Shown in pieces: positions 1-64,000 of a DNA stretch of 64,000 nucleotides (positions are counted from its first letter, which is position 1; the number at the start of each line of letters is the position of its first letter). Below the pieces are notes generated by a model. It worked only from the letters and a program-made list of their open reading frames with translations, had not been told where the DNA came from and did not search any database. The position numbers were made by a program, and so were the translations under genes. The stretch is from an uncultured Sphingomonas sp. (GTDB lineage Bacteria; Pseudomonadota; Alphaproteobacteria; Sphingomonadales; Sphingomonadaceae): contig NZ_CAJXWX010000015.1 in the NCBI RefSeq assembly GCF_913062585.1, positions 1 through 64,000 on the forward strand, written 5' to 3'.

Positions 1-99
1 CTCAAAGACTGGCGCCGCGTCGCCACCCGCTACGACCGCTGCCCCACCGCCTTCTTCTCGGCCATCGCCCTCGCCGCAACCGTCATCTTCTGGCTATGA
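1..99 (+). pseudogene. IS5-family transposase, C-terminal end only
   Basis: An open frame enters from the left edge and stops at a TGA at 97-99. Its 32 residues contain LKDWRRVATRYDR followed by a small-residue hydrophobic tail ending IFWL, which is the usual C-terminus of IS5-family (IS427-like) DDE transposases. A related but different copy lies at about 15.2-16.0 kb. The rest of the gene is outside the window, so whether it is intact cannot be judged. Confidence 0.8.
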
Positions 100-104
100 T
101 CAAC

Positions 105-120
105 GAGTCCTGACCCTAAT
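105..120. repeat. Probable right terminal inverted repeat of the IS5-family element
   Basis: GAGTCCTGACCCTAAT lies just after the transposase stop. Its reverse complement, ATTAGGGTCAGGACTC, resembles the left end of IS5-family elements of this group, so the element probably ends at about 120. The left end is outside the window, so the pairing cannot be confirmed. Confidence 0.55.
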
Positions 121-525
121 GGGAATGCCCCGGCCGTCTCTCGGGCCGTTCGTTTGTGGGCAACTTGGCTCGCTTCAGTGTAATGAGGACGCGGCGTCAT
201 ACTTGTCGAAGACGGGCGCAGTGAGAGTCAGGCGCTGAGGCATTCTGCGAAGCTGCCGCACCTCTGTTCGCGCGACGACGCTCACTTACCGTTTAGGATA
301 GAGGACGGAGGGTTTGATTACACTGCCGCTTCATTCAAGGCCGACCTATTTATTGCAACGGCGCGTCAAATTCATGGCGTTTGTATGTGCGCGCTTGGTG
401 ATTAATTATTACCCTTCGCCGGAAGCGCTGCGCGAAATTTTCACAAATCTTAGGCCATTTCTGCAAATTAAATCGGGGCATTCGACTTTATAGGTTTTCC
501 GATTTCCAGAGTGCGAGACATAGCA
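121..525. other. Intergenic stretch upstream of the NUP gene, no gene seen
   Basis: About 400 bases between the IS end and the NUP-family gene. I find no convincing coding frame. The last 150 bases are clearly more AT-rich than the surroundings (for example TGATTAATTATTACCC near 400), as expected for a promoter region, but no clear -35/-10 pair or operator can be assigned. Confidence 0.4.
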
Positions 526-1674
526 ATGCAATCTATCGTTCGATCATCTATCATCTCCCTTGCCTTTGCTGTCTCACTGCTAACGCCAGCAATGGCGCAG
601 GAGCCGTCGGTACCCTCCTTGCCCGTGAACCAGCGAATACCGGTGAAGGTTATCGTCGTTGCAAATTTTGAGCCGGGGAAGGACACAGGTGACGTTCCCG
701 GCGAATTCCAATTATGGGCCGAACGCGAACATCTGGATGAAGTCATCCCGTTGCCGGGTACGACACACCCCCTGCGACGAAATGCGCAGGGACTTTACGG
801 CATGGTCTGGGGCGGTACCGGCACCCTATTCAGCGACAATGGCCAGCAATTGATCGGTCTGTTGATGGACCCCCGTTTCGACTTCACCAGGACATATTGG
901 CTGTTCACGGGTATCTCGGGTGTCGATCCTGCCGTTGCATCCGTCGGTAGCGCGGCATGGGCGCGCTGGGTAGTACAGGGCGATACTTTGCGCGAGTTCG
1001 ACGATCGCGAAGTGCCAAAATCTTGGCCCTATGGACTTTTCGCGATTGGTGCGGACAGGCCCGATATGCTGCCGACCAATGGTAACAGCTTTGGCGGAAG
1101 CGACGACACGTCTGGGCTGGGCATGGCGATCGAGTTGAACCAGGGATTGGCACGCTGGGCATTTGAACGGACACGTTCGATCCCAATTCCCGATTCTCCC
1201 TCGCTTCGTGAGGCGCGCGCCGCATGGAAAGGATATCCCAACGCCCAGCGCCCGCCGTTTGTCCTAATGGGTGAAACGCTGGGGTCGCGCCGCTACTGGC
1301 ATGGTCCGGGGCGCACCAAGTGGGCGCGCGATTGGGTCAAATTGTGGACGCATAACAAGGGTGTGTTCGCTATGACCAATATGGAAAGCCAGACATTGGC
1401 CGGTGCCATCGAACTTGGCGGGAAACTCAAGCTGGTGGATCCGGCACGCGTCATGGTCCTGCGCACGGGCAGCAATCCGTCAATGCCGCCGCCCGGCACG
1501 TCGGCAATCGCCAGTGTCGGTGATGAAGGGCCAGGACAAATGGCAGCTTACGAAGCCAATTACCGCGTTGGCGTTCCTGTCGTCCACGAACTGCTCGCCC
1601 GCTGGGACATCTATGCCAAAAATATACCGAGCGTCGATCCAAGCTCAAATGATCCGCAAAACTCCTCTCGGTAA
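526..1674 (+). CDS. Purine nucleoside permease (NUP) family protein, exported
   Basis: A 382-residue protein similar to the NUP family, first known from a yeast purine nucleoside permease. Bacterial members carry a signal peptide and have no obvious membrane helices, so they are more likely periplasmic nucleoside-binding or phosphorylase-like proteins than true permeases. Residues 1-24 form a signal peptide ending PAMA. Family-like segments include VANFEPGKDTGDVPGEF, TRTYWLFTGISGVDP, WARWVVQGDTLREFD and FAMTNMESQTLAGAIE. I chose ATG 526 because the signal peptide begins there; an in-frame GTG lies at 511. The gene stands alone between IS remnants, but a purine nucleoside cluster begins about 4 kb downstream, so a shared role is plausible. 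The family call is fairly sure; the biochemical role is inference. Confidence 0.82.
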   Translation: MQSIVRSSIISLAFAVSLLTPAMAQEPSVPSLPVNQRIPVKVIVVANFEPGKDTGDVPGEFQLWAEREHLDEVIPLPGTTHPLRRNAQGLYGMVWGGTGTLFSDNGQQLIGLLMDPRFDFTRTYWLFTGISGVDPAVASVGSAAWARWVVQGDTLREFDDREVPKSWPYGLFAIGADRPDMLPTNGNSFGGSDDTSGLGMAIELNQGLARWAFERTRSIPIPDSPSLREARAAWKGYPNAQRPPFVLMGETLGSRRYWHGPGRTKWARDWVKLWTHNKGVFAMTNMESQTLAGAIELGGKLKLVDPARVMVLRTGSNPSMPPPGTSAIASVGDEGPGQMAAYEANYRVGVPVVHELLARWDIYAKNIPSVDPSSNDPQNSSR

Positions 1675-1742
1675 GGCATGCCCAGGTGTTTGATCTTACA
1701 GTTTGCTGGTGCGATCCTTTCGTTGGAATGGAAGGATGTCGC

Positions 1743-1782
1743 ATGGGACAGGTACGTCATGGGTGCGGCACGACCACGCATG
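1743..1782 (+). pseudogene. 5' scrap of an IS481-family transposase gene
   Basis: An ATG at 1743 starts the peptide MGQVRHGCGTTTH, the characteristic start of a common alphaproteobacterial IS481-family transposase. The frame then loses similarity and soon stops. The upstream bases (AATGGAAGGATGTCGC) also look like that element's leader. A C-terminal piece of the same transposase type lies at about 16.2 kb. Recognition is from memory of the family. Confidence 0.5.
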
Positions 1783-1890
1783 ACGCCCCGTCACCGCGCC
1801 GTTAAAGCGTCCCGATTGGGATCGAATGAGAATGTCTCGGCTATGCCGGCCGCCGCTCCAATGAAAAAGCACCGGTAGGCTGGATCACCC

Positions 1891-2577
1891 TCACAGCGGG
1901 TTTCTGGCGACGCCATTCTCGTCGAAATTGTCGTCGTCGAGCCAGGCCGTGAAACGATCACGTTGTGCAGGCCACTCAGGCGCCAGGAGGGAGAACCACG
2001 CGGTATCACGACGACGGCCCTTCACGATTCCGTCACACCGCCATGTCCCTTCATGGGTGAAACCGAAGCGGCTGGCGGCCCGGATAGACGCTGCGTTCAG
2101 GGCGTTGCAGCGCCAGGCGACCCGGTGATAGCCGAGCGCGTAGGCATGGTTCATCATCAGAAATATCGCCTCGGTCGCGGCGCGGGTGCGTTGCAGGACG
2201 GGTGAGAACCAGATGCTGCCGATCTCGATGGCCGCATCGTCCGGCGCGATATCACAGAAGGAGGCCCAGCCCGCAGCCGTTCCGCTGGCTCGCGGGATCA
2301 CGGCGAAGAAGGGTTGCCGGCCGATCCCGGACAATCCCGCGACATGCGCGGCGAACGCCTCCTCCGTCGCGAACGGCCCATAGCGCAGATAGGTGAAGGA
2401 GCGATCCGCCCCTTGCGCGACACGCCAGAGATCGGCCGCGTGCGCCATCCCGAGCGGTTCGAGCGTAACGGCGCGACCGGCATGGATATCGAACCCCGGC
2501 AATGGCGGAGCCGCACCGGTGACGACGGCACCGAGCGGCAGGTCGTCGGTCCGATCCGGCGCGGGGCCGGCGGTCAC
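1891..2577 (-). CDS. GNAT-family N-acetyltransferase, RimJ/RimL type
   Basis: A 228-residue GNAT acetyltransferase that would move an acetyl group from acetyl-CoA to an amine; the substrate is not predictable. The fold is recognisable from the start of the domain at about residue 34 (GRAVTLEPL), the central strand AAIEIGSIWFSP (116-127), and RVAWRCNALNAASIRAASRF (152-171), the RimJ/RimL signature with its conserved Asn-Ser spacing before GF. The gene begins with GTG and its start overlaps the TGA of the upstream PPOX gene (GTGA), so the two are translationally coupled. The last 30 residues are rich in Asp and Arg and lie outside the domain. Confidence 0.85.
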   Translation of the reverse strand: MTAGPAPDRTDDLPLGAVVTGAAPPLPGFDIHAGRAVTLEPLGMAHAADLWRVAQGADRSFTYLRYGPFATEEAFAAHVAGLSGIGRQPFFAVIPRASGTAAGWASFCDIAPDDAAIEIGSIWFSPVLQRTRAATEAIFLMMNHAYALGYHRVAWRCNALNAASIRAASRFGFTHEGTWRCDGIVKGRRRDTAWFSLLAPEWPAQRDRFTAWLDDDNFDENGVARNPL

Positions 2578-3260
2578 CTTAGCCGCCCCGATGCGAGCAG
2601 GGCGGAAAGACCTGCTGGAAAGACGATATCCCCGCTCAGTTCGGGGGCGGGTTCGGGCGCAGCGAAGGCGCTGCGGATCGGCAGCACCCCGGCCCAGACC
2701 GGGTGCGCCGCCTCATCGCCGTCGCTGGGCGGCTCGGCCCGTGCCTTCACGCTGGCTTCCTCAATGTCGAGGTACAGGACACTGGTTGCCTTCAGTTCCT
2801 GCGTGGTCATCGGCCGCAATGTCTCCCAGCGACCAGGGAACAAGCCGTCGGTGAACCGCCGCAGCGCGTCGGCGATCGCGTCTGGCTCCTCGACGACCCG
2901 CGCGATGCCGAAGACCATCGCCGAGCGGTAGTTGACCGAATGATTGAAGGCCGACCGCGCCAGCACATAGCCATCCATATGGCTGACGGTCAGGCAGACG
3001 CGCTGTCCTTCGGCCTGACGCAGGAAGCGACTGGCGGCGGAGCCGTGCCAATAGACCCGTTCCCCCTCGCGCCAGTGGATGGTCGGCGTGACATAGGGCT
3101 CGCCATCGATGACATAACCGACATGGCAGATCGGCGCGGCGTCGAGCACCGCATGGACCGTGCCGGCGGCATAGTCCGCGCGGCGATGCCCACGCCGCAC
3201 CCGGCTGCGTTCGGTGATCGGATAGGCTTCCTTGTCGGATGAATGATCGGTCGGTGTCAT
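2574..3260 (-). CDS. Pyridoxamine 5'-phosphate oxidase family protein (NimA-like)
   Basis: A 228-residue split-barrel flavin-binding protein of the PPOX family. The order TVHAVLDAAPICHVGYVIDG, PYVTPTIHWREGERVYWHG and VCLTVSHMDGYVLARS is typical of the NimA-like or FMN-binding group, in which the flavin sits at the dimer interface. I chose ATG 3260 because AAGGGGG lies just upstream; an open frame runs on to 3428 without a good ribosome site. It is divergent from a MocR/PdxR-type regulator, a common pairing in which the regulator senses pyridoxal phosphate, and is followed by an overlapping GNAT gene. True PdxH activity is unlikely because the C-terminal PdxH signature is absent. Confidence 0.82.
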   Translation of the reverse strand: MTPTDHSSDKEAYPITERSRVRRGHRRADYAAGTVHAVLDAAPICHVGYVIDGEPYVTPTIHWREGERVYWHGSAASRFLRQAEGQRVCLTVSHMDGYVLARSAFNHSVNYRSAMVFGIARVVEEPDAIADALRRFTDGLFPGRWETLRPMTTQELKATSVLYLDIEEASVKARAEPPSDGDEAAHPVWAGVLPIRSAFAAPEPAPELSGDIVFPAGLSALLASGRLR

Positions 3261-3356
3261 GTGGCCCCCTTGCCTGTCGCGGGACTGCCATGTCGGGAAA
3301 GCGGATCGCTGCCCAATGCCACTTGCGCAAAGATCGGCAGTCCAGTTGAAGGAGGC

Positions 3357-4064
3357 ATGGCCGCTACATATCCTGCCACCTGGATCCTGATCGACCGCCG
3401 CGCCGGGCATCTGGAACGGCAGATCCATGCTGCCATCCGCGACCGGGTGTTGGCGGGGCAGCTCGTGGGAGGCGAACGCCTGCCCTCCTCGCGCGCGTTG
3501 GCGGCGATGCTGGGGGTGGCGCGATCGACGGTCGTGGCGGGCTATGAGTTGCTGCGTGCGGAGGGCTTCGTGACCGGGCGGGCGGGGTCGGCGATGCGGG
3601 TGGCCGACCTGCCGCCGGCTCTCGACGGTGCACGTGCAGCGCCGCTGCCGCGATTATCACCGCCGGAACCGGAGCCGGAACGGTTCCTGCCGTTCCGGCC
3701 GGGCCTGCCCGATCTCGACAGCTTCCCGCACGAGGGATGGTCCCGCTGCCTGAGCGCCCGTGCGCGCCATCTGCATATCCATGACCTCGGCTACCGCGAT
3801 GAGAACGGTTTGCCGGCGTTGCGGCAGGCGATCGTCGATCATGTCACGCGGGCACGGGCCGTGCTGGCCGATCCCGAACAGGTCGTCATCAAGCCGTCGA
3901 CGGCGGCCATCCTGGCGCTGCTCGCGCGGGTGCTGCTGCCGGCTCCTGGCCAGACCGCTTGGCTGGAGGAACCGGGGTATCGCACTGCCCGCGACATCTT
4001 TGCTGCGGCAGGCGCCGCGATCGTGCCGCGTCCCTGCGATGCGGAGGGCATGACGATCCGGTGA
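3357..4064 (+). pseudogene. MocR/PdxR-family regulator, truncated by IS3-family insertion
   Basis: The first 235 residues of a GntR-type regulator fused to an aminotransferase-like domain; intact members are about 450-500 residues. The winged helix is clear at residues 18-74 (LPSSRALAAMLGVARSTVVA). The aminotransferase part starts at FRPGLPDLDSFP and includes GYRDENGLPALRQAI and KPSTAAILALLARVLL. The PLP-lysine half is missing. Start ATG 3357 has the ribosome site GAAGGAGG. The stop codon TGA at 4062-4064 is the first three bases of the inserted IS. I do not find the rest of the gene after the element, so flanking DNA was probably lost. The neighbouring PPOX gene has therefore probably lost its regulator. 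Confidence 0.88.
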
Positions 4065-4125
4065 CATGCGCCCCGTTTCTTCATCCACTTGGAACTAGAG
4101 ACCGGCCCTTGAAGGGACGGACGGA

Positions 4126-4392
4126 ATGAAGCGGAAGCAGTTTTCGGAAGAGCAGATCATCGGCATTTTGAAGGAGGCCGAGGCGGGTGCGGTGGTGACG
4201 GAGCTATGCCGCAAGCACGGCATGTCGAGCGCGACCTACTATGCATGGAAGGCGAAGTTCGGCGGCCTGGAGGTATCTGACGCAAAGCGGTTGCGGTCGC
4301 TCGAGGATGAGAATGCCCGGCTCAAGCGGCTGCTCGCGGACACGATGCTGGACAATGCGGGGTTGAAAGACCTGCTGTCAAAAAAGTGGTGA
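4126..4392 (+). CDS. IS3-family transposase OrfA
   Basis: An 88-residue helix-turn-helix protein with the family start KRKQFSEEQIIGILKEAEAG, the recognition helix in CRKHGMSSATYYAWKAKFGG, and a C-terminal leucine-zipper-like stretch (LEDENARLKRLLADTMLDN). OrfA binds the IS ends. Near its 3' end an A6-G run at 4380-4386 is the usual slippery heptamer for -1 frameshifting into orfB, producing the OrfAB transposase. OrfA itself appears intact. Confidence 0.93.
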   Translation: MKRKQFSEEQIIGILKEAEAGAVVTELCRKHGMSSATYYAWKAKFGGLEVSDAKRLRSLEDENARLKRLLADTMLDNAGLKDLLSKKW

Positions 4393-5334
4393 CGCCCGCC
4401 GCGAAGCGACAAGCGGTCGCGCATCTCCAGGCGACGTTGGGGATGAGCGAGCGGCGGGCATGTGCGGTTGTCGGAGCGGATCGCACGAGCATGCGGTATC
4501 GCTCCTGCCGGGCAGATGATGGCGACCTGCGGTCGCGTTTGCGTGAGCTGGCGCAGCAGCGCCGGCGGTTCGGCTATCGGCGTCTGCACATCCTGCTGCG
4601 CCGGGACGGGATCACGATCAACCGCAAGAAGACCCAGCGGCTCTACCGCGAGGATCGTGCCGGAACAGGCATCGATCCGGGGGATCGATGACCCGGCATG
4701 ACTGACGGTCAGGCGCCGGAAGAGACGGAGGCGCGCGGTTGGCGCACGGGCGCCCGCGCCGGTGCTGGCGCTTCCCAACCAGCGCTGGAGCCTGGACTTT
4801 GTGCACGACCAGTTCGTCACCGGCCGGCGGTTCCGCGTGCTCAACATCGTCGACGACGTGACACGCGAATGCCTCCGAGCGGTGGTAGACACCTCGATCT
4901 CGGGCCGGCGGGTCGTGCGCGAGTTGAACGATCTGATCGCCGAGCGGGGCAAGCCGAAGATGATCGTCAGCGACAACGGGACCGGACTGACGTCGAACGC
5001 GGTGCTCGCCTGGTCAGGCGATGCAGGCGTCGAATGGCATTACATCGCGCCGGGCAAGCCCACACAGAATGGGTTCGTCGAGAGCTTCAACGGTCGCATC
5101 CGCGACGAGCTGCTCAACGAGACGCTGTTCTTCACCATCGGTCAGGCCCGCTCGATCCTCGCCCGCTGCGTCGACGACTACAACACCGAGCGACCGCACT
5201 CGTCGCTCGGCTACGCCACTCCGGCAGCCTTCGCTGCCGGGCTCGAACAGCAACGGGCGGGGTTAACCCCGCCCGTTGCTTCACCTGCGCCCATGCGCGA
5301 CAACACCGGTCGGTCTCTGGTTGCCGCTGGATGA
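4386..5334 (+). pseudogene. IS3-family transposase OrfB, split by a palindromic insertion
   Basis: The DDE integrase-core subunit. The first part (4386 to about 4655) reads through ERRACAVVGADRTSMRYRS and RRRFGYRRLHILLRRDG up to LYRE. The frame then meets about 43-46 foreign bases, shifts and stops. The second part resumes at 4702 with [18 protein letters not shown] and runs to 5334. It carries the catalytic Asp in [11 protein letters not shown], the second Asp in [15 protein letters not shown], and the Glu in [17 protein letters not shown]. All catalytic residues survive, but the two parts are in different frames, so no full-length OrfAB can be made. Confidence 0.88.
4656..4700. repeat. Small palindromic insert inside IS3 orfB
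   Basis: Between the codons for LYRE and LTVRRR lies a nested palindrome: TGCCGG (4658-4663) pairs with CCGGCA (4693-4698), and ATCGATCC (4671-4678) pairs with GGATCGAT (4682-4689) around a GGG loop. A normal orfB has room for about two codons here, so the net gain is about 43 bases, which matches the observed frame shift. It looks like a tiny hairpin element; its origin is unknown. Confidence 0.7.
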
Positions 5335-5352
5335 AAGACCGGGGTCACGTCA

Positions 5353-5814
5353 CCGCCAATGTGCACAACGACCTGACGTCGTCGCCTCAGCCAACGCCCG
5401 GTACAGAGGCGGCCAGGATCGGCGGCAATGGGGATCTCGTGCTTCGTTTGCCTGGTCGCAGCAAAGGTGAAGCATGCCCAGGCGCAAAGGCCGCTTCTGC
5501 GCTCGTTATCCCATCAGCGAAGAGTGCGACAACCATATTCAGCGAACTGCCTATCTTTACACATCAAACACCTCTCCGTGCCTGTCTCGATGCCAAGATC
5601 GGCGACAGCGACCGACATCCGCGCGGGATCGTCGGCGCGCGGAAGCCACTCGGCCGCCTATGCGAGGATCGTGAGCCGCCGCTTCGACAGGGCGGACCGT
5701 CGGGGGTATCTGGACGTGCTGCCAAAGGGACATGGCCGCCACCTGTATCGTTGCGACCCGTTCCCGGTGACAAAACCGCCCAGAAGGCTAAGCCGGCTTT
5801 CGCTTTAGCCTACA
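5353..5814. other. Gene-free relic region right of the IS3 element
   Basis: About 460 bases with no recognisable gene. Several short open frames overlap, but none resembles a known family, and the missing half of the MocR gene is not here in any frame I read. Near the right end, AGGCTAA (5785-5791) pairs with TTAGCCT (5805-5811) around a GC-rich core. This hairpin could end transcription of the LysR gene that reads leftward, although no T-run follows on that strand. Confidence 0.45.
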
Positions 5815-6795
5815 TCAGTATTCCGCCGAGTCCGGGGCCGCGGCTCCCGGTGCCGCGGCCAGCCGGGCATGCAGGCGCAGGGCGTAGTCAGCCGCCAAGG
5901 GGTGCTCGGCGCCCAGTGTCGGGCGGCTCAGCAGCATGATCTTGCGGGTGATGACCGGCGCGACGAGGCGGATCAGGCGGATGCCGTCCTGATGGTGCAC
6001 CATATGGGTGTAGAGGCGCGGCAAGATGCCGACGGCGAGCCCGCTGCGCACCAACCCGTAGAGCGATTCGACGTGGTCGACGCGATAGCGCGGCGAGGCG
6101 GCGAGGCCGTAGGGCAGCAGCGCGGCGGCGGCGAGTTCGCCGATGCTGCCGCCGGCGAAATGCACGATCTGCGACGCCGCCAGCGCACGCCAGGGCTGGG
6201 CGTCGCGGCGGGCGAGCGGATGCGCGTCGCTGGCGACGAGCAACAGGTCGTCCTCCACCAGCAGGTGCCGGTCGAACGGCGCGTCGGCGGCCGATGCCGC
6301 GCTGACGATCATGTCGAGCCGCGCCTCGCGCAGCCCCTGCACCAGCTCGTCGCTGCGCCCGTCCGACAGGTGCACGTCCGGCGCCGCGTCGTCCGCGTCG
6401 AGCGCCGCGACCGCCTGCGCCACCATCGCCATGGCCGACGGCATCACGCCGATGCGGATCGCCGGCCGCTGGTGCGTCAGCGCCGCGCGCATGTCGACGA
6501 AGGCATGGCCAGCAGTGGTGAGCAGCCGCTCGACATGCGGCAGCATGGCGCGGCCCGCCTCGCTCAGCGCGACCGCATGGGTGGTGCGGTCGAACAGCAC
6601 GATCTCCAGCCGCCCCTCCATCTGACGGATCGTCGCGCTGAGCGCGGGTTGCGTCACCGCCAGGTCGGCCGCTGCACGACTGAAGCTGCCGAACCGCGCC
6701 ACCGCGGCGAAACTGCGCAACTGCCGCAACGACAGCGCCTGGAGGCGCGTCGCCAGTTGATCCGCCCGCATCGCCATCATCTCCTCGGCTGCCAC
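5815..6795 (-). CDS. LysR-family regulator of the purine cluster
   Basis: A 326-residue LysR-type regulator. The winged helix-turn-helix is at residues 22-80, with SFSRAAADLAVTQPALSATI (37-56) as the recognition region, followed by the two-lobed effector domain starting at IRIGVMPSAMA. It is divergent from the TonB receptor gene at the head of the purine nucleoside cluster, with about 270 bases between, the standard position for a LysR protein controlling the divergent operon. The inducer is probably a purine or nucleoside, by context only. The start may be ATG 6795 or an ATG a few codons in. Confidence 0.88.
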   Translation of the reverse strand: MAAEEMMAMRADQLATRLQALSLRQLRSFAAVARFGSFSRAAADLAVTQPALSATIRQMEGRLEIVLFDRTTHAVALSEAGRAMLPHVERLLTTAGHAFVDMRAALTHQRPAIRIGVMPSAMAMVAQAVAALDADDAAPDVHLSDGRSDELVQGLREARLDMIVSAASAADAPFDRHLLVEDDLLLVASDAHPLARRDAQPWRALAASQIVHFAGGSIGELAAAALLPYGLAASPRYRVDHVESLYGLVRSGLAVGILPRLYTHMVHHQDGIRLIRLVAPVITRKIMLLSRPTLGAEHPLAADYALRLHARLAAAPGAAAPDSAEY

Positions 6796-7069
6796 CCGTC
6801 GGTCATAAGGAATGATGATAAGCAGATAGGATGAAAATCATAGCGATTGCTGACCGACCCATTATCCTGCCCCCGTCGTCCGATGAATCCCCCTGAGAGG
6901 ATCACGGAGGACGGGGGGATGACACCCGGCCGCGACAAGCGGCGGACCAGCCAGGGCAATGCAGGTGGACATGAGTGGCCGTCGAGCGGGAGAACCCGCC
7001 TGCGGCCGGTAACACGCGCGAGACGGTGCCATGCGGTGCCGGCTGGCGAGTCATGTGGGGGCGCCGCCG
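6796..7069. promoter_or_regulatory. Divergent promoter region between LysR gene and TonB receptor gene
   Basis: About 270 bases shared by two divergent genes. The LysR-proximal part (about 6805-6850) is AT-rich, with GATGATAAGCAGATAGGATG and AAAATCAT, and is the likeliest place for the LysR binding site. No perfect T-N11-A dyad stands out, so the exact site is not assigned. Confidence 0.45.
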
Positions 7070-10000
7070 ATGTTGAACCGTTCCGTTTTCCTGACCTCGA
7101 CCCGCGGCATGAGCCGCCTGACCGTATCGACCAGCGCGTTGCTCGCCGCCCTTGGCGTGGCGCTGCCCGCCGCGGCCCAGGACGCCCGGCAGCAGGATAC
7201 TGCGCAGCAGGTCGCGTCAGCCTCTGACGCCCCCGATGCCGCACCGCCCGCGAACGATATCGTCGTCACCGGATCGCGCATCCGCACCCCGAATGCGACC
7301 AGCGTCAGCCCGATCAACACCGTGTCCGGCGCCGAGATCAGCGCGCGTGGCGCAACGCGGGTGGAGGACCTGATCAACACCCTTCCCCAGGCCTATGCGG
7401 ATCAGGGGGGCGGCAATCGCGGCGGCACGGTCGGCGCCAGCGGCACCGCGACGATAAACCTGCGCAACCTGGGCAACCAGCGCACGCTGGTGCTGATCGA
7501 CGGTCGCCGATTGATGCAGGGCGACCCCGCCCGCGGCGCGGCGCAGGCCGCCGACATCAACAACGTGCCGGCGGCGCTGATCCAACGCGTCGACATCGTC
7601 ACCGGCGGCGCCTCCGCCGTCTATGGCTCGGACGCCCTGGCCGGCGTCGTCAACTTCATTCTGAAGCGCGACTTCGACGGCCTCCAGCTCGACGCCACCG
7701 CCGGCCTGTTCACCCACACCAACGACAATCCGATCAGCAGCGTCGCGCGCGCCGCCGGCGTCGCTCCTTATAGCGGCGACAACAAGGACGGCGGCCAGCA
7801 GAGCGTATCGCTGACGTTCGGCAAGAACTTTGCCGGCGGCCGCGGCAACGTCACCGCCTTTGTCGGCTATCGCTCGATCGACGGCGTCGGCACCGCCGCG
7901 CGCGACTTTTCGAGCTGCAACCTCAATGCGACCGCCGCCGGCTATGCCTGTTCGCTGTCGAGCGCGACCTCGCCCGCGCAATTCCAGTTGACCAACCCCG
8001 TGACCGGCGCAGTGCGTGGCAGCTTCACGCTGGATTCGGCAACCGGCAACAGCCTGCGCGCCTATCGCAGTTCGGACGGCTTCAACAACGGCAACACCTA
8101 CGACCTGCAGGCGCCGGACAAGCGCATCAATGCCGACCTGTTCGCCAACTACAAATTCTCCGACGCCGCCGAAGCCTATGGTGAATTCATGTTCATGCGC
8201 GACGAAGCGGACATCCGCCTGTCGCCGACCGCGACCTTTTCGGTGCCGTTCAGCGTCAATTGCTCCAATCCCTTTCTGTCGGCGTCGGAGCGCAACCAGA
8301 TCTGCACCTCGGTCGGCCTGACCAATGCGCAAAGCGCGACGGTGATCGTCTCGCTGCGCAATGCCGCAGGCGGGTCGCGCCACGATTACACCAACCATGA
8401 AAGCTATCGCGGCGTGCTCGGCCTGCGCGGCGACGTGTCGTCAAACTGGCATTATGACATTTACGGTCAGTATGGCCGGACCAATTACGATTCGCGCCTG
8501 ATCAACGATTATTCGCTGGCCCGCTTCCGCAACGCGCTTCGCGCCGTCACCAACGGCAATGGGCAGATCGTGTGCGAATCGGCGGCGACCAATCCGTCGT
8601 GCGTACCGATCAACATCTTCGCGATCGGCGGCATCACGCCGGACGCGCTGAACTACGTCCAGAACACCGTGACCCGCACCGGCTATACCGAGGAAGCGAT
8701 CGCCAGCGCGTCGTTGACCGGCAATCTGGGCGTCACGAGCCCGTTCGCCAGCCACGGTGTCGGCGTCGCGATCGGTGCGGAATATCGCCGCGAGGAAATC
8801 CGCTTCACGCCCGACCAATTCTATTCGAGCCGCGACGTCGCCGGCAATTCGGGTGGCGAGTTTCCGATCGCCGGATCGTTCGACGTGAAGGAAGTCTATG
8901 GCGAGGTCCGCGTGCCGCTGGTCGAGGACAAGCCGTTCGTCCGCAGCCTGAACGTCGAGGGCGGCGTGCGCTATTCCAGCTATAGCACGGCCGGAAACAC
9001 CTGGGCATACAAGGCCGGCGCCGACTGGTCGCCGGTCAGCGACATCCGCTTCCGCGGCAGTTACCAGCGCGCGGTGCGGGCGCCCAATCTGGTCGAGCTG
9101 TTCGGTCCGCAGCGGCAGGTGACGGCCAGCATCTCGGACCCTTGCGAAGGCACCACCCCGCGCGCGACCGCCGCGCAATGCGCCCAGAGCGGCGTCACCG
9201 CGACGCAATATGGCCTGATCGCGCCCGCCGCGGGGCAGCAGTCGGGCGCGCTGATCGGCGGCAATCCGCGGCTGGAACCGGAAACCAGCAACACCACGTC
9301 GTTCGGCGTGCAGCTTACCCCGCGCTGGCTGCGCGGCATCACGATGACCGCCGACTATTTCGACATCGACGTCAAGAAACTCATCACCACGGTGCCCGCG
9401 GGCATCACGCTGAACCAGTGCATCACGCAGGGCGTGTTCTGCGACCTGATCCGCCGCAACCCGGCGACGGGATCGCTGGTGACGGGCGGCTTCGTGACCA
9501 CCACCAGCATCAATTCGGGCTATCTGAAGACCAGCGGCATCGACCTGTCGGTCGCCGCCGACCAGAATCTCGCCGACATCTTCGGCGGCAATCCGGGCCG
9601 CCTGACGATCAATGCGGCTGGCACGTCGACGCGCAAATACGAGACGCAGATCCTGCCGGGATCGCCACCCTATCGCTGCGACGGCTATTTCGGCGTGACC
9701 TGCGGCGTGCCGATCCCCAAGTGGCGGCACCGTGTGCTCGTCACCTATACGCTGCCTGACGGCGTGGCACTCTCGGCCACCTGGCGGCACCTCAGCGAAG
9801 TGCGCAATGACCGGTCGAGCAGCGCGCCCTATCTGAGCGGCACCTATTACGCCTATGACAAATACCTGCCGACCATGGATTATCTCGACCTGGGCGTGTC
9901 GATCGCCGTCGCGCGCCGCTACACGCTGCGGCTGGGAGTGAACAACGTGTTCGACAAGGATCCGCCGCTGACCGCCAGCACCGGCACCGGCCAGGTGAGC

Positions 10001-10075
10001 AACGGTCCCTTCTATGCGGGCATTTACGATGCGCTCGGCCGCTATGTGTTCGCCGGCGTGAGCGCGCGGTTCTGA
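7070..10075 (+). CDS. TonB-dependent outer-membrane receptor, predicted nucleoside/purine uptake
   Basis: A 1,001-residue TonB-dependent receptor. A signal peptide ends near LGVALPAAAQ, the plug starts with NDIVVTGSRIRTPNATSVSP and continues with INLRNLGNQRTLVLIDGRR and VDIVTGGASAVYGSDALAG, and the beta-barrel ends in the terminal Phe of YVFAGVSARF. Several closely spaced Cys pairs in the barrel suggest disulphide-locked surface loops. The stop TGA overlaps the ATG of the nucleoside hydrolase (TGATG). The operon context points to nucleosides or a larger nucleic-acid breakdown product as cargo, which is inference. The chosen ATG (7070) precedes a second possible start at 7109 that leaves a shorter signal peptide. 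Confidence 0.9.
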   Translation: MLNRSVFLTSTRGMSRLTVSTSALLAALGVALPAAAQDARQQDTAQQVASASDAPDAAPPANDIVVTGSRIRTPNATSVSPINTVSGAEISARGATRVEDLINTLPQAYADQGGGNRGGTVGASGTATINLRNLGNQRTLVLIDGRRLMQGDPARGAAQAADINNVPAALIQRVDIVTGGASAVYGSDALAGVVNFILKRDFDGLQLDATAGLFTHTNDNPISSVARAAGVAPYSGDNKDGGQQSVSLTFGKNFAGGRGNVTAFVGYRSIDGVGTAARDFSSCNLNATAAGYACSLSSATSPAQFQLTNPVTGAVRGSFTLDSATGNSLRAYRSSDGFNNGNTYDLQAPDKRINADLFANYKFSDAAEAYGEFMFMRDEADIRLSPTATFSVPFSVNCSNPFLSASERNQICTSVGLTNAQSATVIVSLRNAAGGSRHDYTNHESYRGVLGLRGDVSSNWHYDIYGQYGRTNYDSRLINDYSLARFRNALRAVTNGNGQIVCESAATNPSCVPINIFAIGGITPDALNYVQNTVTRTGYTEEAIASASLTGNLGVTSPFASHGVGVAIGAEYRREEIRFTPDQFYSSRDVAGNSGGEFPIAGSFDVKEVYGEVRVPLVEDKPFVRSLNVEGGVRYSSYSTAGNTWAYKAGADWSPVSDIRFRGSYQRAVRAPNLVELFGPQRQVTASISDPCEGTTPRATAAQCAQSGVTATQYGLIAPAAGQQSGALIGGNPRLEPETSNTTSFGVQLTPRWLRGITMTADYFDIDVKKLITTVPAGITLNQCITQGVFCDLIRRNPATGSLVTGGFVTTTSINSGYLKTSGIDLSVAADQNLADIFGGNPGRLTINAAGTSTRKYETQILPGSPPYRCDGYFGVTCGVPIPKWRHRVLVTYTLPDGVALSATWRHLSEVRNDRSSSAPYLSGTYYAYDKYLPTMDYLDLGVSIAVARRYTLRLGVNNVFDKDPPLTASTGTGQVSNGPFYAGIYDALGRYVFAGVSARF

Positions 10076-11166
10076 TGCGCGGCGTCAGGCGTCGGCTGGT
10101 GGGCATGGGGGCGGCGCTGGTCGCCGCCCTGTCGGCGCCTGCCACCACCGCGCAGCAGCCGGCATCCGCGGGACCGGTCCGCATCTTCTTCGACAACGAC
10201 TTTCTCGGTCCCGGCCAGAGCAATATCCAGGCGATGATCCCGTTGTTGCGCGACGAGCGGGTCGTGCTGGACGGCGTGGGCGTCGTCACCGGCGATGCCT
10301 GGCTGACCGAGGAGGTGCAGCATCTGTTGCGCTTCCTCGAAATCGCGCGGCGCTCCGACGTCAAGGTTCATGCCGGGGCCGAGATGCCGTTGCTGCGCAC
10401 GCCTGCGGAAATGGCCAATTGGGAGGCGGCGTTCGGCAAGGTGCCGTTCAAGGGTGCCTGGAACGCGCCGCGACCGGGCCGCAGCTATCACCCCGATCAG
10501 CCCAGGCTGATACCGCCGATGCCGGAAGGCACGCCCGCGCTGAAGCCGGCGGCAGACGATGCCGTCACCGCGCTGATCCGCACCGTCCGCGCGCATCCGG
10601 GGGAGGTGACGATCGTCGCGGCGGGCCCCCTGACCAACATCGCGCTTGCACTGCGCATCGCCCCCGATCTGGCGGATCTCGCCAAGGGCATCGTGATCGA
10701 GGCGGGCAAGGTCGATACCGGCTTCGGCCGCGCGACGGGCAACACCGATTATGCCACCGATTTCAACTTCCTGTTCGATCCGGAGGCCGCGCACATCGTC
10801 CTGACCGCACCGTGGAAACGGATCACCGCGGTCGGCAACGTATCGTCCAGCGTCAAGATGACGCCCGAACTCGCCGACCGTATCGCCGCCTCGGGCAAGC
10901 CGGTAGGCGACTATGTGAAGCGCTACGCCCGCCTGGGCCAGCCGCTGTGGGACGAGATCACCGTCGCCGTCGCCATCGACCCGAGCATCGTCACCGAAGA
11001 CGTCGTCGCGCATCTCGACGTCGAGACGCAGCGCAGCGCCAGCTATGGCCAGCCGTTGATCTGGAAGCCGGACATGGCCCCCGCCGGGACGCGCGAGGTG
11101 CATCTGGTGCGGGCGATCGACGCCCAACGCTTTACCCGCCGCTTCGTCGAACAGGCCGGGCGATGA
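10075..11166 (+). CDS. Divergent inosine-uridine nucleoside hydrolase family protein, exported
   Basis: A 363-residue IUNH-fold protein with a signal peptide (residues 1-27, ALSAPATTAQ), so it probably acts in the periplasm, splitting nucleosides into base and ribose. Family features present: GPLTN (184-188) and DFNFLFDPEAA (229-239). Two hallmarks differ. The N-terminal calcium-binding motif, normally D-x-D-P-G-x-D-D, here reads FDNDFLGPGQSN (39-50), keeping two Asp but losing the DD pair. The C-terminal His-Asp motif reads LWDE (291-294), with Trp in place of His. It may use another substrate or chemistry. It sits between the receptor and a purine permease with overlapping starts. Confidence 0.85.
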   Translation: MRGVRRRLVGMGAALVAALSAPATTAQQPASAGPVRIFFDNDFLGPGQSNIQAMIPLLRDERVVLDGVGVVTGDAWLTEEVQHLLRFLEIARRSDVKVHAGAEMPLLRTPAEMANWEAAFGKVPFKGAWNAPRPGRSYHPDQPRLIPPMPEGTPALKPAADDAVTALIRTVRAHPGEVTIVAAGPLTNIALALRIAPDLADLAKGIVIEAGKVDTGFGRATGNTDYATDFNFLFDPEAAHIVLTAPWKRITAVGNVSSSVKMTPELADRIAASGKPVGDYVKRYARLGQPLWDEITVAVAIDPSIVTEDVVAHLDVETQRSASYGQPLIWKPDMAPAGTREVHLVRAIDAQRFTRRFVEQAGR

Positions 11167-12482
11167 GCGTTGCCCGCCTGCTGGAGCATCGCTTCGACCT
11201 TGCCGCCCGAGGCACCACGCCCGCGCGCGAAGCGATGGCAGGGCTGACCAGCTTCCTCGCCGCGGCCTATCTGATCGTCGTCATCCCGTCGCTGTTGTCG
11301 AGCGGCGGCATGGATCGGGGCGCCGCCACCACCGCCGCGATCCTGCTGCTCGCGGGCGGCAGCGCGGCGATGGGGCTCTATGCCAACCTGCCCTTCCTGG
11401 TCGGTCCCGGCATCGGCGGATCGGCGATCCTCGGCGTGACGCTGGCGCAGGTGGAGGGCGTGCCCTGGCCGGTCGGGCTGGGCATCGCATTATGCTCGGG
11501 TCTGGCGTTCCTTGCCCTGACGCTTACCGGCGCGCGCGAACTGGTGGTTCGGATGATCCCCCCGCAGATCAAGCTGGGGCTGGGGGCGTCGATCGGCCTG
11601 TTCATCGCGTTGCTGGGATGCCGCGACGCCGGCATGGTGGCGGTCAACGCCCGGTCGAATGCGCTGGCGCTGGGCGATTTCGCCGCCCCCGGCCCGATCG
11701 TCGCGTTGATCGGGCTGGCCGTTGCGGTCGCCTTGCAGGCGCGGCGCGTGCCGGGGGCGATCCTTGCCGGCATCGCCGCCGCCGCGCTGGCGGGCATTCC
11801 CTATGGGCTGACCACGCTGCACGGCGCTGTCTCGCTGCCGCACGGCATCGCGCCGGTCGCCTTCCGGCTCGATCCGGTCGGGGCGCTGACGCTCGCCGCG
11901 CTGCCCTATATGTTCGCCTTCTTTGCGGGCGAATTCTTCTCGACGCTGGGCACGACGCTGGCGATCGGCGCCAAGGCCGGGCTGACCGATGACGAGGGCA
12001 ACCTGCCCGGAATCGAGCGGCCGTTCCTGATCGATTCGATCGCGGCGACCGTCGGCCCGCTGATCGGCATTCCCGCCGGCACCGCGCTGGTCGAATCCGC
12101 CGCCGGGGTCGAGGCGGGCGGGCGGACCGGGCTGACGCCACTGGTCGCCGCGCTCTGCTTCCTCATGACCCTGGCGCTGCTGCCGGTCGCGATGGCGATC
12201 CCCCGTGCCGCCACCGCGCCGGCGCTGATCCTCATCGGCATCTCGATGTTCGGCACGCTGGCCCGCGCGCACCAGGGCGATGCGCTCGACCAGTTGCCCG
12301 CGATGGCGATGGTGCTGCTGACGCTGATCTCCAACAGCTTCGGCACCGGTATCGCCGGTGGGCTGCTCGCGCATGTTCTGGTCATGCTGCTGGCCGGGCG
12401 GGTTCGCGAGCTGCCGCTCGGCCTGATCGTCCTCAGCATCCCGCTGGGCTATTATTTCTACACTGCCGCCACCGGACATTGA
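11163..12482 (+). CDS. NCS2-family purine permease, AzgA type
   Basis: A 439-residue inner-membrane protein with about 12-14 hydrophobic segments, similar to AzgA/PbuG-type adenine, guanine and hypoxanthine proton symporters. Family segments are EAMAGLTSFLAAAYLIVV near the start, NLPFLVGPGIGGSAI, KLGLGASIGLFIALLG, LPYMFAFFAGEFFSTLGT, and AATVGPLIGIPAGTALVESAAG, which is the NCS2 signature with the conserved Glu. Its ATG overlaps the hydrolase stop (ATGA). In the operon it would import the free base released in the periplasm. Confidence 0.9.
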   Translation: MSVARLLEHRFDLAARGTTPAREAMAGLTSFLAAAYLIVVIPSLLSSGGMDRGAATTAAILLLAGGSAAMGLYANLPFLVGPGIGGSAILGVTLAQVEGVPWPVGLGIALCSGLAFLALTLTGARELVVRMIPPQIKLGLGASIGLFIALLGCRDAGMVAVNARSNALALGDFAAPGPIVALIGLAVAVALQARRVPGAILAGIAAAALAGIPYGLTTLHGAVSLPHGIAPVAFRLDPVGALTLAALPYMFAFFAGEFFSTLGTTLAIGAKAGLTDDEGNLPGIERPFLIDSIAATVGPLIGIPAGTALVESAAGVEAGGRTGLTPLVAALCFLMTLALLPVAMAIPRAATAPALILIGISMFGTLARAHQGDALDQLPAMAMVLLTLISNSFGTGIAGGLLAHVLVMLLAGRVRELPLGLIVLSIPLGYYFYTAATGH

Positions 12483-12488
12483 CCCCTC

Positions 12489-13595
12489 ATGCCTCAGCCT
12501 GCCCAGCTCGGGAACGTTCCCGAGAGCCCCATCGGCCGTCCCGTCTCGCCCGAGCAGCGCGCCTTCTTCCGTGCCATCCCCAAGGTGGAACTGCACTGCC
12601 ATCTGCTGGGCGCAGTCCGCCACGACACCTTCGCCGAGCTCGCCGCACGCCACCGCGCCCCGGTGACGCCCGACGAGATCGCCGGCTTCTACACCCGCGG
12701 CGAGAAGCCGGTCGGTGTGCTCCATGTCCTGCGCACGCTGGAACGGCATCTGCTGCTGGAGCCCGAGGCGTTCGAGCGCATCGCCTATGAATATCTGGCG
12801 GATGCGGCGGCGGAGAATGTCCGGCACGCGGAGTTCTTCTGGAACCCGACCGCCAGCATGCGCGACCAGGGCCTGGCCTATGCCGAGATGCAGGCGGCCA
12901 TCTTCGCCGGCATGACGCGGGCCGAGGCGGATCATGGCATCTCGTCGCTGCTGATCCCCAGCATCGACCGCGAGGCGGGCGCGGAGGCCGCGCTCGACAT
13001 GGTGACCGCGATGGTCGCGCATCGCGACCCGCGCGTTGCGGGGATCGGCATCGATTATCGCGAAACCGACAACCCGCCCGAACGGTTCATCGAAGCCTAT
13101 ACGCTCGCCCGGGAGTCCGGCCTGCGCGCCACCGCCCATGCCGGTGAGTTCGGGGAGCCATGGACCAATGTCGAAACGGCGGTCGATCGGCTGGGGGTCG
13201 ACCGGATCGACCATGGCTATACGATCGTCGACAATCCGGCGCTGGCGCAACGCTACGCCGAGGCGGGCACGGTGTTCACCATCGTCCCGACCAATAGCTG
13301 GTATCTGCGCACGCTGCCGCGCGAGCGCTGGGCGCTGGATCACCCGATCCGCCGCATGGCCGAGCTGGGGCTGCGGCTGCACCCCAATACCGACGACCCG
13401 ACGTTGCACAACGTCACACCGGCCGGGGCGTGGGAGCTGATGTATTCGCACCTCGGCTTCGATCTGGCGGCGTTGCGCGCCATGATGCTCAACGGCATCG
13501 CGGGAAGCTGGGCCACGCCGGCACAAAGGGACCGGTGGCAGGCGGACTTCGCGCACGACTTCGACGCTGCGGCGGCCGCGACGGACCTCGCGTGA
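12489..13595 (+). CDS. Adenosine deaminase family protein (adenosine or adenine deaminase)
   Basis: A 368-residue amidohydrolase of the ADA family, which uses zinc to deaminate adenosine, adenine or related aminopurines. The metal ligands and catalytic residues are complete: HCH (36-38), HAGE (217-220), DHG (241-243) and TDDP (301-304). The first motif reads HCHLLGAVR rather than the usual HLDGSL or HLEGTL, which hints at altered specificity. It follows the permease by six bases and overlaps the PrpD-family gene (GTGA). In this operon the likely substrate is adenine or adenosine brought in by the upstream transporters; which one cannot be told. Confidence 0.88.
   Translation: MPQPAQLGNVPESPIGRPVSPEQRAFFRAIPKVELHCHLLGAVRHDTFAELAARHRAPVTPDEIAGFYTRGEKPVGVLHVLRTLERHLLLEPEAFERIAYEYLADAAAENVRHAEFFWNPTASMRDQGLAYAEMQAAIFAGMTRAEADHGISSLLIPSIDREAGAEAALDMVTAMVAHRDPRVAGIGIDYRETDNPPERFIEAYTLARESGLRATAHAGEFGEPWTNVETAVDRLGVDRIDHGYTIVDNPALAQRYAEAGTVFTIVPTNSWYLRTLPRERWALDHPIRRMAELGLRLHPNTDDPTLHNVTPAGAWELMYSHLGFDLAALRAMMLNGIAGSWATPAQRDRWQADFAHDFDAAAAATDLA
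12507..12524. promoter_or_regulatory. Perfect 18-bp palindrome at the start of the deaminase gene
   Basis: CTCGGGAACGTTCCCGAG is a perfect inverted repeat with a central CG, the architecture of LacI/GalR-family operators. It lies within the first 12 codons of the deaminase gene, 25 bases after the permease stop. No LacI gene is in the purine cluster; the only one in the window is at 57.5 kb. It may be an internal operator or a chance result of coding sequence. Confidence 0.4.
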
Positions 13596-14929
13596 CCGGA
13601 GGTGCGACCGCCGCGGTCGTCCGCCTGAGCACCGCCGCGGCGGCGAACGTGCCGCCCGACGTCCAAGCGATGGCGAAGCTCTGCATGCTCGACTGGTTCG
13701 GGCTTGCCATCGCCGGCCAGCAAGAGCCGGTTACCCGGCTGTTGCTGGCGGAGGTACACGAAGAAGGGGCGACGCCGGTCGCGACGATCCTGGGTGCGGG
13801 GCACCGGTTCAGCGGGCGCCAGGCGGCACTGGTACATGGCGTCGCCGGCCATGCGCTCGACTATGACGACGTGAACCTCGCGATGCACGTCCATCCCACG
13901 ACCGTGCTGCTGCCACCGCTGCTGGCGCTGGCCGAGATGCGGGCGCTGGACGGCGCAGCGGTGCTGCGGGGATTCGTGGCGGGGTATGAGGCCGCGGGGA
14001 TGATCGGTGCGGCGATCAGTGGGCCGCATTACGCCCGCGGCTTCCACGCGACCGGCACGATCGGGGCGCTGGGCGCGGCAATGGGGTGCGCTCATGCGCT
14101 TGGCCTCGACGATGCGGGACAGGCACGCGCGCTAGGGCTGGCCGCATCGATGGCCGCGGGCCTGAAGGCGCAGTTCGGCACGATGGCGAAGCCGATGCAT
14201 GCCGGCCGGGCGGCGGAGGCCGGTCTGCTCGCCGCGCTACGCGCCGAGCGCGGCATCACCGGCTGCGCGACCATGCTGGAGGCGCGGCAGGGTTTCGCCG
14301 ACACGCTCGGCGATGGCTGGCCGGCGACGGCGCCCGTCTGGACCGGCTATCACCTGCGCGACAATCGCTTCAAATTCCATGCCGCCTGCTTCGGGGTGCA
14401 TGGTACGCTGGAGGCGATCGGCGCGTTGCGGCATGAGCATGGCTTTGCCGCGGACGACGTTCGGGCGGTGCGACTGACGGTGCATCCGTCACTCAATGCG
14501 ATGTGCAACCTGTCCGAACCGCAGGACGGCCATGCCGCCAAGTTCAGCCTGCGCTTCAACGCCGCGCTGGCGCTGGCCGGCCGCCCTACCGGCGATATCC
14601 GCACCCATGCGGACACAATCGTCGCGGATGCGGCGATCCGTCGCCTGCACGACCGTGTCACCGTCATACTGGCATCCGGCGACTGGCCGGAGGACATGAC
14701 CGCGGTCGAGATCGACCTCGGCGACGGCCGGACGCTCCGTGCCATGCACGACATGGCCGCCCAGCGCCTGACGCCCGGCGTCGCGGCGCCTCGGCTCGCC
14801 GCCAAGTTCGACGCGCTCGTCGCGCCGCGGATCGGCGCCGCCGCCGCCGGACGCCTGCGCGCGGCAATCGACCGCTTCGAAGCGCAGTCGGTGACGGCCT
14901 TGCTGGCGATGGTGTCGCCGCCCCGGTGA
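13592..14929 (+). CDS. MmgE/PrpD family protein, role unknown, last gene of the purine cluster
   Basis: A 445-residue member of the MmgE/PrpD family, which includes 2-methylcitrate dehydratase, cis-aconitate decarboxylase and iminodisuccinate epimerase. Conserved family segments are HALDYDD (87-93), FHATGTIGALGAAMGCAHAL (151-170), KPMHAGRAAEAG (200-211) and FKFHAACFGVH (260-270). It starts with GTG overlapping the deaminase stop, so it is translationally coupled to purine genes. No methylcitrate genes are nearby. A role in degrading a purine-derived or ribose-derived acid is possible but untested. Catalytic chemistry cannot be predicted from the family alone. Confidence 0.85.
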   Translation: MTGGATAAVVRLSTAAAANVPPDVQAMAKLCMLDWFGLAIAGQQEPVTRLLLAEVHEEGATPVATILGAGHRFSGRQAALVHGVAGHALDYDDVNLAMHVHPTTVLLPPLLALAEMRALDGAAVLRGFVAGYEAAGMIGAAISGPHYARGFHATGTIGALGAAMGCAHALGLDDAGQARALGLAASMAAGLKAQFGTMAKPMHAGRAAEAGLLAALRAERGITGCATMLEARQGFADTLGDGWPATAPVWTGYHLRDNRFKFHAACFGVHGTLEAIGALRHEHGFAADDVRAVRLTVHPSLNAMCNLSEPQDGHAAKFSLRFNAALALAGRPTGDIRTHADTIVADAAIRRLHDRVTVILASGDWPEDMTAVEIDLGDGRTLRAMHDMAAQRLTPGVAAPRLAAKFDALVAPRIGAAAAGRLRAAIDRFEAQSVTALLAMVSPPR

Positions 14930-15219
14930 CGTCCGCGCCCGAACGCGATTGCAAGATGTGGCCGAACAACCGATTCCAGGAATCGTCGGCGACACGCCGA
15001 ACGATAAAGTTGGGCGCAATGCCGATGGGCCGCATAGAACAGCACGAGCGGCGGTTTTCGACGCAAACAGTCCCAGCAGGTCTTGACCCACATCAGGACA
15101 TTCAGGTGTCATCTTCCGAGTTCCAACTTCGGACACCCATTAGGGTCGAAACCCAATCAGCCCCTTGAGGGATGCTGATTTTCCTGATTCACCGGGGCAT
15201 GAATCAGGAGGAGTGACGC
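14930..15219. other. Gene-free stretch leading into the IS5 remnant
   Basis: About 290 bases without a recognisable gene. At about 15138-15200 the sequence CATTAGGGTC, then CCCTTGAGGGATGCTGATTTTC, resembles the leader and left end region of IS5-family elements. The part before that shows nothing I can identify. A short dyad (CCGATTCCAGGAATCGTCGG at about 14970-14990) could be a weak terminator for the purine operon, but it lacks a T-run. Confidence 0.4.
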
Positions 15220-15975
15220 ATAGCGCTGTTCTGGTTGTCGGATGAAGCGTGGGCGGCGATCGAGCCGCATTTACCCAGGAACCAGCCCGGTGCCCGGCGG
15301 GTTGACGACCGGTGGGTAATCTCGGGCATGGTGCACGTGCTGAAGGTTGGCTGCCGCTGGTGCGATTGCCCGGTCGATTACGGGCCATCCACGACGATCT
15401 GCAACCGGTTCAACCGCTGGTCACGCCGTGGCTTCTGGCTCAAGCTGCTCGACGCGCTGGTGGATGCTGGCGTGGTTGCAAAGAGCACAGCGATCGACAG
15501 CCCCTACATCAAGGCACAACGCGCGGCATTTGGCGGAAAAGGGCGCGCCATATCCAGGCGATCGGTCGCTCGCGCGGCGGATGGACGACCAAGATTCACG
15601 CGCTACCGATGTTATCGGCCGCCCCTATGTCCTGATGCTGACGGCCGGCAACATCAGCGACGTGAAAGCGGCACCTGTGCTTCTCGAACGGGCCGGCCGC
15701 ATGTGTTACCTCCTTTCTGACAAAGGCTACGATGCCGACCGGCTGCGCCGCTCGCTCCGTGACGCTGGAGCCGTTCCCGTCATTGCGGGGCGACGAAACC
15801 GCAAACGCACAATCCGCTACGACAAGGACAGGTACCGCGCCCGCCACCTTATCGAGAACGCGTTCTGCCGTCTTAAGGACCTCCGCCGTGTCGCCACCCG
15901 CTATGACAAACTCGCCGCCAACTTCCTGTCCGGCGTCGCCGTCGCAACCGCGCTCGCCTTCTGGCTCTGCTGGAG
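15220..15975 (+). pseudogene. IS5-family transposase, start codon lost and frameshifted
   Basis: The reading begins ALFWLSDEAWAAIEPHLPRN after a GGAGGAG ribosome site, but the expected ATG is ATA (15220-15222). The N-terminal frame holds to about 15545 (RWVISGMVHVLKVGCRWC and RFNRWSRRGFWLKLLDALVD). A second frame carries RHIQAIGRSRGGWTTKIHAL to about 15605. A third carries the rest, including MLTAGNISDVKAAPVLLERA, YLLSDKGYDADRLRRSL and LIENAFCRLKDLRRVATRYD. Two frameshifts plus the start loss make it dead. The third frame runs on past the normal end into IS481-like sequence. Confidence 0.88.
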
Positions 15976-16141
15976 TCTCAGCCTTAGCACGACGATTTTC
16001 AGCATGGGCCGAAACAATGCAGCCAACAGTGCGCAGTGCAAAGCGATCACCCGAATAACGCCGCTCGGATGCCGGAAGCACCGCACCAGCGGGGGCCACG
16101 ACGCCTCATGCGCGTCGGCGACGTCACGGCGCGCAAGGCGG

Positions 16142-16340
16142 GTTTCACGGTTCGGTTATCAGAGCCATGACCAGCTCCGAACGCACCTCGCCGACTTCAT
16201 GGCTGCCTACAACTTCGCTCGCCAGCTCAAAACTCTCATCGGCCTCACACCCTACGAATACATCACCAAGATCTCGACGTCAGAGCCAGACCGGTTCATC
16301 GTCTATCCGATCCACCAGATGCAGGGAACGACCCCCTACG
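16142..16340 (+). pseudogene. C-terminal fragment of an IS481-family transposase
   Basis: About 60 residues (YQSHDQLRTHLADFMAAYNF, then LTPYEYITKI and SEPDRFIVYPIHQM) match the C-terminus of the common alphaproteobacterial IS481-family transposase. The catalytic domain is missing. The fragment sits in the same frame as the preceding IS5 remnant, giving an artificial fused open frame ending at 16375. Its far end overlaps the 3' end of the GGDEF-EAL gene on the other strand. Confidence 0.82.
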
Positions 16341-16358
16341 CAAGCCACGCCTATCTTA

Positions 16359-17918
16359 TCAACCCAATGCTCTAAGTTTCTGCTCGCCGCCATCAGTTTG
16401 CGACAATAATTTCATCGCTCTCATCTCATCGACAGGACGACTGAACAGATAGCCCTGCAGCGTCGTGCATCCATTCTTGCGAAGTTGAGCGAACTGTCGA
16501 TCGTCTTCGACCCCTTCTGCCGTCGTATCCATCTTCAGCGCGGTGGCGAGGTCGACGATCGCTTTGACGATGGCAGCGGCGCTGGCATCGTTGGCCACGT
16601 TGGTGACGAACGAGCGATCGATCTTGATCTTGTCGAATGGGAAGGACCGCAAATAGCTAAGCGAGGAATATCCCGTTCCGAAGTCGTCCAGCGCTATTCG
16701 CACCCCGAGCGCCTTGAGCATGTGGAGGATTTGCAGGACGTTGGACTCGCCATCCAAAAAGACCGATTCCGTGATCTCGATTTCCAACCGCTCCGGAGCC
16801 AGGCCGCTTTTGGAGAGGGCTTGGAGCACGATCGCGCTGAAGCCTTGCGCGCGGAACTGAAGCGGCGAGACATTGACCGCGATGCGGATATGCGTCGGCC
16901 ATGCCGCCGCGATCCGGCAAGCTTCATGCATCACCCATTCGCCAATCTGGAGGATCAAGCCGCATTCTTCGGCGATAGGGATGAAATCGGCCGGCGAAAT
17001 ATGGCCCTGCTGAGGGTGCGGCCACCGCAGCAGCGCTTCGAACCCCTTGATCGCGCCATTGTCGCCCGCGACGATCGGCTGGAAATACAGGCGGAGATCG
17101 CCGGACCGGATCGCGACGCGCAAATCCGTCTCGATCTGACGACGTCGTCGCGCGGCCTCGTCCAACGATTGCTCGAAGAAGCGGAAACCGCCACGCCCAT
17201 CGGACTTGGCCCGGTACAGCGCCAGGTCCGCATTCTTCAGCAGGGTCATGCCGTCGCGACCGTCGGTCGGGAACATGGCGATACCGACACTTGCGCCGAC
17301 GACGGTCGTGTGACCGCCCACGTCCCACGGCTCGGCCAGCGCCTTCACAATTGCCTGTGCCAGCCGCCGGGGGCGTTCGGAATGGGCCTCTACGCCAATG
17401 ATGATCGCGAACTCGTCTCCGCCCAGTCGTGCGACCATCGCGCCGTCCGCCAACCGCAACAGCAACTGGCCGACATCGCGCAGAAGCGCATCGCCGACCG
17501 GGTGGCCCAGCGTGTCGTTGACACCTTTGAAGCCATCCAGGTCCAGGCACAGGACCGCGACCTCCTCGCCCAGCCGCTGCGCGCGCGCCACCGCCTGGTC
17601 GAGCGTCTGTTGAAAGAAGGCCCGGTTCGGCAGGTCGGTCAGGCCGTCATGGAATGCCAGATGCGAGATGCGCTGCTCGCGCTCCTTGATGCCCAGCGAC
17701 ATGCGATTGAATGATGACGCCAGCCGCCCGACCTCGTCCTGGCTGACCACCTCGACCTCATGCCGCTCCCCATTTTCGAGCAGCCGGGCCGCCGCATCCA
17801 GGGCCGCGATCGGCTTCGCGATGCCGCCCGCCAACCGCCGGGTGCCCAGGACGATGAGGACGAGCCAGACGACCCCGGCGATCACCAACCCGATCTGGAT
17901 CGAACGATAGGACTCCAT
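16359..17918 (-). CDS. HAMP-GGDEF-EAL cyclic-di-GMP protein, 5'-truncated
   Basis: A 519-residue protein with one membrane helix (residues 7-26), a HAMP linker (27-80), a GGDEF diguanylate cyclase domain (RLGGDEF, 164-170) and an EAL phosphodiesterase domain (EAL 294-296; DDFGTGYSS 411-419). Both catalytic motifs look intact. The 5' end is not natural. Codons just upstream of the first ATG (17919-17988) remain open and read FTAPRQPDGSAQ, then VALLLSYPIARA, the end of a periplasmic sensor domain, before a TGA. So the sensor domain and first helix are lost. The last residues also overlap IS481-derived sequence. Expression and membrane topology are doubtful. Confidence 0.85.
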   Translation of the reverse strand: MESYRSIQIGLVIAGVVWLVLIVLGTRRLAGGIAKPIAALDAAARLLENGERHEVEVVSQDEVGRLASSFNRMSLGIKEREQRISHLAFHDGLTDLPNRAFFQQTLDQAVARAQRLGEEVAVLCLDLDGFKGVNDTLGHPVGDALLRDVGQLLLRLADGAMVARLGGDEFAIIIGVEAHSERPRRLAQAIVKALAEPWDVGGHTTVVGASVGIAMFPTDGRDGMTLLKNADLALYRAKSDGRGGFRFFEQSLDEAARRRRQIETDLRVAIRSGDLRLYFQPIVAGDNGAIKGFEALLRWPHPQQGHISPADFIPIAEECGLILQIGEWVMHEACRIAAAWPTHIRIAVNVSPLQFRAQGFSAIVLQALSKSGLAPERLEIEITESVFLDGESNVLQILHMLKALGVRIALDDFGTGYSSLSYLRSFPFDKIKIDRSFVTNVANDASAAAIVKAIVDLATALKMDTTAEGVEDDRQFAQLRKNGCTTLQGYLFSRPVDEMRAMKLLSQTDGGEQKLRALG

Positions 17919-18052
17919 GGCCCGCGCAATGGGGTAGGACAGGAGGAGGGCAACCTGTGCCGACCCGTCCGGTTGCCTCGGGGCGGTGAACGATCATGTG
18001 CCAAGAGCATTTTCCCTTGGTGACAACACCATAGCTCCGGAGCCTTGCGACC

Positions 18053-18826
18053 ATGAAGACCAGTGGCAACACCATCCTGATGACCGGCGGTGGCAGCGGT
18101 ATCGGGGAAGCGCTGGCGCATCGTTTCCATGATCGGGGCGACACGGTCATCATCGCGGGGCGTCGCCGCGATGCGCTGGAGGCCGCAGCCAGGGGACGGG
18201 ATCGCATCCATGTCGTCACGCTGGACGTCGAGGACGGCGCGGCGGTCGACGCCTTTGCCGCAAAGGTCGTCGCCGACTTCCCCGCACTCAACGTGCTTTT
18301 CAACAATGCCGGGATCATGCGGTTCGAGGACCTGACCCGGCGGCGTGACCTGTCGGATGCCGAAGCCACGCTGACCACCAACTTGCTGGGACCGATCCGG
18401 CTGACGAACGCGCTGATCGAGCATCTGACGGCACAGCCGGATGCGGCCATCGTCAACGTGACCTCGGGCCTGGCCTTCGTGCCACTGGTCGCGACCCCGA
18501 CCTATTCGGCGACCAAGGCAGCGATCCATTCCTATACCGTGTCGCTGCGCACCCAGCTGGCAGGCAAGGTGGAGGTGATCGAAGTAGCACCGCCGGGCGT
18601 GCAGACTGACCTGACCCCGGGCCAGGCCAACCGCCCCGGCTATATGCCGCTCGACGCCTTTGCCGATGCGGTCGTGGCGCAGTTCGCCCAGTCGCCCACC
18701 CCTTCCGAAATCCTGGTCGACGAAGTCCAGTTCCTGCGCCAGGCGGAGCGCGAGGGGCGGTTCGACGAAACGCTGAAGACGCTGACCGAACGCGCCGCGC
18801 GCCAGCGGGAAGCGGGCGGCGCTTGA
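18053..18826 (+). CDS. Short-chain dehydrogenase/reductase, DltE-like
   Basis: A 257-residue classical SDR. The nucleotide-binding motif TGGGSGIG is at 11-18, the structural NNAG at about 83, and the active-site YSATK follows a conserved Ser in VNVTSGLAF. It resembles DltE/YvaG-type oxidoreductases of unknown substrate, whose C-terminal half (VAPPGVQTDLTPGQ, EILVDEVQFLRQAEREGRFD) is a good family marker. The gene stands alone just right of the recombination junction that removed the GGDEF-EAL 5' end; its promoter lies within about 60 bases upstream. It is convergent with the DUF427/monooxygenase pair. Confidence 0.88.
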   Translation: MKTSGNTILMTGGGSGIGEALAHRFHDRGDTVIIAGRRRDALEAAARGRDRIHVVTLDVEDGAAVDAFAAKVVADFPALNVLFNNAGIMRFEDLTRRRDLSDAEATLTTNLLGPIRLTNALIEHLTAQPDAAIVNVTSGLAFVPLVATPTYSATKAAIHSYTVSLRTQLAGKVEVIEVAPPGVQTDLTPGQANRPGYMPLDAFADAVVAQFAQSPTPSEILVDEVQFLRQAEREGRFDETLKTLTERAARQREAGGA

Positions 18827-18832
18827 CTCCGC

Positions 18833-19321
18833 CTACCAGCCCATGCTGCCGGGGCCGCCCTTGAACGGCCCGGCCAGATCGGCGGTGATCCAGCCGCCGT
18901 AAAAGCCGCCCGGCTGGGGCCGCACCGTCTCGCCATCCACGCTGCACCGGTCGAGCGGCGCGGCGTAGAATGCGACATGGTCGCGCAGGATCGCGAAAGC
19001 GGGCGTGGGATTGGGATAGCTCCACGCCACATCGCGCAGCAGCTGGCCGCCGATTTCGACATGCCAATAGACCGCCTGCCCCTTCCACTCGCAAAAGGAT
19101 CGCCGGTCGGACGGGCGCAGCACGCCGGGCACGATATCGGCGGGCGGCAGGTACCAGCTGGGTGGATGGCTGGTCTCCAGCGTGCGGACCGCTGCGCGGC
19201 TGTCGGCGAGAAGGATGCCGCGATGCTCGATGCGGATATGGCGGTCGCTCCGCTCGGCAATGGCGGGACGCGGATAGGACCAGACGCTTTCCTGACCGGG
19301 GGCGACGGGATCGGGCTTCAT
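18833..19321 (-). CDS. DUF427 domain protein
   Basis: A 162-residue protein of the DUF427 family, a small beta-rich fold of unknown function. Typical family segments are HIRIEHRGILLADS, SWYLPPADI, RSFCEWKGQAVYWHV, and a C-terminal GGFYGGWITADLAGPFKGG. It overlaps the FAD monooxygenase upstream (ATGA), so the two are made together. No enzymatic role can be assigned; members are often found next to flavin enzymes and SDRs. Confidence 0.85.
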   Translation of the reverse strand: MKPDPVAPGQESVWSYPRPAIAERSDRHIRIEHRGILLADSRAAVRTLETSHPPSWYLPPADIVPGVLRPSDRRSFCEWKGQAVYWHVEIGGQLLRDVAWSYPNPTPAFAILRDHVAFYAAPLDRCSVDGETVRPQPGGFYGGWITADLAGPFKGGPGSMGW

Positions 19322-20529
19322 CGGGCCATGCTTTCGGATTGCGGGGTGTAGCGCGACAGGTCGGGCTCGTGCGCGTCGCCTCCGCCGAACAGCCGGGCGG
19401 CGGCCCGGGCGACGATCGGCTGGCTGGTGAGTGACAGTATCGCATGGAGGATATGGATGCCGGTCCGGCTATGCGGGTTCGCCAGCCGGGGGACGAAACG
19501 CGGGATGCCCTGCGCCTTGTCGACCATCGGCCGCATCGCCTTGTCATAGGCACCGAAGGCCGTGCCGAGCGATGCCGCGCGGATCATCTCGCCCGCCAGC
19601 ACCCGCGCGCCCGTCACGGCGAGCGTCGCGCCGACGCCGCCCAGCGGCGTGACGCACCACGCCGCATCGCCGCACAGCGCCACCCTGCCCTTCGACCAGC
19701 GCGGCATTCGTACCTGGCGGAGCACGTCGAAATAAAAGTCGGACGTGTCCGCCATGCCCGCCAGCACGCGGGGCCCCTGCCAACCGACATCGGCAAAGGT
19801 TTCGCGCAGCCATGTTTTTTGCCGCGCGACATCCCAATCCTGTTCGCCTTCGGGCGGCTTCTGCACGCACAACATCGCGCGGGTCGTGCCATGCCGATCG
19901 GGGCGGAGCGACACGCTGCGCCCGCCCGGTGCATGATACCAGCGCCAGAGCCGGTCATCCTCGGCGACACGCGGGATGGTGAAATAGGCCATGGTCATGT
20001 GCATCCAGCGCGGCCGGTTCTCGCCCGGAAAGACCAGTTCGCGCGTCGCCGAGCCCACGCCCTCGGCCACCAGTACCGCATCGAACCGCTCCGTCGCGCC
20101 GCTCGCGAAACGCACGATCGCCACGTCGTCGCGCTGGTCGATCGCCACCACATGGTCGCCGAAGCGATAGCGGGCCGTGCCCCGCGCCGCCTCGAACAAC
20201 AGCTGGGCCAGATCGCCGCGCAGGATCTCCATTTCCGCCGTCGGCCCGTCCTGGCCCAGCTCGGCGGTCAGGAACCGCGCGGCGATCCGTCCGCGCCCGT
20301 CGATCCAGGCGGTGCCCTTCTCGCCGGTGCCCGCCGCCAGCGCCGCCGCCTCCAGCCCCATCTCGCGCAGCACCGATCGTCCCGCGCCGCGCACATCGAC
20401 ATTCTGCCCGCCATCGCGAAAGGCGGGGGCGCGTTCGACCACCGCCACCTCATATCCGGCGCGGCTGAGCCACCAGGCCAAGGCGTTGCCCGCGATGCTG
20501 GCGCCGGTGATCAGAACCCTGGTCGACAC
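19318..20529 (-). CDS. FAD-dependent monooxygenase (PHBH-fold, TetX/RebC-like)
   Basis: A 403-residue flavoprotein with the dinucleotide motif VLITGASIAGNALAWWLSRA at the N-terminus, the second motif DAVLVAEGVGSATRE, and the FAD pyrophosphate motif GRVALCGDAAWCVTPLGGVG. These are the hallmarks of group A aromatic-type hydroxylases that use NAD(P)H and oxygen. The substrate is unknown. I chose GTG 20529 because AAAGGAGA lies seven bases upstream; an in-frame ATG at 20601 would add 24 residues overlapping the control region. It is the first gene of a pair with the DUF427 gene and divergent from the hydrolase-ABC operon. Confidence 0.85.
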   Translation of the reverse strand: MSTRVLITGASIAGNALAWWLSRAGYEVAVVERAPAFRDGGQNVDVRGAGRSVLREMGLEAAALAAGTGEKGTAWIDGRGRIAARFLTAELGQDGPTAEMEILRGDLAQLLFEAARGTARYRFGDHVVAIDQRDDVAIVRFASGATERFDAVLVAEGVGSATRELVFPGENRPRWMHMTMAYFTIPRVAEDDRLWRWYHAPGGRSVSLRPDRHGTTRAMLCVQKPPEGEQDWDVARQKTWLRETFADVGWQGPRVLAGMADTSDFYFDVLRQVRMPRWSKGRVALCGDAAWCVTPLGGVGATLAVTGARVLAGEMIRAASLGTAFGAYDKAMRPMVDKAQGIPRFVPRLANPHSRTGIHILHAILSLTSQPIVARAAARLFGGGDAHEPDLSRYTPQSESMAR

Positions 20530-20595
20530 GCGTTCGTCTCCTTTGGCAGCATAACGCCGGGCGAAGGAAAAGTGACGAGGGACGGGATGCGGCCA

Positions 20596-20607
20596 TGACA
20601 TATGTCA
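20596..20607. promoter_or_regulatory. Palindrome TGACATATGTCA in the divergent control region
   Basis: A perfect 12-bp dyad lies between the divergent monooxygenase gene (start 20529) and hydrolase gene (start 20667), a natural place for an operator acting on both. Candidate binders include the DesR-like regulator encoded in the downstream operon, but no experimental link can be made from sequence. Confidence 0.45.
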
Positions 20608-20666
20608 CTGCCGCGTGAGGCCATGGCGAAGCACAAGAGGCGTATCTTCAATCGGGGGATCGACCG

Positions 20667-21617
20667 ATGCTTCTGACCGCCCTGGCGCTCGCCGCCGCCC
20701 TTCCAATCGCGACGCTACCGCCGATCGTCCCGCCCGAGGCGATCGCCATCGCCCCGCGCCCGATCCGCCAGCCCGACCTGATCGGCAACCTGTATCTGCC
20801 CGACCGGACCGGCCGGGCGCCCGCGATCCTGCTGCTCGGCGGGTCGGAGGGCGGGCTGGGCCAGGCGACCGCGCGGGAAGCAGCGGCGCTGGCCGCGCAT
20901 GGCTATGTCGTGCTGCAACTGAGCTATTTCGGCAGCCCCGGACAGCCGCCCGCGCTGAAATCCATTCCGATCGAAACCTTCACCCATGCGCTCGACTGGC
21001 TGAAGGCCCGGCCCGAGGTCGCGGCCGACCGGATCGGCATCATCGGCACCTCCAAGGGCGCCGAGGCCGCATTGCTGGTCGCGTCGCGCCGACCAGACCT
21101 GAAGATCGCCGTCATGGCCGCGCCGTCAAGCGTCGTCTGGCCGGGGATCGGCGGTGCCGAAATGGTCACCGAATCCTCCTGGACCGAAGGCGGACAGCCG
21201 GTGCCCTTCACCCCCTATGGCTGGACCGGCGCGTGGAAGGGCATTCACGCGCTCTACGCCGATGGGCTGGCCGACCCGGCCAAGGGCGCGCTCGGCACCA
21301 TTCCGGTGGAGCGCAGCCGCGCGGCGATCATCCTGGTGTGCGGCGAAGCCGACACGCTCTGGCCCGCCTGCCCCATGGCCCATGCCGTCGAGGCGCGATT
21401 GCGACAGGCGCAATATCGACCGGGCGTCACGGTGCTGTCCTATGCCGATGCCGGGCATTTCGTCTTCGGAACGCCGGTTGACACAGGCAGTCCCGATGCG
21501 GCGCGGCTGGCAAGCCTGGGCGGCACGACGGACGGCGTGATCGCCGCACGGACCGACAGCTGGACCAAGGTGCTGGCCGCGCTCGACCGGGTGCTCCGGC
21601 CGGGAGAGGCGCGATGA
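20667..21617 (+). CDS. Exported alpha/beta hydrolase, dienelactone hydrolase/BAAT-like
   Basis: A 316-residue alpha/beta hydrolase with a short signal peptide (LLTALALAAALPIA). The nucleophile elbow is GTSKG with Ser129, and acid and base follow in CGEADTLWP and ADAGHFVFG. The segment LLLGGSEGGLG forms the oxyanion region, as in acyl-CoA thioester hydrolase/BAAT C-terminal domains. It probably cleaves an ester, thioester or lactam of a small molecule. It begins a five-gene operon with an ABC exporter and a two-component system, joined by ATGA overlaps, so it may inactivate or process the exported compound. Confidence 0.82.
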   Translation: MLLTALALAAALPIATLPPIVPPEAIAIAPRPIRQPDLIGNLYLPDRTGRAPAILLLGGSEGGLGQATAREAAALAAHGYVVLQLSYFGSPGQPPALKSIPIETFTHALDWLKARPEVAADRIGIIGTSKGAEAALLVASRRPDLKIAVMAAPSSVVWPGIGGAEMVTESSWTEGGQPVPFTPYGWTGAWKGIHALYADGLADPAKGALGTIPVERSRAAIILVCGEADTLWPACPMAHAVEARLRQAQYRPGVTVLSYADAGHFVFGTPVDTGSPDAARLASLGGTTDGVIAARTDSWTKVLAALDRVLRPGEAR

Positions 21618-22525
21618 CCGACCATCTCGGCGATGTCGCGCGGCTGACCCGCGTGTCGAAGCGGCTGGGCGGTCGCCCGGTGCTGGCCGGACTGGACCTG
21701 GGCGTGCGCGCAGGGGAAGTGACCGCGCTGCTCGGCCCCAATGGTGCGGGCAAGACCACCTCGGTCTCGCTGCTGACCGGGCGGATCGCGCCCGATGACG
21801 GTGCGGCGACGCTGTTCGGGCTCGATCCCCGGCGCCCCGCCGCGCGGCGGCGAATGGGCGTCATGCTGCAAAGCGCAGGGTTGCCCGATGTGCTGACCGT
21901 CGCGGAGGTGGTGACGCTCCAGTCCGGCTATTATCCCGATCCGCGCCCGCTGGCCGAGACGCTGGCGCTGGCCGGGCTGAGCGATCTGGCGGAACGGCGC
22001 TGCGCCGCGCTGTCGGGCGGACAGGCACGGCGCGTCCATTATGCGCTGGCGATCTGTGGACGGCCCGACCTGCTCGTCCTGGACGAACCGACCGCCGCGA
22101 TGGATCGCGGTGCGGCCCGGGCGCTGTGGAGTACCGTCCGCACCCTCGCCGATGAGGGCGCGGCGATATTGCTGACCAGCCATGATCTGGCAGAGGCGGA
22201 TGCGCTGGCCGACCGGATCGTGGTGATGGACGCCGGACGGATCGTCGCCGACGATACCTCCGCCGCGATCCGCGCAAGGGCGGGCGGTTCGGTGATCCGC
22301 TGCCGCAGTACGCTGACCACCGCCGTCGCCGCACATCTGCCCGCCGCCCGAGAGGGTGATCGGGAAGGTGCAGACCTGCGCATCGTCACGGCGGACGCGG
22401 TCGCGACCGCGCGGGCGCTGCTCGACGTCGATCCGGCGCTCACCGATCTGCGCATCGCCGACGCCACGCTGGAGGACGCGATCGCGGCGCTACTCGCCGC
22501 TGGGCAGGAAAGGATCGCCGCATGA
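21614..22525 (+). CDS. ABC transporter ATP-binding protein (DRA/CcmA type)
   Basis: A 303-residue ATPase subunit. Walker A is LGPNGAGKTT, the signature is LSGGQARRV, Walker B is LLVLDEPTAAMD, and the switch His is in LLTSHDLAEADALADR. The C-terminal 80 residues form the extension common in drug and polysaccharide ABC-2 exporters. It overlaps both the hydrolase and the permease gene by four bases and would power the single ABC-2 permease downstream. Confidence 0.92.
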   Translation: MTDHLGDVARLTRVSKRLGGRPVLAGLDLGVRAGEVTALLGPNGAGKTTSVSLLTGRIAPDDGAATLFGLDPRRPAARRRMGVMLQSAGLPDVLTVAEVVTLQSGYYPDPRPLAETLALAGLSDLAERRCAALSGGQARRVHYALAICGRPDLLVLDEPTAAMDRGAARALWSTVRTLADEGAAILLTSHDLAEADALADRIVVMDAGRIVADDTSAAIRARAGGSVIRCRSTLTTAVAAHLPAAREGDREGADLRIVTADAVATARALLDVDPALTDLRIADATLEDAIAALLAAGQERIAA

Positions 22526-23292
22526 CCGCCGCCACCCTGTCCCCGATATATAGGCCGCCCTCGGGCATCTGGTATCGGGAAGTCGTCGCCGAGCTGAAGC
22601 GCACCGCGCGCCTGCCGCAATTCCTGTTGCCGACCGTGCTGACGCCCGCGGCCTTTTACGGCCTCTTCACGCTGGCGGTCGCCAAGTCGCCATCGCCCGC
22701 CTTCGCCGCCGCGACGCTGGCCGGATATGGCGTGTTCGCCGCCACGGGCCCGGCCCTGTTCGGCTTTGGCGCGGGCGTCGCGATGGAGCGCGAGCAGGGA
22801 TTGATCGAGCTGAAGCGCGTCTCGCCCATGCCCGCCGGGGCCTATGTCGTCGCCAAGCTGGTCGCCTCGGTCGTCACGACCGCGCTGGCCCTGGCGCTGA
22901 TCGACGCGCTGGCGATCTTGGCGGGCGTGCGGCTGTCCGCGGAGACCTGGGTCGCGCTGACCTTGCTGCATCTGGGGTCCGCCATCCCATTCGCGCTGAT
23001 CGGCTTCGGCATGGGAATGCGGATGAGCGGCAAGGGCGCGGTGGCGATCGCCAATGCGCTGTTCCTGGGCGGGTCGGTGCTGGGCGGGCTGTGGATCCCC
23101 AGCGCGATGCTGCCCGGCTGGATGCGTTCGCTGGGAGAGGTCACGCCCTCCTATCATCTGGGCCAGCTGGCACGCGCGATCATCGGTGTCGACACGATCG
23201 GGACGCCCGGCGGCCACCTGTTCGCGGTGGCGGCGATGACGGCGGCGGCCATCGCCTGGGCCTGGACCGGCTGGCGAAAGAGCCCTGCTTGA
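22522..23292 (+). CDS. ABC-2 type transporter permease
   Basis: A 256-residue membrane protein with about six helices and the ABC-2 layout: a cytoplasmic N-terminus (YREVVAELKRTARLP), the conserved MEREQGLIELKRVSPMPAGAY after the second helix, and LPGWMRSLGEVTPSYHLGQL before the last. With the preceding ATPase it forms an exporter of the DrrAB/YadGH kind. The cargo is unknown. It is followed directly by a DesK-like kinase, the arrangement of Bacillus yvfSTU/desKR-type loci. Confidence 0.9.
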   Translation: MTAATLSPIYRPPSGIWYREVVAELKRTARLPQFLLPTVLTPAAFYGLFTLAVAKSPSPAFAAATLAGYGVFAATGPALFGFGAGVAMEREQGLIELKRVSPMPAGAYVVAKLVASVVTTALALALIDALAILAGVRLSAETWVALTLLHLGSAIPFALIGFGMGMRMSGKGAVAIANALFLGGSVLGGLWIPSAMLPGWMRSLGEVTPSYHLGQLARAIIGVDTIGTPGGHLFAVAAMTAAAIAWAWTGWRKSPA

Positions 23293-23324
23293 CCGGCCGG
23301 GCCCTGCTCGGCGAAAAGCCGGTC

Positions 23325-24383
23325 ATGCGAACGGCGGGCGAGCGGTGGTGGGATGGCCCCTGGCCCTGGCTGATCTATCTGATCTTCGTGCCGCTGCCCT
23401 GGCTTTGGGCGTCGCCCAAAGCGGCGACGATCCTGTGGACGCTGCTGGCGATGGCCGTGTTCCTGCCGCTCTATGCACTGGCGCACCGGGTCAGGGGGCC
23501 GCGCCTGATCGCCGCCTGCATGGCGATCACGGCGATCGGCATCGCGCTCTCGCCGCTGCCGGTCGGGTGGACGACCTTTTCCATCTATGGCGCGGCCGAG
23601 ATGGGCACCCTGTCGCCCCGGCGGGCCGCGATCCGAGGGCTGATCGTCATCGCCGCGCTGACCGCCGCGACCGGGCTGCTTCAGGGCCAGCCGCTGCTGT
23701 GGTGGCTGCCGGGCGTCTTGCTGGTCGCGATGACCGGTGGCGCCACCATCTCGCGTCAGGCTTTCTACGAACGCACCCAGGCGCTGATCGCGACGCAGGA
23801 GGAGGTACGCCGCCTCGCGGGCATGGCCGAGCGCGAGCGGATCGCGCGCGACCTTCACGACGTGGTCGGCCGCACCCTGACGCTGGTCGCGCTGAAGGCC
23901 GATCTGGCGACACGGATGCTCGACCGCGATACCGATAGCGCCCGTGCCGAGATCGGCGAGATCGCGGCGGCGGCACGCGCCGGGCTGGCCGAGGTTCGCG
24001 CCGCACTGGCGGGCCAGGCGGGCGGCGGGCTGGTGCAGGAGGCCGCCGCCTCGCTCGCCGCGCTGCGGACGGCAGGGGTGACAGCGACGCTGACGGGCGA
24101 TCCCGCCGATATTCCCGCCAATGCGGGCGCGGTGCTGGCCATGACCCTGCGCGAGGCGGTGACCAACGTGATCCGTCATGCCGGTGCCCATCGCTGCGCC
24201 ATCGCGGTCGCCATGGGGCCGGAGGACGCGATGCTGGTGGTCGAGGATGACGGCAGTGGCCTGTCCTTTCGCGAAGGCAACGGCCTGACCGGTATGCGCC
24301 AGCGGCTGGTCGCGGCGGGCGGTGCGCTGGCGCTCTCCACCACCCGTCCCGGCACCCGGATCGAGGCGCGAGTGCCCGCATGA
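23325..24383 (+). CDS. Sensor histidine kinase, NarL/DesK type
   Basis: A 352-residue membrane kinase. Four to five hydrophobic segments fill residues 12-140, like the DesK thermosensor/membrane-fluidity kinases. The phosphoacceptor His is in ERERIARDLHDVVGRTLTLV, the N box is EAVTNVIRHA, and the G box includes VEDDGSGL and GNGLTGMRQRL. A TTG at 23289 would overlap the permease stop (TTGA) and add 12 residues; I prefer ATG 23325. It overlaps its partner regulator by four bases. It probably senses membrane or envelope stress and controls the ABC exporter. Confidence 0.9.
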   Translation: MRTAGERWWDGPWPWLIYLIFVPLPWLWASPKAATILWTLLAMAVFLPLYALAHRVRGPRLIAACMAITAIGIALSPLPVGWTTFSIYGAAEMGTLSPRRAAIRGLIVIAALTAATGLLQGQPLLWWLPGVLLVAMTGGATISRQAFYERTQALIATQEEVRRLAGMAERERIARDLHDVVGRTLTLVALKADLATRMLDRDTDSARAEIGEIAAAARAGLAEVRAALAGQAGGGLVQEAAASLAALRTAGVTATLTGDPADIPANAGAVLAMTLREAVTNVIRHAGAHRCAIAVAMGPEDAMLVVEDDGSGLSFREGNGLTGMRQRLVAAGGALALSTTRPGTRIEARVPA

Positions 24384-25006
24384 CATCCATCCGCCCCGAC
24401 CCCATCCGTATCGTCATCGCCGAGGACCAAGTGATGGTGCTCGGCGCGATCGCGGCGTTGCTGGCACTGGAGCCGGATTTTGCGATTATCGGCCGGGCCG
24501 CCGATGGCGATGCCGCGCTCGATCTGGTGCGGCAACTGCGCCCCGACATATTGCTGACCGATATCGAGATGCCGGGACGGACCGGCCTGGACCTGGCGCA
24601 GATCGTGTCGAAGGAGATGCCGGGCACGGCGGTCGTCATCGTCACGACCTTCGCCCGCCCCGGCTATCTCGCCCGCGCACGAGCGGCCGGGGTACGCGGC
24701 TATCTGCTGAAGGACGCACCGGTCGACGATCTGGCCGCCGCGATCCGTAGCGTCGCGGGCGGAGGCCGCGCCATCCCAGCGCATCTGGCAGCGGCGGCGT
24801 GGGAGGTCGGCGACGATCCGCTGACCGATCGCGAGCGCGACACGCTGCGCCTGGCCGAGGAAGGGCTGTCGAACAAGGACATCGCCCGCCGCCTGGGCCT
24901 GTCGCCCGGCACCGTCCGCAACTACCTGTCCGATGCCGCCGCCAAGCTGGGGGCCGCCAACCGGATCGAGGCGGGGCGGATGGCGCGGGCCAATGGTTGG
25001 CTTTGA
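24380..25006 (+). CDS. NarL/DesR-family response regulator
   Basis: A 208-residue regulator: a receiver domain with the acidic pair in IAEDQ, the phosphorylated Asp in DILLTDIEMPG, the conserved Thr in VTTFARPGY and Lys in LLKDA; then a LuxR-type helix-turn-helix (LTDRERDTLRLAEEGLSNKD, then IARRLGLSPGTVRNYLSDAA). It is the last gene of the hydrolase-ABC-kinase operon and most likely controls that operon; the dyad at 20596-20607 is a possible target. Confidence 0.92.
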   Translation: MTSIRPDPIRIVIAEDQVMVLGAIAALLALEPDFAIIGRAADGDAALDLVRQLRPDILLTDIEMPGRTGLDLAQIVSKEMPGTAVVIVTTFARPGYLARARAAGVRGYLLKDAPVDDLAAAIRSVAGGGRAIPAHLAAAAWEVGDDPLTDRERDTLRLAEEGLSNKDIARRLGLSPGTVRNYLSDAAAKLGAANRIEAGRMARANGWL

Positions 25007-25039
25007 GGGCGCCGCCAAGCGGCGGCACCCCGCCCCGGA

Positions 25040-25285
25040 TCACGCGGCCAGATAGCGTTCCAGCTCGTCGCTGCCACCGATCCGCGCATCGTCGATGAAA
25101 ATCTGCGGCGTGGTCGCGACGCCCTGTTCCGCCTTGAACGCCTCGACCTCGTCGCGCGACGCCAGGATGCGGTCGTCGACCGTAAAGCCCGCCGCCTCCA
25201 GCATCTGCTTCGCGCGGACGCCGAACGGGCATGTATGCTCCGGCAGGACCATCCGATAGAGGATTGCCGTCTTTTGCTCTGCCAT
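25040..25285 (-). CDS. Glutaredoxin-like protein with a CPFG motif
   Basis: An 81-residue thioredoxin-fold protein. The active site reads HTCPFGVRAKQML, so only the first Cys of the usual CPYC pair is present, making it monothiol. The cis-Pro region VATTPQIFIDD and the glutathione-binding IGGSDELERYL are conserved. ATG 25285 has the ribosome site AAGGGAGA; the open frame runs further upstream without one. It is convergent with the response-regulator gene and appears to be a single-gene unit, probably acting in glutathione-dependent thiol exchange. Confidence 0.85.
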   Translation of the reverse strand: MAEQKTAILYRMVLPEHTCPFGVRAKQMLEAAGFTVDDRILASRDEVEAFKAEQGVATTPQIFIDDARIGGSDELERYLAA

Positions 25286-25467
25286 TCTCGTCTCCCTTTT
25301 CGCCTGTTGGTCGGAGCGTCGATCGGCGCAAAGGGTTCCACGACCGACGCTGGCCAAACGCAGAACTCCGGCAAATGCTAAGCCGGGGCATGGCGGGAAC
25401 GGACGAGGCGAAGTGACGCAAAGATCTTCTCTTACGTTGCACGGACTTGCGTGACATCATCGCGCGC

Positions 25468-26475
25468 ATGACGACCACCCGCCGCTCCGTCCTCGCCGCC
25501 GGTCTCGCGCTCATGGCCGCCCCGGAGGTCGCGGCGGAGACCACGCCGCGCCTGCGTCGCCTGTCGCCCCGGCTCGACCGGATGATCGCGCCAGGCACCG
25601 AGCCGGAGGTGATCGCGACCGGCATTCGCTGGGCGGAAGGACCGGTCTGGGTGCCGCGCGGGGATTATCTCCTGTTTTCCGATCCGCCCGCGAATATCGT
25701 GCGCCGCTGGCAGCGCGGACGGGGCGTGTCGGTCGCGCTGAACCCCTCGGGCGCGGCGAACACCGATCCCCGGCTCGTTCGCGAGCCCGGCGCCAACGGC
25801 CTGACGCTCGACCGGGACGGCGCATTGCTGATCGCCAATAGCGGCGGCGGAAGCATCGACCGGGTCGATCTCGCGACGGGGCGCCGCACCGTGCTGGCCG
25901 ATCGCTATGCGGGCAAGCGCTTCAGCAGCCCCAACGACCTGCATGTCGCGCGCGACGGGGCGATCTGGTTCACCGACCCGCCTTACGGCTTTCAGGACGG
26001 CGATTCCTCGCCGCTGAAGGAACAGCCGGTCAACGGCGTCTATCGCCGTCGCCCCGATGGCCGGATCGACCTGATCGACGGCGGGCTGACCCGCCCCAAC
26101 GGCATCGCGATGTCGCCCGACGAGCGGCAACTCTACGTCTCGGTATCCGACGAGGCGGCGCCCCGGATCATGGTCTATGACGTCGATCAGCGGGGAGGCG
26201 TGAGCGGGCGGCATGTGCTGCTCGACGCCAAGGCGATGCTGGCGGCGGGCGGCGCGGGACTGCCCGACGGCATGAAGGTCGCGCGCGACGGCACGCTCGT
26301 CTGTTCGGTGCCGGGCGGCATGATGCTGATGACATCCGAGGCGGAGCCGCTTGGCCTGATCGAACAGGGCACGCCGATCGCCAACTGCGCCTTCGGCGAA
26401 GGCGGCCGCGCGCTGTTCATGGCGGCCAATGACCGAATCCTCCGCATCGCCCTCCGCCTAGGCTGGCAGGGTTGA
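25468..26475 (+). CDS. SMP-30/gluconolactonase family protein, probably Tat-exported
   Basis: A 335-residue six-bladed propeller of the SMP-30/gluconolactonase/LRE family. The N-terminus MTTTRRSVLAAGLALMAAPE has the twin-arginine pattern, suggesting folded export. Metal-site segments are GIRWAEGPVWVP (Glu), GKRFSSPNDLHV (Asn) and LTRPNGIAMSPDERQLYVSV (Asn), with an Asp in GAGLPDGMKVARDG. It probably hydrolyses a sugar lactone in the periplasm, fitting the carbohydrate genes that follow. The open frame begins at TTG 25447; ATG 25468 gives the clean Tat signal. Confidence 0.87.
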   Translation: MTTTRRSVLAAGLALMAAPEVAAETTPRLRRLSPRLDRMIAPGTEPEVIATGIRWAEGPVWVPRGDYLLFSDPPANIVRRWQRGRGVSVALNPSGAANTDPRLVREPGANGLTLDRDGALLIANSGGGSIDRVDLATGRRTVLADRYAGKRFSSPNDLHVARDGAIWFTDPPYGFQDGDSSPLKEQPVNGVYRRRPDGRIDLIDGGLTRPNGIAMSPDERQLYVSVSDEAAPRIMVYDVDQRGGVSGRHVLLDAKAMLAAGGAGLPDGMKVARDGTLVCSVPGGMMLMTSEAEPLGLIEQGTPIANCAFGEGGRALFMAANDRILRIALRLGWQG

Positions 26476-26514
26476 TCGGCTAGCCCGGATCGACGTTCAT
26501 GATATATTTCCTTT

Positions 26515-26712
26515 CCCTCTCCCCTGGACAGGGGAGAGGGTTAGCGAAGCTTGCCAGCGTGCTGGCTAGCGCAGCTTGGGTGAGGGGTCGAGCGAGCCTC
26601 CGGCTCGCGCGCTCGCTCTGACGAGCGCCCACCCCTCACCCAGCTCCGACTAAGCCTTTGCTACGCAAAGACCAAGTCTGCGCAACCCTCTCCCCTCTGC
26701 GAGGGGCGAGGG
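26515..26712. repeat. 198-bp intergenic palindromic repeat with 28-bp inverted ends
   Basis: Both ends carry CCCTCTCCCC-type inverted repeats: 26515-26542 pairs imperfectly with 26683-26712. Inside, GGGTGAGGGGT (26578-26588) pairs with ACCCCTCACCC (26631-26641). It lies between convergent genes and resembles the non-coding, MITE-like intergenic repeats scattered through sphingomonad genomes. It could also act as a two-way terminator. Confidence 0.78.
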
Positions 26713-26743
26713 ACGAATAGGCATAGCTGACTGTCGACGCGCC

Positions 26744-28225
26744 TTAGATCGGGCCCTCCACCGTGCTGGCGGACACGGGAATGGCGATCGTGCAGTGCAC
26801 CCCGTCCGGTCCCAAGGCATAGGTGGTCCGCGCGTTCAGCTGATAGGGCAGCGCCCGCTCGATAAGCTCGCGCCCCTGCCCGCTGCGCTGCCGCTCCGCC
26901 TCCCGCGGCGGCATCGCGACGCCGCTTTCGCGCCAGTCGATATGCAACCAGGGCTTGCCGTCTCCCCCGACCGGATCCAGGCACCACAGGATCGACAGCC
27001 GCCCGTCGGGCTGGCCCAGCGCGCCATATTTGATGGCGTTCGTCGCCAGTTCATGGATCGCCATCGCCAGCGTGTGGACCGTCGAAGACCGAAGGCGCAC
27101 GCCCGCGGGACCATTCAGCGTCACCCGCTCCACGTCACCGCCCATCGCCGTCAATTCGGCCTGGATCAGGTCCTCGAACGGCACCCGGTCCTGATCGTTC
27201 AACCGCGACAACAGCCCCTGCACGCGCGACAGCGCTGCCATGCGGTCGTCGAACTGCACCAGGAAATCGGCCAGATCGTCCGTGCCGCGCGCCGTATGGT
27301 CGGCGATCGAGCGGACCACGCCCATCAGGTTGCTGGTCCGGTGCTGCAATTCGGCGATCAGCACGCGTTGCGATGCCTCGCTCCGGCGCAACGCCGCCTC
27401 GGCCTTGTGCCGCTCGGTCAGGTCGGCGGTGACGACCAGGAACCGATTGCCCTGCCCGCCGACCGGCGGCAGCAGCGAGATGGTGCTGCTCGCCCACACC
27501 TGCGCGCCATCGGGCGCGAAATAGCGTTTGTCGAGCGTGCTGGGGCGCCCCGTCGCGACCGCCTGCTCGATCGCGACCAGGCTGGGCGGAATATCGTCCG
27601 GGTGCGTGACGTCGGCGACGCTGGAGCGCAGCAGCTCTTCGGCCGGGCGGCCCAGGATCCGGCAGAGTTCGTCGTTGACCCGCAGGAAGCGTCCGTCCGG
27701 GGTGATGACCGACAGCCCGACCGGCGCGGTTGCGAAGATCGCCGCCAGCTGGCTTTCGGTATCGGCCAGCTTGACCTGCACCACCTCTTCGCGAAGCCGC
27801 AGGATCTCCGCCTGCGTCGCCTTCCACTCGGAGATGTCGCGGGTCGTCGTCGCAACCCCGTCGCCCAGCTTGACGACCGTCTGATAGAACCAGCCGTCAA
27901 ACTGTTCATGGGTATAATGATGCTCGGCCTGTTCGGGCACGCCGGTTTCGGTCACGCGGCAAAAGGCGTCGAAAATACCCTCCTGCACGACGCCGGGATT
28001 GCGCTGCAACAGGCTCTCGCCGCGCACCTCGCCATATTTGCTTGCCGAAGTGTGGTTGTTCAGCACCCAGCGGAAGTCGACGATCCGGCCCGCCGCGTCA
28101 CGGATCGCGACGAACACCTGGATCATGTCGGTCGACGCGTCCATGGTGGCCTGCAACAGCGCGTGGCTGGCCTGCAATTCGACGGCGCTGGCGCGCTGCT
28201 GATCTTCGTCTTCGGCGTTCTGCAT
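26744..28225 (-). CDS. PAS-domain sensor kinase of the HWE family
   Basis: A 493-residue soluble kinase with two PAS domains (about residues 25-135 and 150-270) and an HWE-type kinase core. The phosphoacceptor region is VLIAELQHRTSNLMGVVRSI, and the N box is MAIHELATNAIKYGAL. The Trp-Glu pair appears in HIDWRESG, and a short GRELIERALPYQL lies where the G box is expected. HWE kinases often serve light, oxygen or general stress sensing. No response regulator is adjacent. An open frame reaches 28615, but the PAS start and ATG 28225 make better sense, and the rest would overlap the divergent galactosidase gene. The preceding ribosome site GGGAG sits unusually close to the start. Confidence 0.86.
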   Translation of the reverse strand: MQNAEDEDQQRASAVELQASHALLQATMDASTDMIQVFVAIRDAAGRIVDFRWVLNNHTSASKYGEVRGESLLQRNPGVVQEGIFDAFCRVTETGVPEQAEHHYTHEQFDGWFYQTVVKLGDGVATTTRDISEWKATQAEILRLREEVVQVKLADTESQLAAIFATAPVGLSVITPDGRFLRVNDELCRILGRPAEELLRSSVADVTHPDDIPPSLVAIEQAVATGRPSTLDKRYFAPDGAQVWASSTISLLPPVGGQGNRFLVVTADLTERHKAEAALRRSEASQRVLIAELQHRTSNLMGVVRSIADHTARGTDDLADFLVQFDDRMAALSRVQGLLSRLNDQDRVPFEDLIQAELTAMGGDVERVTLNGPAGVRLRSSTVHTLAMAIHELATNAIKYGALGQPDGRLSILWCLDPVGGDGKPWLHIDWRESGVAMPPREAERQRSGQGRELIERALPYQLNARTTYALGPDGVHCTIAIPVSASTVEGPI

Positions 28226-28309
28226 CTCCCGTGCCCCTATCCGCTCCGGTGCCGATCGCAATCCCCGGCATCCCCCTATCGCCCGGCTTGCCCGATCCCG
28301 CTCAGCGTC

Positions 28310-28329
28310 TACAATTGTACGACTAATAT
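28310..28329 (+). promoter_or_regulatory. Palindrome TACAATTGTA next to a -10-like TAATAT
   Basis: A perfect 10-bp dyad (28310-28319) lies 34 bases before the alpha-galactosidase start, followed by TAATAT (28324-28329), which could be the -10 box. An operator this close to a promoter would fit repression. The binding protein is unknown; a GntR- or LacI-family regulator is possible. Confidence 0.45.
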
Positions 28330-28352
28330 AAGACAGACCAAGGGAGTGGAGG

Positions 28353-29723
28353 ATGACGGACGATAAGGGCGGAATCAATCGCCGCCAGGCGCTCGCCGGC
28401 GCGGCGCTGACCGGTGGCGCGATGCTGGGGGCGCAGGCGATGCCGGTCGGTGCGGCGGCGGGACAGACCGCCATGCTGGCGCCACGTCCGCCGATGGGCT
28501 GGAACAGCTGGAACAGCTTCGCCACCACCATCACCGAGGCCCAGGCGCGCGAAACCGCCGCCATCATGCGCGACAAGCTGCTGCCCTTTGGGTACAACGT
28601 CTTCACCGTCGACATCCAATGGTATGAGCCCGACGCGTCCAGCTATACCTATAACGCCGCGCCGGTACCCGCGATGGACGGCTATGGCCGACTGATCCCC
28701 GCGCCCAACCGCTTTCCCTCCAGCGCCGATGGGTCGGGCTTCATTAGGCTCGCCGCCGATGTGCACGCCATGGGCATGACGTTCGGCATCCACCTGATGC
28801 GCGGCATTCCCCGGCTGGCGGTGAAGCGCAACCTGCCGATCCTGGGCACCCGCTACCGCGCCGCCGACATTGCGGACATCACCAGCATCTGCCCCTGGAA
28901 TCCGGACATGTACGGCGTCGACATGACCAGGCCCGGTGCCCAGGCCTATTATGACAGCGTCTTCCGGCTCTATGCGTCCTGGGGCGTCGATTTCGTCAAG
29001 ATGGACGATATGAGCCGCCCCTATGACGCTCATGCGCCCGAGATCGAGGCGGCGCACAAGGCGATCGGCGCCTGCGGCCGCCCGATCACCCTCAGCCTGT
29101 CGCCGGGCGAAACGCCGGTGCTGCGCGGGCCCCATGTCCGCCGCTTTGCGCAGATGTGGCGGATCTCGGACGATTTCTGGGACGAATGGGCCATGCTGGA
29201 GGCACAGTTCACCCGGCTGGAAAACTGGACGCCCTATCGCGGGCCGGGCTCCTGGCCCGACGCCGATATGCTGCCGCTCGGGCGACTGGCGCTCGGCAAG
29301 CGCGATACCAAGTTTACGCCCGACGAGCAGCGCACGCTGATGACGCTCTGGTCGATCGCGCGGTCGCCGCTGATCATGGGCGGCGACCTGCGCCATCTCG
29401 ACGCACCCACGCTGGCGCTGCTGACCAATCGCGCGGTACTGGCGGTCAATCAGGCCTCGACCGACAATCGGCCGCATTTCGTCGAGGACGGCACCCGCAT
29501 CTGGTCCGCCAGCCCCGAAGGTGCGCCCGCCGACCGCTATCTCGCGCTGTTCAACACCACCGACAAGCCCAAGGCGGTGGGGATCGCCCTGTCGCAGCTC
29601 GGCCTGTCGGGCGCGGTCGAGGTCGTCGACCTGTGGGCGGGCCAGAGCCTGGGCCGCGCGCGGGACCGGTTCGGACAGACGCTGCCGCCGCATGGATCGG
29701 GGCTCTACCGCCTCGCTACGTGA
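28353..29723 (+). CDS. GH27 alpha-galactosidase, Tat-exported
   Basis: A 456-residue clan-D glycosidase. The N-terminus has a twin-arginine signal (INRRQALAGAALTGGAML). The catalytic domain starts at PRPPMGWNSWNSF, typical of GH27; the nucleophile Asp is in GVDFVKMDDMS and the acid/base Asp in MWRISDDFWDEW. GSWPDADMLPLG and the C-terminal beta domain (YLALFNTTDKPKAVGIAL) complete the family. It would release terminal alpha-linked galactose from plant galactomannan or raffinose-type sugars. GGAGG precedes the ATG. It is followed by a pectin-active GH28 gene. Confidence 0.9.
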   Translation: MTDDKGGINRRQALAGAALTGGAMLGAQAMPVGAAAGQTAMLAPRPPMGWNSWNSFATTITEAQARETAAIMRDKLLPFGYNVFTVDIQWYEPDASSYTYNAAPVPAMDGYGRLIPAPNRFPSSADGSGFIRLAADVHAMGMTFGIHLMRGIPRLAVKRNLPILGTRYRAADIADITSICPWNPDMYGVDMTRPGAQAYYDSVFRLYASWGVDFVKMDDMSRPYDAHAPEIEAAHKAIGACGRPITLSLSPGETPVLRGPHVRRFAQMWRISDDFWDEWAMLEAQFTRLENWTPYRGPGSWPDADMLPLGRLALGKRDTKFTPDEQRTLMTLWSIARSPLIMGGDLRHLDAPTLALLTNRAVLAVNQASTDNRPHFVEDGTRIWSASPEGAPADRYLALFNTTDKPKAVGIALSQLGLSGAVEVVDLWAGQSLGRARDRFGQTLPPHGSGLYRLAT

Positions 29724-29789
29724 CGGCATGAACGAACCGTCCTCAACCGGCCATGCCGCGTTGGGGGCGGTCATGGCAGGTTGGCGGGC

Positions 29790-31130
29790 ATGAACGAAGC
29801 CCTGCCCTCTCGGCTCTGCGCCACCATCCTGCCGCTGCTCATGCTGGCGGCCGTCCCGGCGAGCGCGCAGGACCGGCGGGTGGTCCAGGAACCCGGCCTA
29901 CCCGATCGGGTCTGCACCAGCCTGGCCCCCGATGGCCAGGACTGGCCCAGGGAGATGCGGCGGCTTCAGTCGGCGATCGACCATTGCGCACCCGGCGGTG
30001 CCGTGCGCCTGACCGGTGCGGGACGCTTCGTCAGCGGGCCGTTGCGGATGAAGTCGGGCGTGACCCTGTGGCTCGATCGCGGCGCGGTCCTGACGGCGGT
30101 GCCCGACCCGCGCGCCTATGACCGGGGACAGGGTCTGTGCGGCACGATCGCGGCCAAGGGCAATGGCTGCCTGCCCTTCCTCTCCTTTACCGGCACGCGC
30201 GGCGGCGGCATCGTCGGCGAAGGCATGATCGACGGTGCGGGCGGCGCGAAGCTGGCGGGGCTCGACGAAAGCTGGTGGCAACGCGCCCGCCGGGCCCAGC
30301 GCGAGGGCGGTAAGCAGAACAACCCGCGGCTGATCGAGGCCACCGATGCGCGCGACCTGGTCTTCTACCGCGTGACGCTGCACGACGCGCCCAACTTCCA
30401 TCTCGTACTTGACGGTGTGCGCGGCGCGACCATCTGGGGCATCCGGATCGATACGCCCGCCGATGCGCGCAATACCGATGGCGTCGATCCCGGCGCGTCG
30501 CAGGACGTGACGATCGCGCACAGCTTCATCCGGACCGGCGACGACGATATCGCGATCAAGGCGGGGCATGGCCCCACGCGGTACGTCTCGATCCTCGACG
30601 ATCATTTCTATTCCGGCCACGGCGTCTCGATCGGCAGCGAGACCAATGCCGGGGTCAGCGACATATTGGTCCGCGACGTGACGCTGGACGGCACGACCTC
30701 CGGCCTTCGCATCAAGAGCGACGCCAGCCGGGGCGGGCTGGTGACGCGGGTACGCTATGAGGGCGTCTGCCTGCGCGACAATCAGCGGCCGATCGACTTC
30801 GACACGCGCTATGATGCCGGAGCGATCGGCATGGCGATCCCGGTGTACCGCGACATCACGCTGCACGACGTGAGTGGCGCCGGCGGCACGCTGGTGCTGC
30901 GCGGGCACGATCCCGCCCATCCGATGCAGGTGACGCTGGACGGGGTGCATTTCGACCGGAGCGCCCGGTGGCAGATCGACAACGCCCTGCTGTCGGCGGG
31001 GCCCGGCGGCGTTTCGCCCGTCCCGCCGGGCCTGACCGTGCCGCCAGCGCCCGCGGCGCCCGGGGACTGCGCCGCCCGCTGGATGCCCTTTCCCGATGGC
31101 GATTCCCCCGCCCCGGCCACCCGCGATTAA
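29790..31130 (+). CDS. GH28 family polygalacturonase, exported
   Basis: A 446-residue parallel beta-helix glycosidase with a signal peptide ending in PASAQ. The four GH28 signature elements are present in order: NTDGVD (Asp), GDDDIAIK (Asp pair), SGHGVSIGS (His) and LRIKS (Arg-Lys). It would hydrolyse alpha-1,4-galacturonan (pectin) or a related rhamnogalacturonan, releasing uronic acids. It follows alpha-galactosidase on the same strand, forming a small plant-wall module. I chose ATG 29790 rather than the TTG at 29781. Confidence 0.9.
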   Translation: MNEALPSRLCATILPLLMLAAVPASAQDRRVVQEPGLPDRVCTSLAPDGQDWPREMRRLQSAIDHCAPGGAVRLTGAGRFVSGPLRMKSGVTLWLDRGAVLTAVPDPRAYDRGQGLCGTIAAKGNGCLPFLSFTGTRGGGIVGEGMIDGAGGAKLAGLDESWWQRARRAQREGGKQNNPRLIEATDARDLVFYRVTLHDAPNFHLVLDGVRGATIWGIRIDTPADARNTDGVDPGASQDVTIAHSFIRTGDDDIAIKAGHGPTRYVSILDDHFYSGHGVSIGSETNAGVSDILVRDVTLDGTTSGLRIKSDASRGGLVTRVRYEGVCLRDNQRPIDFDTRYDAGAIGMAIPVYRDITLHDVSGAGGTLVLRGHDPAHPMQVTLDGVHFDRSARWQIDNALLSAGPGGVSPVPPGLTVPPAPAAPGDCAARWMPFPDGDSPAPATRD

Positions 31131-31153
31131 TTTTCGTTAACCATCTCAATCAG

Positions 31154-31167
31154 TTCCGAAATCGGAA
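31154..31167. promoter_or_regulatory. Palindrome TTCCGAAATCGGAA upstream of the adhesin gene
   Basis: A perfect dyad with a two-base centre, 24 bases after the GH28 stop and about 140 bases before the adhesin start, followed by TTT. It may be an operator for the adhesin or part of a weak terminator. The AT-rich bases around it (ATTAATTTTCGTTAACC) fit a promoter. Confidence 0.4.
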
Positions 31168-31308
31168 TTTCAGCATCGCTCGCGGGTCGTGCCGGGTTTT
31201 GTCCTTCGCAAAGAGGAGGTCATGCGCGTGCGTGCGGACAACCATGCGCGCCCTCCCGCCCGGCCCTGCGCCGGGTCCATGTCGACATGCGAACGGGAGG
31301 AACAGGCC

Positions 31309-34300
31309 ATGCAGACCGAGATCATCGCCAAAGCGACCGGCACCACCACCACCGCCAGCGGTGACGTCATCGAACTCACCGTACCCAGCGTCGTGCGGCT
31401 CGACCTCGACCGGTCCCGGGTCGCCGCGATGGAGCGGCAGGGCGACGACCTGATCCTGCGCCTGACCGATGGACAGACGATCCGCATCGACCATTTCTAC
31501 GCCACGCAGCAGGGCATGGTGAGCGACCTGGTGCTGCGCGACGATCGCGGCGGCCAGTGGCTGGCCCATCCCGCCGCCAGCGGGACGGGACGTTTCACGC
31601 CGCTGAGCGATATCGACGAACTGATCGGCGCAGGGCATGGCGATGGCGGCGCGTCGGGCTTCATCCTGCCCGCCGTGCTGGGCGTTGCGGGCGTGGGCGG
31701 CCTGGTCGCGGCGGTGTCGGGCGGTGGCGGCAAGGACCGGACGCCCGACGCCACCGCCGATACCCAGCCTCCTGCGCAGCCTACCGCCAGCTTCACCGCG
31801 CGGGGCGAGAGCGTCAGCGGGACCGGCGAGGCCGGAGCCACGGTGCGCGTGACCGATCCCGCGGGCAATGTGATCGGCACCGGCACGGTCGGCGCCGATG
31901 GCCGCTTCACCGTACCGGTCAACCCGCCCCAGGCCAATGGCCAGCCGGTGACGGTGACCCAGACCGATGCGGCCGGCAACGTCTCCCCCGCCGCCACCGC
32001 GACCGCGCCGGACATCACGCCCCCCGCCGCCCCGGTCGCGACCCTGAACGAACAGGGCACGACGATCACCGGCACCGGCGAGCCCGGCGCGACCGTCACC
32101 GTGCGCGACGCCACCGGTCAGTCGCTCGGGACCTCAATCGTCGGCGCGGGCGGGACCTACACCCTGTCGCTGACCACGCCCCAAGCCAATGGCGGCACCC
32201 TGACCGTCACCCAAAGCGATCCGGCGGGCAACATATCGCCCGCCATCACGCTGACCGCCCCGGACATCACGCCCCCCGCCGCCCCGACCGCAACGATCAC
32301 GGGCGATGGCACCGGCATCACCGGCACCGGCGAGCCGGGCGCGACCGTCACCGTGCGCGACGCCACCGGTCAGTCGCTCGGCACCGCGATCGTCGGCGCG
32401 GGCGGCACCTACACGCTGTCGCTGACCACCCCACAGACCGATGGCGGGACACTGATCGTCTCGCAGAGCGACCCGGCGGGCAACGCATCGCCCCCGATGA
32501 GTCTGACCACGCCGGACATGACCGCCCCCGATGCACCGACCGCGACGATTGCGGCCGACGGCGCCAGCATCACCGGCACCGGCGAGCCCGGCGCGACCGT
32601 CACGGTCCGCGACGCAACCGGCCAAGCACTCGGCACCGCGACCGTCGGGACCGACGGGAATTATACCGTCCCGCTGACGTCGCCCCAAGCCAATGGCGGT
32701 ACCTTAACCGTTTCGCAGAGCGATCCGGCCGGGAACATCTCGCCCACCACCACCGTGACGGCGCCCGATACGACCGCACCCGCTGCGCCGACCGCGACCA
32801 TCGCGGCCGATGGCGCCACGATCACCGGCACCGGCGAACCCGGCGCGACCGTCACGGTTCGCGACACCACCGGCCAACTGCTCGGTACCGCGACCGTCGG
32901 GACCGACGGCAGCTACTCCGTCCCGCTGACCTCGCCGCAGGCCAATGGCGGCACGCTGAGCGTCAGCCAGAGCGACCCTGCCGGTAACGCCTCGCCCACC
33001 ACCACCGTGACGGCACCCGATACGACGGCACCTGCTGCGCCGACTGCGACCATCGCAGCCGATGGCACCAGCGTCAGCGGCACCGGCGAGCCCGGCGCAA
33101 CCGTCACGGTTCGCGACGCCGCCGGCCAGCCGCTCGGTACCGCGACCGTCGGGACCAACGGGAGCTACTCTGTCCCGCTGACCTCGCCTCAGGCGAACGG
33201 CGGCACGCTGAGCGTCAGCCAGAGCGATCCTGCCGGCAACGCCTCGCCCGCCACGACCGTGACGGCTCCTGATACGACCGCACCTGCTGCGCCGACTGCG
33301 ACCATCGCAGCCGATGGCACCAGCATCACCGGCACCGGCGAGCCCGGCGCAACCGTCACGGTTCGCGACGCCACCGGCCAGCCGCTTGGTACCGCGACCG
33401 TCGGAACCGACGGCAGCTACTCCGTTTCGCTGGCCTCGCCTCAGGCGAACGGCGGTACCTTGACCGTTTCGCAGAGCGATCCGGCCGGAAACATCTCGCC
33501 CGCCACCACTGTGACGGCTCCGGATACGACCGCACCTGCTGCGCCGACCGCGACCATCGCGGCCGATGGCACCAGCGTCTCCGGCACCGGCGAGCCCGGC
33601 GCAACCGTCACGGTCCGCGACGCCACCGGCCAGCCACTTGGCAGCGCAACCGTTGGGACGGACGGCAGCTACTCCGTTCCGCTGGCCTCGCCTCAGGCGA
33701 ACGGCGGTACGCTGAGCGTTTCGCAGAGCGACCCTGCCGGTAACGCCTCGCCCGCCACCACCGTGACGGCGCCTGATACGACCGCACCTGCTGCGCCTAC
33801 CGCGACAATCGCGGCCGATGGCACCAGCATCACCGGCACCGGCGAGCCCGGCGCAACCGTCACGGTTCGCGACGCCATCGGCCAGCCGCTTGGTACCGCG
33901 ACCGTCGGATCGGACGGCAGCTACTCCGTTCCGCTAACCTCGCCGCAGGCGAACGGCGGCACCTTGACCGTTTCGCAGAGCGATTCGGCTGGGAACATCT
34001 CGCCCGCCACCACCGTGACGGCGCGTGATACGACCGCACCTGCTGCACCGACCGCGACCATCGCGGCCGATGGCACCAGCATCACCGGCACCGGCGAGCC
34101 CGGCGCGACCGTCACGGTCCGCGACGCTACCGGCCAACCACTTGGCACTGCCACCGTCGGGACGGATGGCAACTACTCCGTCCCGCTCAGCTCGCCTCAG
34201 GCCAATGGCGGCACGCTGAGCGTCAGCCAGAGCGACCCGGCCGGTAACACTTCGCCCGCGACCAGCGTGACGGCGCCCGACATCACGCCGCCTGCCGCGC

Positions 34301-37300
34301 CCCTGGCGACGGTCAGCGCGGATGGGACCAGCCTGATTGGCTCGGGCGAGGTCGGCGCAACCGTGACGGTTCGGGACGCGGCGGGCCAGCCGGTCGGTAC
34401 CGCCACGGTGGGCAGCGACGGCGGTTTCAGCGTCGCGCTACCCGGCGGCATCGCGAACGGCCAGACGCTGTCGGTGGTACAGAGCGATGCGGCTGGCAAT
34501 GTCTCGCCCGCCACCGCGACGGTGACGCCCGATCTGGTCGCGCCCGCTGCACCGACCGCTACGCTGGCGCCGGGCGGAACGAGCCTGTCCGGCACCGGCG
34601 AGCCCGGCGCGACGGTCGAGATACGCGACGCCGCAGGCACCGTCATCGGCCGCGCGACGGTCGATCCGCAAGGCGCCTTCACCGCACCCCTCGCCACGCC
34701 ACAGGCGAATGGCGAGACGCTGATCGTCAGCCAGACGGACGCGGCGGGCAATGTCTCGCCGGCGATCACGGTGACCGCGCCCGATACGACCGCGCCCGAC
34801 GCGCCCATCGCGACGCTGTCGAGCGACGGCGCCTCGGTCTATGGCAATGGCGAGCCCGGCGCGACGGTGCGGGTCGTCGATGCGGGCGGCACGACGCTGG
34901 GCAGCGCGGTCGTCGGCAGCGATGGCCTGTTCGTGGTGACGCTGGCCACGCCGCAGACCAATGGCCAGATCCTCTCCGCCGACCAGAGCGATGCGGCGGG
35001 CAATGTCTCGCCACCCAGCATCGTTGCCGCGCCGGACGTCACCGCGCCCGATGCGCCGGTCGCGACCATCTCCGTCGACGGTAGCGTGGTGAGCGGGACC
35101 GGCGAGCCCTTCGCCACCGTGACGGTGCGCGGTCCCGGCGGCGTCGTGATCGGCAGCGCGCAGGTCGACGCGAATGGCAGCTATGCCGCCACGCTGACCC
35201 CGCCCCAGGCCAATGGCGAGGTGCTGTCCCTCGACCAGGCCGATCGCGGCGGCAACGTCTCGGCCAGCACGTCGCTGACCGCGCCGGACATCACGGCGCC
35301 CACGGGCCTGACCGCCGCGATCAGCGGCGACGGCACGATCGTCAGCGGCCAGGCGGAAGCGGGCGCGACCGTGACGATCCGCGATCCCTCGGGTCAGGTG
35401 ATCGGCACCGGCACCGCGGGCGCGACCGGCGCCTATGCGGTGACGCTCACCACGGCGCAGGTGAATGGCGAGGTGCTTCAGGCGACCCAGGCCGATGCCG
35501 CCGGGAACGTCTCCGCGCCCAGCCCGGCCATAGCGCCCGACATCACGCCGCCCGCCGCGCCGCTGATCGCCCTCGACGCGACGGGCGCCAATGCCATCGG
35601 CACCGGCGAGGTCGGCGCGACCGTGACGCTGCGTGACGCGGGCGGCACCGTGATCGGGACCGGCGTGGTGGAGGCGGACGGCCGTTTCGCCGTGCCTCTG
35701 ACCCCGGCCCAGGCCAATGGCGGGACGGTGACCGCGACGCTGACCGACGCGGCCGGCAATGTCTCGCCGGTGGTGACGGTCTTCGCGCCCGACATCACGC
35801 CTCCGGTGGCCCCCATCGCGGCGCTGGATGCGACTGGCACGATCGTGTCGGGTACGGGAGAAGCGGGTGCGACCGTCACCGTGCGCGACGCGAACGGTGC
35901 AGTGCTGGGCAGCGCTCTGGTCGGCACGCAGGGCGGCTATGCCGTGACGCTGTCCGCCGCGCAGCTCGACAGCCAGGTGCTCAGCGTGACGCAGGCGGAT
36001 GCGGCGGGCAACGGATCGCCCGCGACCAGCATCGTCGCGCTCGACCGCACGCCGCCTGCCGCCCCGCTGGGCAGCGTGTCCGGCGACGGCGCGACCCTGA
36101 CCGGCACGGGCGAGGTCGGTGCGGTCGTCACCGTGACCGACCCGGTCGGCCTGGTCCTCGCGACCGTGCCCGTCGGTGCGGATGGCAGCTTCGGCGTGAC
36201 CCTGTCGCCGCCGCTGACCAACGGCCAGATCCTGACGCTGACCCAGGCCGATGCGGCGGGCAACGTCTCGGCCCCCGGCAATGCGACCGCGCCCGACCTG
36301 ATCCCCAACGACACGCCCCTCGCCCCGACCGCGACCGTCGCCGCCGATGGCGCGAGCGTCAGCGGCACCGGCCAGGCGGGGACCGCGATCACCGTGCGCG
36401 ATGCGGACGGTACGATCATCGGCACCGGCATCGTCGCGGGGGACGGCAGCTACACCGCGACCCTGACCACGCCGCAGCGCAACGGCGAGATCGTGCGCGT
36501 GACCCAGACCGATGCGGAGGGCGATGTCTCGCCCCCCGCCACCGCGACCGCGCCCGACCTGACGCCGCCCGCCCTTCCGGCGGCGACGATCGACGCCACC
36601 GGCACGGTGGTCAGCGGCACGGGTGAGGTCGGCGCAACCGTCCGCGTGCTCGACGCAAGCGGTACGCAACTGGGCAGCGCGACGGTCGGCGCCGGCGGCA
36701 GCTATGCCGTGGTCCTGCCGACCGCCCAGATCAACGGCCAGGCGCTGAGCGTGGTGCAGGCGGACGTGGCGGGCAACACATCCCCCGCCGCCCCGCTGAC
36801 CGCGCCCGACCTGACCGCCCCGCTCGCCCCCACCGGGCTGGTCGCGGGCGACGGCACCAGCCTGAGCGGCACCGGCGAGGTCGGCGCGACCGTCACCATT
36901 CGCGACCCCGGCGGCGCGGTGATCGGTAGCGCGCTGGTCGGTGCGGACGGCATTTTCACCGCGCCGCTCACGCCCGCCCAGGCCAATGGACAGGCGCTGA
37001 CGCTGACCCAGGCCGATGCGGCGGGCAATGTATCGGCCGTCGCGCAGGCGACCGCGCCCGACATCACCGCGCCGACCGGCCTGACCGCCGCCATCAACGG
37101 CGTCGGTACGCTGGTCAGCGGCACCGGAGAGGCGGGCGCGACCGTCACCGTGCGCGATGCGCTGGGCAATGCGATCGGCACCGCGACCGTGGCCGCCAAT
37201 GGCAGCTATGCGGTCACGCTGACGACCGCCCAGGCCAATGGCCAGGCGCTCACCGTCATTCAGGCCGACGCGGCCGGGAACGCCTCGCCGCCCAGCCCGC

Positions 37301-39738
37301 TGACCGCCCCCGACATTACCCCGCCCGCCGCGCCGGTCGCGCTGGTCAACGGGACGGGCACGGTCGTCACCGGCACCGGCGAAGCGGGTGCCACGGTGCG
37401 CATCCTCGATCCGCTGGGGCAGCAGGTCGGCAGCGCAGTCGTCGGCAGCGACGGCGGCTATAGCGCGACGCTGACCACGCCGCAGGCCAATGGCCAGGCG
37501 CTGACCGTGACCCAGGTCGATGCGGCGGGCAACATATCGGCCCCGACGCCGCTAAGTGCCCCGGACATCACGCCGCCCGCCCCGCCGACCGCCGCGATCA
37601 ACGCCACCGGCACGATCGTGACCGGCACCGGAGAGGTCGGCGCGAGCGTGGAGGTCCGCAATGCGGCGGGCACCGTCATCGGCACCGGCACGGTGGCAAC
37701 CGGCGGTATCTATGCGGTCACGCTGACGCCCCCCCAGGTCGCGGGCGAGACGCTGAATATCGGCTTGCGCGACGGGGCGGGCAATGCCTCGACCACCGTA
37801 TCGATCACCGCCCCGTTCGACATCAGCGCCTTCGACAATGCCGCCTCGGCGACCGTCGACCTGCTGCCGGTCCAGACGAACGAGACGCTGGGCAACGCCA
37901 ATTACACCGCGCTCGTCTCGCTCGGCCTCATCAATCTCGACGCGCAGGTGCTGGCCATCCCCAACGTCCAGTTCACGGTCCAGCCGGGCCACACCTTGGA
38001 CGCGACCTTCACCTATAACGCGACGCTGTCGCTGGGCGTCGCCAGCGGCTATTCGGTGGTGGTCCAGCGTTTGGACGGCACCAACTGGGTCGCGGTCGAG
38101 GGCAGCGGCAATTCCTCGCTGCTGGAGGTCCGCCTGCTGAACGGCAACCTGGTCGCCAATGCCGATCTGGGGCCGGGCCAGTACCGGGCCTTCGTCACCT
38201 TCGACAATACGCTGGGCATCGGGCTGCTCGGGGGCTTAAGCGTCGCGGGTGTCAATTCCGACTTCACCGATATCGGCCAGGTCGTGGCCGGGGCGACCAT
38301 CGGCAATGTCATCACCGATCCCGGCCCCACCGGCCAGGTCGATGTGGTCAGCCCGCAGACCCGGGTGGAAAGCGTCACGCTGAACGGCGTCACCACCGCG
38401 ATCACCGCCGACGACACGGTGGTGATCGGGCAATGGGGTACGCTGACCATCGACCGCGATGGCAGCTACAGCTACACGCCCAATGCCGATGCCGCGGTGA
38501 TCGGCAAGGTCGACCGCTTCTCCTACACGCTGCTCGACGCCAGCGACGGCGAGCGGGAAAGCGCGACGCTGGCGATCACGATCGGCAGCCCGGACGTGAC
38601 CGGCGCGCCCGTCGCGGTGAACGATGTCGCGACGGCGAATGCCACCTTCGTCAACCAGGTGGAGACCCGCGCGCCGGCGGTCGACACGACCTTCCCCACA
38701 CCGACCGCAGGGCTGTTCACCGGGCCGCAGACCGCCCGGATCACCGACAGCTTCACCGTCGATGCCAACAGCGTGTCGAACGTCACCCTGACGGCGGCGA
38801 TCGCACCGGGCCTGTCGGTCCTGCCCAGCTATACGATCACGGTCACCAATGCGGCGGGCGCGGTCGTCGGCACCGCCTCCGGCACGGCGCTGGCAGGGGT
38901 CGGCGGACTGGTCGGATCGGGCATCAGCGTCACGATGAACGGCCTGCCCTCGGGGACCTATAACTACACGATCACCAGCACCAACCCCTTGGGCGCGAGC
39001 TTCACCACCAGCGTCTATGTCGCCGAGACGGTCACCCATCTCGACCGGTTCACCTTTACCGGTGCGACCCCGGTCAGCGGCGAATTGCTGGCCAACGACA
39101 CGCTGGGCAGCCCGTTCCTGGGGATCAAGGTGCTGGTCGGCGGCAGCTTCGTCGATGTCGGCGATGCCGGACAGACGCTGACCGGCGCGCACGGCACGCT
39201 GACCATCGACGAGGTCGGCCGCTACACCTATCAGCCGACGACGCCGGTCGCCTATGCTGCGACCGATCCGATCGACAGCTTCACCTATCAGATCGTGCAG
39301 CCCGACGGGCAGGTCTCGACCGCGCGGCTGGACGTCGCGATCGACATCGCCAACAACGGCGTTGCCCCCGCCTTCCCGACCGCGACGATCACCGCTTTGT
39401 CGGCCGATGATGCGGTGACGCTACACGCCGATGTGGTGCCGATGACGCTGATGGCGGCCGACCATCCCGTCGCCACGGCGGATCATGCGGACGCCCGGCT
39501 GGCACTGTCGCTGATGGAGGGTCAGGGCAGCGTCGAGGATGTGCTGTCCCGCTATCTGGATGCACTCGGCCCGGACACCGGCGCCGGAACCGGCCTGGCG
39601 GCGAATGTCGAACTCCATGCGAATCCGGTCGTTACCGATCCCATTGCGACGCCGGACCTACCGCTCGACCCGCTGGGCTATCTGACCGTTTCCGTCGATC
39701 CGGAGCATGAAAAGCCCGTCATGCTCCACACCATCTGA
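31309..39738 (+). CDS. BapA/LapF-like giant repeat adhesin (type I secreted)
   Basis: A 2,809-residue surface adhesin. Residues 1-150 form a BapA-prefix domain with a glycine-rich hydrophobic stretch (ILPAVLGVAGVGGLVAAVSG). Residues 151-2168 are 24 tandem Ig-like repeats of about 84 residues (pattern GTGEPGATVTVRD, NGGTLTVSQSDPAGN, SP). Residues 2169-2809 are a conserved C-terminal module (DLLPVQTNETLGNANYTA, GPGQYRAFVTFDNTLG) plus two VCBS-like segments ending HGTLTIDEVGRYTYQP. No RTX nonapeptides are visible, so the secretion signal must be the atypical C-terminus (LGYLTVSVDPEHEKP). ATG 31309 has GGGAGG eight bases upstream. The next three genes encode its secretion system. It should mediate attachment and biofilm formation. 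Confidence 0.92.
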   Translation: MQTEIIAKATGTTTTASGDVIELTVPSVVRLDLDRSRVAAMERQGDDLILRLTDGQTIRIDHFYATQQGMVSDLVLRDDRGGQWLAHPAASGTGRFTPLSDIDELIGAGHGDGGASGFILPAVLGVAGVGGLVAAVSGGGGKDRTPDATADTQPPAQPTASFTARGESVSGTGEAGATVRVTDPAGNVIGTGTVGADGRFTVPVNPPQANGQPVTVTQTDAAGNVSPAATATAPDITPPAAPVATLNEQGTTITGTGEPGATVTVRDATGQSLGTSIVGAGGTYTLSLTTPQANGGTLTVTQSDPAGNISPAITLTAPDITPPAAPTATITGDGTGITGTGEPGATVTVRDATGQSLGTAIVGAGGTYTLSLTTPQTDGGTLIVSQSDPAGNASPPMSLTTPDMTAPDAPTATIAADGASITGTGEPGATVTVRDATGQALGTATVGTDGNYTVPLTSPQANGGTLTVSQSDPAGNISPTTTVTAPDTTAPAAPTATIAADGATITGTGEPGATVTVRDTTGQLLGTATVGTDGSYSVPLTSPQANGGTLSVSQSDPAGNASPTTTVTAPDTTAPAAPTATIAADGTSVSGTGEPGATVTVRDAAGQPLGTATVGTNGSYSVPLTSPQANGGTLSVSQSDPAGNASPATTVTAPDTTAPAAPTATIAADGTSITGTGEPGATVTVRDATGQPLGTATVGTDGSYSVSLASPQANGGTLTVSQSDPAGNISPATTVTAPDTTAPAAPTATIAADGTSVSGTGEPGATVTVRDATGQPLGSATVGTDGSYSVPLASPQANGGTLSVSQSDPAGNASPATTVTAPDTTAPAAPTATIAADGTSITGTGEPGATVTVRDAIGQPLGTATVGSDGSYSVPLTSPQANGGTLTVSQSDSAGNISPATTVTARDTTAPAAPTATIAADGTSITGTGEPGATVTVRDATGQPLGTATVGTDGNYSVPLSSPQANGGTLSVSQSDPAGNTSPATSVTAPDITPPAAPLATVSADGTSLIGSGEVGATVTVRDAAGQPVGTATVGSDGGFSVALPGGIANGQTLSVVQSDAAGNVSPATATVTPDLVAPAAPTATLAPGGTSLSGTGEPGATVEIRDAAGTVIGRATVDPQGAFTAPLATPQANGETLIVSQTDAAGNVSPAITVTAPDTTAPDAPIATLSSDGASVYGNGEPGATVRVVDAGGTTLGSAVVGSDGLFVVTLATPQTNGQILSADQSDAAGNVSPPSIVAAPDVTAPDAPVATISVDGSVVSGTGEPFATVTVRGPGGVVIGSAQVDANGSYAATLTPPQANGEVLSLDQADRGGNVSASTSLTAPDITAPTGLTAAISGDGTIVSGQAEAGATVTIRDPSGQVIGTGTAGATGAYAVTLTTAQVNGEVLQATQADAAGNVSAPSPAIAPDITPPAAPLIALDATGANAIGTGEVGATVTLRDAGGTVIGTGVVEADGRFAVPLTPAQANGGTVTATLTDAAGNVSPVVTVFAPDITPPVAPIAALDATGTIVSGTGEAGATVTVRDANGAVLGSALVGTQGGYAVTLSAAQLDSQVLSVTQADAAGNGSPATSIVALDRTPPAAPLGSVSGDGATLTGTGEVGAVVTVTDPVGLVLATVPVGADGSFGVTLSPPLTNGQILTLTQADAAGNVSAPGNATAPDLIPNDTPLAPTATVAADGASVSGTGQAGTAITVRDADGTIIGTGIVAGDGSYTATLTTPQRNGEIVRVTQTDAEGDVSPPATATAPDLTPPALPAATIDATGTVVSGTGEVGATVRVLDASGTQLGSATVGAGGSYAVVLPTAQINGQALSVVQADVAGNTSPAAPLTAPDLTAPLAPTGLVAGDGTSLSGTGEVGATVTIRDPGGAVIGSALVGADGIFTAPLTPAQANGQALTLTQADAAGNVSAVAQATAPDITAPTGLTAAINGVGTLVSGTGEAGATVTVRDALGNAIGTATVAANGSYAVTLTTAQANGQALTVIQADAAGNASPPSPLTAPDITPPAAPVALVNGTGTVVTGTGEAGATVRILDPLGQQVGSAVVGSDGGYSATLTTPQANGQALTVTQVDAAGNISAPTPLSAPDITPPAPPTAAINATGTIVTGTGEVGASVEVRNAAGTVIGTGTVATGGIYAVTLTPPQVAGETLNIGLRDGAGNASTTVSITAPFDISAFDNAASATVDLLPVQTNETLGNANYTALVSLGLINLDAQVLAIPNVQFTVQPGHTLDATFTYNATLSLGVASGYSVVVQRLDGTNWVAVEGSGNSSLLEVRLLNGNLVANADLGPGQYRAFVTFDNTLGIGLLGGLSVAGVNSDFTDIGQVVAGATIGNVITDPGPTGQVDVVSPQTRVESVTLNGVTTAITADDTVVIGQWGTLTIDRDGSYSYTPNADAAVIGKVDRFSYTLLDASDGERESATLAITIGSPDVTGAPVAVNDVATANATFVNQVETRAPAVDTTFPTPTAGLFTGPQTARITDSFTVDANSVSNVTLTAAIAPGLSVLPSYTITVTNAAGAVVGTASGTALAGVGGLVGSGISVTMNGLPSGTYNYTITSTNPLGASFTTSVYVAETVTHLDRFTFTGATPVSGELLANDTLGSPFLGIKVLVGGSFVDVGDAGQTLTGAHGTLTIDEVGRYTYQPTTPVAYAATDPIDSFTYQIVQPDGQVSTARLDVAIDIANNGVAPAFPTATITALSADDAVTLHADVVPMTLMAADHPVATADHADARLALSLMEGQGSVEDVLSRYLDALGPDTGAGTGLAANVELHANPVVTDPIATPDLPLDPLGYLTVSVDPEHEKPVMLHTI
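31759..37812 (+). repeat. 24 tandem 252-bp repeats within the adhesin gene
   Basis: Repeat 1 is 249 bases (31759-32007); from 32008 repeats start every 252 bases (32008, 32260, 32512 and so on), except that repeat 19 is nine bases longer. Repeats 4-10 (32512-34275) are nearly identical in DNA as well as protein, while repeats 11-24 have diverged to family-level similarity. Repeats 2 and 3 are a second close pair. This gradient indicates recent amplification or gene conversion near the 5' end. Confidence 0.93.
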
Positions 39739-39778
39739 CCATCTTGCGCAACGATCCGAAAACGGAGTTGATTTCAAG

Positions 39779-39806
39779 CGCCAAGGGGGCTTCCCTTTGG
39801 CGTTTA
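39779..39806 (+). terminator. Rho-independent terminator after the adhesin gene
   Basis: CGCCAAGGG and CCCTTTGGCG form a strong stem with a short loop, followed by TTTAATCCC and more T-rich sequence. It lies 40 bases after the adhesin stop and 114 before the outer-membrane channel gene, so adhesin and transporter are probably transcribed at different levels. Confidence 0.78.
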
Positions 39807-39919
39807 ATCCCTTTTCTTTAAATAGTTTAGTTCAATCCTCTCCCATGTCGGACAGGTTGGGACGGTTGACGAATCACGAGTGGCGCGAACGCTACCATGG
39901 GCAATCGGGGAGGCTGGAA

Positions 39920-41215
39920 ATGATGACATGGGCGATAGGCGGGCTGCTGGCGACCGCCGCCGCGCAGCCGTCCGTCGCGGTCGTACCGGCCAATATGAGA
40001 GCGGTCACGCTGGAGAGCGCCATGCATGAGGTCATGGCCTGGCACCCCTCCGTCGCCCAGGCCGCCGCGACGGTCGAAGCGCGGGGCGAGGACGTGACCG
40101 TCGCCCGTGCGGGCTATCTGCCCCGGATCAGCGCGGGCGTCGGCAGCGGCTACGACAATCGGCTGGGCAGCGTCTGGCGGCCGCGGCCTCAGCTGTCGGC
40201 GTCGCAGATGCTCTACGACTTCGGCAAGGTCGCGGGCGCGGTCGAGTCCGCGCGGGCGGGCACCCGGATCGGGCGGGCGGACATGCTGCTGGCGATCGAC
40301 GGGCTGATCCGCGACACCGGCTATGCGCTGGTCGAGGTTCAGCGCAACGCCGCCCTGCGCGGGATCGCGGTCGAACAGCTGACCCGTATTCAGGAGATCA
40401 GCGCACTGGTCGAGAAGCGCTTCGGCAAGGGCGCGACGACCCGGTCCGATGCGCTCCAGGCCCAGTCGCGCGTGGCCGCCGCGCAGGCGACGCTGACCCG
40501 GATCGAGGCGGAGCAGCGCCGCTGGACCACGGGCCTCGCCTATCTGCTGGGTCGCGACACCCCGCCTGCGGTCGATCCCGGCGTCCCCGACTGGCTGATG
40601 GCGAGTTGCACCCGTGCCACCACGGTCGAGTGGGCGGATGTGCCCGCGATCATGCGCGCCCGTGCGCAATATGAGCAGGCGAGCGCCGAAAGCCGCCGCG
40701 TCCATGCCGCGCGCCTGCCCACCGTCGCGCTGGCGGGCGATGCCTCGACCGATGTCGCGGCGCCCTTTTCCGACCGCAGCCTGTATAATTTCGGGCTGAA
40801 CGTCAGCAGCGACGTGTTCGGCGGCAATGCGGTCCGCGCCCGCGTGCGCAGCGCCGATTACGGCGTCCGTGCCGCGCAGGCCGCCGAACAGGCCGCCCGC
40901 AACGACGTCGCCCAGGAGCTGGCCGCCGGACAGACGCAGATGGCGGGCCTATCGCAATTGCTGGGCACCCTGGCGGCGCGGCAGGACAATATGATCGAGA
41001 CGGGCAAGCTCTATCGCCTGCAATATCTCGACATGGGCACGCGTACGCTGGTCGACCTGCTCAATGCCGAACAGGAACTGCAACAGGCGCGGTTCGATGC
41101 GGTCAACACGGCGCACGACCTGCGGCGGCTCGCGCTCGACTGCCTCTATTATTCGGGCCGGGCACGCGACGATTTCGGGCTGACCGGCACGTCGATCCGG
41201 GGTGTGACGCTGTGA
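39920..41215 (+). CDS. TolC-family outer-membrane channel of the adhesin secretion system
   Basis: A 431-residue TolC/LapE/AggA-type protein. After a signal peptide (IGGLLATAAAQ) come the two TolC repeats of long helices: SAMHEVMAWHPSVAQAAATV, LIRDTGYALVEVQRNAALRG, then a second set with YEQASAESRRVHAARLPTVA, and QYLDMGTRTLVDLLNAEQEL, which is the best family marker. ATG 39920 follows GGGGAGG; a longer open frame starting at 39707 lacks a ribosome site and crosses the terminator. It overlaps the ABC gene (GTGA/ATGA style). It provides the outer-membrane exit for the adhesin. Confidence 0.9.
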   Translation: MMTWAIGGLLATAAAQPSVAVVPANMRAVTLESAMHEVMAWHPSVAQAAATVEARGEDVTVARAGYLPRISAGVGSGYDNRLGSVWRPRPQLSASQMLYDFGKVAGAVESARAGTRIGRADMLLAIDGLIRDTGYALVEVQRNAALRGIAVEQLTRIQEISALVEKRFGKGATTRSDALQAQSRVAAAQATLTRIEAEQRRWTTGLAYLLGRDTPPAVDPGVPDWLMASCTRATTVEWADVPAIMRARAQYEQASAESRRVHAARLPTVALAGDASTDVAAPFSDRSLYNFGLNVSSDVFGGNAVRARVRSADYGVRAAQAAEQAARNDVAQELAAGQTQMAGLSQLLGTLAARQDNMIETGKLYRLQYLDMGTRTLVDLLNAEQELQQARFDAVNTAHDLRRLALDCLYYSGRARDDFGLTGTSIRGVTL

Positions 41216-43359
41216 CGGCCGCCACCACCGATCCGCTCGCCTGGATCGACATGATGGGCCAGGTGGCACGCCATTACCGCATGTCCTTTGCCGAGCAGCG
41301 GGCGCGCCTGACGACGCTGTGGCAGGCGGGTGGGGATGACGAAATGCGGGTCCGGGCGCTGGCGCGCGCGAGCGGCCTGTCCGTGCGCTTCGTGATGCCC
41401 GGCGCGATGCGGCTGACCAGCTGGCGCCTGCCGGTCATCGCCTGGCTGAACGATGGCGAGCTGGCGCTGATCACCGGCATCGACGCGGACGGCCAGGCGC
41501 TGTTCACCGTGGCGGGCGAGGATGGCCAATCCGCCCAGCGCCCGCTCGCCACGGTGGTCGAACAGACGCGGCTGTTCGTCGTGCCCCGCCCCGCACGCTC
41601 GGCGGCCGATATTCGGGTCGACAGCTATATCCGCCCCTTCCAGGAGCATTGGCTCCGCCGCCTGCTGCTTCAGGATATGAGGGGCTATGGCCATGTCGCC
41701 ATCGCCTCGATCGTCACCAACTGCCTGGGTCTGGCGGGGGTGTTGTTCTCGATGCAGGTCTATGACCGCGTCGTCCCCGCCCAGTCGATGCCGACGCTCT
41801 ACATCCTGTTCATCGGCGTGATCCTGGCGACCGGGTTCGACTTCGTGCTGCGCCGGTTGCGCGTCGGGATCACCGATATTCTGGGCAAGCGCGCCGATCT
41901 GCGCCTGTCGGACCTGGTGTTCGGCCATGCGCTGCGCGTACGAAACCGGGCACGGCCGACCTCGACCGGCACCTTCATCGCGCAGCTCCGCGACTTGGAT
42001 CAGGTGCGCGATATGCTGACCTCGACCACCGTCGCGGCGGTGGCCGACCTGCCCTTCTTCCTGCTGTTCCTGGTGATCCTAGCCTTTATCGGCGGCTCGC
42101 TGGCGCTGGTGCCCGTGGTGGCGCTGGTCGCATTGCTGGTGCCCAGCCTGCTCGCCCAGCGGCGGCTGCGCGCCCATGCGACCGAGTCGATGCGCGAGAC
42201 CTCGCTGCGCAACGCCCTGCTGGTCGAGGCGGTGCAAGGCATCGAGGACATCAAGACGCTTCAGGCCGAGGAGCGTTTCCAGCGCCAGTGGAACCATTGC
42301 AACGCGGTGGCAGGCGAAGCGCAACTGCGCCTTCGCGGTCTGACCGCCAGCCTGTCGACCTGGGCGCAGAGCGTGCAGAACGCGGTCTACGCCACCGTCA
42401 TCTTCGTCGGCGCGCCGATGGTGATTGCGGGCGACATCACGACCGGCGCGCTGGTCGCCACCTCGATGCTGGCCAGCCGGATGATGGCCCCGATGGGCCA
42501 GGTCTCGCACCTGCTCGGCCGCTATCAACATGCCAAAGTCGCGGCGGGCAGCCTGGACCAGATCATGGCGCTGCCGGTCGACAATCCGGATGCCGAGCAT
42601 CGCATCCCCCTGCCCGCGGTCGATGGGCGTTTCGCCCTTCGCGGCGCGGTGTTCAGCTATGCCGACCCCAATGCCCCGCCCGCGCTGACCGTGCCGAAGC
42701 TGGATATCGTGGGCGGCGAGACGATCGCGCTGCTGGGCCGTAACGGCGCGGGCAAGTCGACGTTGCTGCAAGGTCTGTCGGGGATGTTGCAGCCCGTGTC
42801 GGGCGAGATCCTGCTCGACGATCTGGCGCTGCACCAGATCGACCCCGGCGACGTCCGCCGCGACGTCGCGCTCCTGACCCAGAACAGTCGCCTCTTCCAC
42901 GGCACCTTGCACGAGAATCTGACCATGGGTGCGCCGGTGGCCAGTCACGAGGCGATCCTCGCCGCGCTGGAGATGGTCGGCGCGATCGACTTCATCCGCC
43001 GCCTTCGCGACGGGCTGGAGCATGTCGTGCTCGAAGGCGGGCTGGGCCTGTCGGGCGGGCAGCAACAGGCGCTGCTGCTTGCCCGGCTGCTGATCCGCCA
43101 GCCGCAGGTGATGCTGCTCGACGAGCCCACCGCCGCGATGGACGAAGGGGCCGAGCGCCTGTTCATCGACCGCTTCCGCGACTGGAGCCGGGGGCGTACC
43201 GTCGTCATCGCCACCCACCGGATGCGGGTGCTCGACATGGTCGACCGGATCGTGGTGATCGACCAGGGCCAGATACTGCTCGACCAGCCCAAGGCGGCGG
43301 CCCTCGCCACCATGCAGGGTGCCGCACCAGCCCAGCCAGGTCGGAGCCAGGCGGCATGA
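41212..43359 (+). CDS. Type I secretion ABC exporter with degenerate C39-like domain (LapB type)
   Basis: A 715-residue fused permease-ATPase. Residues 1-135 are a C39 peptidase-like domain without the catalytic Cys, used for substrate docking in LapB/HlyB-like exporters. Membrane helices span about 150-440 (for example IVTNCLGLAGVLFSMQVYDR and LPFFLLFLVILAFIGGS). The ATPase has Walker A LLGRNGAGKST, signature GLSGGQQQALLLA, Walker B VMLLDEPTAAMD and switch His in VIATHRMRVLD. It drives export of the adhesin through the periplasmic adaptor and TolC channel encoded on either side, all with overlapping starts. Confidence 0.92.
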   Translation: MTAATTDPLAWIDMMGQVARHYRMSFAEQRARLTTLWQAGGDDEMRVRALARASGLSVRFVMPGAMRLTSWRLPVIAWLNDGELALITGIDADGQALFTVAGEDGQSAQRPLATVVEQTRLFVVPRPARSAADIRVDSYIRPFQEHWLRRLLLQDMRGYGHVAIASIVTNCLGLAGVLFSMQVYDRVVPAQSMPTLYILFIGVILATGFDFVLRRLRVGITDILGKRADLRLSDLVFGHALRVRNRARPTSTGTFIAQLRDLDQVRDMLTSTTVAAVADLPFFLLFLVILAFIGGSLALVPVVALVALLVPSLLAQRRLRAHATESMRETSLRNALLVEAVQGIEDIKTLQAEERFQRQWNHCNAVAGEAQLRLRGLTASLSTWAQSVQNAVYATVIFVGAPMVIAGDITTGALVATSMLASRMMAPMGQVSHLLGRYQHAKVAAGSLDQIMALPVDNPDAEHRIPLPAVDGRFALRGAVFSYADPNAPPALTVPKLDIVGGETIALLGRNGAGKSTLLQGLSGMLQPVSGEILLDDLALHQIDPGDVRRDVALLTQNSRLFHGTLHENLTMGAPVASHEAILAALEMVGAIDFIRRLRDGLEHVVLEGGLGLSGGQQQALLLARLLIRQPQVMLLDEPTAAMDEGAERLFIDRFRDWSRGRTVVIATHRMRVLDMVDRIVVIDQGQILLDQPKAAALATMQGAAPAQPGRSQAA

Positions 43360-44543
43360 CCGCGCTCGCCCATCCCGCCGACCTGCCCTTCGCCGACGAG
43401 GGGGCAGCACCCCTGCTGGCGGCCAAGCGGATGACCTGGGTGCTCGCCGCGCTGTTCGTCACCTTCCTGGCCTGGGCCTGGTTCGCCGAACTGGACGAGG
43501 TCGCCACCGGCACCGGCCGCGTCGTACCCACCAGCCGCGAACAAGTGCTGCAATCGCTGGAGGGCGGCATCCTCGCCAAGATGCTGGTCCGCCAGGACGA
43601 TATCGTGAAACCGGGCCAGATCCTCGCCCAGCTCGACCCGACCCAGGCTGGATCGACCGTCGAGGAAAGCGCCGCCAAATACCGCGCCGCACTGGCCGCC
43701 CAGGCCCGGTTGCAGGCGGAGGTCAACGGCACCCCCCTGACCTTCTCGCCCGAACTCGACGCCTTCCCCGCGCTCAAGGCCGAGCAGCAAAGGCTGTACG
43801 ACGCGCGCCGCCGCAGTCTGACCAGTTCGGTCGGCCTGATCGACGAGTCCCTGGCGCTGATCGGGCGCGAGGTCGGGATCGGCGAGTCCCTGATCGACGT
43901 CGGCGCGGCCAGCAATGTCGAGGTGCTGCGCCTGAAGCGGCAGCGGGCCGAACTGGACCTCAAGAAATCCGACCTGCGCTCACAATATGTCGTCGAGGCG
44001 CGGCAGGACCTGGCCAAGGTCAGCGAGGAGGTCGAGGCGCTCGCCCCCGTCGTGCGCGGCCGCTCCGACACGCTCCAGCGCCTGACGCTACGCTCGCCGG
44101 TGCGCGGCGTGGTCAAGAATATCGAGGTGTCGACCATCGGCGGCGTCATTCCCCCGAACGGCAAGATCATGGAGATCGTGCCGCTCGACGAACGCCTGCT
44201 GGTCGAGGCGCGTATCTCGCCGCGCGACATCGCCTTCATCCGCCCCGGCCAGCGCGCCAGCGTCAAGATCACCGCCTATGACTATGCGATCTTCGGCGGG
44301 CTGGAGGGACGGGTCAGCAGCATCTCGCCCGACACCATCCGCGACGAGGTGAACCCGGACGTCTATTATTATCGCGTCTTCGTGCGCACGACGGCGGACT
44401 CGCTGGTCAACAAGGCGGGCAAGCGCTTTCCGATCGTGCCCGGCATGATCGCCACCGCCGACATCCATACCGGCCAGAAGACGGTCCTCCAATATCTGCT
44501 CAAACCGCTCAACCGCGCGCGCGAGGCGATGCGCGAGCGATGA
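43356..44543 (+). CDS. HlyD/LapC-type periplasmic adaptor of the adhesin secretion system
   Basis: A 395-residue membrane-fusion protein. One N-terminal helix (MTWVLAALFVTFLAWAWF) anchors it in the inner membrane; a lipoyl/biotinyl-like segment (EGGILAKMLVRQDDIVKPGQ), a coiled-coil hairpin (VEVLRLKRQRAELDLKKSDL), the second lipoyl half (LRSPVRGVVKNIEV) and a beta-barrel (VKITAYDYAIFGGLEGRV) follow. The C-terminal IVPGMIATADIHTGQKTVLQ is the family signature. ATG overlaps the ABC stop. It bridges exporter and outer-membrane channel. Confidence 0.93.
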   Translation: MTALAHPADLPFADEGAAPLLAAKRMTWVLAALFVTFLAWAWFAELDEVATGTGRVVPTSREQVLQSLEGGILAKMLVRQDDIVKPGQILAQLDPTQAGSTVEESAAKYRAALAAQARLQAEVNGTPLTFSPELDAFPALKAEQQRLYDARRRSLTSSVGLIDESLALIGREVGIGESLIDVGAASNVEVLRLKRQRAELDLKKSDLRSQYVVEARQDLAKVSEEVEALAPVVRGRSDTLQRLTLRSPVRGVVKNIEVSTIGGVIPPNGKIMEIVPLDERLLVEARISPRDIAFIRPGQRASVKITAYDYAIFGGLEGRVSSISPDTIRDEVNPDVYYYRVFVRTTADSLVNKAGKRFPIVPGMIATADIHTGQKTVLQYLLKPLNRAREAMRER

Positions 44544-44589
44544 ACGGCTTCGTTTCCCATCCGCCGCCCTCAGCAAAAGGACAAGTCCC

Positions 44590-45039
44590 ATGCCCAAGGA
44601 AATGGCCGCCCGTTACCACCCGCCCGCGCAGCGCAGCGCCATGCCGCCGCCCATGCTGGATCGCGCGCCCAGCCTGCTCGACCTGGCCCGCCAGACCAAG
44701 GCGATGCGCGCCCATATCGCGCAATTCTTTCCCCGCGACGTGTTCCGCGATTCCGCCTGGGACATGATGCTGGAGCTGTTCATCGCGGAAGAACAGAATC
44801 GGCCGCTCTGCGTGAAGGAACTGATCCTGGTATCCGGCGAAAGCTCGACCAGCGCGCTGCGACGGATCGACCGGCTGGAGGGTGCTGGGCTGTTGCGGCG
44901 GCGGACGGATCCTGCGGATCACCGGCGCCTGGCCGTCACCCTGACCCAGCGCGGCACCGAGGCGATGACCGCGATGCTGCGCCACCTGTACCTGACCATG
45001 GGGGAGGAACGCCGCACGCCCCCCGGGCGGCCGGGCTGA
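44590..45039 (+). CDS. MarR-like winged-helix regulator
   Basis: A 149-residue protein with a winged helix at about residues 55-125: CVKELILVSGESSTSALRRI, then DRLEGAGLLRRRTDPADHRR, then VTLTQRGTEAM, which follows the MarR wing pattern. AAAGGA precedes the ATG. It is 46 bases after the adaptor gene on the same strand, so it is probably the last gene of the secretion operon and may control adhesin production. The ligand is unknown. The N-terminal 35 residues are outside the domain. Confidence 0.82.
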   Translation: MPKEMAARYHPPAQRSAMPPPMLDRAPSLLDLARQTKAMRAHIAQFFPRDVFRDSAWDMMLELFIAEEQNRPLCVKELILVSGESSTSALRRIDRLEGAGLLRRRTDPADHRRLAVTLTQRGTEAMTAMLRHLYLTMGEERRTPPGRPG

Positions 45040-45051
45040 CCGGCCGGCCGC

Positions 45052-45876
45052 TCAGGACCCCGCCGCGCCGTCCTCGGGGCGATAGCCCAGTTGTTGCGAG
45101 ATGCGCGCGGTCGCCTCGGCCAGGATCCGCCGCGCCTCGGGGATCGTCACCGATTGCGACCCGTCGATCGTCTCCAGAAAGGGGATGGTCAGCGCCGCCA
45201 TGCAATCGCCACCGAAGCCGAAGACCGGATAGCTGATGTCGGTCACGCCGCGCGTGACCGGGCTCTCGCGCAGTTCATAGCCCTGCGTCCGCACCCGCTC
45301 CAGTTCCTCGGTCAGCCGCGCGCGCCCGATGGGCCGCCCCTGGACCAGCTCGGCCCGATCGATGATACGGCCAAGCTGTGCGGGCGGCGCAAAGGCCAGC
45401 AGCACCTTGCCCGAACAGCTCGCGACGATGTCGATCGAAGCGCCCATGCGCAGCGCAAAGCCGCGCGTGCCGGGATTTTCCTCGCGCGCGATGACCAGCC
45501 CCGCCCCGCCCTCGATCACCACCAGGTGACAGGATTGGCCGACGGTCAGCGCCAGCGACTGCATCTCAGGGAGGGCCGCGGCGGTCAGCTGGCGCGCGGG
45601 CGTCGCGCGATAGGCGATGTCGAGGAATTTATAGGTGACGCGGTACCGGTCGTCGATCGGCGACTTTTCCAGATAGCGCGCCTCCTCCATCACTACCACG
45701 ATGCGGAACAGCTCGCCCAGCGAGCGGCCGAGCGCGGTCGCCATTTCGCTGACCAACATGCCCTGCGGGTGGCTGGCGAGCAGTTCGATGATGAGGAACG
45801 CCTTGTCCAGCGCGGGCGCGGCATAGCTGCCCTTGCGGGTGCGCCCCTCCCCCGTCTTGCCGCCCTCAGCCGTCAT
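45052..45876 (-). CDS. IclR-family regulator of the deoxysugar cluster
   Basis: A 274-residue IclR regulator with the N-terminal winged helix (LDKAFLIIELLASHPQGMLV, MATALGRSLGELFRIVVVME) and the GAF-like effector domain (MGASIDIVASCSGKVLLAFA, then GVTDISYPVFGFGG). ATG 45876 follows GGGAGG; an open frame extends to 45927 without support. It is 69 bases downstream of the zinc dehydrogenase gene on the same strand and near divergent mutarotase genes, so it probably senses a sugar acid of the pathway and controls these operons. Confidence 0.88.
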   Translation of the reverse strand: MTAEGGKTGEGRTRKGSYAAPALDKAFLIIELLASHPQGMLVSEMATALGRSLGELFRIVVVMEEARYLEKSPIDDRYRVTYKFLDIAYRATPARQLTAAALPEMQSLALTVGQSCHLVVIEGGAGLVIAREENPGTRGFALRMGASIDIVASCSGKVLLAFAPPAQLGRIIDRAELVQGRPIGRARLTEELERVRTQGYELRESPVTRGVTDISYPVFGFGGDCMAALTIPFLETIDGSQSVTIPEARRILAEATARISQQLGYRPEDGAAGS

Positions 45877-45945
45877 AGCGCCTCCCAAACCAGTCCGTCG
45901 ATTAGGACGATGGCGGACATCGGGCAAGGCGGTCGCAGGCTCCCC

Positions 45946-46962
45946 TCAGGCAATGGTGACGATCGCCTTCAGCACCGAATCCGCCTCCGCGATCAGCTCG
46001 GGCAGCCGCCGTGGCGCGTCGTCCAGGGTGAGACCATGCGTGCGGATCGCGTCGGTCGGGATCGCGCCCGATCGGATGCTGGCGATGACATGGTCAAAAT
46101 CGACCGACAGCGCGTTGCGGCTGGCGATCATCGTCGTCTCGCGCTTGTGGAATTCGGGATCGGCAAAGACCAGATCGTCCTTGCACACCCCGACCAGCGT
46201 ATAGCTGCCGCCATGCGCCACCCAGTTCAGCCCGGCGCGCATCGCATGGATATTGCCGGTCGCGTCGAAGACATGGTCGAACATCTCGGCGCCGGTCATC
46301 GCGGCCAGCGTCTCGCCCAGCCGATCATCCGCCACCACGCCCTCGTCGAAACCCAGATGATCGCGGGCATAGGCCAGGCGCGGCGCACGGGTATCCGCCA
46401 GCACGATCCGCCCCGCCCCCGCGATCCGTGCGAACAGAGCGACCGCGATGCCGATCGGTCCCGCGCCGATCACCACCGCCTCGTCCCCCGCCGACAGGCC
46501 GGAGCGGCGGACGGCATGGGCGCCGATCGCCAGGAACTCGACCATCGCCGCCTGGTCGAGCGACAGGCCGGTGGCGTCGATCACCGCGCTTTCGGGGACC
46601 GACAGCCATTCGCACATGCCGCCATCGGCATGGACGCCCAGCACGCTGATCCGCGCGCAGCAATTGGGCTTGCCCCGGCGACAGGCGCGGCAGGTTCCAC
46701 AGGCGAGATAGGGGTTGATCGTCACCACCTGCCCCGGGGTCAGCGCCGAGCCCTCGGGCGCCTCGACAACCTCGCCCGCCAGCTCATGGCCGATCAGCCG
46801 GGGATATTCCAGGAACGGGTGCTTGCCAGCATAGATGTGATAGTCGGTGCCACAGATGCCGGCGCGCCGCATCCGCAGCAGGACATGGCCCGGTCCCCGC
46901 TCCGGCCGAGGCCGCTCCTCGACGCGAATATCCTGGGGACGCACACAGACCAGCGCCTTCAT
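45946..46962 (-). CDS. Zinc-dependent alcohol dehydrogenase, sugar/sugar-acid type
   Basis: A 338-residue medium-chain dehydrogenase. The catalytic zinc site is RAGICGTDYHIYAG and the GHE of LIGHELAGEV, the structural zinc Cys cluster is ACGTCRACRRGKPNC, and the NAD site is VIGAGPIGIAVALFARIAGA. It is most like L-galactonate/L-threonate-type polyol dehydrogenases. In this cluster it could oxidise L-fucose (or a similar sugar) to its lactone or act on a later acid; which step is not decided by sequence. It is divergent from the mutarotase gene and followed by the IclR gene. Confidence 0.87.
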   Translation of the reverse strand: MKALVCVRPQDIRVEERPRPERGPGHVLLRMRRAGICGTDYHIYAGKHPFLEYPRLIGHELAGEVVEAPEGSALTPGQVVTINPYLACGTCRACRRGKPNCCARISVLGVHADGGMCEWLSVPESAVIDATGLSLDQAAMVEFLAIGAHAVRRSGLSAGDEAVVIGAGPIGIAVALFARIAGAGRIVLADTRAPRLAYARDHLGFDEGVVADDRLGETLAAMTGAEMFDHVFDATGNIHAMRAGLNWVAHGGSYTLVGVCKDDLVFADPEFHKRETTMIASRNALSVDFDHVIASIRSGAIPTDAIRTHGLTLDDAPRRLPELIAEADSVLKAIVTIA

Positions 46963-47066
46963 GTCACCCTCTCCGCAATCCTATATGCAATCATGCTCTC
47001 ACATATGCCATTGATGCACAGGTGTGGGAACGCTAAAACGACACGAAAAGAGAGAGGAGGCTCGAT
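46963..47066. promoter_or_regulatory. Divergent control region of dehydrogenase and mutarotase operons
   Basis: About 104 bases serving two divergent promoters. It has a near-direct repeat, ATATGCAATCATGC (from 46983) and ATATGCCATTGATGC (from about 47003), two helical turns apart, a plausible regulator target. The mutarotase has a strong GAGAGAGGAGG ribosome site just before its ATG. Confidence 0.5.
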
Positions 47067-47405
47067 ATGGCCCGACGGATATGCTTCGCGCTGGACCTGG
47101 TCGCCGATGCGGCGCTGATCGCCGACTATGAAAAGGCTCATGCCGCCGGGGCCGCCTGGCCCGAGGTGACGGCGGCGATCCGGGCCAAGGGGTTCACCGC
47201 GATGGAAATCTGGCGCACCGGCGACCGGCTGGTCATGATCGCCGAAGTGACGGACGACTGGCCCCGCGCGATCCCGGCTGAGCTGGCGGCCGTGGATACC
47301 CGATGGGAAGCGGCGATGGACCGTTTCCAAAAGCCGCTGCCCCACGCCGCACCGGGGGAGAAATGGGTCGCGATGGAGCGTATCTATTCGTTGGACGCCC
47401 AGTGA
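47067..47405 (+). CDS. L-rhamnose/L-fucose mutarotase family protein
   Basis: A 112-residue member of the L-rhamnose mutarotase family, ferredoxin-like dimers that interconvert alpha and beta sugar anomers. Family segments are RICFALDLVADAALIADYEK (start), FTAMEIWRTGDRLVMIAEV, and WVAMERIYSLD (C-terminus). A similar mutarotase acts on L-fucose in the Campylobacter fucose locus. Its stop overlaps the GTG of the next gene. Confidence 0.88.
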   Translation: MARRICFALDLVADAALIADYEKAHAAGAAWPEVTAAIRAKGFTAMEIWRTGDRLVMIAEVTDDWPRAIPAELAAVDTRWEAAMDRFQKPLPHAAPGEKWVAMERIYSLDAQ

Positions 47406-48562
47406 CCGCAGCCGCGACCGAGACCGTGACCGTGACCACGACCGCGACCGCCCCCGTCATCCTGCAATTCGGCACCAGCCGCTTCCTCCAGGCGCATGTC
47501 GACCTGTTCGCCGAGGAGGCGCGCGCCGCCGGACAGGCGGTGCCGCCGATCGTCATCGTCCAGACGACCAACGATCCCGAACGGGCCAAGCGTCTGGCGG
47601 GCTTTGCCGATCCGGCGGGTTTCCCGGTCATCCTGCGCGGCCTTCGCGACGGCGCCCGGTATGAGCGGACCGTCCAGGTGCGCAGCGTGCGCGAAGGGCT
47701 GAGCGCCGGTGCGGACTGGGAGCGGTTGACGGCATTGGCTGGGCGGGCGACGCATATCGTCTCCAACACCGGCGATACGGGCTATGCGATCCCCGACAGC
47801 GACCGGACGGCACCGGCCGATGATGCGGTGCCGACCAGCTTTTGCGGCTTGTTGACCGCGTTGCTCCACCGGCGATGGCGGGCGGGCGAACCGGGCCTGA
47901 CGATGCTGCCCTGCGAACTGGTGGTGCGAAACGGCGATGTCCTGCGCGCGGCAATCACCGGGCTGGCGCGCGACCAGCGGCGCGACGCGGCTTTCATCGC
48001 GTGGCTGGAGCGCGAATGCGTCTGGGCCAACACGCTGGTCGACCGGATCGTCAGCGAGCCCCTATCGCCGGCGGGCGCCGTCGCCGAGCCCTATGCCCTC
48101 TGGGCGATCGAGCGGCAGCCGGGTCTCACCCTGCCCTTCACCCATCCCGACATCGTGCCGACCGACGAACTGGAGCGCTATGAGCGGCTGAAGCTGCACA
48201 TATTGAACCTTGGCCATACATGGCTGGCCGGACGATGGCGTGCACAGGGCGCGCCCGAGGGACAGACGGTCCGCGCGGCGCTGGCCAATGCGGACACGCG
48301 GCGCGCGCTCGACCGCGTGATGGCGCAGGAGGTGCTGCCGGGCTTTGCCGCCCACGGGATGGAGGATGAAGCACGGGACTATATCGCGACGACGCTGGAG
48401 CGCTTCGCCAATCCCTTTCTCGACCACAGGCTGTCGGACATCTTCGGCGGTCATGCGGCGAAGGTGGAGAAGCGGATCGGCGGGTTCATCCGATGGGTGG
48501 ACGGCTCGGGGCAGAAGGTCGCGATGCCGGAATTGCGGGCTCTGGCGGCGCAATCGGGCTGA
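47402..48562 (+). CDS. Mannitol dehydrogenase family oxidoreductase (UxaB/tagaturonate reductase-like)
   Basis: A 386-residue long-chain dehydrogenase. The NAD-binding region is VILQFGTSRFLQAHVDLFAE, and the catalytic segment KLHILNLGHTWLAG contains the conserved Lys-x5-Asn-x2-His of the family. Relatives reduce tagaturonate or fructuronate or oxidise mannitol. It is coupled to the mutarotase by a GTGA overlap, so it works on a related sugar; altronate/tagaturonate chemistry would fit the GH28 pectinase and the UxaA-like dehydratase nearby. It is shorter than UxaB (about 480), mainly at the N-terminus. Confidence 0.85.
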   Translation: MTAAATETVTVTTTATAPVILQFGTSRFLQAHVDLFAEEARAAGQAVPPIVIVQTTNDPERAKRLAGFADPAGFPVILRGLRDGARYERTVQVRSVREGLSAGADWERLTALAGRATHIVSNTGDTGYAIPDSDRTAPADDAVPTSFCGLLTALLHRRWRAGEPGLTMLPCELVVRNGDVLRAAITGLARDQRRDAAFIAWLERECVWANTLVDRIVSEPLSPAGAVAEPYALWAIERQPGLTLPFTHPDIVPTDELERYERLKLHILNLGHTWLAGRWRAQGAPEGQTVRAALANADTRRALDRVMAQEVLPGFAAHGMEDEARDYIATTLERFANPFLDHRLSDIFGGHAAKVEKRIGGFIRWVDGSGQKVAMPELRALAAQSG

Positions 48563-48601
48563 TCGCCCGGGAATGCCGCGCTTGCTGATAGCCTGTCTCG
48601 T

Positions 48602-48686
48602 GGCCTTCGACGTCGCTCAGGCTGAACGGGCGGGGGGATCGGGTCTGGATACCGACATCCGTTCACGCTGAGCGAAGTCGAAGCGC
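48602..48686. repeat. Intergenic palindromic repeat, CTTCGAC-GCTCAG type
   Basis: GGCCTTCGACGTCGCTCAG on the left pairs with CTGAGCGAAGTCGAAGCG on the right. The same repeat type is present at 57404-57481. It lies between convergent genes and could serve as a bidirectional terminator. Confidence 0.8.
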
Positions 48687-48712
48687 ACGCCCCGACCGCA
48701 CAGCCGCAGCCG

Positions 48713-49936
48713 TTACGCCGCCTGCGGCAAACAGCCAGGCCCCTTGGCCCCGGCCGCCTTGTAGGTCAGGACGAATTCCTGATGCCCCAGCGCTTCCGAC
48801 TTGGTTTGCGCCCCGCCCGATACCGCGACGATCAAGTCGACGATCTCCGCCCCCACCGCGTCCAGCGTCGCCTCACCATAGAGGATGCGACCGGCATTGA
48901 CGTCCATGTCCCCTTCCATCCGGGCATACATTTCCGGATTGGCGGCGATCTTGATGACCGGCGAGATGGCCGAGCCCACGACCGAGCCGCGTCCGGTCAC
49001 GAACAGGTTGATATGCGCGCCGCACGCGATCAGCTCGCCGATCTCGGCATTGTCGACGATGTTGGGGAAGCCGAACTTCGGATCGCCCGCGGGCACCACG
49101 TCGAGCAGGTACAGGCCCGGTCCCGGTGCCTGTTCGGCGGGCAGGATCACGCCGGTGATCGGACGGCTGCCCGACTTGGCATAGGCGCCCGCCGACTTCT
49201 CCTCCTGGCTGGTCAGGCCTCCCTCGGCATTACCCGGCGCGAAGCTGCCATAGCCCATCGCCCGGTAATAACGTTCGGCCTGCGCGACCGACGCGATCAA
49301 CGCCTCGGCTACCTCCGGCGTCGCGGCGCGCTCGGCCATATGGCCTTCGCAGCCGATCATCTCGCCCGTTTCCTCGAAGATGCAGATCGCACCCGCGTCG
49401 TAGAGCGTGTCGAACGCGCGGCCCACCGCCGGATTGCCGGTGATGCCGCTGGTCCCGTCCGACCCGCCGCAGATGGTGCCGATCACCAGCTCCGACAGGG
49501 TCATCGGCACGCGCACCGCCTGCGCGTCCGCCGCCGCGCGGACGCGTTCGACGGCAGCGATCCCCGCCTCCATCGCGCCGCGCGTGCCGCCCGATTGCTG
49601 GATGACGATCGTCTCCACGGGGCGCCCCTGCTCACGCGCATTGGCGGCCAGCGCCTCGCGATTGAAACTCTCGCAGCCCAGCGAGAGCAGCACCACGCCC
49701 CCGACATTGGGATGCGTCGTCAGCGCCTTCATCATCGCCAGCGCATAGTCATTGGGGTAGCAGCCGGGAAAGCCGATCAGTTGCACGCGCGGATCGTCCA
49801 TCTTGTCGACGATGCGGCGCGCCACATGGTGCGCGCACTCGACCAGATAGACGACGACGATGGCGTCGCGAATGCCCTTGCGTCCATCGGGGCGCGCCCA
49901 AGCCTGCCAGGTCCGCTCGGTCATGCCCCCGTTCAT
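48713..49936 (-). CDS. UxaA-family dehydratase, large (C-terminal) subunit
   Basis: A 407-residue protein matching the catalytic part of altronate/galactarate dehydratases. Family markers are IGFPGCYPNDYALAMMKALT, VVLLSLGCESFNREALA, VIGTICGGSDGTSGITGNPA, EMIGCEGHMAERA and ISPVIKIAANPEMYARMEGD. Conserved Cys residues could ligate an iron-type metal. In E. coli the SAF and catalytic parts are one protein; here they are two genes overlapping by ATGA, as in the Campylobacter fucose locus. In this setting it is the best candidate for L-fuconate dehydratase, making 2-keto-3-deoxy-L-fuconate. Altronate is the alternative substrate. Confidence 0.86.
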   Translation of the reverse strand: MNGGMTERTWQAWARPDGRKGIRDAIVVVYLVECAHHVARRIVDKMDDPRVQLIGFPGCYPNDYALAMMKALTTHPNVGGVVLLSLGCESFNREALAANAREQGRPVETIVIQQSGGTRGAMEAGIAAVERVRAAADAQAVRVPMTLSELVIGTICGGSDGTSGITGNPAVGRAFDTLYDAGAICIFEETGEMIGCEGHMAERAATPEVAEALIASVAQAERYYRAMGYGSFAPGNAEGGLTSQEEKSAGAYAKSGSRPITGVILPAEQAPGPGLYLLDVVPAGDPKFGFPNIVDNAEIGELIACGAHINLFVTGRGSVVGSAISPVIKIAANPEMYARMEGDMDVNAGRILYGEATLDAVGAEIVDLIVAVSGGAQTKSEALGHQEFVLTYKAAGAKGPGCLPQAA

Positions 49937-50232
49937 GCGTGATCTCCATGCGCGTCGCGCAGATGGGCGGGAATATAGTCGCTTTGCATATTGTGCATGT
50001 GAACCCAGCCCCCGGCGGGCGCGTCATGCGTCATCGAGCCGATCGGCATGCCATATTTGATGACCTTGTCACCGGTCCTCAGCGGCACGACCGCCAGCTT
50101 GTGGCCCAGTGCCACCTGTTCGGTGACGAGCAGGTCATGGCCGTCGACGCCGATCCGCTCGCCCGGCTCGACCGTGCGGCAGCAGACGGCGACATTGTCG
50201 GTCGGGGTCAGGCGAATTGCGGCCACACTCAT
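49933..50232 (-). CDS. UxaA-family dehydratase, small SAF-domain subunit
   Basis: A 99-residue SAF domain (RLTPTDNVAVCCRTVEPGER, GHKLAVVPLRTGDKVIKYGM, GWVHMHNMQSDY), the N-terminal part of altronate dehydratase as a separate gene. ATG 50232 follows GGAG at seven bases; the open frame runs on to 50346 but overlaps the amidohydrolase gene. It should pair with the large subunit to make the active enzyme. Confidence 0.87.
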   Translation of the reverse strand: MSVAAIRLTPTDNVAVCCRTVEPGERIGVDGHDLLVTEQVALGHKLAVVPLRTGDKVIKYGMPIGSMTHDAPAGGWVHMHNMQSDYIPAHLRDAHGDHA

Positions 50233-50251
50233 GCGCTTGCTCCGGTATCGG

Positions 50252-51151
50252 TCACAGGTCGAGACCAAGTCGATAGATGCGGTTGGCGTTGCGCCCCCAC
50301 AGGTCCCGCCGCTCGTCATCGGAAAATCCGGCCAGCAGCGTCTCATAGGCGCCCAGCGTCCGGTCGAGATCGGCCGCCAGACGGTCGGTCGGGAAATTCG
50401 ACGCGACCATCACGCGGTCCGTACCGAACCGGTCGATCACTTCGGCGACGATAGCGGCGAAACCGGCGGGGTCGAAGCGCGGGCCGATAAAGCCCGCGCC
50501 CGACAGCTTGATCGCGGCATGGGACATGGCGGCAAAGGCGTTCAGCCCGGCGCGCCATGCCTCCAGCCCATCCGCCGGGATCGGCAGCGCCAGATGGTTG
50601 AGGATCACCGGCACCTCGGGACGCCGCGCCGCGACCTCGGCCAACCCGGCCAGTTGGGGCGGAAAGCCGTGAAAGTCGTAGCTCAACCCATAGCGGCCGA
50701 GCAGCGCATAGCCCTCGCGCCAGCGGGGATCGCGGGTCAGATCCATGGCATAGGCGCGGCGGGCGGGATCGCTCGGGTGCCAGTTGATCAGGTGGCGGAT
50801 ACCCTTCACCCGCGCGTGCCCGGCCTGCCAGGCCAGTTGCGGCTCGACCGCCGGATGGTTCAGCTCGACCCGCGCGACGATGGCGCTGGGCAGGCCGTCG
50901 TCATGCGCGACCCGGTTGAGCCACACCGTCTCGTCCGCCCCCTGCCCCGGATCGGCGCCCGCATCGACATGCACCGCGCCGACCAGATTCCACGCCGCCA
51001 GCTCCGCCCGGTAATCGGCGATGCGATAGGTCGCGGCGATCGGCGCGACCTCGGCCGCATCGAGCCAAGGGTAGCGCAGCACGCCATGGTCCCACAGGTG
51101 GAAATGCGCATCGACAAAGGGCGGCCGGGCGGCGTTCACGCCATCGTCCAT
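50252..51151 (-). CDS. Amidohydrolase family sugar lactonase (predicted L-fucono-lactonase)
   Basis: A 299-residue metal-dependent hydrolase of the amidohydrolase-2 family. The metal-site start FVDAHFHLWDHGVLRYPWLD is typical of L-rhamnono/L-fucono-lactonases, followed by the region GIRHLINWHP, a His in VILNHLALP, and the catalytic Asp region VMVASNFPTDRL. In the pathway it opens the lactone made by sugar dehydrogenase. The start is ATG 51151, overlapping the SDR gene by 16 bases; a GTG at 51139 giving a GTGA overlap is equally possible. Confidence 0.85.
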   Translation of the reverse strand: MDDGVNAARPPFVDAHFHLWDHGVLRYPWLDAAEVAPIAATYRIADYRAELAAWNLVGAVHVDAGADPGQGADETVWLNRVAHDDGLPSAIVARVELNHPAVEPQLAWQAGHARVKGIRHLINWHPSDPARRAYAMDLTRDPRWREGYALLGRYGLSYDFHGFPPQLAGLAEVAARRPEVPVILNHLALPIPADGLEAWRAGLNAFAAMSHAAIKLSGAGFIGPRFDPAGFAAIVAEVIDRFGTDRVMVASNFPTDRLAADLDRTLGAYETLLAGFSDDERRDLWGRNANRIYRLGLDL

Positions 51152-51867
51152 CCGCCGTCGATGACGTGCAACTGTCCGGTCGTATAGGCGCTCTCGTCCG
51201 AGGCGAGATACAGGGTTAGCGCGGCGATCTCCTCGGCGCGGCCCAGACGGCCCATCGGCTGGCGCGCGATAAAGGCCGCGCGCGCCGCCTGGGCATCGCC
51301 CGTCGCGGCGAGCCGCTCGTCCAGGCTGGGCGACTGGACGGTGCCCGGGCAGATCGCGTTGCAGCGTATGCCCTGACCGACATAGTCGAGCGCGACCGAG
51401 CGGGTGATCCCCGCCACCGCCGCCTTGGACGCGCAATAGGCATAGCGATTGCCGACGCCGATCACCGCGCCTGCGACCGACGCCATGTTGACGATCGCGC
51501 CGCCCCCGTTCGAGATCATCGCGGGCAGGAAGGCCTGGAGCATATGGGTGATCGCATGGACGTTCAGGTCGAAGGACAGGCGATAGCCCGCGTCCTTCGT
51601 CGTCAGCAGGTCGCCCGCATCGACATAACCCGCGCAGTTGAACAGCACGTCCACCGCCCCCGTCCGCTCGCCGAACGCCGCGATCGCCGCCGGATCGAGC
51701 AGGTCGAGCGTTTCGGCGGTGCAACCCCGAAGGCTCGCCAGCGCCTCGGCATTGCGGTCGACCGCGATCACCTGCGCGCCCTCGGCGGCGAACAGCTCGG
51801 CGGCGGCCCGGCCGATGCCCTGGCCCGCGCCCGTCACGATCGCCCGCTTACCCTGCAGACGGTTCAT
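51136..51867 (-). CDS. SDR dehydrogenase, predicted 2-keto-3-deoxy-L-fuconate dehydrogenase
   Basis: A 243-residue SDR with TGAGQGIG, a catalytic Ser in VNMASVAGAV, YCASKAA, and the C-terminal YLASDESAYTTGQLHVIDGG. The overall sequence is close to the DHRS6/BDH2 group, which includes the bacterial 2-keto-3-deoxy-L-fuconate 4-dehydrogenase; segments DVLFNCAGYVDAGDLL and GIRCNAICPGTVQSPSLDER are characteristic. It would yield 2,4-diketo-3-deoxy-L-fuconate, the substrate of the FAH-family hydrolase upstream. Its ATG overlaps the transporter stop. Confidence 0.87.
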   Translation of the reverse strand: MNRLQGKRAIVTGAGQGIGRAAAELFAAEGAQVIAVDRNAEALASLRGCTAETLDLLDPAAIAAFGERTGAVDVLFNCAGYVDAGDLLTTKDAGYRLSFDLNVHAITHMLQAFLPAMISNGGGAIVNMASVAGAVIGVGNRYAYCASKAAVAGITRSVALDYVGQGIRCNAICPGTVQSPSLDERLAATGDAQAARAAFIARQPMGRLGRAEEIAALTLYLASDESAYTTGQLHVIDGGWTMA

Positions 51868-53174
51868 CCATGCTTCTCCTTGTGGCGTCCGATCAGGACG
51901 GCGAAACCCGTAACGACGGCAAAGCTGACCATGGGCACGAACATCGCGCTGGTGATGCCCCTATGATCCGACACCAGCCCCATCAGCGCGGTCAGCCCGG
52001 CCCCGCCGATGATCGCCATCACGATCAGCGAGGCCCCGGCGCGGCGCAGCGGACCCAGCCCCTCGATCCCCAGCGCGAAGATCGTCGGGAACTGGATCGA
52101 CATGAAGAAGCTCGCGGCGACCAGCGCGATCAGGCCCGGCCAGCCGCCCAGCATGCCCGCCGCCGCGGTCAGCAGGACGGACAGCCCCGCGAACAGCGCC
52201 AGCAGCCTCACCGGCGCGGCCCGGCCCATCAGCGCGCTGCCCAGGAAGCGCCCGGCGGCGAACAGCACCAGCGACACGAACAGCGCATCCGCCCCGCCCC
52301 GCTCGTTCAGCCCCGCATTCGCCTGCGCATAGCGGATCGTGTAGCTCCACACCCCGACCTGCGCGCCGACATAGAAGAATTGCGCCACCACCGCGCCCAG
52401 CAGGCGGGGCTTGCCGAATATGTCGAGGAAGCGACCGCCGCCGCTCGGGCCGTCGGCCTGGACGGGCGCGCCGCTGGGGAAGCGGACCAGCGCCGCGGCC
52501 AGCGCGAACAGCAGCACGACGATCGCGATCCCGACATAGGGCGGCGCGATCGCCTGCACCTCGGCCTTGTAGAAGGCGGTACGCGCGGCGGCATCCATGG
52601 TCGCCAGCGCCCGCTCGTCATGCTCGATACCCGACAGGATGAAGAAGCGGCCGATCAGCACGCCGGTGATCGCGCCCAGCGGATTGGCCGCCTGCGCCCA
52701 GTTCAGCCGCCGGGTCGCCCCCGCCGGATCGCCCAGCTCGCCCATCAACGGATTGGCCGAGGTCTCCAGAAACGCCAGCCCCGCCGCGATCACGAACAGC
52801 CCGAGCAGGAACAGCTGGTACAGGCTCGCCGCCGCCGCCGGATAGAAGAGCAGCGCGCCGGTGCCGTACAGCACCAGGCCCAGCACGATCGCCATCTTGT
52901 ACCCGAACCGCCGCATGACCAGCGAAGCGGGCACCGCGAGCAGGAAATAGCCGAGATAGAAGACCTGCTGGACGAAGCTGGTCCCGAAGTCGCTCAGCGT
53001 GAACGCCTTACGAAACTGCGCGATCAGGATGTCGTTCAGGTTGTTAGCCATCCCCCACAGGAAGAAGAGGCTGACCGTGATGACCAGCGCGGGCAGATAG
53101 CTGCGTGCCACGGTGCCCGCACACTCGCAGGGCCGGCCCATGCGGGCGTCCGCCATGTCGATATGCATCGGCAT
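51864..53174 (-). CDS. fucP: FucP-family L-fucose/proton symporter
   Basis: A 436-residue major facilitator with 12 helices. The first helix FFLWGMANNLNDILIAQFRK and the acidic residue in GLAFLETSANPLMGELG are distinctive of the FucP group, which moves L-fucose, or in relatives galactose/glucose, with protons. It is the first gene of the operon fucP-SDR-lactonase-SAF-UxaA, all with overlapping or near-overlapping starts. ATG 53174 has GGAGGG upstream; internal Mets at 53168 and later are possible. The promoter lies in 53175-53346, an AT-rich patch (CTTATATTTTATGAG) near 53237. Confidence 0.87.
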   Translation of the reverse strand: MPMHIDMADARMGRPCECAGTVARSYLPALVITVSLFFLWGMANNLNDILIAQFRKAFTLSDFGTSFVQQVFYLGYFLLAVPASLVMRRFGYKMAIVLGLVLYGTGALLFYPAAAASLYQLFLLGLFVIAAGLAFLETSANPLMGELGDPAGATRRLNWAQAANPLGAITGVLIGRFFILSGIEHDERALATMDAAARTAFYKAEVQAIAPPYVGIAIVVLLFALAAALVRFPSGAPVQADGPSGGGRFLDIFGKPRLLGAVVAQFFYVGAQVGVWSYTIRYAQANAGLNERGGADALFVSLVLFAAGRFLGSALMGRAAPVRLLALFAGLSVLLTAAAGMLGGWPGLIALVAASFFMSIQFPTIFALGIEGLGPLRRAGASLIVMAIIGGAGLTALMGLVSDHRGITSAMFVPMVSFAVVTGFAVLIGRHKEKHG

Positions 53175-53346
53175 TACCCATGCCCTCCACGGCCTTGGCC
53201 GGCTCCGACTGCCGTCATCACGGCTCCTTCTCCATGAAACTTATATTTTATGAGTGCGATCTTAAGGCGGCAGATCCTGTCATGGCAAGGGCTATCGGAG
53301 GGGAAAGCGCCCGGCCGCTCCGATGGCGGCCGGGCGCGACCATGGC

Positions 53347-54192
53347 TCAGGCGGCGGCGACGAAGCGCTGGGTCTGCTCGCCCAGGCCGTCAATGCCCAG
53401 ACGCACCGTCTGGCCCGCGCGTAGATAGGTCGGCGGGGTCTGGCCCATGCCGACGCCCTTGGGCGTACCGGTGGTGATGATGTCGCCCGGCTCCAGCGTG
53501 CAGAACTGGCTGACATAGGAAACGATCTCGGCGACCGTGAAGATCATGTCCGAGGTGTTGCCGTCCTGATAGCGATGGCCGTCGACCTCCAGCCACAGGC
53601 GGAGCGTATGCGGATCGCCGACCTCGTCCGCCGTCACCAGCCAGGGGCCGGTGGGGCCGAAGGTGTCGCAGCCCTTGCCCTTGTCCCAGGTGCCGCCGCG
53701 CTCCAGCTGGAAGGCGCGCTCGCTGACGTCATGGACGACGCAATAGCCCGCGACATGCGACAGCGCCTCGTCCTGCGCGACATAGCGCGCGCGGGTGCCG
53801 ATCACGACGCCCAGTTCGACTTCCCAGTCGGTCTTTTCCGAGCCGCGCGGGATTTCGACATCGTCGTTCGGGCCGACGATGGCGCTCGACCATTTTCCGA
53901 AGATGACGGGTTCGGCCGGGATGGGCAGATTGCTCTCGGCGGCATGGTCGCGATAGTTGAGGCCGATGCACACGAACTTGCCCGGCCGCGTGATGCACGC
54001 ACCCAGGCGCGGGCTGCCCTCGACCAGCGGCAATGTGGCGGGATCGAGCGCGGCGATCGCGGCCAGGCCCTGCGGCGTCAGACGATCGCCGCCCAGATCG
54101 CCCAGCGACTCCGGCAACGCCCGGATGTGGCCGTCCGCGTCCAACAGCCCGGCGCGCTCCTGCCCATAATCTCCGTAACGCAGCAGCTTCAT
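53347..54192 (-). CDS. Fumarylacetoacetate hydrolase family enzyme, predicted 2,4-diketo-3-deoxy-L-fuconate hydrolase
   Basis: A 281-residue FAH-fold protein. Metal-site and active-site segments are FVCIGLNYRDHAAESN, DWEVELGVVIGTRARYV (Glu), GYCVVHDVSERAFQ (Asp) and GDIITTGTPKGVGMG. The close relatives cleave 2,4-diketo-3-deoxy-L-fuconate or -rhamnonate to pyruvate and L-lactate. That matches the UxaA-type dehydratase and SDR of the adjacent operon, so it provides the last step of the pathway. It is separated from fucP by 172 bases and has its own palindromic operator just upstream. Confidence 0.87.
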   Translation of the reverse strand: MKLLRYGDYGQERAGLLDADGHIRALPESLGDLGGDRLTPQGLAAIAALDPATLPLVEGSPRLGACITRPGKFVCIGLNYRDHAAESNLPIPAEPVIFGKWSSAIVGPNDDVEIPRGSEKTDWEVELGVVIGTRARYVAQDEALSHVAGYCVVHDVSERAFQLERGGTWDKGKGCDTFGPTGPWLVTADEVGDPHTLRLWLEVDGHRYQDGNTSDMIFTVAEIVSYVSQFCTLEPGDIITTGTPKGVGMGQTPPTYLRAGQTVRLGIDGLGEQTQRFVAAA

Positions 54193-54205
54193 CGACGCGG
54201 TCTCC

Positions 54206-54231
54206 CATAAGAGGTGGATAAGCCTCTTATG
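54206..54231. promoter_or_regulatory. Strong palindromic operator upstream of the FAH gene
   Basis: CATAAGAGG (54206-54214), eight bases, then CCTCTTATG (54223-54231): two perfect nine-base arms, 14 bases before the FAH start and next to its ribosome site (GGGAGA). The length and spacing fit a dimeric repressor such as IclR or GntR type. I did not find a second copy in the other promoters of the cluster. Confidence 0.72.
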
Positions 54232-54286
54232 CAGCCCGATCAGGCGATGTCACTCGCCAATATGATAGTCCGCTCGCAAATGCCGA

Positions 54287-55027
54287 TCAGGCGTGGCCGC
54301 GGATCGACTCGCCCATCAGGCTGAAGAAACCCTGCGCCACGCCGCAGGTCGCGATGTCCCATTCGGGATGCCATTGCACCGCCAGCACATCGGCGTCGCA
54401 GCCAGGCGCACGAAACGCCTCGATCAGGCCGTCCTCGGCATCGCGCGCCTCGACCACCAGGCCATAGCCCAGCCGGTCGACGCCCTGCTGATGCACCGAA
54501 TTGACCTGCACCCGCCGCTGCGCGCTCCGCCCCGCCAGCGCGCCGCCGGGCATCAGGTCGACGCTGTGGTGATGGTCGAACAGCGATTCATAATCGGCGT
54601 CCCAGCTACCGCGATGATGGCGCGGCAGGCCACCCAGGCAGGTCAGCGATCCGCCGAACAGCACATTGATCTCCTGCATTCCCCGGCAGATGCCGAAGAC
54701 CGTCTTGCCCCGGTCGATCATCCGCCCGGCCAGCGCCAGCGCCACCGAGTCGCGCTGCGGGTCGCAGGCGGAGGCCGCCAGTTGCGCACAGTCGCCATAT
54801 TGCGCGGGGGCGACATGCGACCGGCCGCCGGTCAGCAGCAGCCCGTCGAGCATGTCGGCCATCATCACCGTGTCGACCGCTTCGGGAATCGCGGGGACGA
54901 TCACCACGTTGGCGTTGCACAGGCGGATCAGCGGGTCGATGAAGCGCGTCGCGACCGCCTGGATCGGGCGGTTCGCCACCTCATTGCCGCACATCAGGCC
55001 GATGATCGGCTTGCGTCCCCCCGTCAT
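54287..55027 (-). CDS. Class I glutamine amidotransferase-like hydrolase, PuuD type
   Basis: A 246-residue peptidase-C26 family protein. The nucleophile elbow FGICRGMQEINVLFGGSL (Cys) and VQWHPEW (His and Glu) form the triad; the start KPIIGLMCGNEV and RFIDPLIRLCNANVVIVPAI fit gamma-glutamyl-gamma-aminobutyrate hydrolases. Substrates of this group are gamma-glutamyl amines. It overlaps the serine acetyltransferase gene (ATGA), an odd pairing; perhaps it hydrolyses a gamma-glutamyl compound in sulphur or polyamine metabolism. The substrate is not settled by sequence. Confidence 0.85.
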   Translation of the reverse strand: MTGGRKPIIGLMCGNEVANRPIQAVATRFIDPLIRLCNANVVIVPAIPEAVDTVMMADMLDGLLLTGGRSHVAPAQYGDCAQLAASACDPQRDSVALALAGRMIDRGKTVFGICRGMQEINVLFGGSLTCLGGLPRHHRGSWDADYESLFDHHHSVDLMPGGALAGRSAQRRVQVNSVHQQGVDRLGYGLVVEARDAEDGLIEAFRAPGCDADVLAVQWHPEWDIATCGVAQGFFSLMGESIRGHA

Positions 55028-55998
55028 GCCGTTCCCTCCAGTTCCTGGCGCAGCGCCCTCCCCTCGGCGCGCGGCAGATGCAAAGCCTCGGGCTGGACGA
55101 GGACGCTGTCGGGCGCGACATCGGTCAGCAGCCAGACATTGCCCCCGATCACCGAGCGCGCGCCGATGGTGACACGACCGAGTATGGTCGCACCAGCGTA
55201 AATGATGACGTCGTCCTCGACGACCGGATGGCGCGCGAAGCGATCGCGCGGCGAACGCGGCGCGGTGCCCAGCGCCGACCGCGCGCCCAGCGTCACATGC
55301 TGATAGACGCGGACCCGCTCGCCGATGATCGCGGTCTCGCCGACGACGACGCCGGTGCCATGGTCGACGAAGAAATGCCGCCCGATGGTCGCCCCCGGAT
55401 GGATGTCGATCCCGGTCCGCTCATTGGCGAGTTCGGAGATCATCCGCGCGACGATCGGCGCGCCCAGGCCGTTCAGTTCATGCGCAATCCGGTGATGCAG
55501 GCTGGCGATCGCACCGGGATAGCAGAGCAGGATCTCATCGACGCTGCGCGCCGCCGGATCGGCCAAGAACGCCGCCTCGACATCGCTGTCGATCAGCATC
55601 CGCACCTGCGGCAGGGTCGCGCCGAACAGCCGGGCGACCAACGCCGCCTGTTCGGGCGGAAAGGCCGCGTCCGCATCGCTCTGCCAATAGGCGAGTTCGG
55701 CACCCACCTCGCGCTCCAGCGCGGTCAGCGCGGCGAGCAGCTTGGCGGCGACGAACCGATCCTCTTCGGCCACGCCGCCGCGAAAATGGCCCGGGCGGCG
55801 CGGATAGAGCGCGGCAGCGACCAGCGCCACCACGTCCTCGACCCCGGCGCGCGACGGGAAACGCTCGACGTCGCGGGTCCCGTCCTGCCGTGCCCGCCAG
55901 TCCTGCCGTGCGGCGCGCAGGCCCGACACGACCCCGTCGATCCCGGTCGCGGACATATCCCCTTTCGGGGCGGCAGCAATGAACGGCTTGGTCGACAT
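55024..55998 (-). CDS. cysE: Serine O-acetyltransferase (CysE/EpsC type)
   Basis: A 324-residue enzyme making O-acetyl-L-serine for cysteine synthesis. The C-terminal left-handed beta helix has the active-site motif GIDIHPGATIGRHFFVDHGT (catalytic His and Asp-His) and VVVGETAIIGERVRVYQHVT; the N-terminal 150 residues form the helical domain of the longer EpsC/SrpH group. ATG 55998 has GGAGG seven bases upstream. The C-terminal tail is longer than in E. coli CysE, where the end mediates feedback inhibition and CysK binding, so those may differ. Confidence 0.88.
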   Translation of the reverse strand: MSTKPFIAAAPKGDMSATGIDGVVSGLRAARQDWRARQDGTRDVERFPSRAGVEDVVALVAAALYPRRPGHFRGGVAEEDRFVAAKLLAALTALEREVGAELAYWQSDADAAFPPEQAALVARLFGATLPQVRMLIDSDVEAAFLADPAARSVDEILLCYPGAIASLHHRIAHELNGLGAPIVARMISELANERTGIDIHPGATIGRHFFVDHGTGVVVGETAIIGERVRVYQHVTLGARSALGTAPRSPRDRFARHPVVEDDVIIYAGATILGRVTIGARSVIGGNVWLLTDVAPDSVLVQPEALHLPRAEGRALRQELEGTA

Positions 55999-56020
55999 GG
56001 GCGATCCTCCGACCTCCATC

Positions 56021-56045
56021 ATATCCCACTTGGATAATAGGATAT
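56021..56045. promoter_or_regulatory. Inverted repeat ATATCC-N13-GGATAT between cysE-like gene and fbp
   Basis: ATATCC (56021-56026) and GGATAT (56040-56045) flank 13 bases containing TTGGATAATA. It is 23 bases upstream of the acetyltransferase start, where a promoter is expected; TATAAC follows on the plus strand. It may be an operator or just promoter sequence. Confidence 0.4.
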
Positions 56046-56205
56046 AACAGAAATGCTACGCCCCAATAAAGCACGGCCTGCCTTAACAGCCGATTGCGAT
56101 CGGGAACGGCGCGGTCCATGGTCCGCCCGACACCATAGCACGGTCCGGCGGGAGGGAGCCTGCGGGGCCGATCCTTCCTGGTCCCCTCCTGGAGCCTATG
56201 CGACG

Positions 56206-57225
56206 ATGACGACCCCGCGCCAGACGACGCTGACCCGTTTCCTGATCGAGGAGCAGCGGCGCTCCGAGGAAACCTGCCCCGCCGAACTTCGCCTGCTGAT
56301 CGAAACCGTCGCGCGGGCGTGCAAGGCGGTGAACCAGGCGATCTCCAAGGGCGCGCTGGGCGATGTGCTGGGCTCGCTGGGCAGCGAAAACGTCCAGGGC
56401 GAGGTCCAGAAGAAGCTGGACGTGATCGCCAACGACCTGCTGCTCGACGCCAATGAATGGGGCGGGCACCTGGCCGCGATGGCGTCGGAGGAGATGGAGA
56501 CCATCCACCGCATTCCCAACCGCTTCCCGCGCGGCGAATATCTCCTTCTGTTCGATCCGATCGACGGGTCGAGCAATGTCGATGTCGACCTGTCGGTGGG
56601 CACCATCTTCTCGGTCCTGAAGGCGCCCGAGGATTGCGCGGGCCGCGAAGTGACCGAGGAGGACTTCCTCCAGACCGGCCGTTCGCAGGTGGCGGCGGGC
56701 TATGCCATTTACGGCCCGCAGACGCTGCTGGTCCTGACGGTCGGCACCGGCGTCTATGAATTCACGCTCGACCGCGAGATCGGGTCGTGGCGGCTGACCG
56801 ACGGGCCGATGCGCATTCCGACCGGCACGAAGGAATTCGCGATCAACATGGCGCGCCGCCGCCAATGGTCGCCCGGCATCGCGCGCTATGTCGAGGAGTG
56901 TATCCTGGGCACCGAGAGGCCGTGCGGCGTCGACTATAATATGCGCTGGACCGCCTCGATGGTCGCCGACATCCACCGCATCCTGAAGCGCGGCGGCGTG
57001 TTCCTCTATCCGGCCGACCACCGCAAGGACGGCAAGGCCAAGCTGCGCCTGCTCTATGAGGCGAACCCGATGAGCTTCCTGATCGAACAGGCGGGCGGCG
57101 CCTCGATCGACGGGGCGATCCCGATCATGGATGTCGAGGCGATCGGGCTCCACCAGCGCGTCGGCGTGGTGCTGGGCGATCCGGAGGAAGTGGCGCGGAT
57201 CGCGGACTATGGGCGCACGGGATAA
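56206..57225 (+). CDS. fbp: Class 1 fructose-1,6-bisphosphatase
   Basis: A 339-residue sugar phosphatase converting fructose 1,6-bisphosphate to fructose 6-phosphate for gluconeogenesis. The metal-binding motifs are complete: ASEEMETIH (Glu pair), [20 protein letters not shown] (Asp-Asp-Glu type site) and, near the end, [14 protein letters not shown]. The sugar-phosphate region [20 protein letters not shown] is also typical. The open frame begins at 56053, but the family start ([12 protein letters not shown]) fits ATG 56206, with GGAG about 11 bases before. It is divergent from the acetyltransferase gene. It would support growth on fucose, lactate or pyruvate. Confidence 0.93.
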
Positions 57226-57236
57226 CCCCGCCCGCT

Positions 57237-57362
57237 GTTCCCCGGCGAAGGCCGGGGCTCAGTTGCGGTGAACCATGAGGGGCGGGATGGATTGGCCTCC
57301 CCCGCCTCGTCTTCCGCTCTACATAGTTGATGGAGCCTGGGCCCCGGCCTCCGCCGGGGAAC
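57237..57362. repeat. Intergenic inverted repeat, GTTCCCCGGCGAAGGCCGGGG type
   Basis: GTTCCCCGGCGAAGGCCGGG at the left pairs with CCCCGGCCTCCGCCGGGGAAC at the right, separated by about 85 bases with no gene. It follows the fbp stop and can act as terminator. The same motif is a frequent intergenic repeat in sphingomonads. Confidence 0.8.
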
Positions 57363-57403
57363 GGGGGTTTGTAAAACGGAGCCCCTCCCCCCTCACCCCG
57401 TCC

Positions 57404-57481
57404 CGCCTGAGCGAAGTCGAAGGCCACGGGAATCCTTGCCGCACGGTCCGGGACATGCACTTCGACTTCGCTCAGGGCGAA
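57404..57481. repeat. Intergenic palindromic repeat, CTTCGACTTCGCTCAG type
   Basis: CCTGAGCGAAGTCGAAGGC and GCACTTCGACTTCGCTCAGG are inverted arms about 32 bases apart. It is the second copy in the window of the repeat at 48602-48686 and lies directly after the LacI gene's stop (on the minus strand), a likely transcription stop. Confidence 0.82.
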
Positions 57482-57494
57482 CGGATGGACGGAA

Positions 57495-58517
57495 TTACCG
57501 CCGCCCCACCGACTCCCGCATCACCAGTTCAAAGTCCAGCACCCGGTCCTCCACCACCCGCGACCGCAACGCGGCGAGGACCTGCTCGACCGCCTGGAAC
57601 GCCATGTCGCCCACCGGCTGACGGATCACGGTCAGCGGCGGCCAGAGCCGGGCAGCGATCGCGGTATCGTCGAAGCCCGTCACCGTCAGGTCGCCCGGCA
57701 GGGACAGCCCCATCCGCTGCGCCGCCCCGATCAGGCCCGCCGCCATATCGTCACTGCTGCACAGGATCGCGCTCGGGCGGTTCTCAAGGGCCAGGAGCGT
57801 CCGCCCCGCCTCCGCCCCCGATAGTGGATCGAAACCGCACCGCACGATCAGCGCTGGGTCATCGGCGATCCCGCTCGCCGCCAGCCCGTCGCGAAATCCC
57901 GCCAGCCGCTCGGCCGCGACCGAGAAACTCTCCGGCCCGGCGAGAAAGCCGATCCGCCGGTGCCCCGCCTGCGCGACATGCGCCGTCACCGCCGCCATCG
58001 CGGCGCGATTGTCGATCCGCACAGTCGAAATATCGGCCATGGGCTGCCCCGTCGCGATCGCCGCCGCCGCGACGCCCAGCTCGGCGAACAGCCCCGATCC
58101 GCTGAGCAGTTCGGCGAAGGGCGGCACCAGCAGCACCGCCGACGCGCCGCTCTGCACCAGCGCACGCACGGCGGCTTCGGCCGCGTCGCGGGTCAGTCGC
58201 TCCTCGGCCTGGGCGATGAACTGCAGCCCCCGCGCATTGGTTGCGCGCAGCGCGCCGAGCAGGATCGAGTCGATGAACGGCGTGCCACGGTCGCTATAGA
58301 TCAGCCCGAGCGTCGTCACCCGTGCCTTGGCCAGGCGGCGCGCGGCGATATTGGGGCGGTATCCCAGTTCCTCGATCGCGGCGAGCACGGCGGCGCGCGT
58401 GGCGGGGCCGACCTTCCCCGCACCGTTGACGACGTTGGAGACGGTCATCGCCGACACGCCCGCCCGCTCGCCGACCGCGCGGATGGTGACGCCTTCGGGA
58501 CGTTTAGCGATGGACAT
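57495..58517 (-). CDS. LacI-family repressor of the glycoside cluster
   Basis: A 340-residue LacI/GalR regulator. The DNA-binding domain is VTIRAVGERAGVSAMTVSNV, with hinge helix RPNIAARRLAKARV; the effector domain follows the periplasmic-binding fold (LGLIYSDRGTPFIDS, HRRIGFLAGPESFSV, LCSSDDMAAGLIGAAQRMG, VTGFDDTAIAARLWPPLTVI). It is last on the strand after the GMC oxidoreductase gene, separated by a palindromic repeat, so it probably controls the 3-keto-glycoside operon, with a sugar as inducer. Confidence 0.92.
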   Translation of the reverse strand: MSIAKRPEGVTIRAVGERAGVSAMTVSNVVNGAGKVGPATRAAVLAAIEELGYRPNIAARRLAKARVTTLGLIYSDRGTPFIDSILLGALRATNARGLQFIAQAEERLTRDAAEAAVRALVQSGASAVLLVPPFAELLSGSGLFAELGVAAAAIATGQPMADISTVRIDNRAAMAAVTAHVAQAGHRRIGFLAGPESFSVAAERLAGFRDGLAASGIADDPALIVRCGFDPLSGAEAGRTLLALENRPSAILCSSDDMAAGLIGAAQRMGLSLPGDLTVTGFDDTAIAARLWPPLTVIRQPVGDMAFQAVEQVLAALRSRVVEDRVLDFELVMRESVGRR

Positions 58518-58524
58518 TCAACCT

Positions 58525-58645
58525 ATTCCTCCCCTGCAAGGGGAGGTGGCAGGGCGAAGCCCTGACGGAGGGGTGTCGCCCTCTCGATAGCGGGACACCC
58601 CTCCACCATCCTTCGGATGGTCCCCTCCCCTTGCAGGGGAGGAAT
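58525..58645. repeat. Intergenic palindromic repeat, ATTCCTCCCCTGCAAGGGGAGG type
   Basis: ATTCCTCCCCTGCAAGGGG at the left and CCCCTTGCAGGGGAGGAAT at the right are outer arms; GGAGGGGTGTC and GACACCCCTCC form the inner stem. It fills the whole gap between GMC and LacI genes. It is a non-coding repeat of the same general style as that at 26515-26712 but a different family. Confidence 0.82.
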
Positions 58646-58662
58646 ACGAGTCGTGCTCAACC

Positions 58663-60345
58663 TCAAACCGCCCCCGCCTTCAGCCCCTTGACCGCATGGT
58701 CCGCCGCACGCGCGGTCAGCGCCATGAAGGTCAGCGAGGGGTTCACGCACGACACCGACGCCATCTGCGCGCCGTCCGTCACATAGAGGTTGGACGCATC
58801 ATGCGCCTGGCTCCATTTATTGAGCACCGACTGGCGCGGGTCCGCCCCCATGCGCGCGCCGCCCATTTCGTGGATCGCGTCGCCCGGCACATGCTCGGAC
58901 TCGCCGCTGGTCACGTTCTTCAGGCCCGCCGCGCGCAGCATCGCCTCGCCCTCGCGCCGGGCATCGGCCATCATCTTCAGCTCATTGTCGCGGAAGGTGA
59001 CGTCGAACGTCATCAGCGGCACCCCGAACCGATCAACCTTGCTGGAATGCAGCGACACACGATTATCCTCATAGGGCAGGCATTCGCCGAACGCGCCCAT
59101 GCTGAACTGCCACGGGCCATAGCGGCGCATGCCGTGCTTCATCTCCGCACCGAAGCCGACCGGCTTGGCGGCGTTGCGATAGGCCGAGCCCTGATAACCA
59201 TAGCCGCGCCGGAAGCCGAGCCCCTCGTCGCCCTTCAGGTTGCGGAAGCGCGGCACATACACCCCGCCCGGACGACGGCCATATTCGATCAGGTCGTCCA
59301 TGCCGGGAATCTCGCCCGACACGCCGACGCGGAAGATATGGTCCATGACATAGCGGCCCAGCGTCCCGCTGCTGTCGAAATGGCTGCGCTCCGCACCCGG
59401 CGCACGCGAGTTCATCAGGATCTGCACCGACCCCATGGCCGAGGCGCAGACGAAGACCAGGTTGGCCGCGACCGTCTGCGCCTGCCCGGTCTTGGCATCC
59501 ACATAACGAACGCCGGTGACCTTCTTGGCGGCGGGATCATAGTCGATCCCCGTCACCACCGCGTCGGATTGCAGCGTCAGCCGCCCGGTCGCACGCGCGG
59601 CGGGTAACGTCACCGCCTGGGTCGAGAAATAGGCGCCGAAGGAACAGCCATTGCCGCACTGGTTGCGGAACTGGCATTTGGTACGGTTCTGGTCGGGCTT
59701 GTCCTCGGTCATGTTGGACAGGCGGGTGTGGATCAGCTTGCGGCCCGGAAACTGGCCCTCCAGCCGTTCCTTCAACCATTTCTCCGCGACGTTCATCGGC
59801 ATCGGCGGCTGGAACTCGCTATCGGGCAGATAGGGCAGATTCTCGCGCGAGCCCGACACGCCGATATATTTCTCGACATAGCTATACCATGGCGCGACGT
59901 CGTCATAGCGGATCGGCCAGTCGGCGGCGACGCCCTCACGCTTGTTCGCCTCGAAATCGTCGGGGCTCCAGCGGAAGGACCAGCGGCCCCAGATCAGCGA
60001 CTTGCCGCCGACCGCACCGGGCCGGATCCAGTAGAATTTGCTCCCCTCGTCATAGGCATAGGGGTTCAGCCGGTCGTCGTTGTAGAATGTCTGGTTGCTG
60101 GGCGCGACATAGCCGTGCCTGGCGATGAAGTAATCGCTCTCCATCAACGGCTTGGGCATGATGTTGCGCGCGGGCACCTCGAAGGCGGGCTTGCCGTCAT
60201 AGGGATAGCCCTCGCCATGCTCCACCATGACGCCCCGGTCGAGCATCAGGACGCGCAGGCCCTTTTCGGTCAGTTCCTTGGCGGCGAAACCGCCGCTGAT
60301 CCCCGACCCGATCACGATCGCATCGAAACGGTTCGTCGCCGCCAT
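58663..60345 (-). CDS. GMC-family oxidoreductase, predicted glucoside 3-dehydrogenase catalytic subunit
   Basis: A 560-residue flavoprotein: FAD motif FDAIVIGSGISGGFAAKELT, GKSLIWGRWSFRWSPDDF, Cys-rich segment TKCQFRNQCGNGCSFGAYF, and the C-terminal IHEMGGARMGADPR, VTDGAQMASVSCVNPSLTFM with catalytic His. With the small subunit-3 gene nearby it resembles membrane-linked glucoside 3-dehydrogenases that oxidise the C3 hydroxyl of sugars. ATG 60345 is favoured because AAAGGGAGG is seven bases upstream. It lacks its own signal; export would be by the Tat signal of subunit 3. No cytochrome subunit is in the window. Confidence 0.87.
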   Translation of the reverse strand: MAATNRFDAIVIGSGISGGFAAKELTEKGLRVLMLDRGVMVEHGEGYPYDGKPAFEVPARNIMPKPLMESDYFIARHGYVAPSNQTFYNDDRLNPYAYDEGSKFYWIRPGAVGGKSLIWGRWSFRWSPDDFEANKREGVAADWPIRYDDVAPWYSYVEKYIGVSGSRENLPYLPDSEFQPPMPMNVAEKWLKERLEGQFPGRKLIHTRLSNMTEDKPDQNRTKCQFRNQCGNGCSFGAYFSTQAVTLPAARATGRLTLQSDAVVTGIDYDPAAKKVTGVRYVDAKTGQAQTVAANLVFVCASAMGSVQILMNSRAPGAERSHFDSSGTLGRYVMDHIFRVGVSGEIPGMDDLIEYGRRPGGVYVPRFRNLKGDEGLGFRRGYGYQGSAYRNAAKPVGFGAEMKHGMRRYGPWQFSMGAFGECLPYEDNRVSLHSSKVDRFGVPLMTFDVTFRDNELKMMADARREGEAMLRAAGLKNVTSGESEHVPGDAIHEMGGARMGADPRQSVLNKWSQAHDASNLYVTDGAQMASVSCVNPSLTFMALTARAADHAVKGLKAGAV

Positions 60346-60368
60346 GGCCATCCTCCCTTTATCGTCTT

Positions 60369-61202
60369 TTAGAAGCGCAGCGCCCGGAGCGTCCGGAAGC
60401 TCGTCGTGATGTCGGGCAGATAGGGCGCGGGCGCCTGGTCGTTCTCGACATAGAAATGCTTCACGCCAGCCAGCCGGTTGAGCTTGAAGATCGCCGCGAA
60501 GTCGATCTTGCCCGCCCCCACCGCCGTCATGCTGCCATCGGCGCGCGCATCCTTGACGTGATAGGCATAGATGCGCCCGGCCAGCCGCCGGATCAGCGCG
60601 GCGGCGTCCTCGCCCGCATGGATCGCCCAATACAGGTCGATCTCCAGCTTCACGAGCGCCGGGTTGGTACCCTTCAGCAGCCGCTCGTACAGGCTGACCC
60701 CGCCGGGCCGGTTCGTGAACTCAAAATCGTGATTATGATAGGCAAAGCCCAGCCCCGCCTTCTTCAACGCTTCCGCAAAGCGGTTGATATTGGGCAGCGC
60801 GGCGTTCCAGCCCGCCTCAGTCCGATGCTCGTCGGTCATATAGGGCAGGACCACCGTGTCCGCGCCCAGCGTCTTGGCCATGGTCACGCACTTGTCGAAA
60901 TTGCCGAGCAGCGCGTCATAGGGGACATGAACCGACGGCGCCTTCAGCCCCAGCCGGTCCTGCGTGCGGCGAAGCAGGGCATGGTCCATCGCGTCATAGC
61001 CGCCCCCGCCATATTCGACCTCGCGATAGCCGATCCTGGCCACCGCTTCCAAAGTCTTGACCGGATCGGCCGCGAAGATCTCGCGGATCGTGTAGAGCTG
61101 GAGCCCGATGGCCCCGAGTTGCGCGGCCTGCGCCTCGCCCGGCAGCAGCGCGACAGCGCCCAGACCCAGGCCTGCGCCCATCAGCGAACGACGATCCATC
61201 AT
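60369..61202 (-). CDS. Tat-exported sugar isomerase/epimerase-like TIM barrel protein
   Basis: A 277-residue xylose isomerase-like TIM-barrel protein. The Tat signal MMDRRSLMGAGLGLGAVALL suggests periplasmic action. Metal-ligand segments are REVEYGGGGYD, FAYHNHDFEF (His), KLEIDLYW (Glu-Asp) and AYHVKDAR (His). It belongs to the group encoded with GMC oxidoreductase and DUF1080 genes, thought to act on 3-keto sugars. Its ATG overlaps subunit-3 stop (ATGA). A second such protein is encoded upstream in the operon. Confidence 0.87.
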   Translation of the reverse strand: MMDRRSLMGAGLGLGAVALLPGEAQAAQLGAIGLQLYTIREIFAADPVKTLEAVARIGYREVEYGGGGYDAMDHALLRRTQDRLGLKAPSVHVPYDALLGNFDKCVTMAKTLGADTVVLPYMTDEHRTEAGWNAALPNINRFAEALKKAGLGFAYHNHDFEFTNRPGGVSLYERLLKGTNPALVKLEIDLYWAIHAGEDAAALIRRLAGRIYAYHVKDARADGSMTAVGAGKIDFAAIFKLNRLAGVKHFYVENDQAPAPYLPDITTSFRTLRALRF

Positions 61203-61774
61203 GCGGAATACACCTTGTTGACCTTGGAATAGGGATAGGCGCCGTCATATTCGCCGGGCACCGGCAGATATTCACGCTCCTGCGTGATGCCGATTTCCGA
61301 CGTGTAATAGCCGGTGATGACGAGTTGCCGGAACGGCTCGAAAAAGGCGCGGCCTTCGGGCAGGACGCCCTCCATCGCCTCGGTCAGCAAACTGTCCTGC
61401 TGTGCCGGGGTGGCCTTGGCGGCGGCCACCTTGTTGACGCTCTGGCTTCGCGCCTCGATCGCGTTCAGCCCGGCGATGATCGGCACCCGGTCGGCGGGCA
61501 GCGACCAGTCGGACAGCATCTTCTCGATGAAATCGGGCACCCCGGCCGCGATCGCGCCGGGCGTGTCGGTGGTCGGGATCACCCGGTCGGACAGCGCGAT
61601 CATCGTCGCGCGCTGGACGGGGGTGAAGACCGCGACGCTGGGTGGTCCGTCCGAGATGACGGGAATGCCGCCCCGCGCCTGTGCGACCCCGCCCGCCGCA
61701 CGGGCGATGGGCGCGAAGAGTGCGGAGCCGAACATGGCGGTGATCCCCGCCAAGGCATGTCTGCGGTCGATCAT
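61199..61774 (-). CDS. Gluconate 2-dehydrogenase subunit 3-like protein, Tat signal
   Basis: A 191-residue protein of the gluconate dehydrogenase subunit 3 family, needed for Tat export and stability of GMC dehydrogenases. The signal is MIDRRHALAGITAMFGSALF; the domain has RATMIALSDRVIPTTDTPGA, and GYYTSEIGITQEREYLPVPG at the C-terminus. It overlaps the DUF1080 gene (ATGA). It should hitch-hike the GMC subunit to the periplasm. The open frame to 62056 is antisense to nothing and is a shadow of the DUF1080 gene. Confidence 0.88.
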   Translation of the reverse strand: MIDRRHALAGITAMFGSALFAPIARAAGGVAQARGGIPVISDGPPSVAVFTPVQRATMIALSDRVIPTTDTPGAIAAGVPDFIEKMLSDWSLPADRVPIIAGLNAIEARSQSVNKVAAAKATPAQQDSLLTEAMEGVLPEGRAFFEPFRQLVITGYYTSEIGITQEREYLPVPGEYDGAYPYSKVNKVYSA

Positions 61775-62586
61775 CGGGCATCCTCCGGCAGGTCCTGCGC
61801 GATCGCCTCGGGCGGCAGCGGGCGGACCCAGATGTTGCGGAACGAGACGGGCGAGTCGTGATCCTGAAGCTGGATCGGCGCGGCATCGCCATGCGCCTGG
61901 TATTTCTCGACCTGCCGCCAGACGGTGGTGCCCAGCATCGCCTGATGGTTCTGGACGACGACGCCGTTCAGCAGCGCGGTGACATAGGCCGGGCGCAGCA
62001 GCTTGCCGTCCGCCGCGAAGCGAGGCCGCTCGAAAATAATGTCGTAGCTCTGCCATTCGCCGGGCTTGCGCGCGGCATTCACCAGCGGCGGTTTCCAGGC
62101 ATAGACCGCCCCCACCTGCCCATCGGCATAGGTCGGGTTGTCATAGCCGTCGAGGATCTGCACCTCGTAGCGCTGCATGAACCAGATGCCGCTGTTGCCG
62201 CGGTCCTGCGACGATTTTTGCGGCGGATTTGGCGAGCGAAACTCCAGGTGAAGCTGGACGTCGCCAAAGCTCTGCTTCGACACCAGGACGCTCTCGCCCT
62301 TGCCGTCGCGCGGCGGCACGGTCATCGCGCCGTCCCTGAGCAGCCAGGGTTTGCCGCTGGGCGTCCAGGCGTCCATCGAGCGTCCGTCGAACAGCACCAC
62401 CGCATCGGACGGCGCGCCACCGGCTTGGCTGGCTGGCGTCACCACCTTGGGTGCAGGCCGGTCCGGATCATGGACATGCCATTTCCCGCCCGGCAGCATC
62501 GGCGTGTCACGAAAGCCGAGCCCTGGCTTGTCCTGCGCAACCGCACCACTCGCCACGGCCAACGCGATCAACGGGAATATCCGCAT
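61771..62586 (-). CDS. DUF1080 protein, predicted 3-keto-glycoside hydrolase/lyase
   Basis: A 271-residue DUF1080 protein (3-keto-disaccharide hydrolase domain). A signal peptide ends in AVASGAVAQ; the domain, a jelly-roll similar to LamG folds, includes VVLFDGRSMDAWTPSGKPW, FGDVQLHLEFRSPNPP, GNSGIWFMQRYEVQILDGYD and GEWQSYDIIFERPRF. Related proteins cleave glycosides after C3 oxidation. ATG 62586 has GAGGGGAG upstream. It would act with the GMC dehydrogenase in the periplasm. Confidence 0.87.
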   Translation of the reverse strand: MRIFPLIALAVASGAVAQDKPGLGFRDTPMLPGGKWHVHDPDRPAPKVVTPASQAGGAPSDAVVLFDGRSMDAWTPSGKPWLLRDGAMTVPPRDGKGESVLVSKQSFGDVQLHLEFRSPNPPQKSSQDRGNSGIWFMQRYEVQILDGYDNPTYADGQVGAVYAWKPPLVNAARKPGEWQSYDIIFERPRFAADGKLLRPAYVTALLNGVVVQNHQAMLGTTVWRQVEKYQAHGDAAPIQLQDHDSPVSFRNIWVRPLPPEAIAQDLPEDAR

Positions 62587-62597
62587 CGCTCCCCTCC

Positions 62598-63518
62598 TCA
62601 TATGCTCGGGTCGATCGCGCGATACGCGGCGATCAGCCTCTCTTCGCCCGCACGGCCCTTCACCGAATTGCCATGCTCCATGCCGATCACGCCCATGTAG
62701 CCGCGCTGCTTCAGGACGCGGCAGACATTGGCATAGTTGACCTCGCCGCTGCCCGGTTCGTTGCGGCCCGGATTGTCGCCGAACTGGATATAGCCGATCT
62801 CGTCCCAGCAGAGGTTCAGCGTCGGGATCAGATTCCCCGACTGGATCTGCTCGTGATACAGGTCGGCCAGCACCTTAACGCCGGGGCTGTTCACGCCCCG
62901 CGCGACGGCATAGCCCTCCGCGATCGACTGCATGAAGACGCCCGGATGATTGGTCCGGGTGTTGAGCGGCTCCATCACCAGTGTCAGGCCGTGCGGCGCG
63001 ACGATCTCGGCCGCTCGGCGCATCACGTCGATGATGCGCCCCTGCTGGATCGACGGATGGAGCTTGCGGTCCATGAAGCCGGTGACGACGGTCGCCCATT
63101 TGGCATTGGCGCGCTTGGCGACCTCGACCGCGTTGCGGACATCGGCCAGGAAGGCCTGTCGTTCACCGTCATCCTCGCCACCCAGCAGCGGTCGGGATTC
63201 CGACCATTTGGGCATGGAGGCGACGAACACGCCCATCGTCATGCCGCGTTGCCGAAGCGCCTTGGCGATCGCCTCCTGCTCGGCCACCGGGCGCAGGGCA
63301 TATTCATTGTCCTCCCATGCCCAGAAACCCTGATCGGCGGCAAAGGCGATCTGCTCGACCGACGTCGCGCCCCGGCTGGCGAAGCTGCCCAGATGGGGCG
63401 CGAAGCCCAGGGAGAAGCGTGCGGCGTTGGAGGGCCCGCCCGCCTTCTGCTCCGCCAGCGCGGCGGTGGGGACGGCGGCGGCTAGGCCGCCCATGACGGT
63501 GCGGCGCGACACGCTCAT
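62598..63518 (-). CDS. Tat-exported hydroxypyruvate isomerase-like TIM barrel protein
   Basis: A 306-residue xylose isomerase-like barrel with the Tat signal SVSRRTVMGGLAAAVPTAAL. Ligand regions are LTLVMEPLNTRTNHPG (Glu), VKVLADLYHEQIQSGN (Asp, His), GYIQFGDNPGRNEPGSGEVN and YMGVIGMEHGN (Glu). It is similar to hydroxypyruvate isomerase family members found in 3-keto-glycoside clusters. It overlaps the transporter gene (ATGA) and precedes DUF1080 by 11 bases. Confidence 0.88.
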   Translation of the reverse strand: MSVSRRTVMGGLAAAVPTAALAEQKAGGPSNAARFSLGFAPHLGSFASRGATSVEQIAFAADQGFWAWEDNEYALRPVAEQEAIAKALRQRGMTMGVFVASMPKWSESRPLLGGEDDGERQAFLADVRNAVEVAKRANAKWATVVTGFMDRKLHPSIQQGRIIDVMRRAAEIVAPHGLTLVMEPLNTRTNHPGVFMQSIAEGYAVARGVNSPGVKVLADLYHEQIQSGNLIPTLNLCWDEIGYIQFGDNPGRNEPGSGEVNYANVCRVLKQRGYMGVIGMEHGNSVKGRAGEERLIAAYRAIDPSI

Positions 63519-64000
63519 GCGACCCGCTCGCCGATCACCGCGCGGCGCGGGCCTCGACGCTCGGCCAGCCAGATGCCGCCGAACACGAACAACAGGATCA
63601 CCGGCACGATGGCAAGGCGCGCGAAGGACTGCGACGCCGCCGCATCCTCGACCTGGCGGAGCGCTTCGCCGGTCAACTGCTTGAACGCCTCGGGCCCACC
63701 GGCCAGCTCGACCTTGGCGGCATCGAACATCGCGCCCAGCTGCGGCAGGACGAAGAAGCTCGACAGCGCACCCGCCGACCCGACAAGGCCGAGCGCCCAA
63801 GCCCCGCCGCGCGGATAACGCTCGGCGACCGAGGCGAGCATGGTCGGCCACATCGCACAGACCCCCAGCCCCCAGACGGTCGAGGCCAAGATCGCCGCGA
63901 CCGGCGACTCCGCACGCGACAGCAGGAACAGGCCGATGCCCGCCATCAGGCTCGACACCCAGAGCAGCCCCGGATTGGACAGCCGCCCCGCGATCCGCCC
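63515..64000 (-). CDS. Major facilitator superfamily sugar transporter, C-terminal part
   Basis: The C-terminal 161 residues of an MFS transporter; the gene continues past the right edge. Helices include SSLMAGIGLFLLSRAESPVA, STVWGLGVCAMWPTMLASVA, LGLVGSAGALSSFFVLPQLG, and the last helix LAIVPVILLFVFGGIWLAER. The loop ERYPRGGAWALGLVG resembles FucP/sugar MFS proteins of GMC-DUF1080 clusters. It is the most upstream gene seen and would import the released keto-sugar. Confidence 0.85.
   Translation of the reverse strand, partial: GRIAGRLSNPGLLWVSSLMAGIGLFLLSRAESPVAAILASTVWGLGVCAMWPTMLASVAERYPRGGAWALGLVGSAGALSSFFVLPQLGAMFDAAKVELAGGPEAFKQLTGEALRQVEDAAASQSFARLAIVPVILLFVFGGIWLAERRGPRRAVIGERVA

Follow-up and report, generated by a model that had tools for sequence, protein, structure and literature searches.

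An open reading frame in the contig of an uncultured Sphingomonas sp. (+ strand, positions 10075-11166 of the window, i.e., of the whole 64,000-nucleotide stretch analyzed) begins with ATG and encodes a protein of 363 residues that is a true nucleoside hydrolase (NH) homologue of the PF01156 superfamily (E 1.2e-53; 183.2 bits, against a curated cut-off of 34.2). Judged from the alignments, its deviation from the family signature is no accident of a single gene; the protein is a member of an old, widespread branch of PF01156 that lacks the aspartate (DD) pair of the NH fingerprint and carries a Trp-Asp-Glu motif (the DD-less "WDE" type). We consider it fairly probable that the window hydrolase is exported to the periplasm, hydrolyses purine nucleosides, has a remodelled metal site, and performs the second step of a purine-scavenging operon. 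A first-pass annotation of the locus had described an NH without the DD pair and without the catalytic His, and this description was borne out, with the residues it quoted and their numbers exact.

That annotation also expected the fold to be kept, and structure prediction agreed. The AlphaFold2 model of the window hydrolase had a mean pLDDT of 90.7 and, in a PDB fold search run with the first model, its best solved match was 1q8f_A (Z 36.5, 2.1 A over 284 residues). At the N-terminus of the model, mean pLDDT was 55, 58, and 63 in the first three blocks of ten residues, and residues 7-17 formed a helix; the worst-modelled stretch was residues 218-226 (pLDDT <50), which takes in N223, the first Asn of the ribose motif GN-x5-DFN. 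The N-terminus reads as a putative Sec signal peptide (Table 1). Comparison with six relatives gave dN values of 0.245-0.340 and dS values of 0.70-0.97; since dN is well below dS, the gene appears to be under purifying selection.

The canonical DxDxxxDD fingerprint is absent from the window hydrolase. In its place, residues 39-50 read FDNDFLGPGQSN (F39-D40-N41-D42-F43-L44-G45-P46-G47-Q48-S49-N50), and profile alignment to the solved hydrolases 6ba0 and 4kpo placed a three-residue insertion after the second Asp. By this alignment, the equivalences to IU-NH are D42 = D10, S49 = D14, N50 = D15, W292 = His241, and D293 = D242. Helix 1 of the model begins at S49 (DSSP), as would be expected under the register in which S49 takes the place of D14. 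The motifs GPLTN (G184-N188), DFNFLFDPEAA (D229-A239), and LWDE (L291-E294) are present. The calcium ligands of RihA are given as Asp10, Asp15, Asp241, and a Thr carbonyl; a water is bonded there to Asn166 and to Asp10, the latter being described as the well documented general base (PMC2898832). Both calcium and the 2'-OH are reported to be bound by the NH fingerprint (PMC10526354). Since only D15 of the DD pair ligates calcium in RihA, three of the four protein ligands appear by alignment to be kept (D10 as D42, the last calcium Asp as D293, and the Thr carbonyl position as T187), the fourth being Asn. Read from sequence, then, loss of the DD pair is one changed ligand (D15 to N50) plus one changed non-ligand acid (D14 to S49), and it is at this level that the changed metal site put forward by the first-pass annotation stands. 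The positions predicted to hold and activate water (D42, T187, N231, and D293) are likewise retained, and the protein is not a degenerate copy.

The His that precedes the last calcium Asp in group I hydrolases is also absent, and Trp (W292) is found there, as in group II. Trp is reported to replace His before the last Asp in purine-specific group II hydrolases (PMC10526354; PMC8910321), and in the T. vivax enzyme a Trp260Ala exchange is reported to have lowered the rate by three orders of magnitude (PMC8910321). A missing catalytic His is therefore ordinary for purine enzymes. The earlier suggestion of a changed base is supported, as Trp at the leaving-group position and an operon with an AzgA-type permease and an ADA-family deaminase both point to purines. 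W116 and W129 are candidates, from sequence only, for the second Trp of group II, which lies in the beta3-alpha3 loop.

Like the group II IAG-NHs of T. vivax and T. brucei, the window hydrolase has Trp immediately ahead of the last calcium Asp, and the Asp10, Thr carbonyl, Asn168, and last Asp positions are present; unlike them, it has no DxDxxxDD and has Glu after the last Asp. Its D74, at the Asn39 position, presumably resembles Asp40 of IAG-NH. By Z score, the modelled fold is nearer to group I (1q8f, Z 36.5) than to T. vivax group II (1hp0, Z 32.8), the group II fold being marked by two extra helices in the crossover. A group I-like fold together with Trp at the His position is shared with 3fz0, which we take to be T. 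brucei IG-NH (3fz0_C, Z 35.0, 22% identity over the aligned part); unlike that enzyme, the window hydrolase lacks the fingerprint. T. brucei IG-NH itself is described as having a group I-like fold and Trp instead of the catalytic His (PMC8910321). With RihA, RihB, RihC, and the C. fasciculata IU-NH, the window hydrolase shares the fold (1q8f_A as above; 2mas_A, Z 36.1), GPLTN, FN..DPEAA, and the last Asp, but it differs from them in having no D14, D15, or His241 and in its apparent signal peptide and TonB-receptor operon. An altered N-terminal aspartate fingerprint on an NH fold is also seen in the HopQ1/XopQ effectors, whose HopQ1-like motif is given as DXXXDXDD (PMC11685791). This motif is absent from the window hydrolase, and its profile match to XopQ structures was weak (best E 7.4e-7, vs 3.7e-55 for 6ba0); a HopQ1-like origin was rejected on these grounds. 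A defence role was also rejected, as no PADLOC model matched at E <=0.01.

The branch was delimited in an alignment of 103 rows, comprising the window hydrolase, 79 loci from named genome records, 20 from whole genomes, and 3 from plasmids (3 of 254 matching plasmid records). The genome-record loci were the best 80, selected with two patterns drawn from the conserved GPLTN and DPEA regions, so that remote relatives and those of the DD type are under-represented. The 103 rows are biased towards near relatives of the window hydrolase. Two partial loci (L031 and L032), one locus with a broken frame (L101, still counted among the 59 DD-less loci of the neighbourhood count below), and the weak matches of three genomes (L005, L006, L007, and L009) were left out. 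In this biased sample, DD was absent from 88 of 103 rows, the window included, and retained in 15. Going by record titles, the DD-less rows came from Pseudomonadota, Acidobacteriota, Verrucomicrobiota, and Bacteroidota (one MAG row). D/E42, W76, T187, N231, W292, and D293 were each present in 88/88 of them, W76 being found in all row types (15/15 DD, 49/49 GPxx, and 39/39 loop-shortened). E294 occurred in 87/88 DD-less rows vs 1/15 DD rows, Trp before the last Asp in 88/88 and 14/15, respectively, and GNx5[DE]FN in 11/88 (window included) vs 14/15. The exceptions to the pairing of traits were DD row L112, which has WDE, and DD-less row L085, which has WDD.

Two kinds of DD-less row could be distinguished. 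Forty-nine of the 88 read D-x-D-x-x-G-P-x-x-(S/T)-x (GPxx type), with position 50 occupied by N in 28, D in 19, A in 1, and G in 1. The other 39 were loop-shortened, with gaps at both the D14 and D15 positions in 32 and E294 in 38; in a model of one of these (L084, mean pLDDT 92.1), strand 1 and helix 1 were both retained and a turn of four residues joined them. Closest to the window hydrolase, FDNDF(L/I)GPGQSN was found in 6/6 of the nearest genome relatives among the matches listed, and also in Novosphingobium KACC 22771 (L012). A tree built by a quick method, without the loop and without position 294, required two changes for DD and four for E294. Holding the 88 DD-less rows together gave a log-likelihood 22.73 above that of the free search (p-AU 0.865), and the tree is thus compatible with DD having been lost once, long ago. 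For this reason, the association of DD with E294 amounts effectively to one or two events and is no proof by itself. On the starred branches there was one independent DD/E294 pair, in which the traits were opposite, as expected if DD was lost where Glu was gained, and both states stayed fixed afterwards in the branch. Considering this one pair and the exceptions L112 and L085, we rejected the idea that the coupled loss of DD and gain of E294 statistically proves compensation.

The hydrolase gene lies in an apparent operon (Table 1), in which its start overlaps the receptor stop (TGATG) and its stop overlaps the permease start (ATGA). The order LysR regulator, TonB receptor, hydrolase, NCS2 permease, and ADA deaminase is common to the six closest relatives among the best 80 loci (Caulobacter, two Novosphingobium, two Nitrospirillum, and one uncultured bacterium). 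Three PDB sequences matched the permease at E <=0.01, all of them adenine/guanine permeases AZG1 and AZG2 (best E 2.4e-33). The deaminase matched 4gxw best, followed by 3rys and 3ou8, which we take to be adenine deaminases, 3ou8 presumably being linked to Pa0148 of P. aeruginosa. Pa0148 deaminates adenine, according to the title of a reference cited in PMC6281700. By their best PDB matches, the window permease and deaminase thus fall in the same families as AZG1/AZG2 and the ADA deaminases, and their substrates are predicted on that basis. Against the NCBIfam adenosine deaminase model, the window deaminase scored just under the cut-off of 216.55. It contains HxH, HAGE, HG, and TDD, which we take to be the expected metal motifs, and its sequence has no evident signal peptide; it would therefore act on imported base.

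Table 1. Features of the hydrolase gene and its operon (window coordinates).
Feature	Position	Strand	Evidence
LysR-family regulator, divergent	5815..6795	-	PF00126, PF03466; same place in 6/6 closest relatives listed
TonB-dependent outer-membrane receptor	7031..10075	+	PF00593, PF07715; 6/6 closest relatives listed
Putative Sec signal peptide (basic start, hydrophobic core, Ala-rich end)	10075..10155	+	read by eye
NH homologue, DD-less "WDE" type, 363 aa	10075..11166	+	PF01156, AlphaFold2 model, fold match 1q8f_A
Altered fingerprint D-N-D-F-L-G-P-G-Q-S-N, residues 40-50	10192..10224	+	profile alignment, DSSP, alignments
W76, two residues past the Asn39 position (here D74)	10300..10302	+	W in 103/103 aligned rows
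GPLTN, residues 184-188; T187 at the Thr carbonyl ligand position (Thr124 of RihA)	10624..10638	+	T in 88/88 DD-less rows
GN-x5-DFN, N223-N231; Asn160, Glu166 (here Asp), and Asn168 positions	10741..10767	+	alignment
W292-D293-E294; Trp at the His241 position, last calcium Asp, Glu	10948..10956	+	alignments
NCS2 permease, AzgA type	11163..12482	+	PF00860; PDB matches AZG1, AZG2
ADA-family deaminase	12489..13595	+	PF00962; TIGR01430 213.7 bits; 4gxw E 9.3e-146; motifs
MmgE/PrpD-family protein, GTG start (chosen) overlapping deaminase stop	13592..14929	+	profile match; homologue downstream in 3/6 closest relatives listed

Identity to the window hydrolase was 64-73% in the Caulobacter, Nitrospirillum, and two Novosphingobium records, and among 396 sampled genomes of the order, no match (E <=1e-30) other than the window's own exceeded 43% identity. 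The distribution is patchy, as if the gene had been horizontally acquired. In L012, the hydrolase, permease, and deaminase stand behind two ORFs that look, by eye, M20 peptidase-like and receptor-like, and the window receptor had no match in this locus at 1e-8. Downstream of this Novosphingobium operon, RutA-, RutD-, and RutB-like pyrimidine genes were seen by eye (L012 11434-14426, - strand). In the window itself, an IS3-type transposase (by eye) flanks the operon on the left (4386-5334) and a DDE transposase (PF01609) on the right (15235-16375). A GntR/MocR-like regulator frame at 3243-4064 ends early by the left insertion sequence and is probably truncated (by eye), and a gene of the purine nucleoside permease family NUP (PF06516) lies at 511-1674, near the left edge of the window.

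The surroundings of other loci were compared using the window's own ADA, NCS2, receptor, and LysR proteins as queries, which favour near relatives, over flanks of varying length. Among the best 80 loci, an ADA or NCS2 homologue was found in the flanks of 20 of 65 DD-less loci, the six closest included; set against 0/15 DD loci, the count for the other DD-less loci was 14/59. Outside the six closest, receptor homologues were found at 2/59 and a LysR homologue at 1/59 of these DD-less loci. Neighbour ORFs were also selected on a rough criterion of length and GC3, with the six closest loci omitted. In all 71 such ORFs of 19 loop-shortened loci, A_deaminase was the top Pfam family (9/71), and there were 3 NCS2, 2 NUP, 4 amidohydrolase, and 4 S9 peptidase matches. 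For the GPxx loci, 89 of 132 neighbour ORFs were scanned, leaving aside the longest ones and some second neighbours; PF01156 was the top family with 7 matches. Of 7 NH neighbours whose fingerprints were read, 2 were DD-less and 5 canonical DTDPG(V/T)DD. Loci with two or three adjoining PF01156 genes included DD-less with canonical copies (L050, L060, L062, L068, and L098) and DD-less with DD-less copies (L045 and L060), and such neighbours could possibly be partner subunits or reflect a division of labour. The queuosine salvage protein family (PF10343) matched 2 of the 89 ORFs.

The Sphingomonas assembly contains two PF01156 matches, both DD-less, and a canonical (DD) match was not found in it. 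The second protein is 39% identical to the window hydrolase and of the loop-shortened type. Its gene is neighboured by NUP, TonB receptor, LysR, two amidohydrolase, XdhC, molybdopterin-dehydrogenase/xanthine-dehydrogenase-type, and NCS2 permease genes, with ADA matches on both sides of this purine cluster. Two PNP-family and two NUP matches were also present in the assembly.

Taken as a pathway, the operon would begin with the TonB-dependent receptor, which may bring a purine nucleoside into the periplasm, where the window hydrolase would split it into ribose and base; as their families suggest, the AzgA-type permease would import the base and the cytoplasmic ADA-family enzyme would deaminate an amino- or N6-substituted purine. 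Within the hydrolase, D42 (Asp10) would be the general base acting on a water held by N231. The metal, probably calcium, would be coordinated by the T187 carbonyl, D42, and D293, with N50 standing in for D15 and E294 possibly helping. W292 would stack on the purine and aid its leaving with no need of a catalytic His, as is the case for group II enzymes. Since D14 and D15 are replaced here and both positions are gaps in most loop-shortened rows, the protein may bind metal weakly or not at all. Several observations count against a purine nucleoside hydrolase: the altered-fingerprint relatives HopQ1 and XopQ are reported to show no detected hydrolysis of common nucleosides (PMC3608555 and PMC8910321, respectively), GN-x5-(D/E)FN is rare in the branch, the fold is nearer to group I by Z score, receptor and LysR homologues are rare beyond the six closest relatives, and Rut-like pyrimidine genes follow the L012 operon. 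The two PNP-family matches would also offer another possible route for nucleosides.

The DD-less "WDE" branch could be a mechanistically distinct NH class, in which catalysis outlasted a single ancient loss of the Asp pair (calcium ligand and 2'-OH contact) because the acid moved to E294, with another metal or none, and a changed choice of sugar or base (2'-deoxy or N6-modified); we advance this only tentatively. The loop-shortened sub-branch, with D/E42, D293, and mostly E294 kept, would then be its extreme form. It is also conceivable, though we think it unlikely, that the protein hydrolyses an unusual nucleoside and not plain purine ribonucleosides, e.g., N6-substituted (cytokinin-type) ribosides or 2'-deoxyribonucleosides, loss of the 2'-OH contact D14 reflecting the sugar. 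Both D14 and D15 are replaced in a fingerprint credited with binding calcium and the 2'-OH (PMC10526354). The ADA group cog1816 is reported to include a cytokinin deaminase that accepts neither adenine nor adenosine (PMC13296781), the permease belongs to the AZG type, and the names of some hosts (Caulobacter sp. Root655, Nitrospirillum amazonense) suggest an association with plants. However, the setting of the paralogue is an ordinary purine cluster of the xanthine-dehydrogenase kind, and no residue of the window hydrolase is tied to N6 groups or deoxyribose.

A binding-only or regulatory pseudoenzyme, e.g., a periplasmic nucleoside-binding partner of the receptor, had been raised by the first-pass annotation. 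Such a role would suit the altered metal fingerprint, has a precedent in the inactive NH-fold proteins described in PMC8910321, and agrees with the finding that five acidobacterial DD-less genes (the five loci with canonical neighbours named above) adjoin a canonical DTDPG(V/T)DD hydrolase. In the Sphingomonas assembly, however, there is no canonical PF01156 match for the window protein to assist, and the general base, water-holding Asn, and last Asp positions are kept throughout the DD-less rows, nearly a third of whose loci among the best 80 have nucleobase permeases or deaminases nearby; a pure binding role is thus possible but distinctly unlikely, and the suggestion was not upheld. As for a decaying gene or a sequencing error in an ordinary hydrolase, the motif does depart from the family hallmark and insertion-sequence pieces do flank the operon, but the frame is open, it overlaps tightly with its neighbours, dN is below dS, and the altered fingerprint recurs in the closest relatives listed and in L012. 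Decay was rejected on this conservation and on dN/dS, and we regard it as extremely improbable. A secreted purine nucleoside hydrolase is the most economical reading and the one that we favour.

DxDxxxDD is treated as the NH hallmark, and all NHs are taken to bind calcium and ribose, in PMC10526354 and PMC3608555, and a "Nucleoside hydrolase" appears among the proteins of an Asaia bogorensis catalogue (PMC12502724). In the open-licence PMC literature searched, we found no description of the DD-less WDE-type branch or of this operon. The finding goes beyond routine annotation, as the branch is old, widespread, without the hallmark fingerprint, and undescribed in that literature. A branch recorded in four phyla, one of them through a single MAG, that has given up half of the fingerprint, keeps most of the remaining active site, and lies partly near purine genes would show that the hallmark is dispensable, and would caution against annotation by DxDxxxDD. 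The natural series from DD, through S/T-N/D, to the shortened loop is material for probing the part that the metal plays in the reaction.
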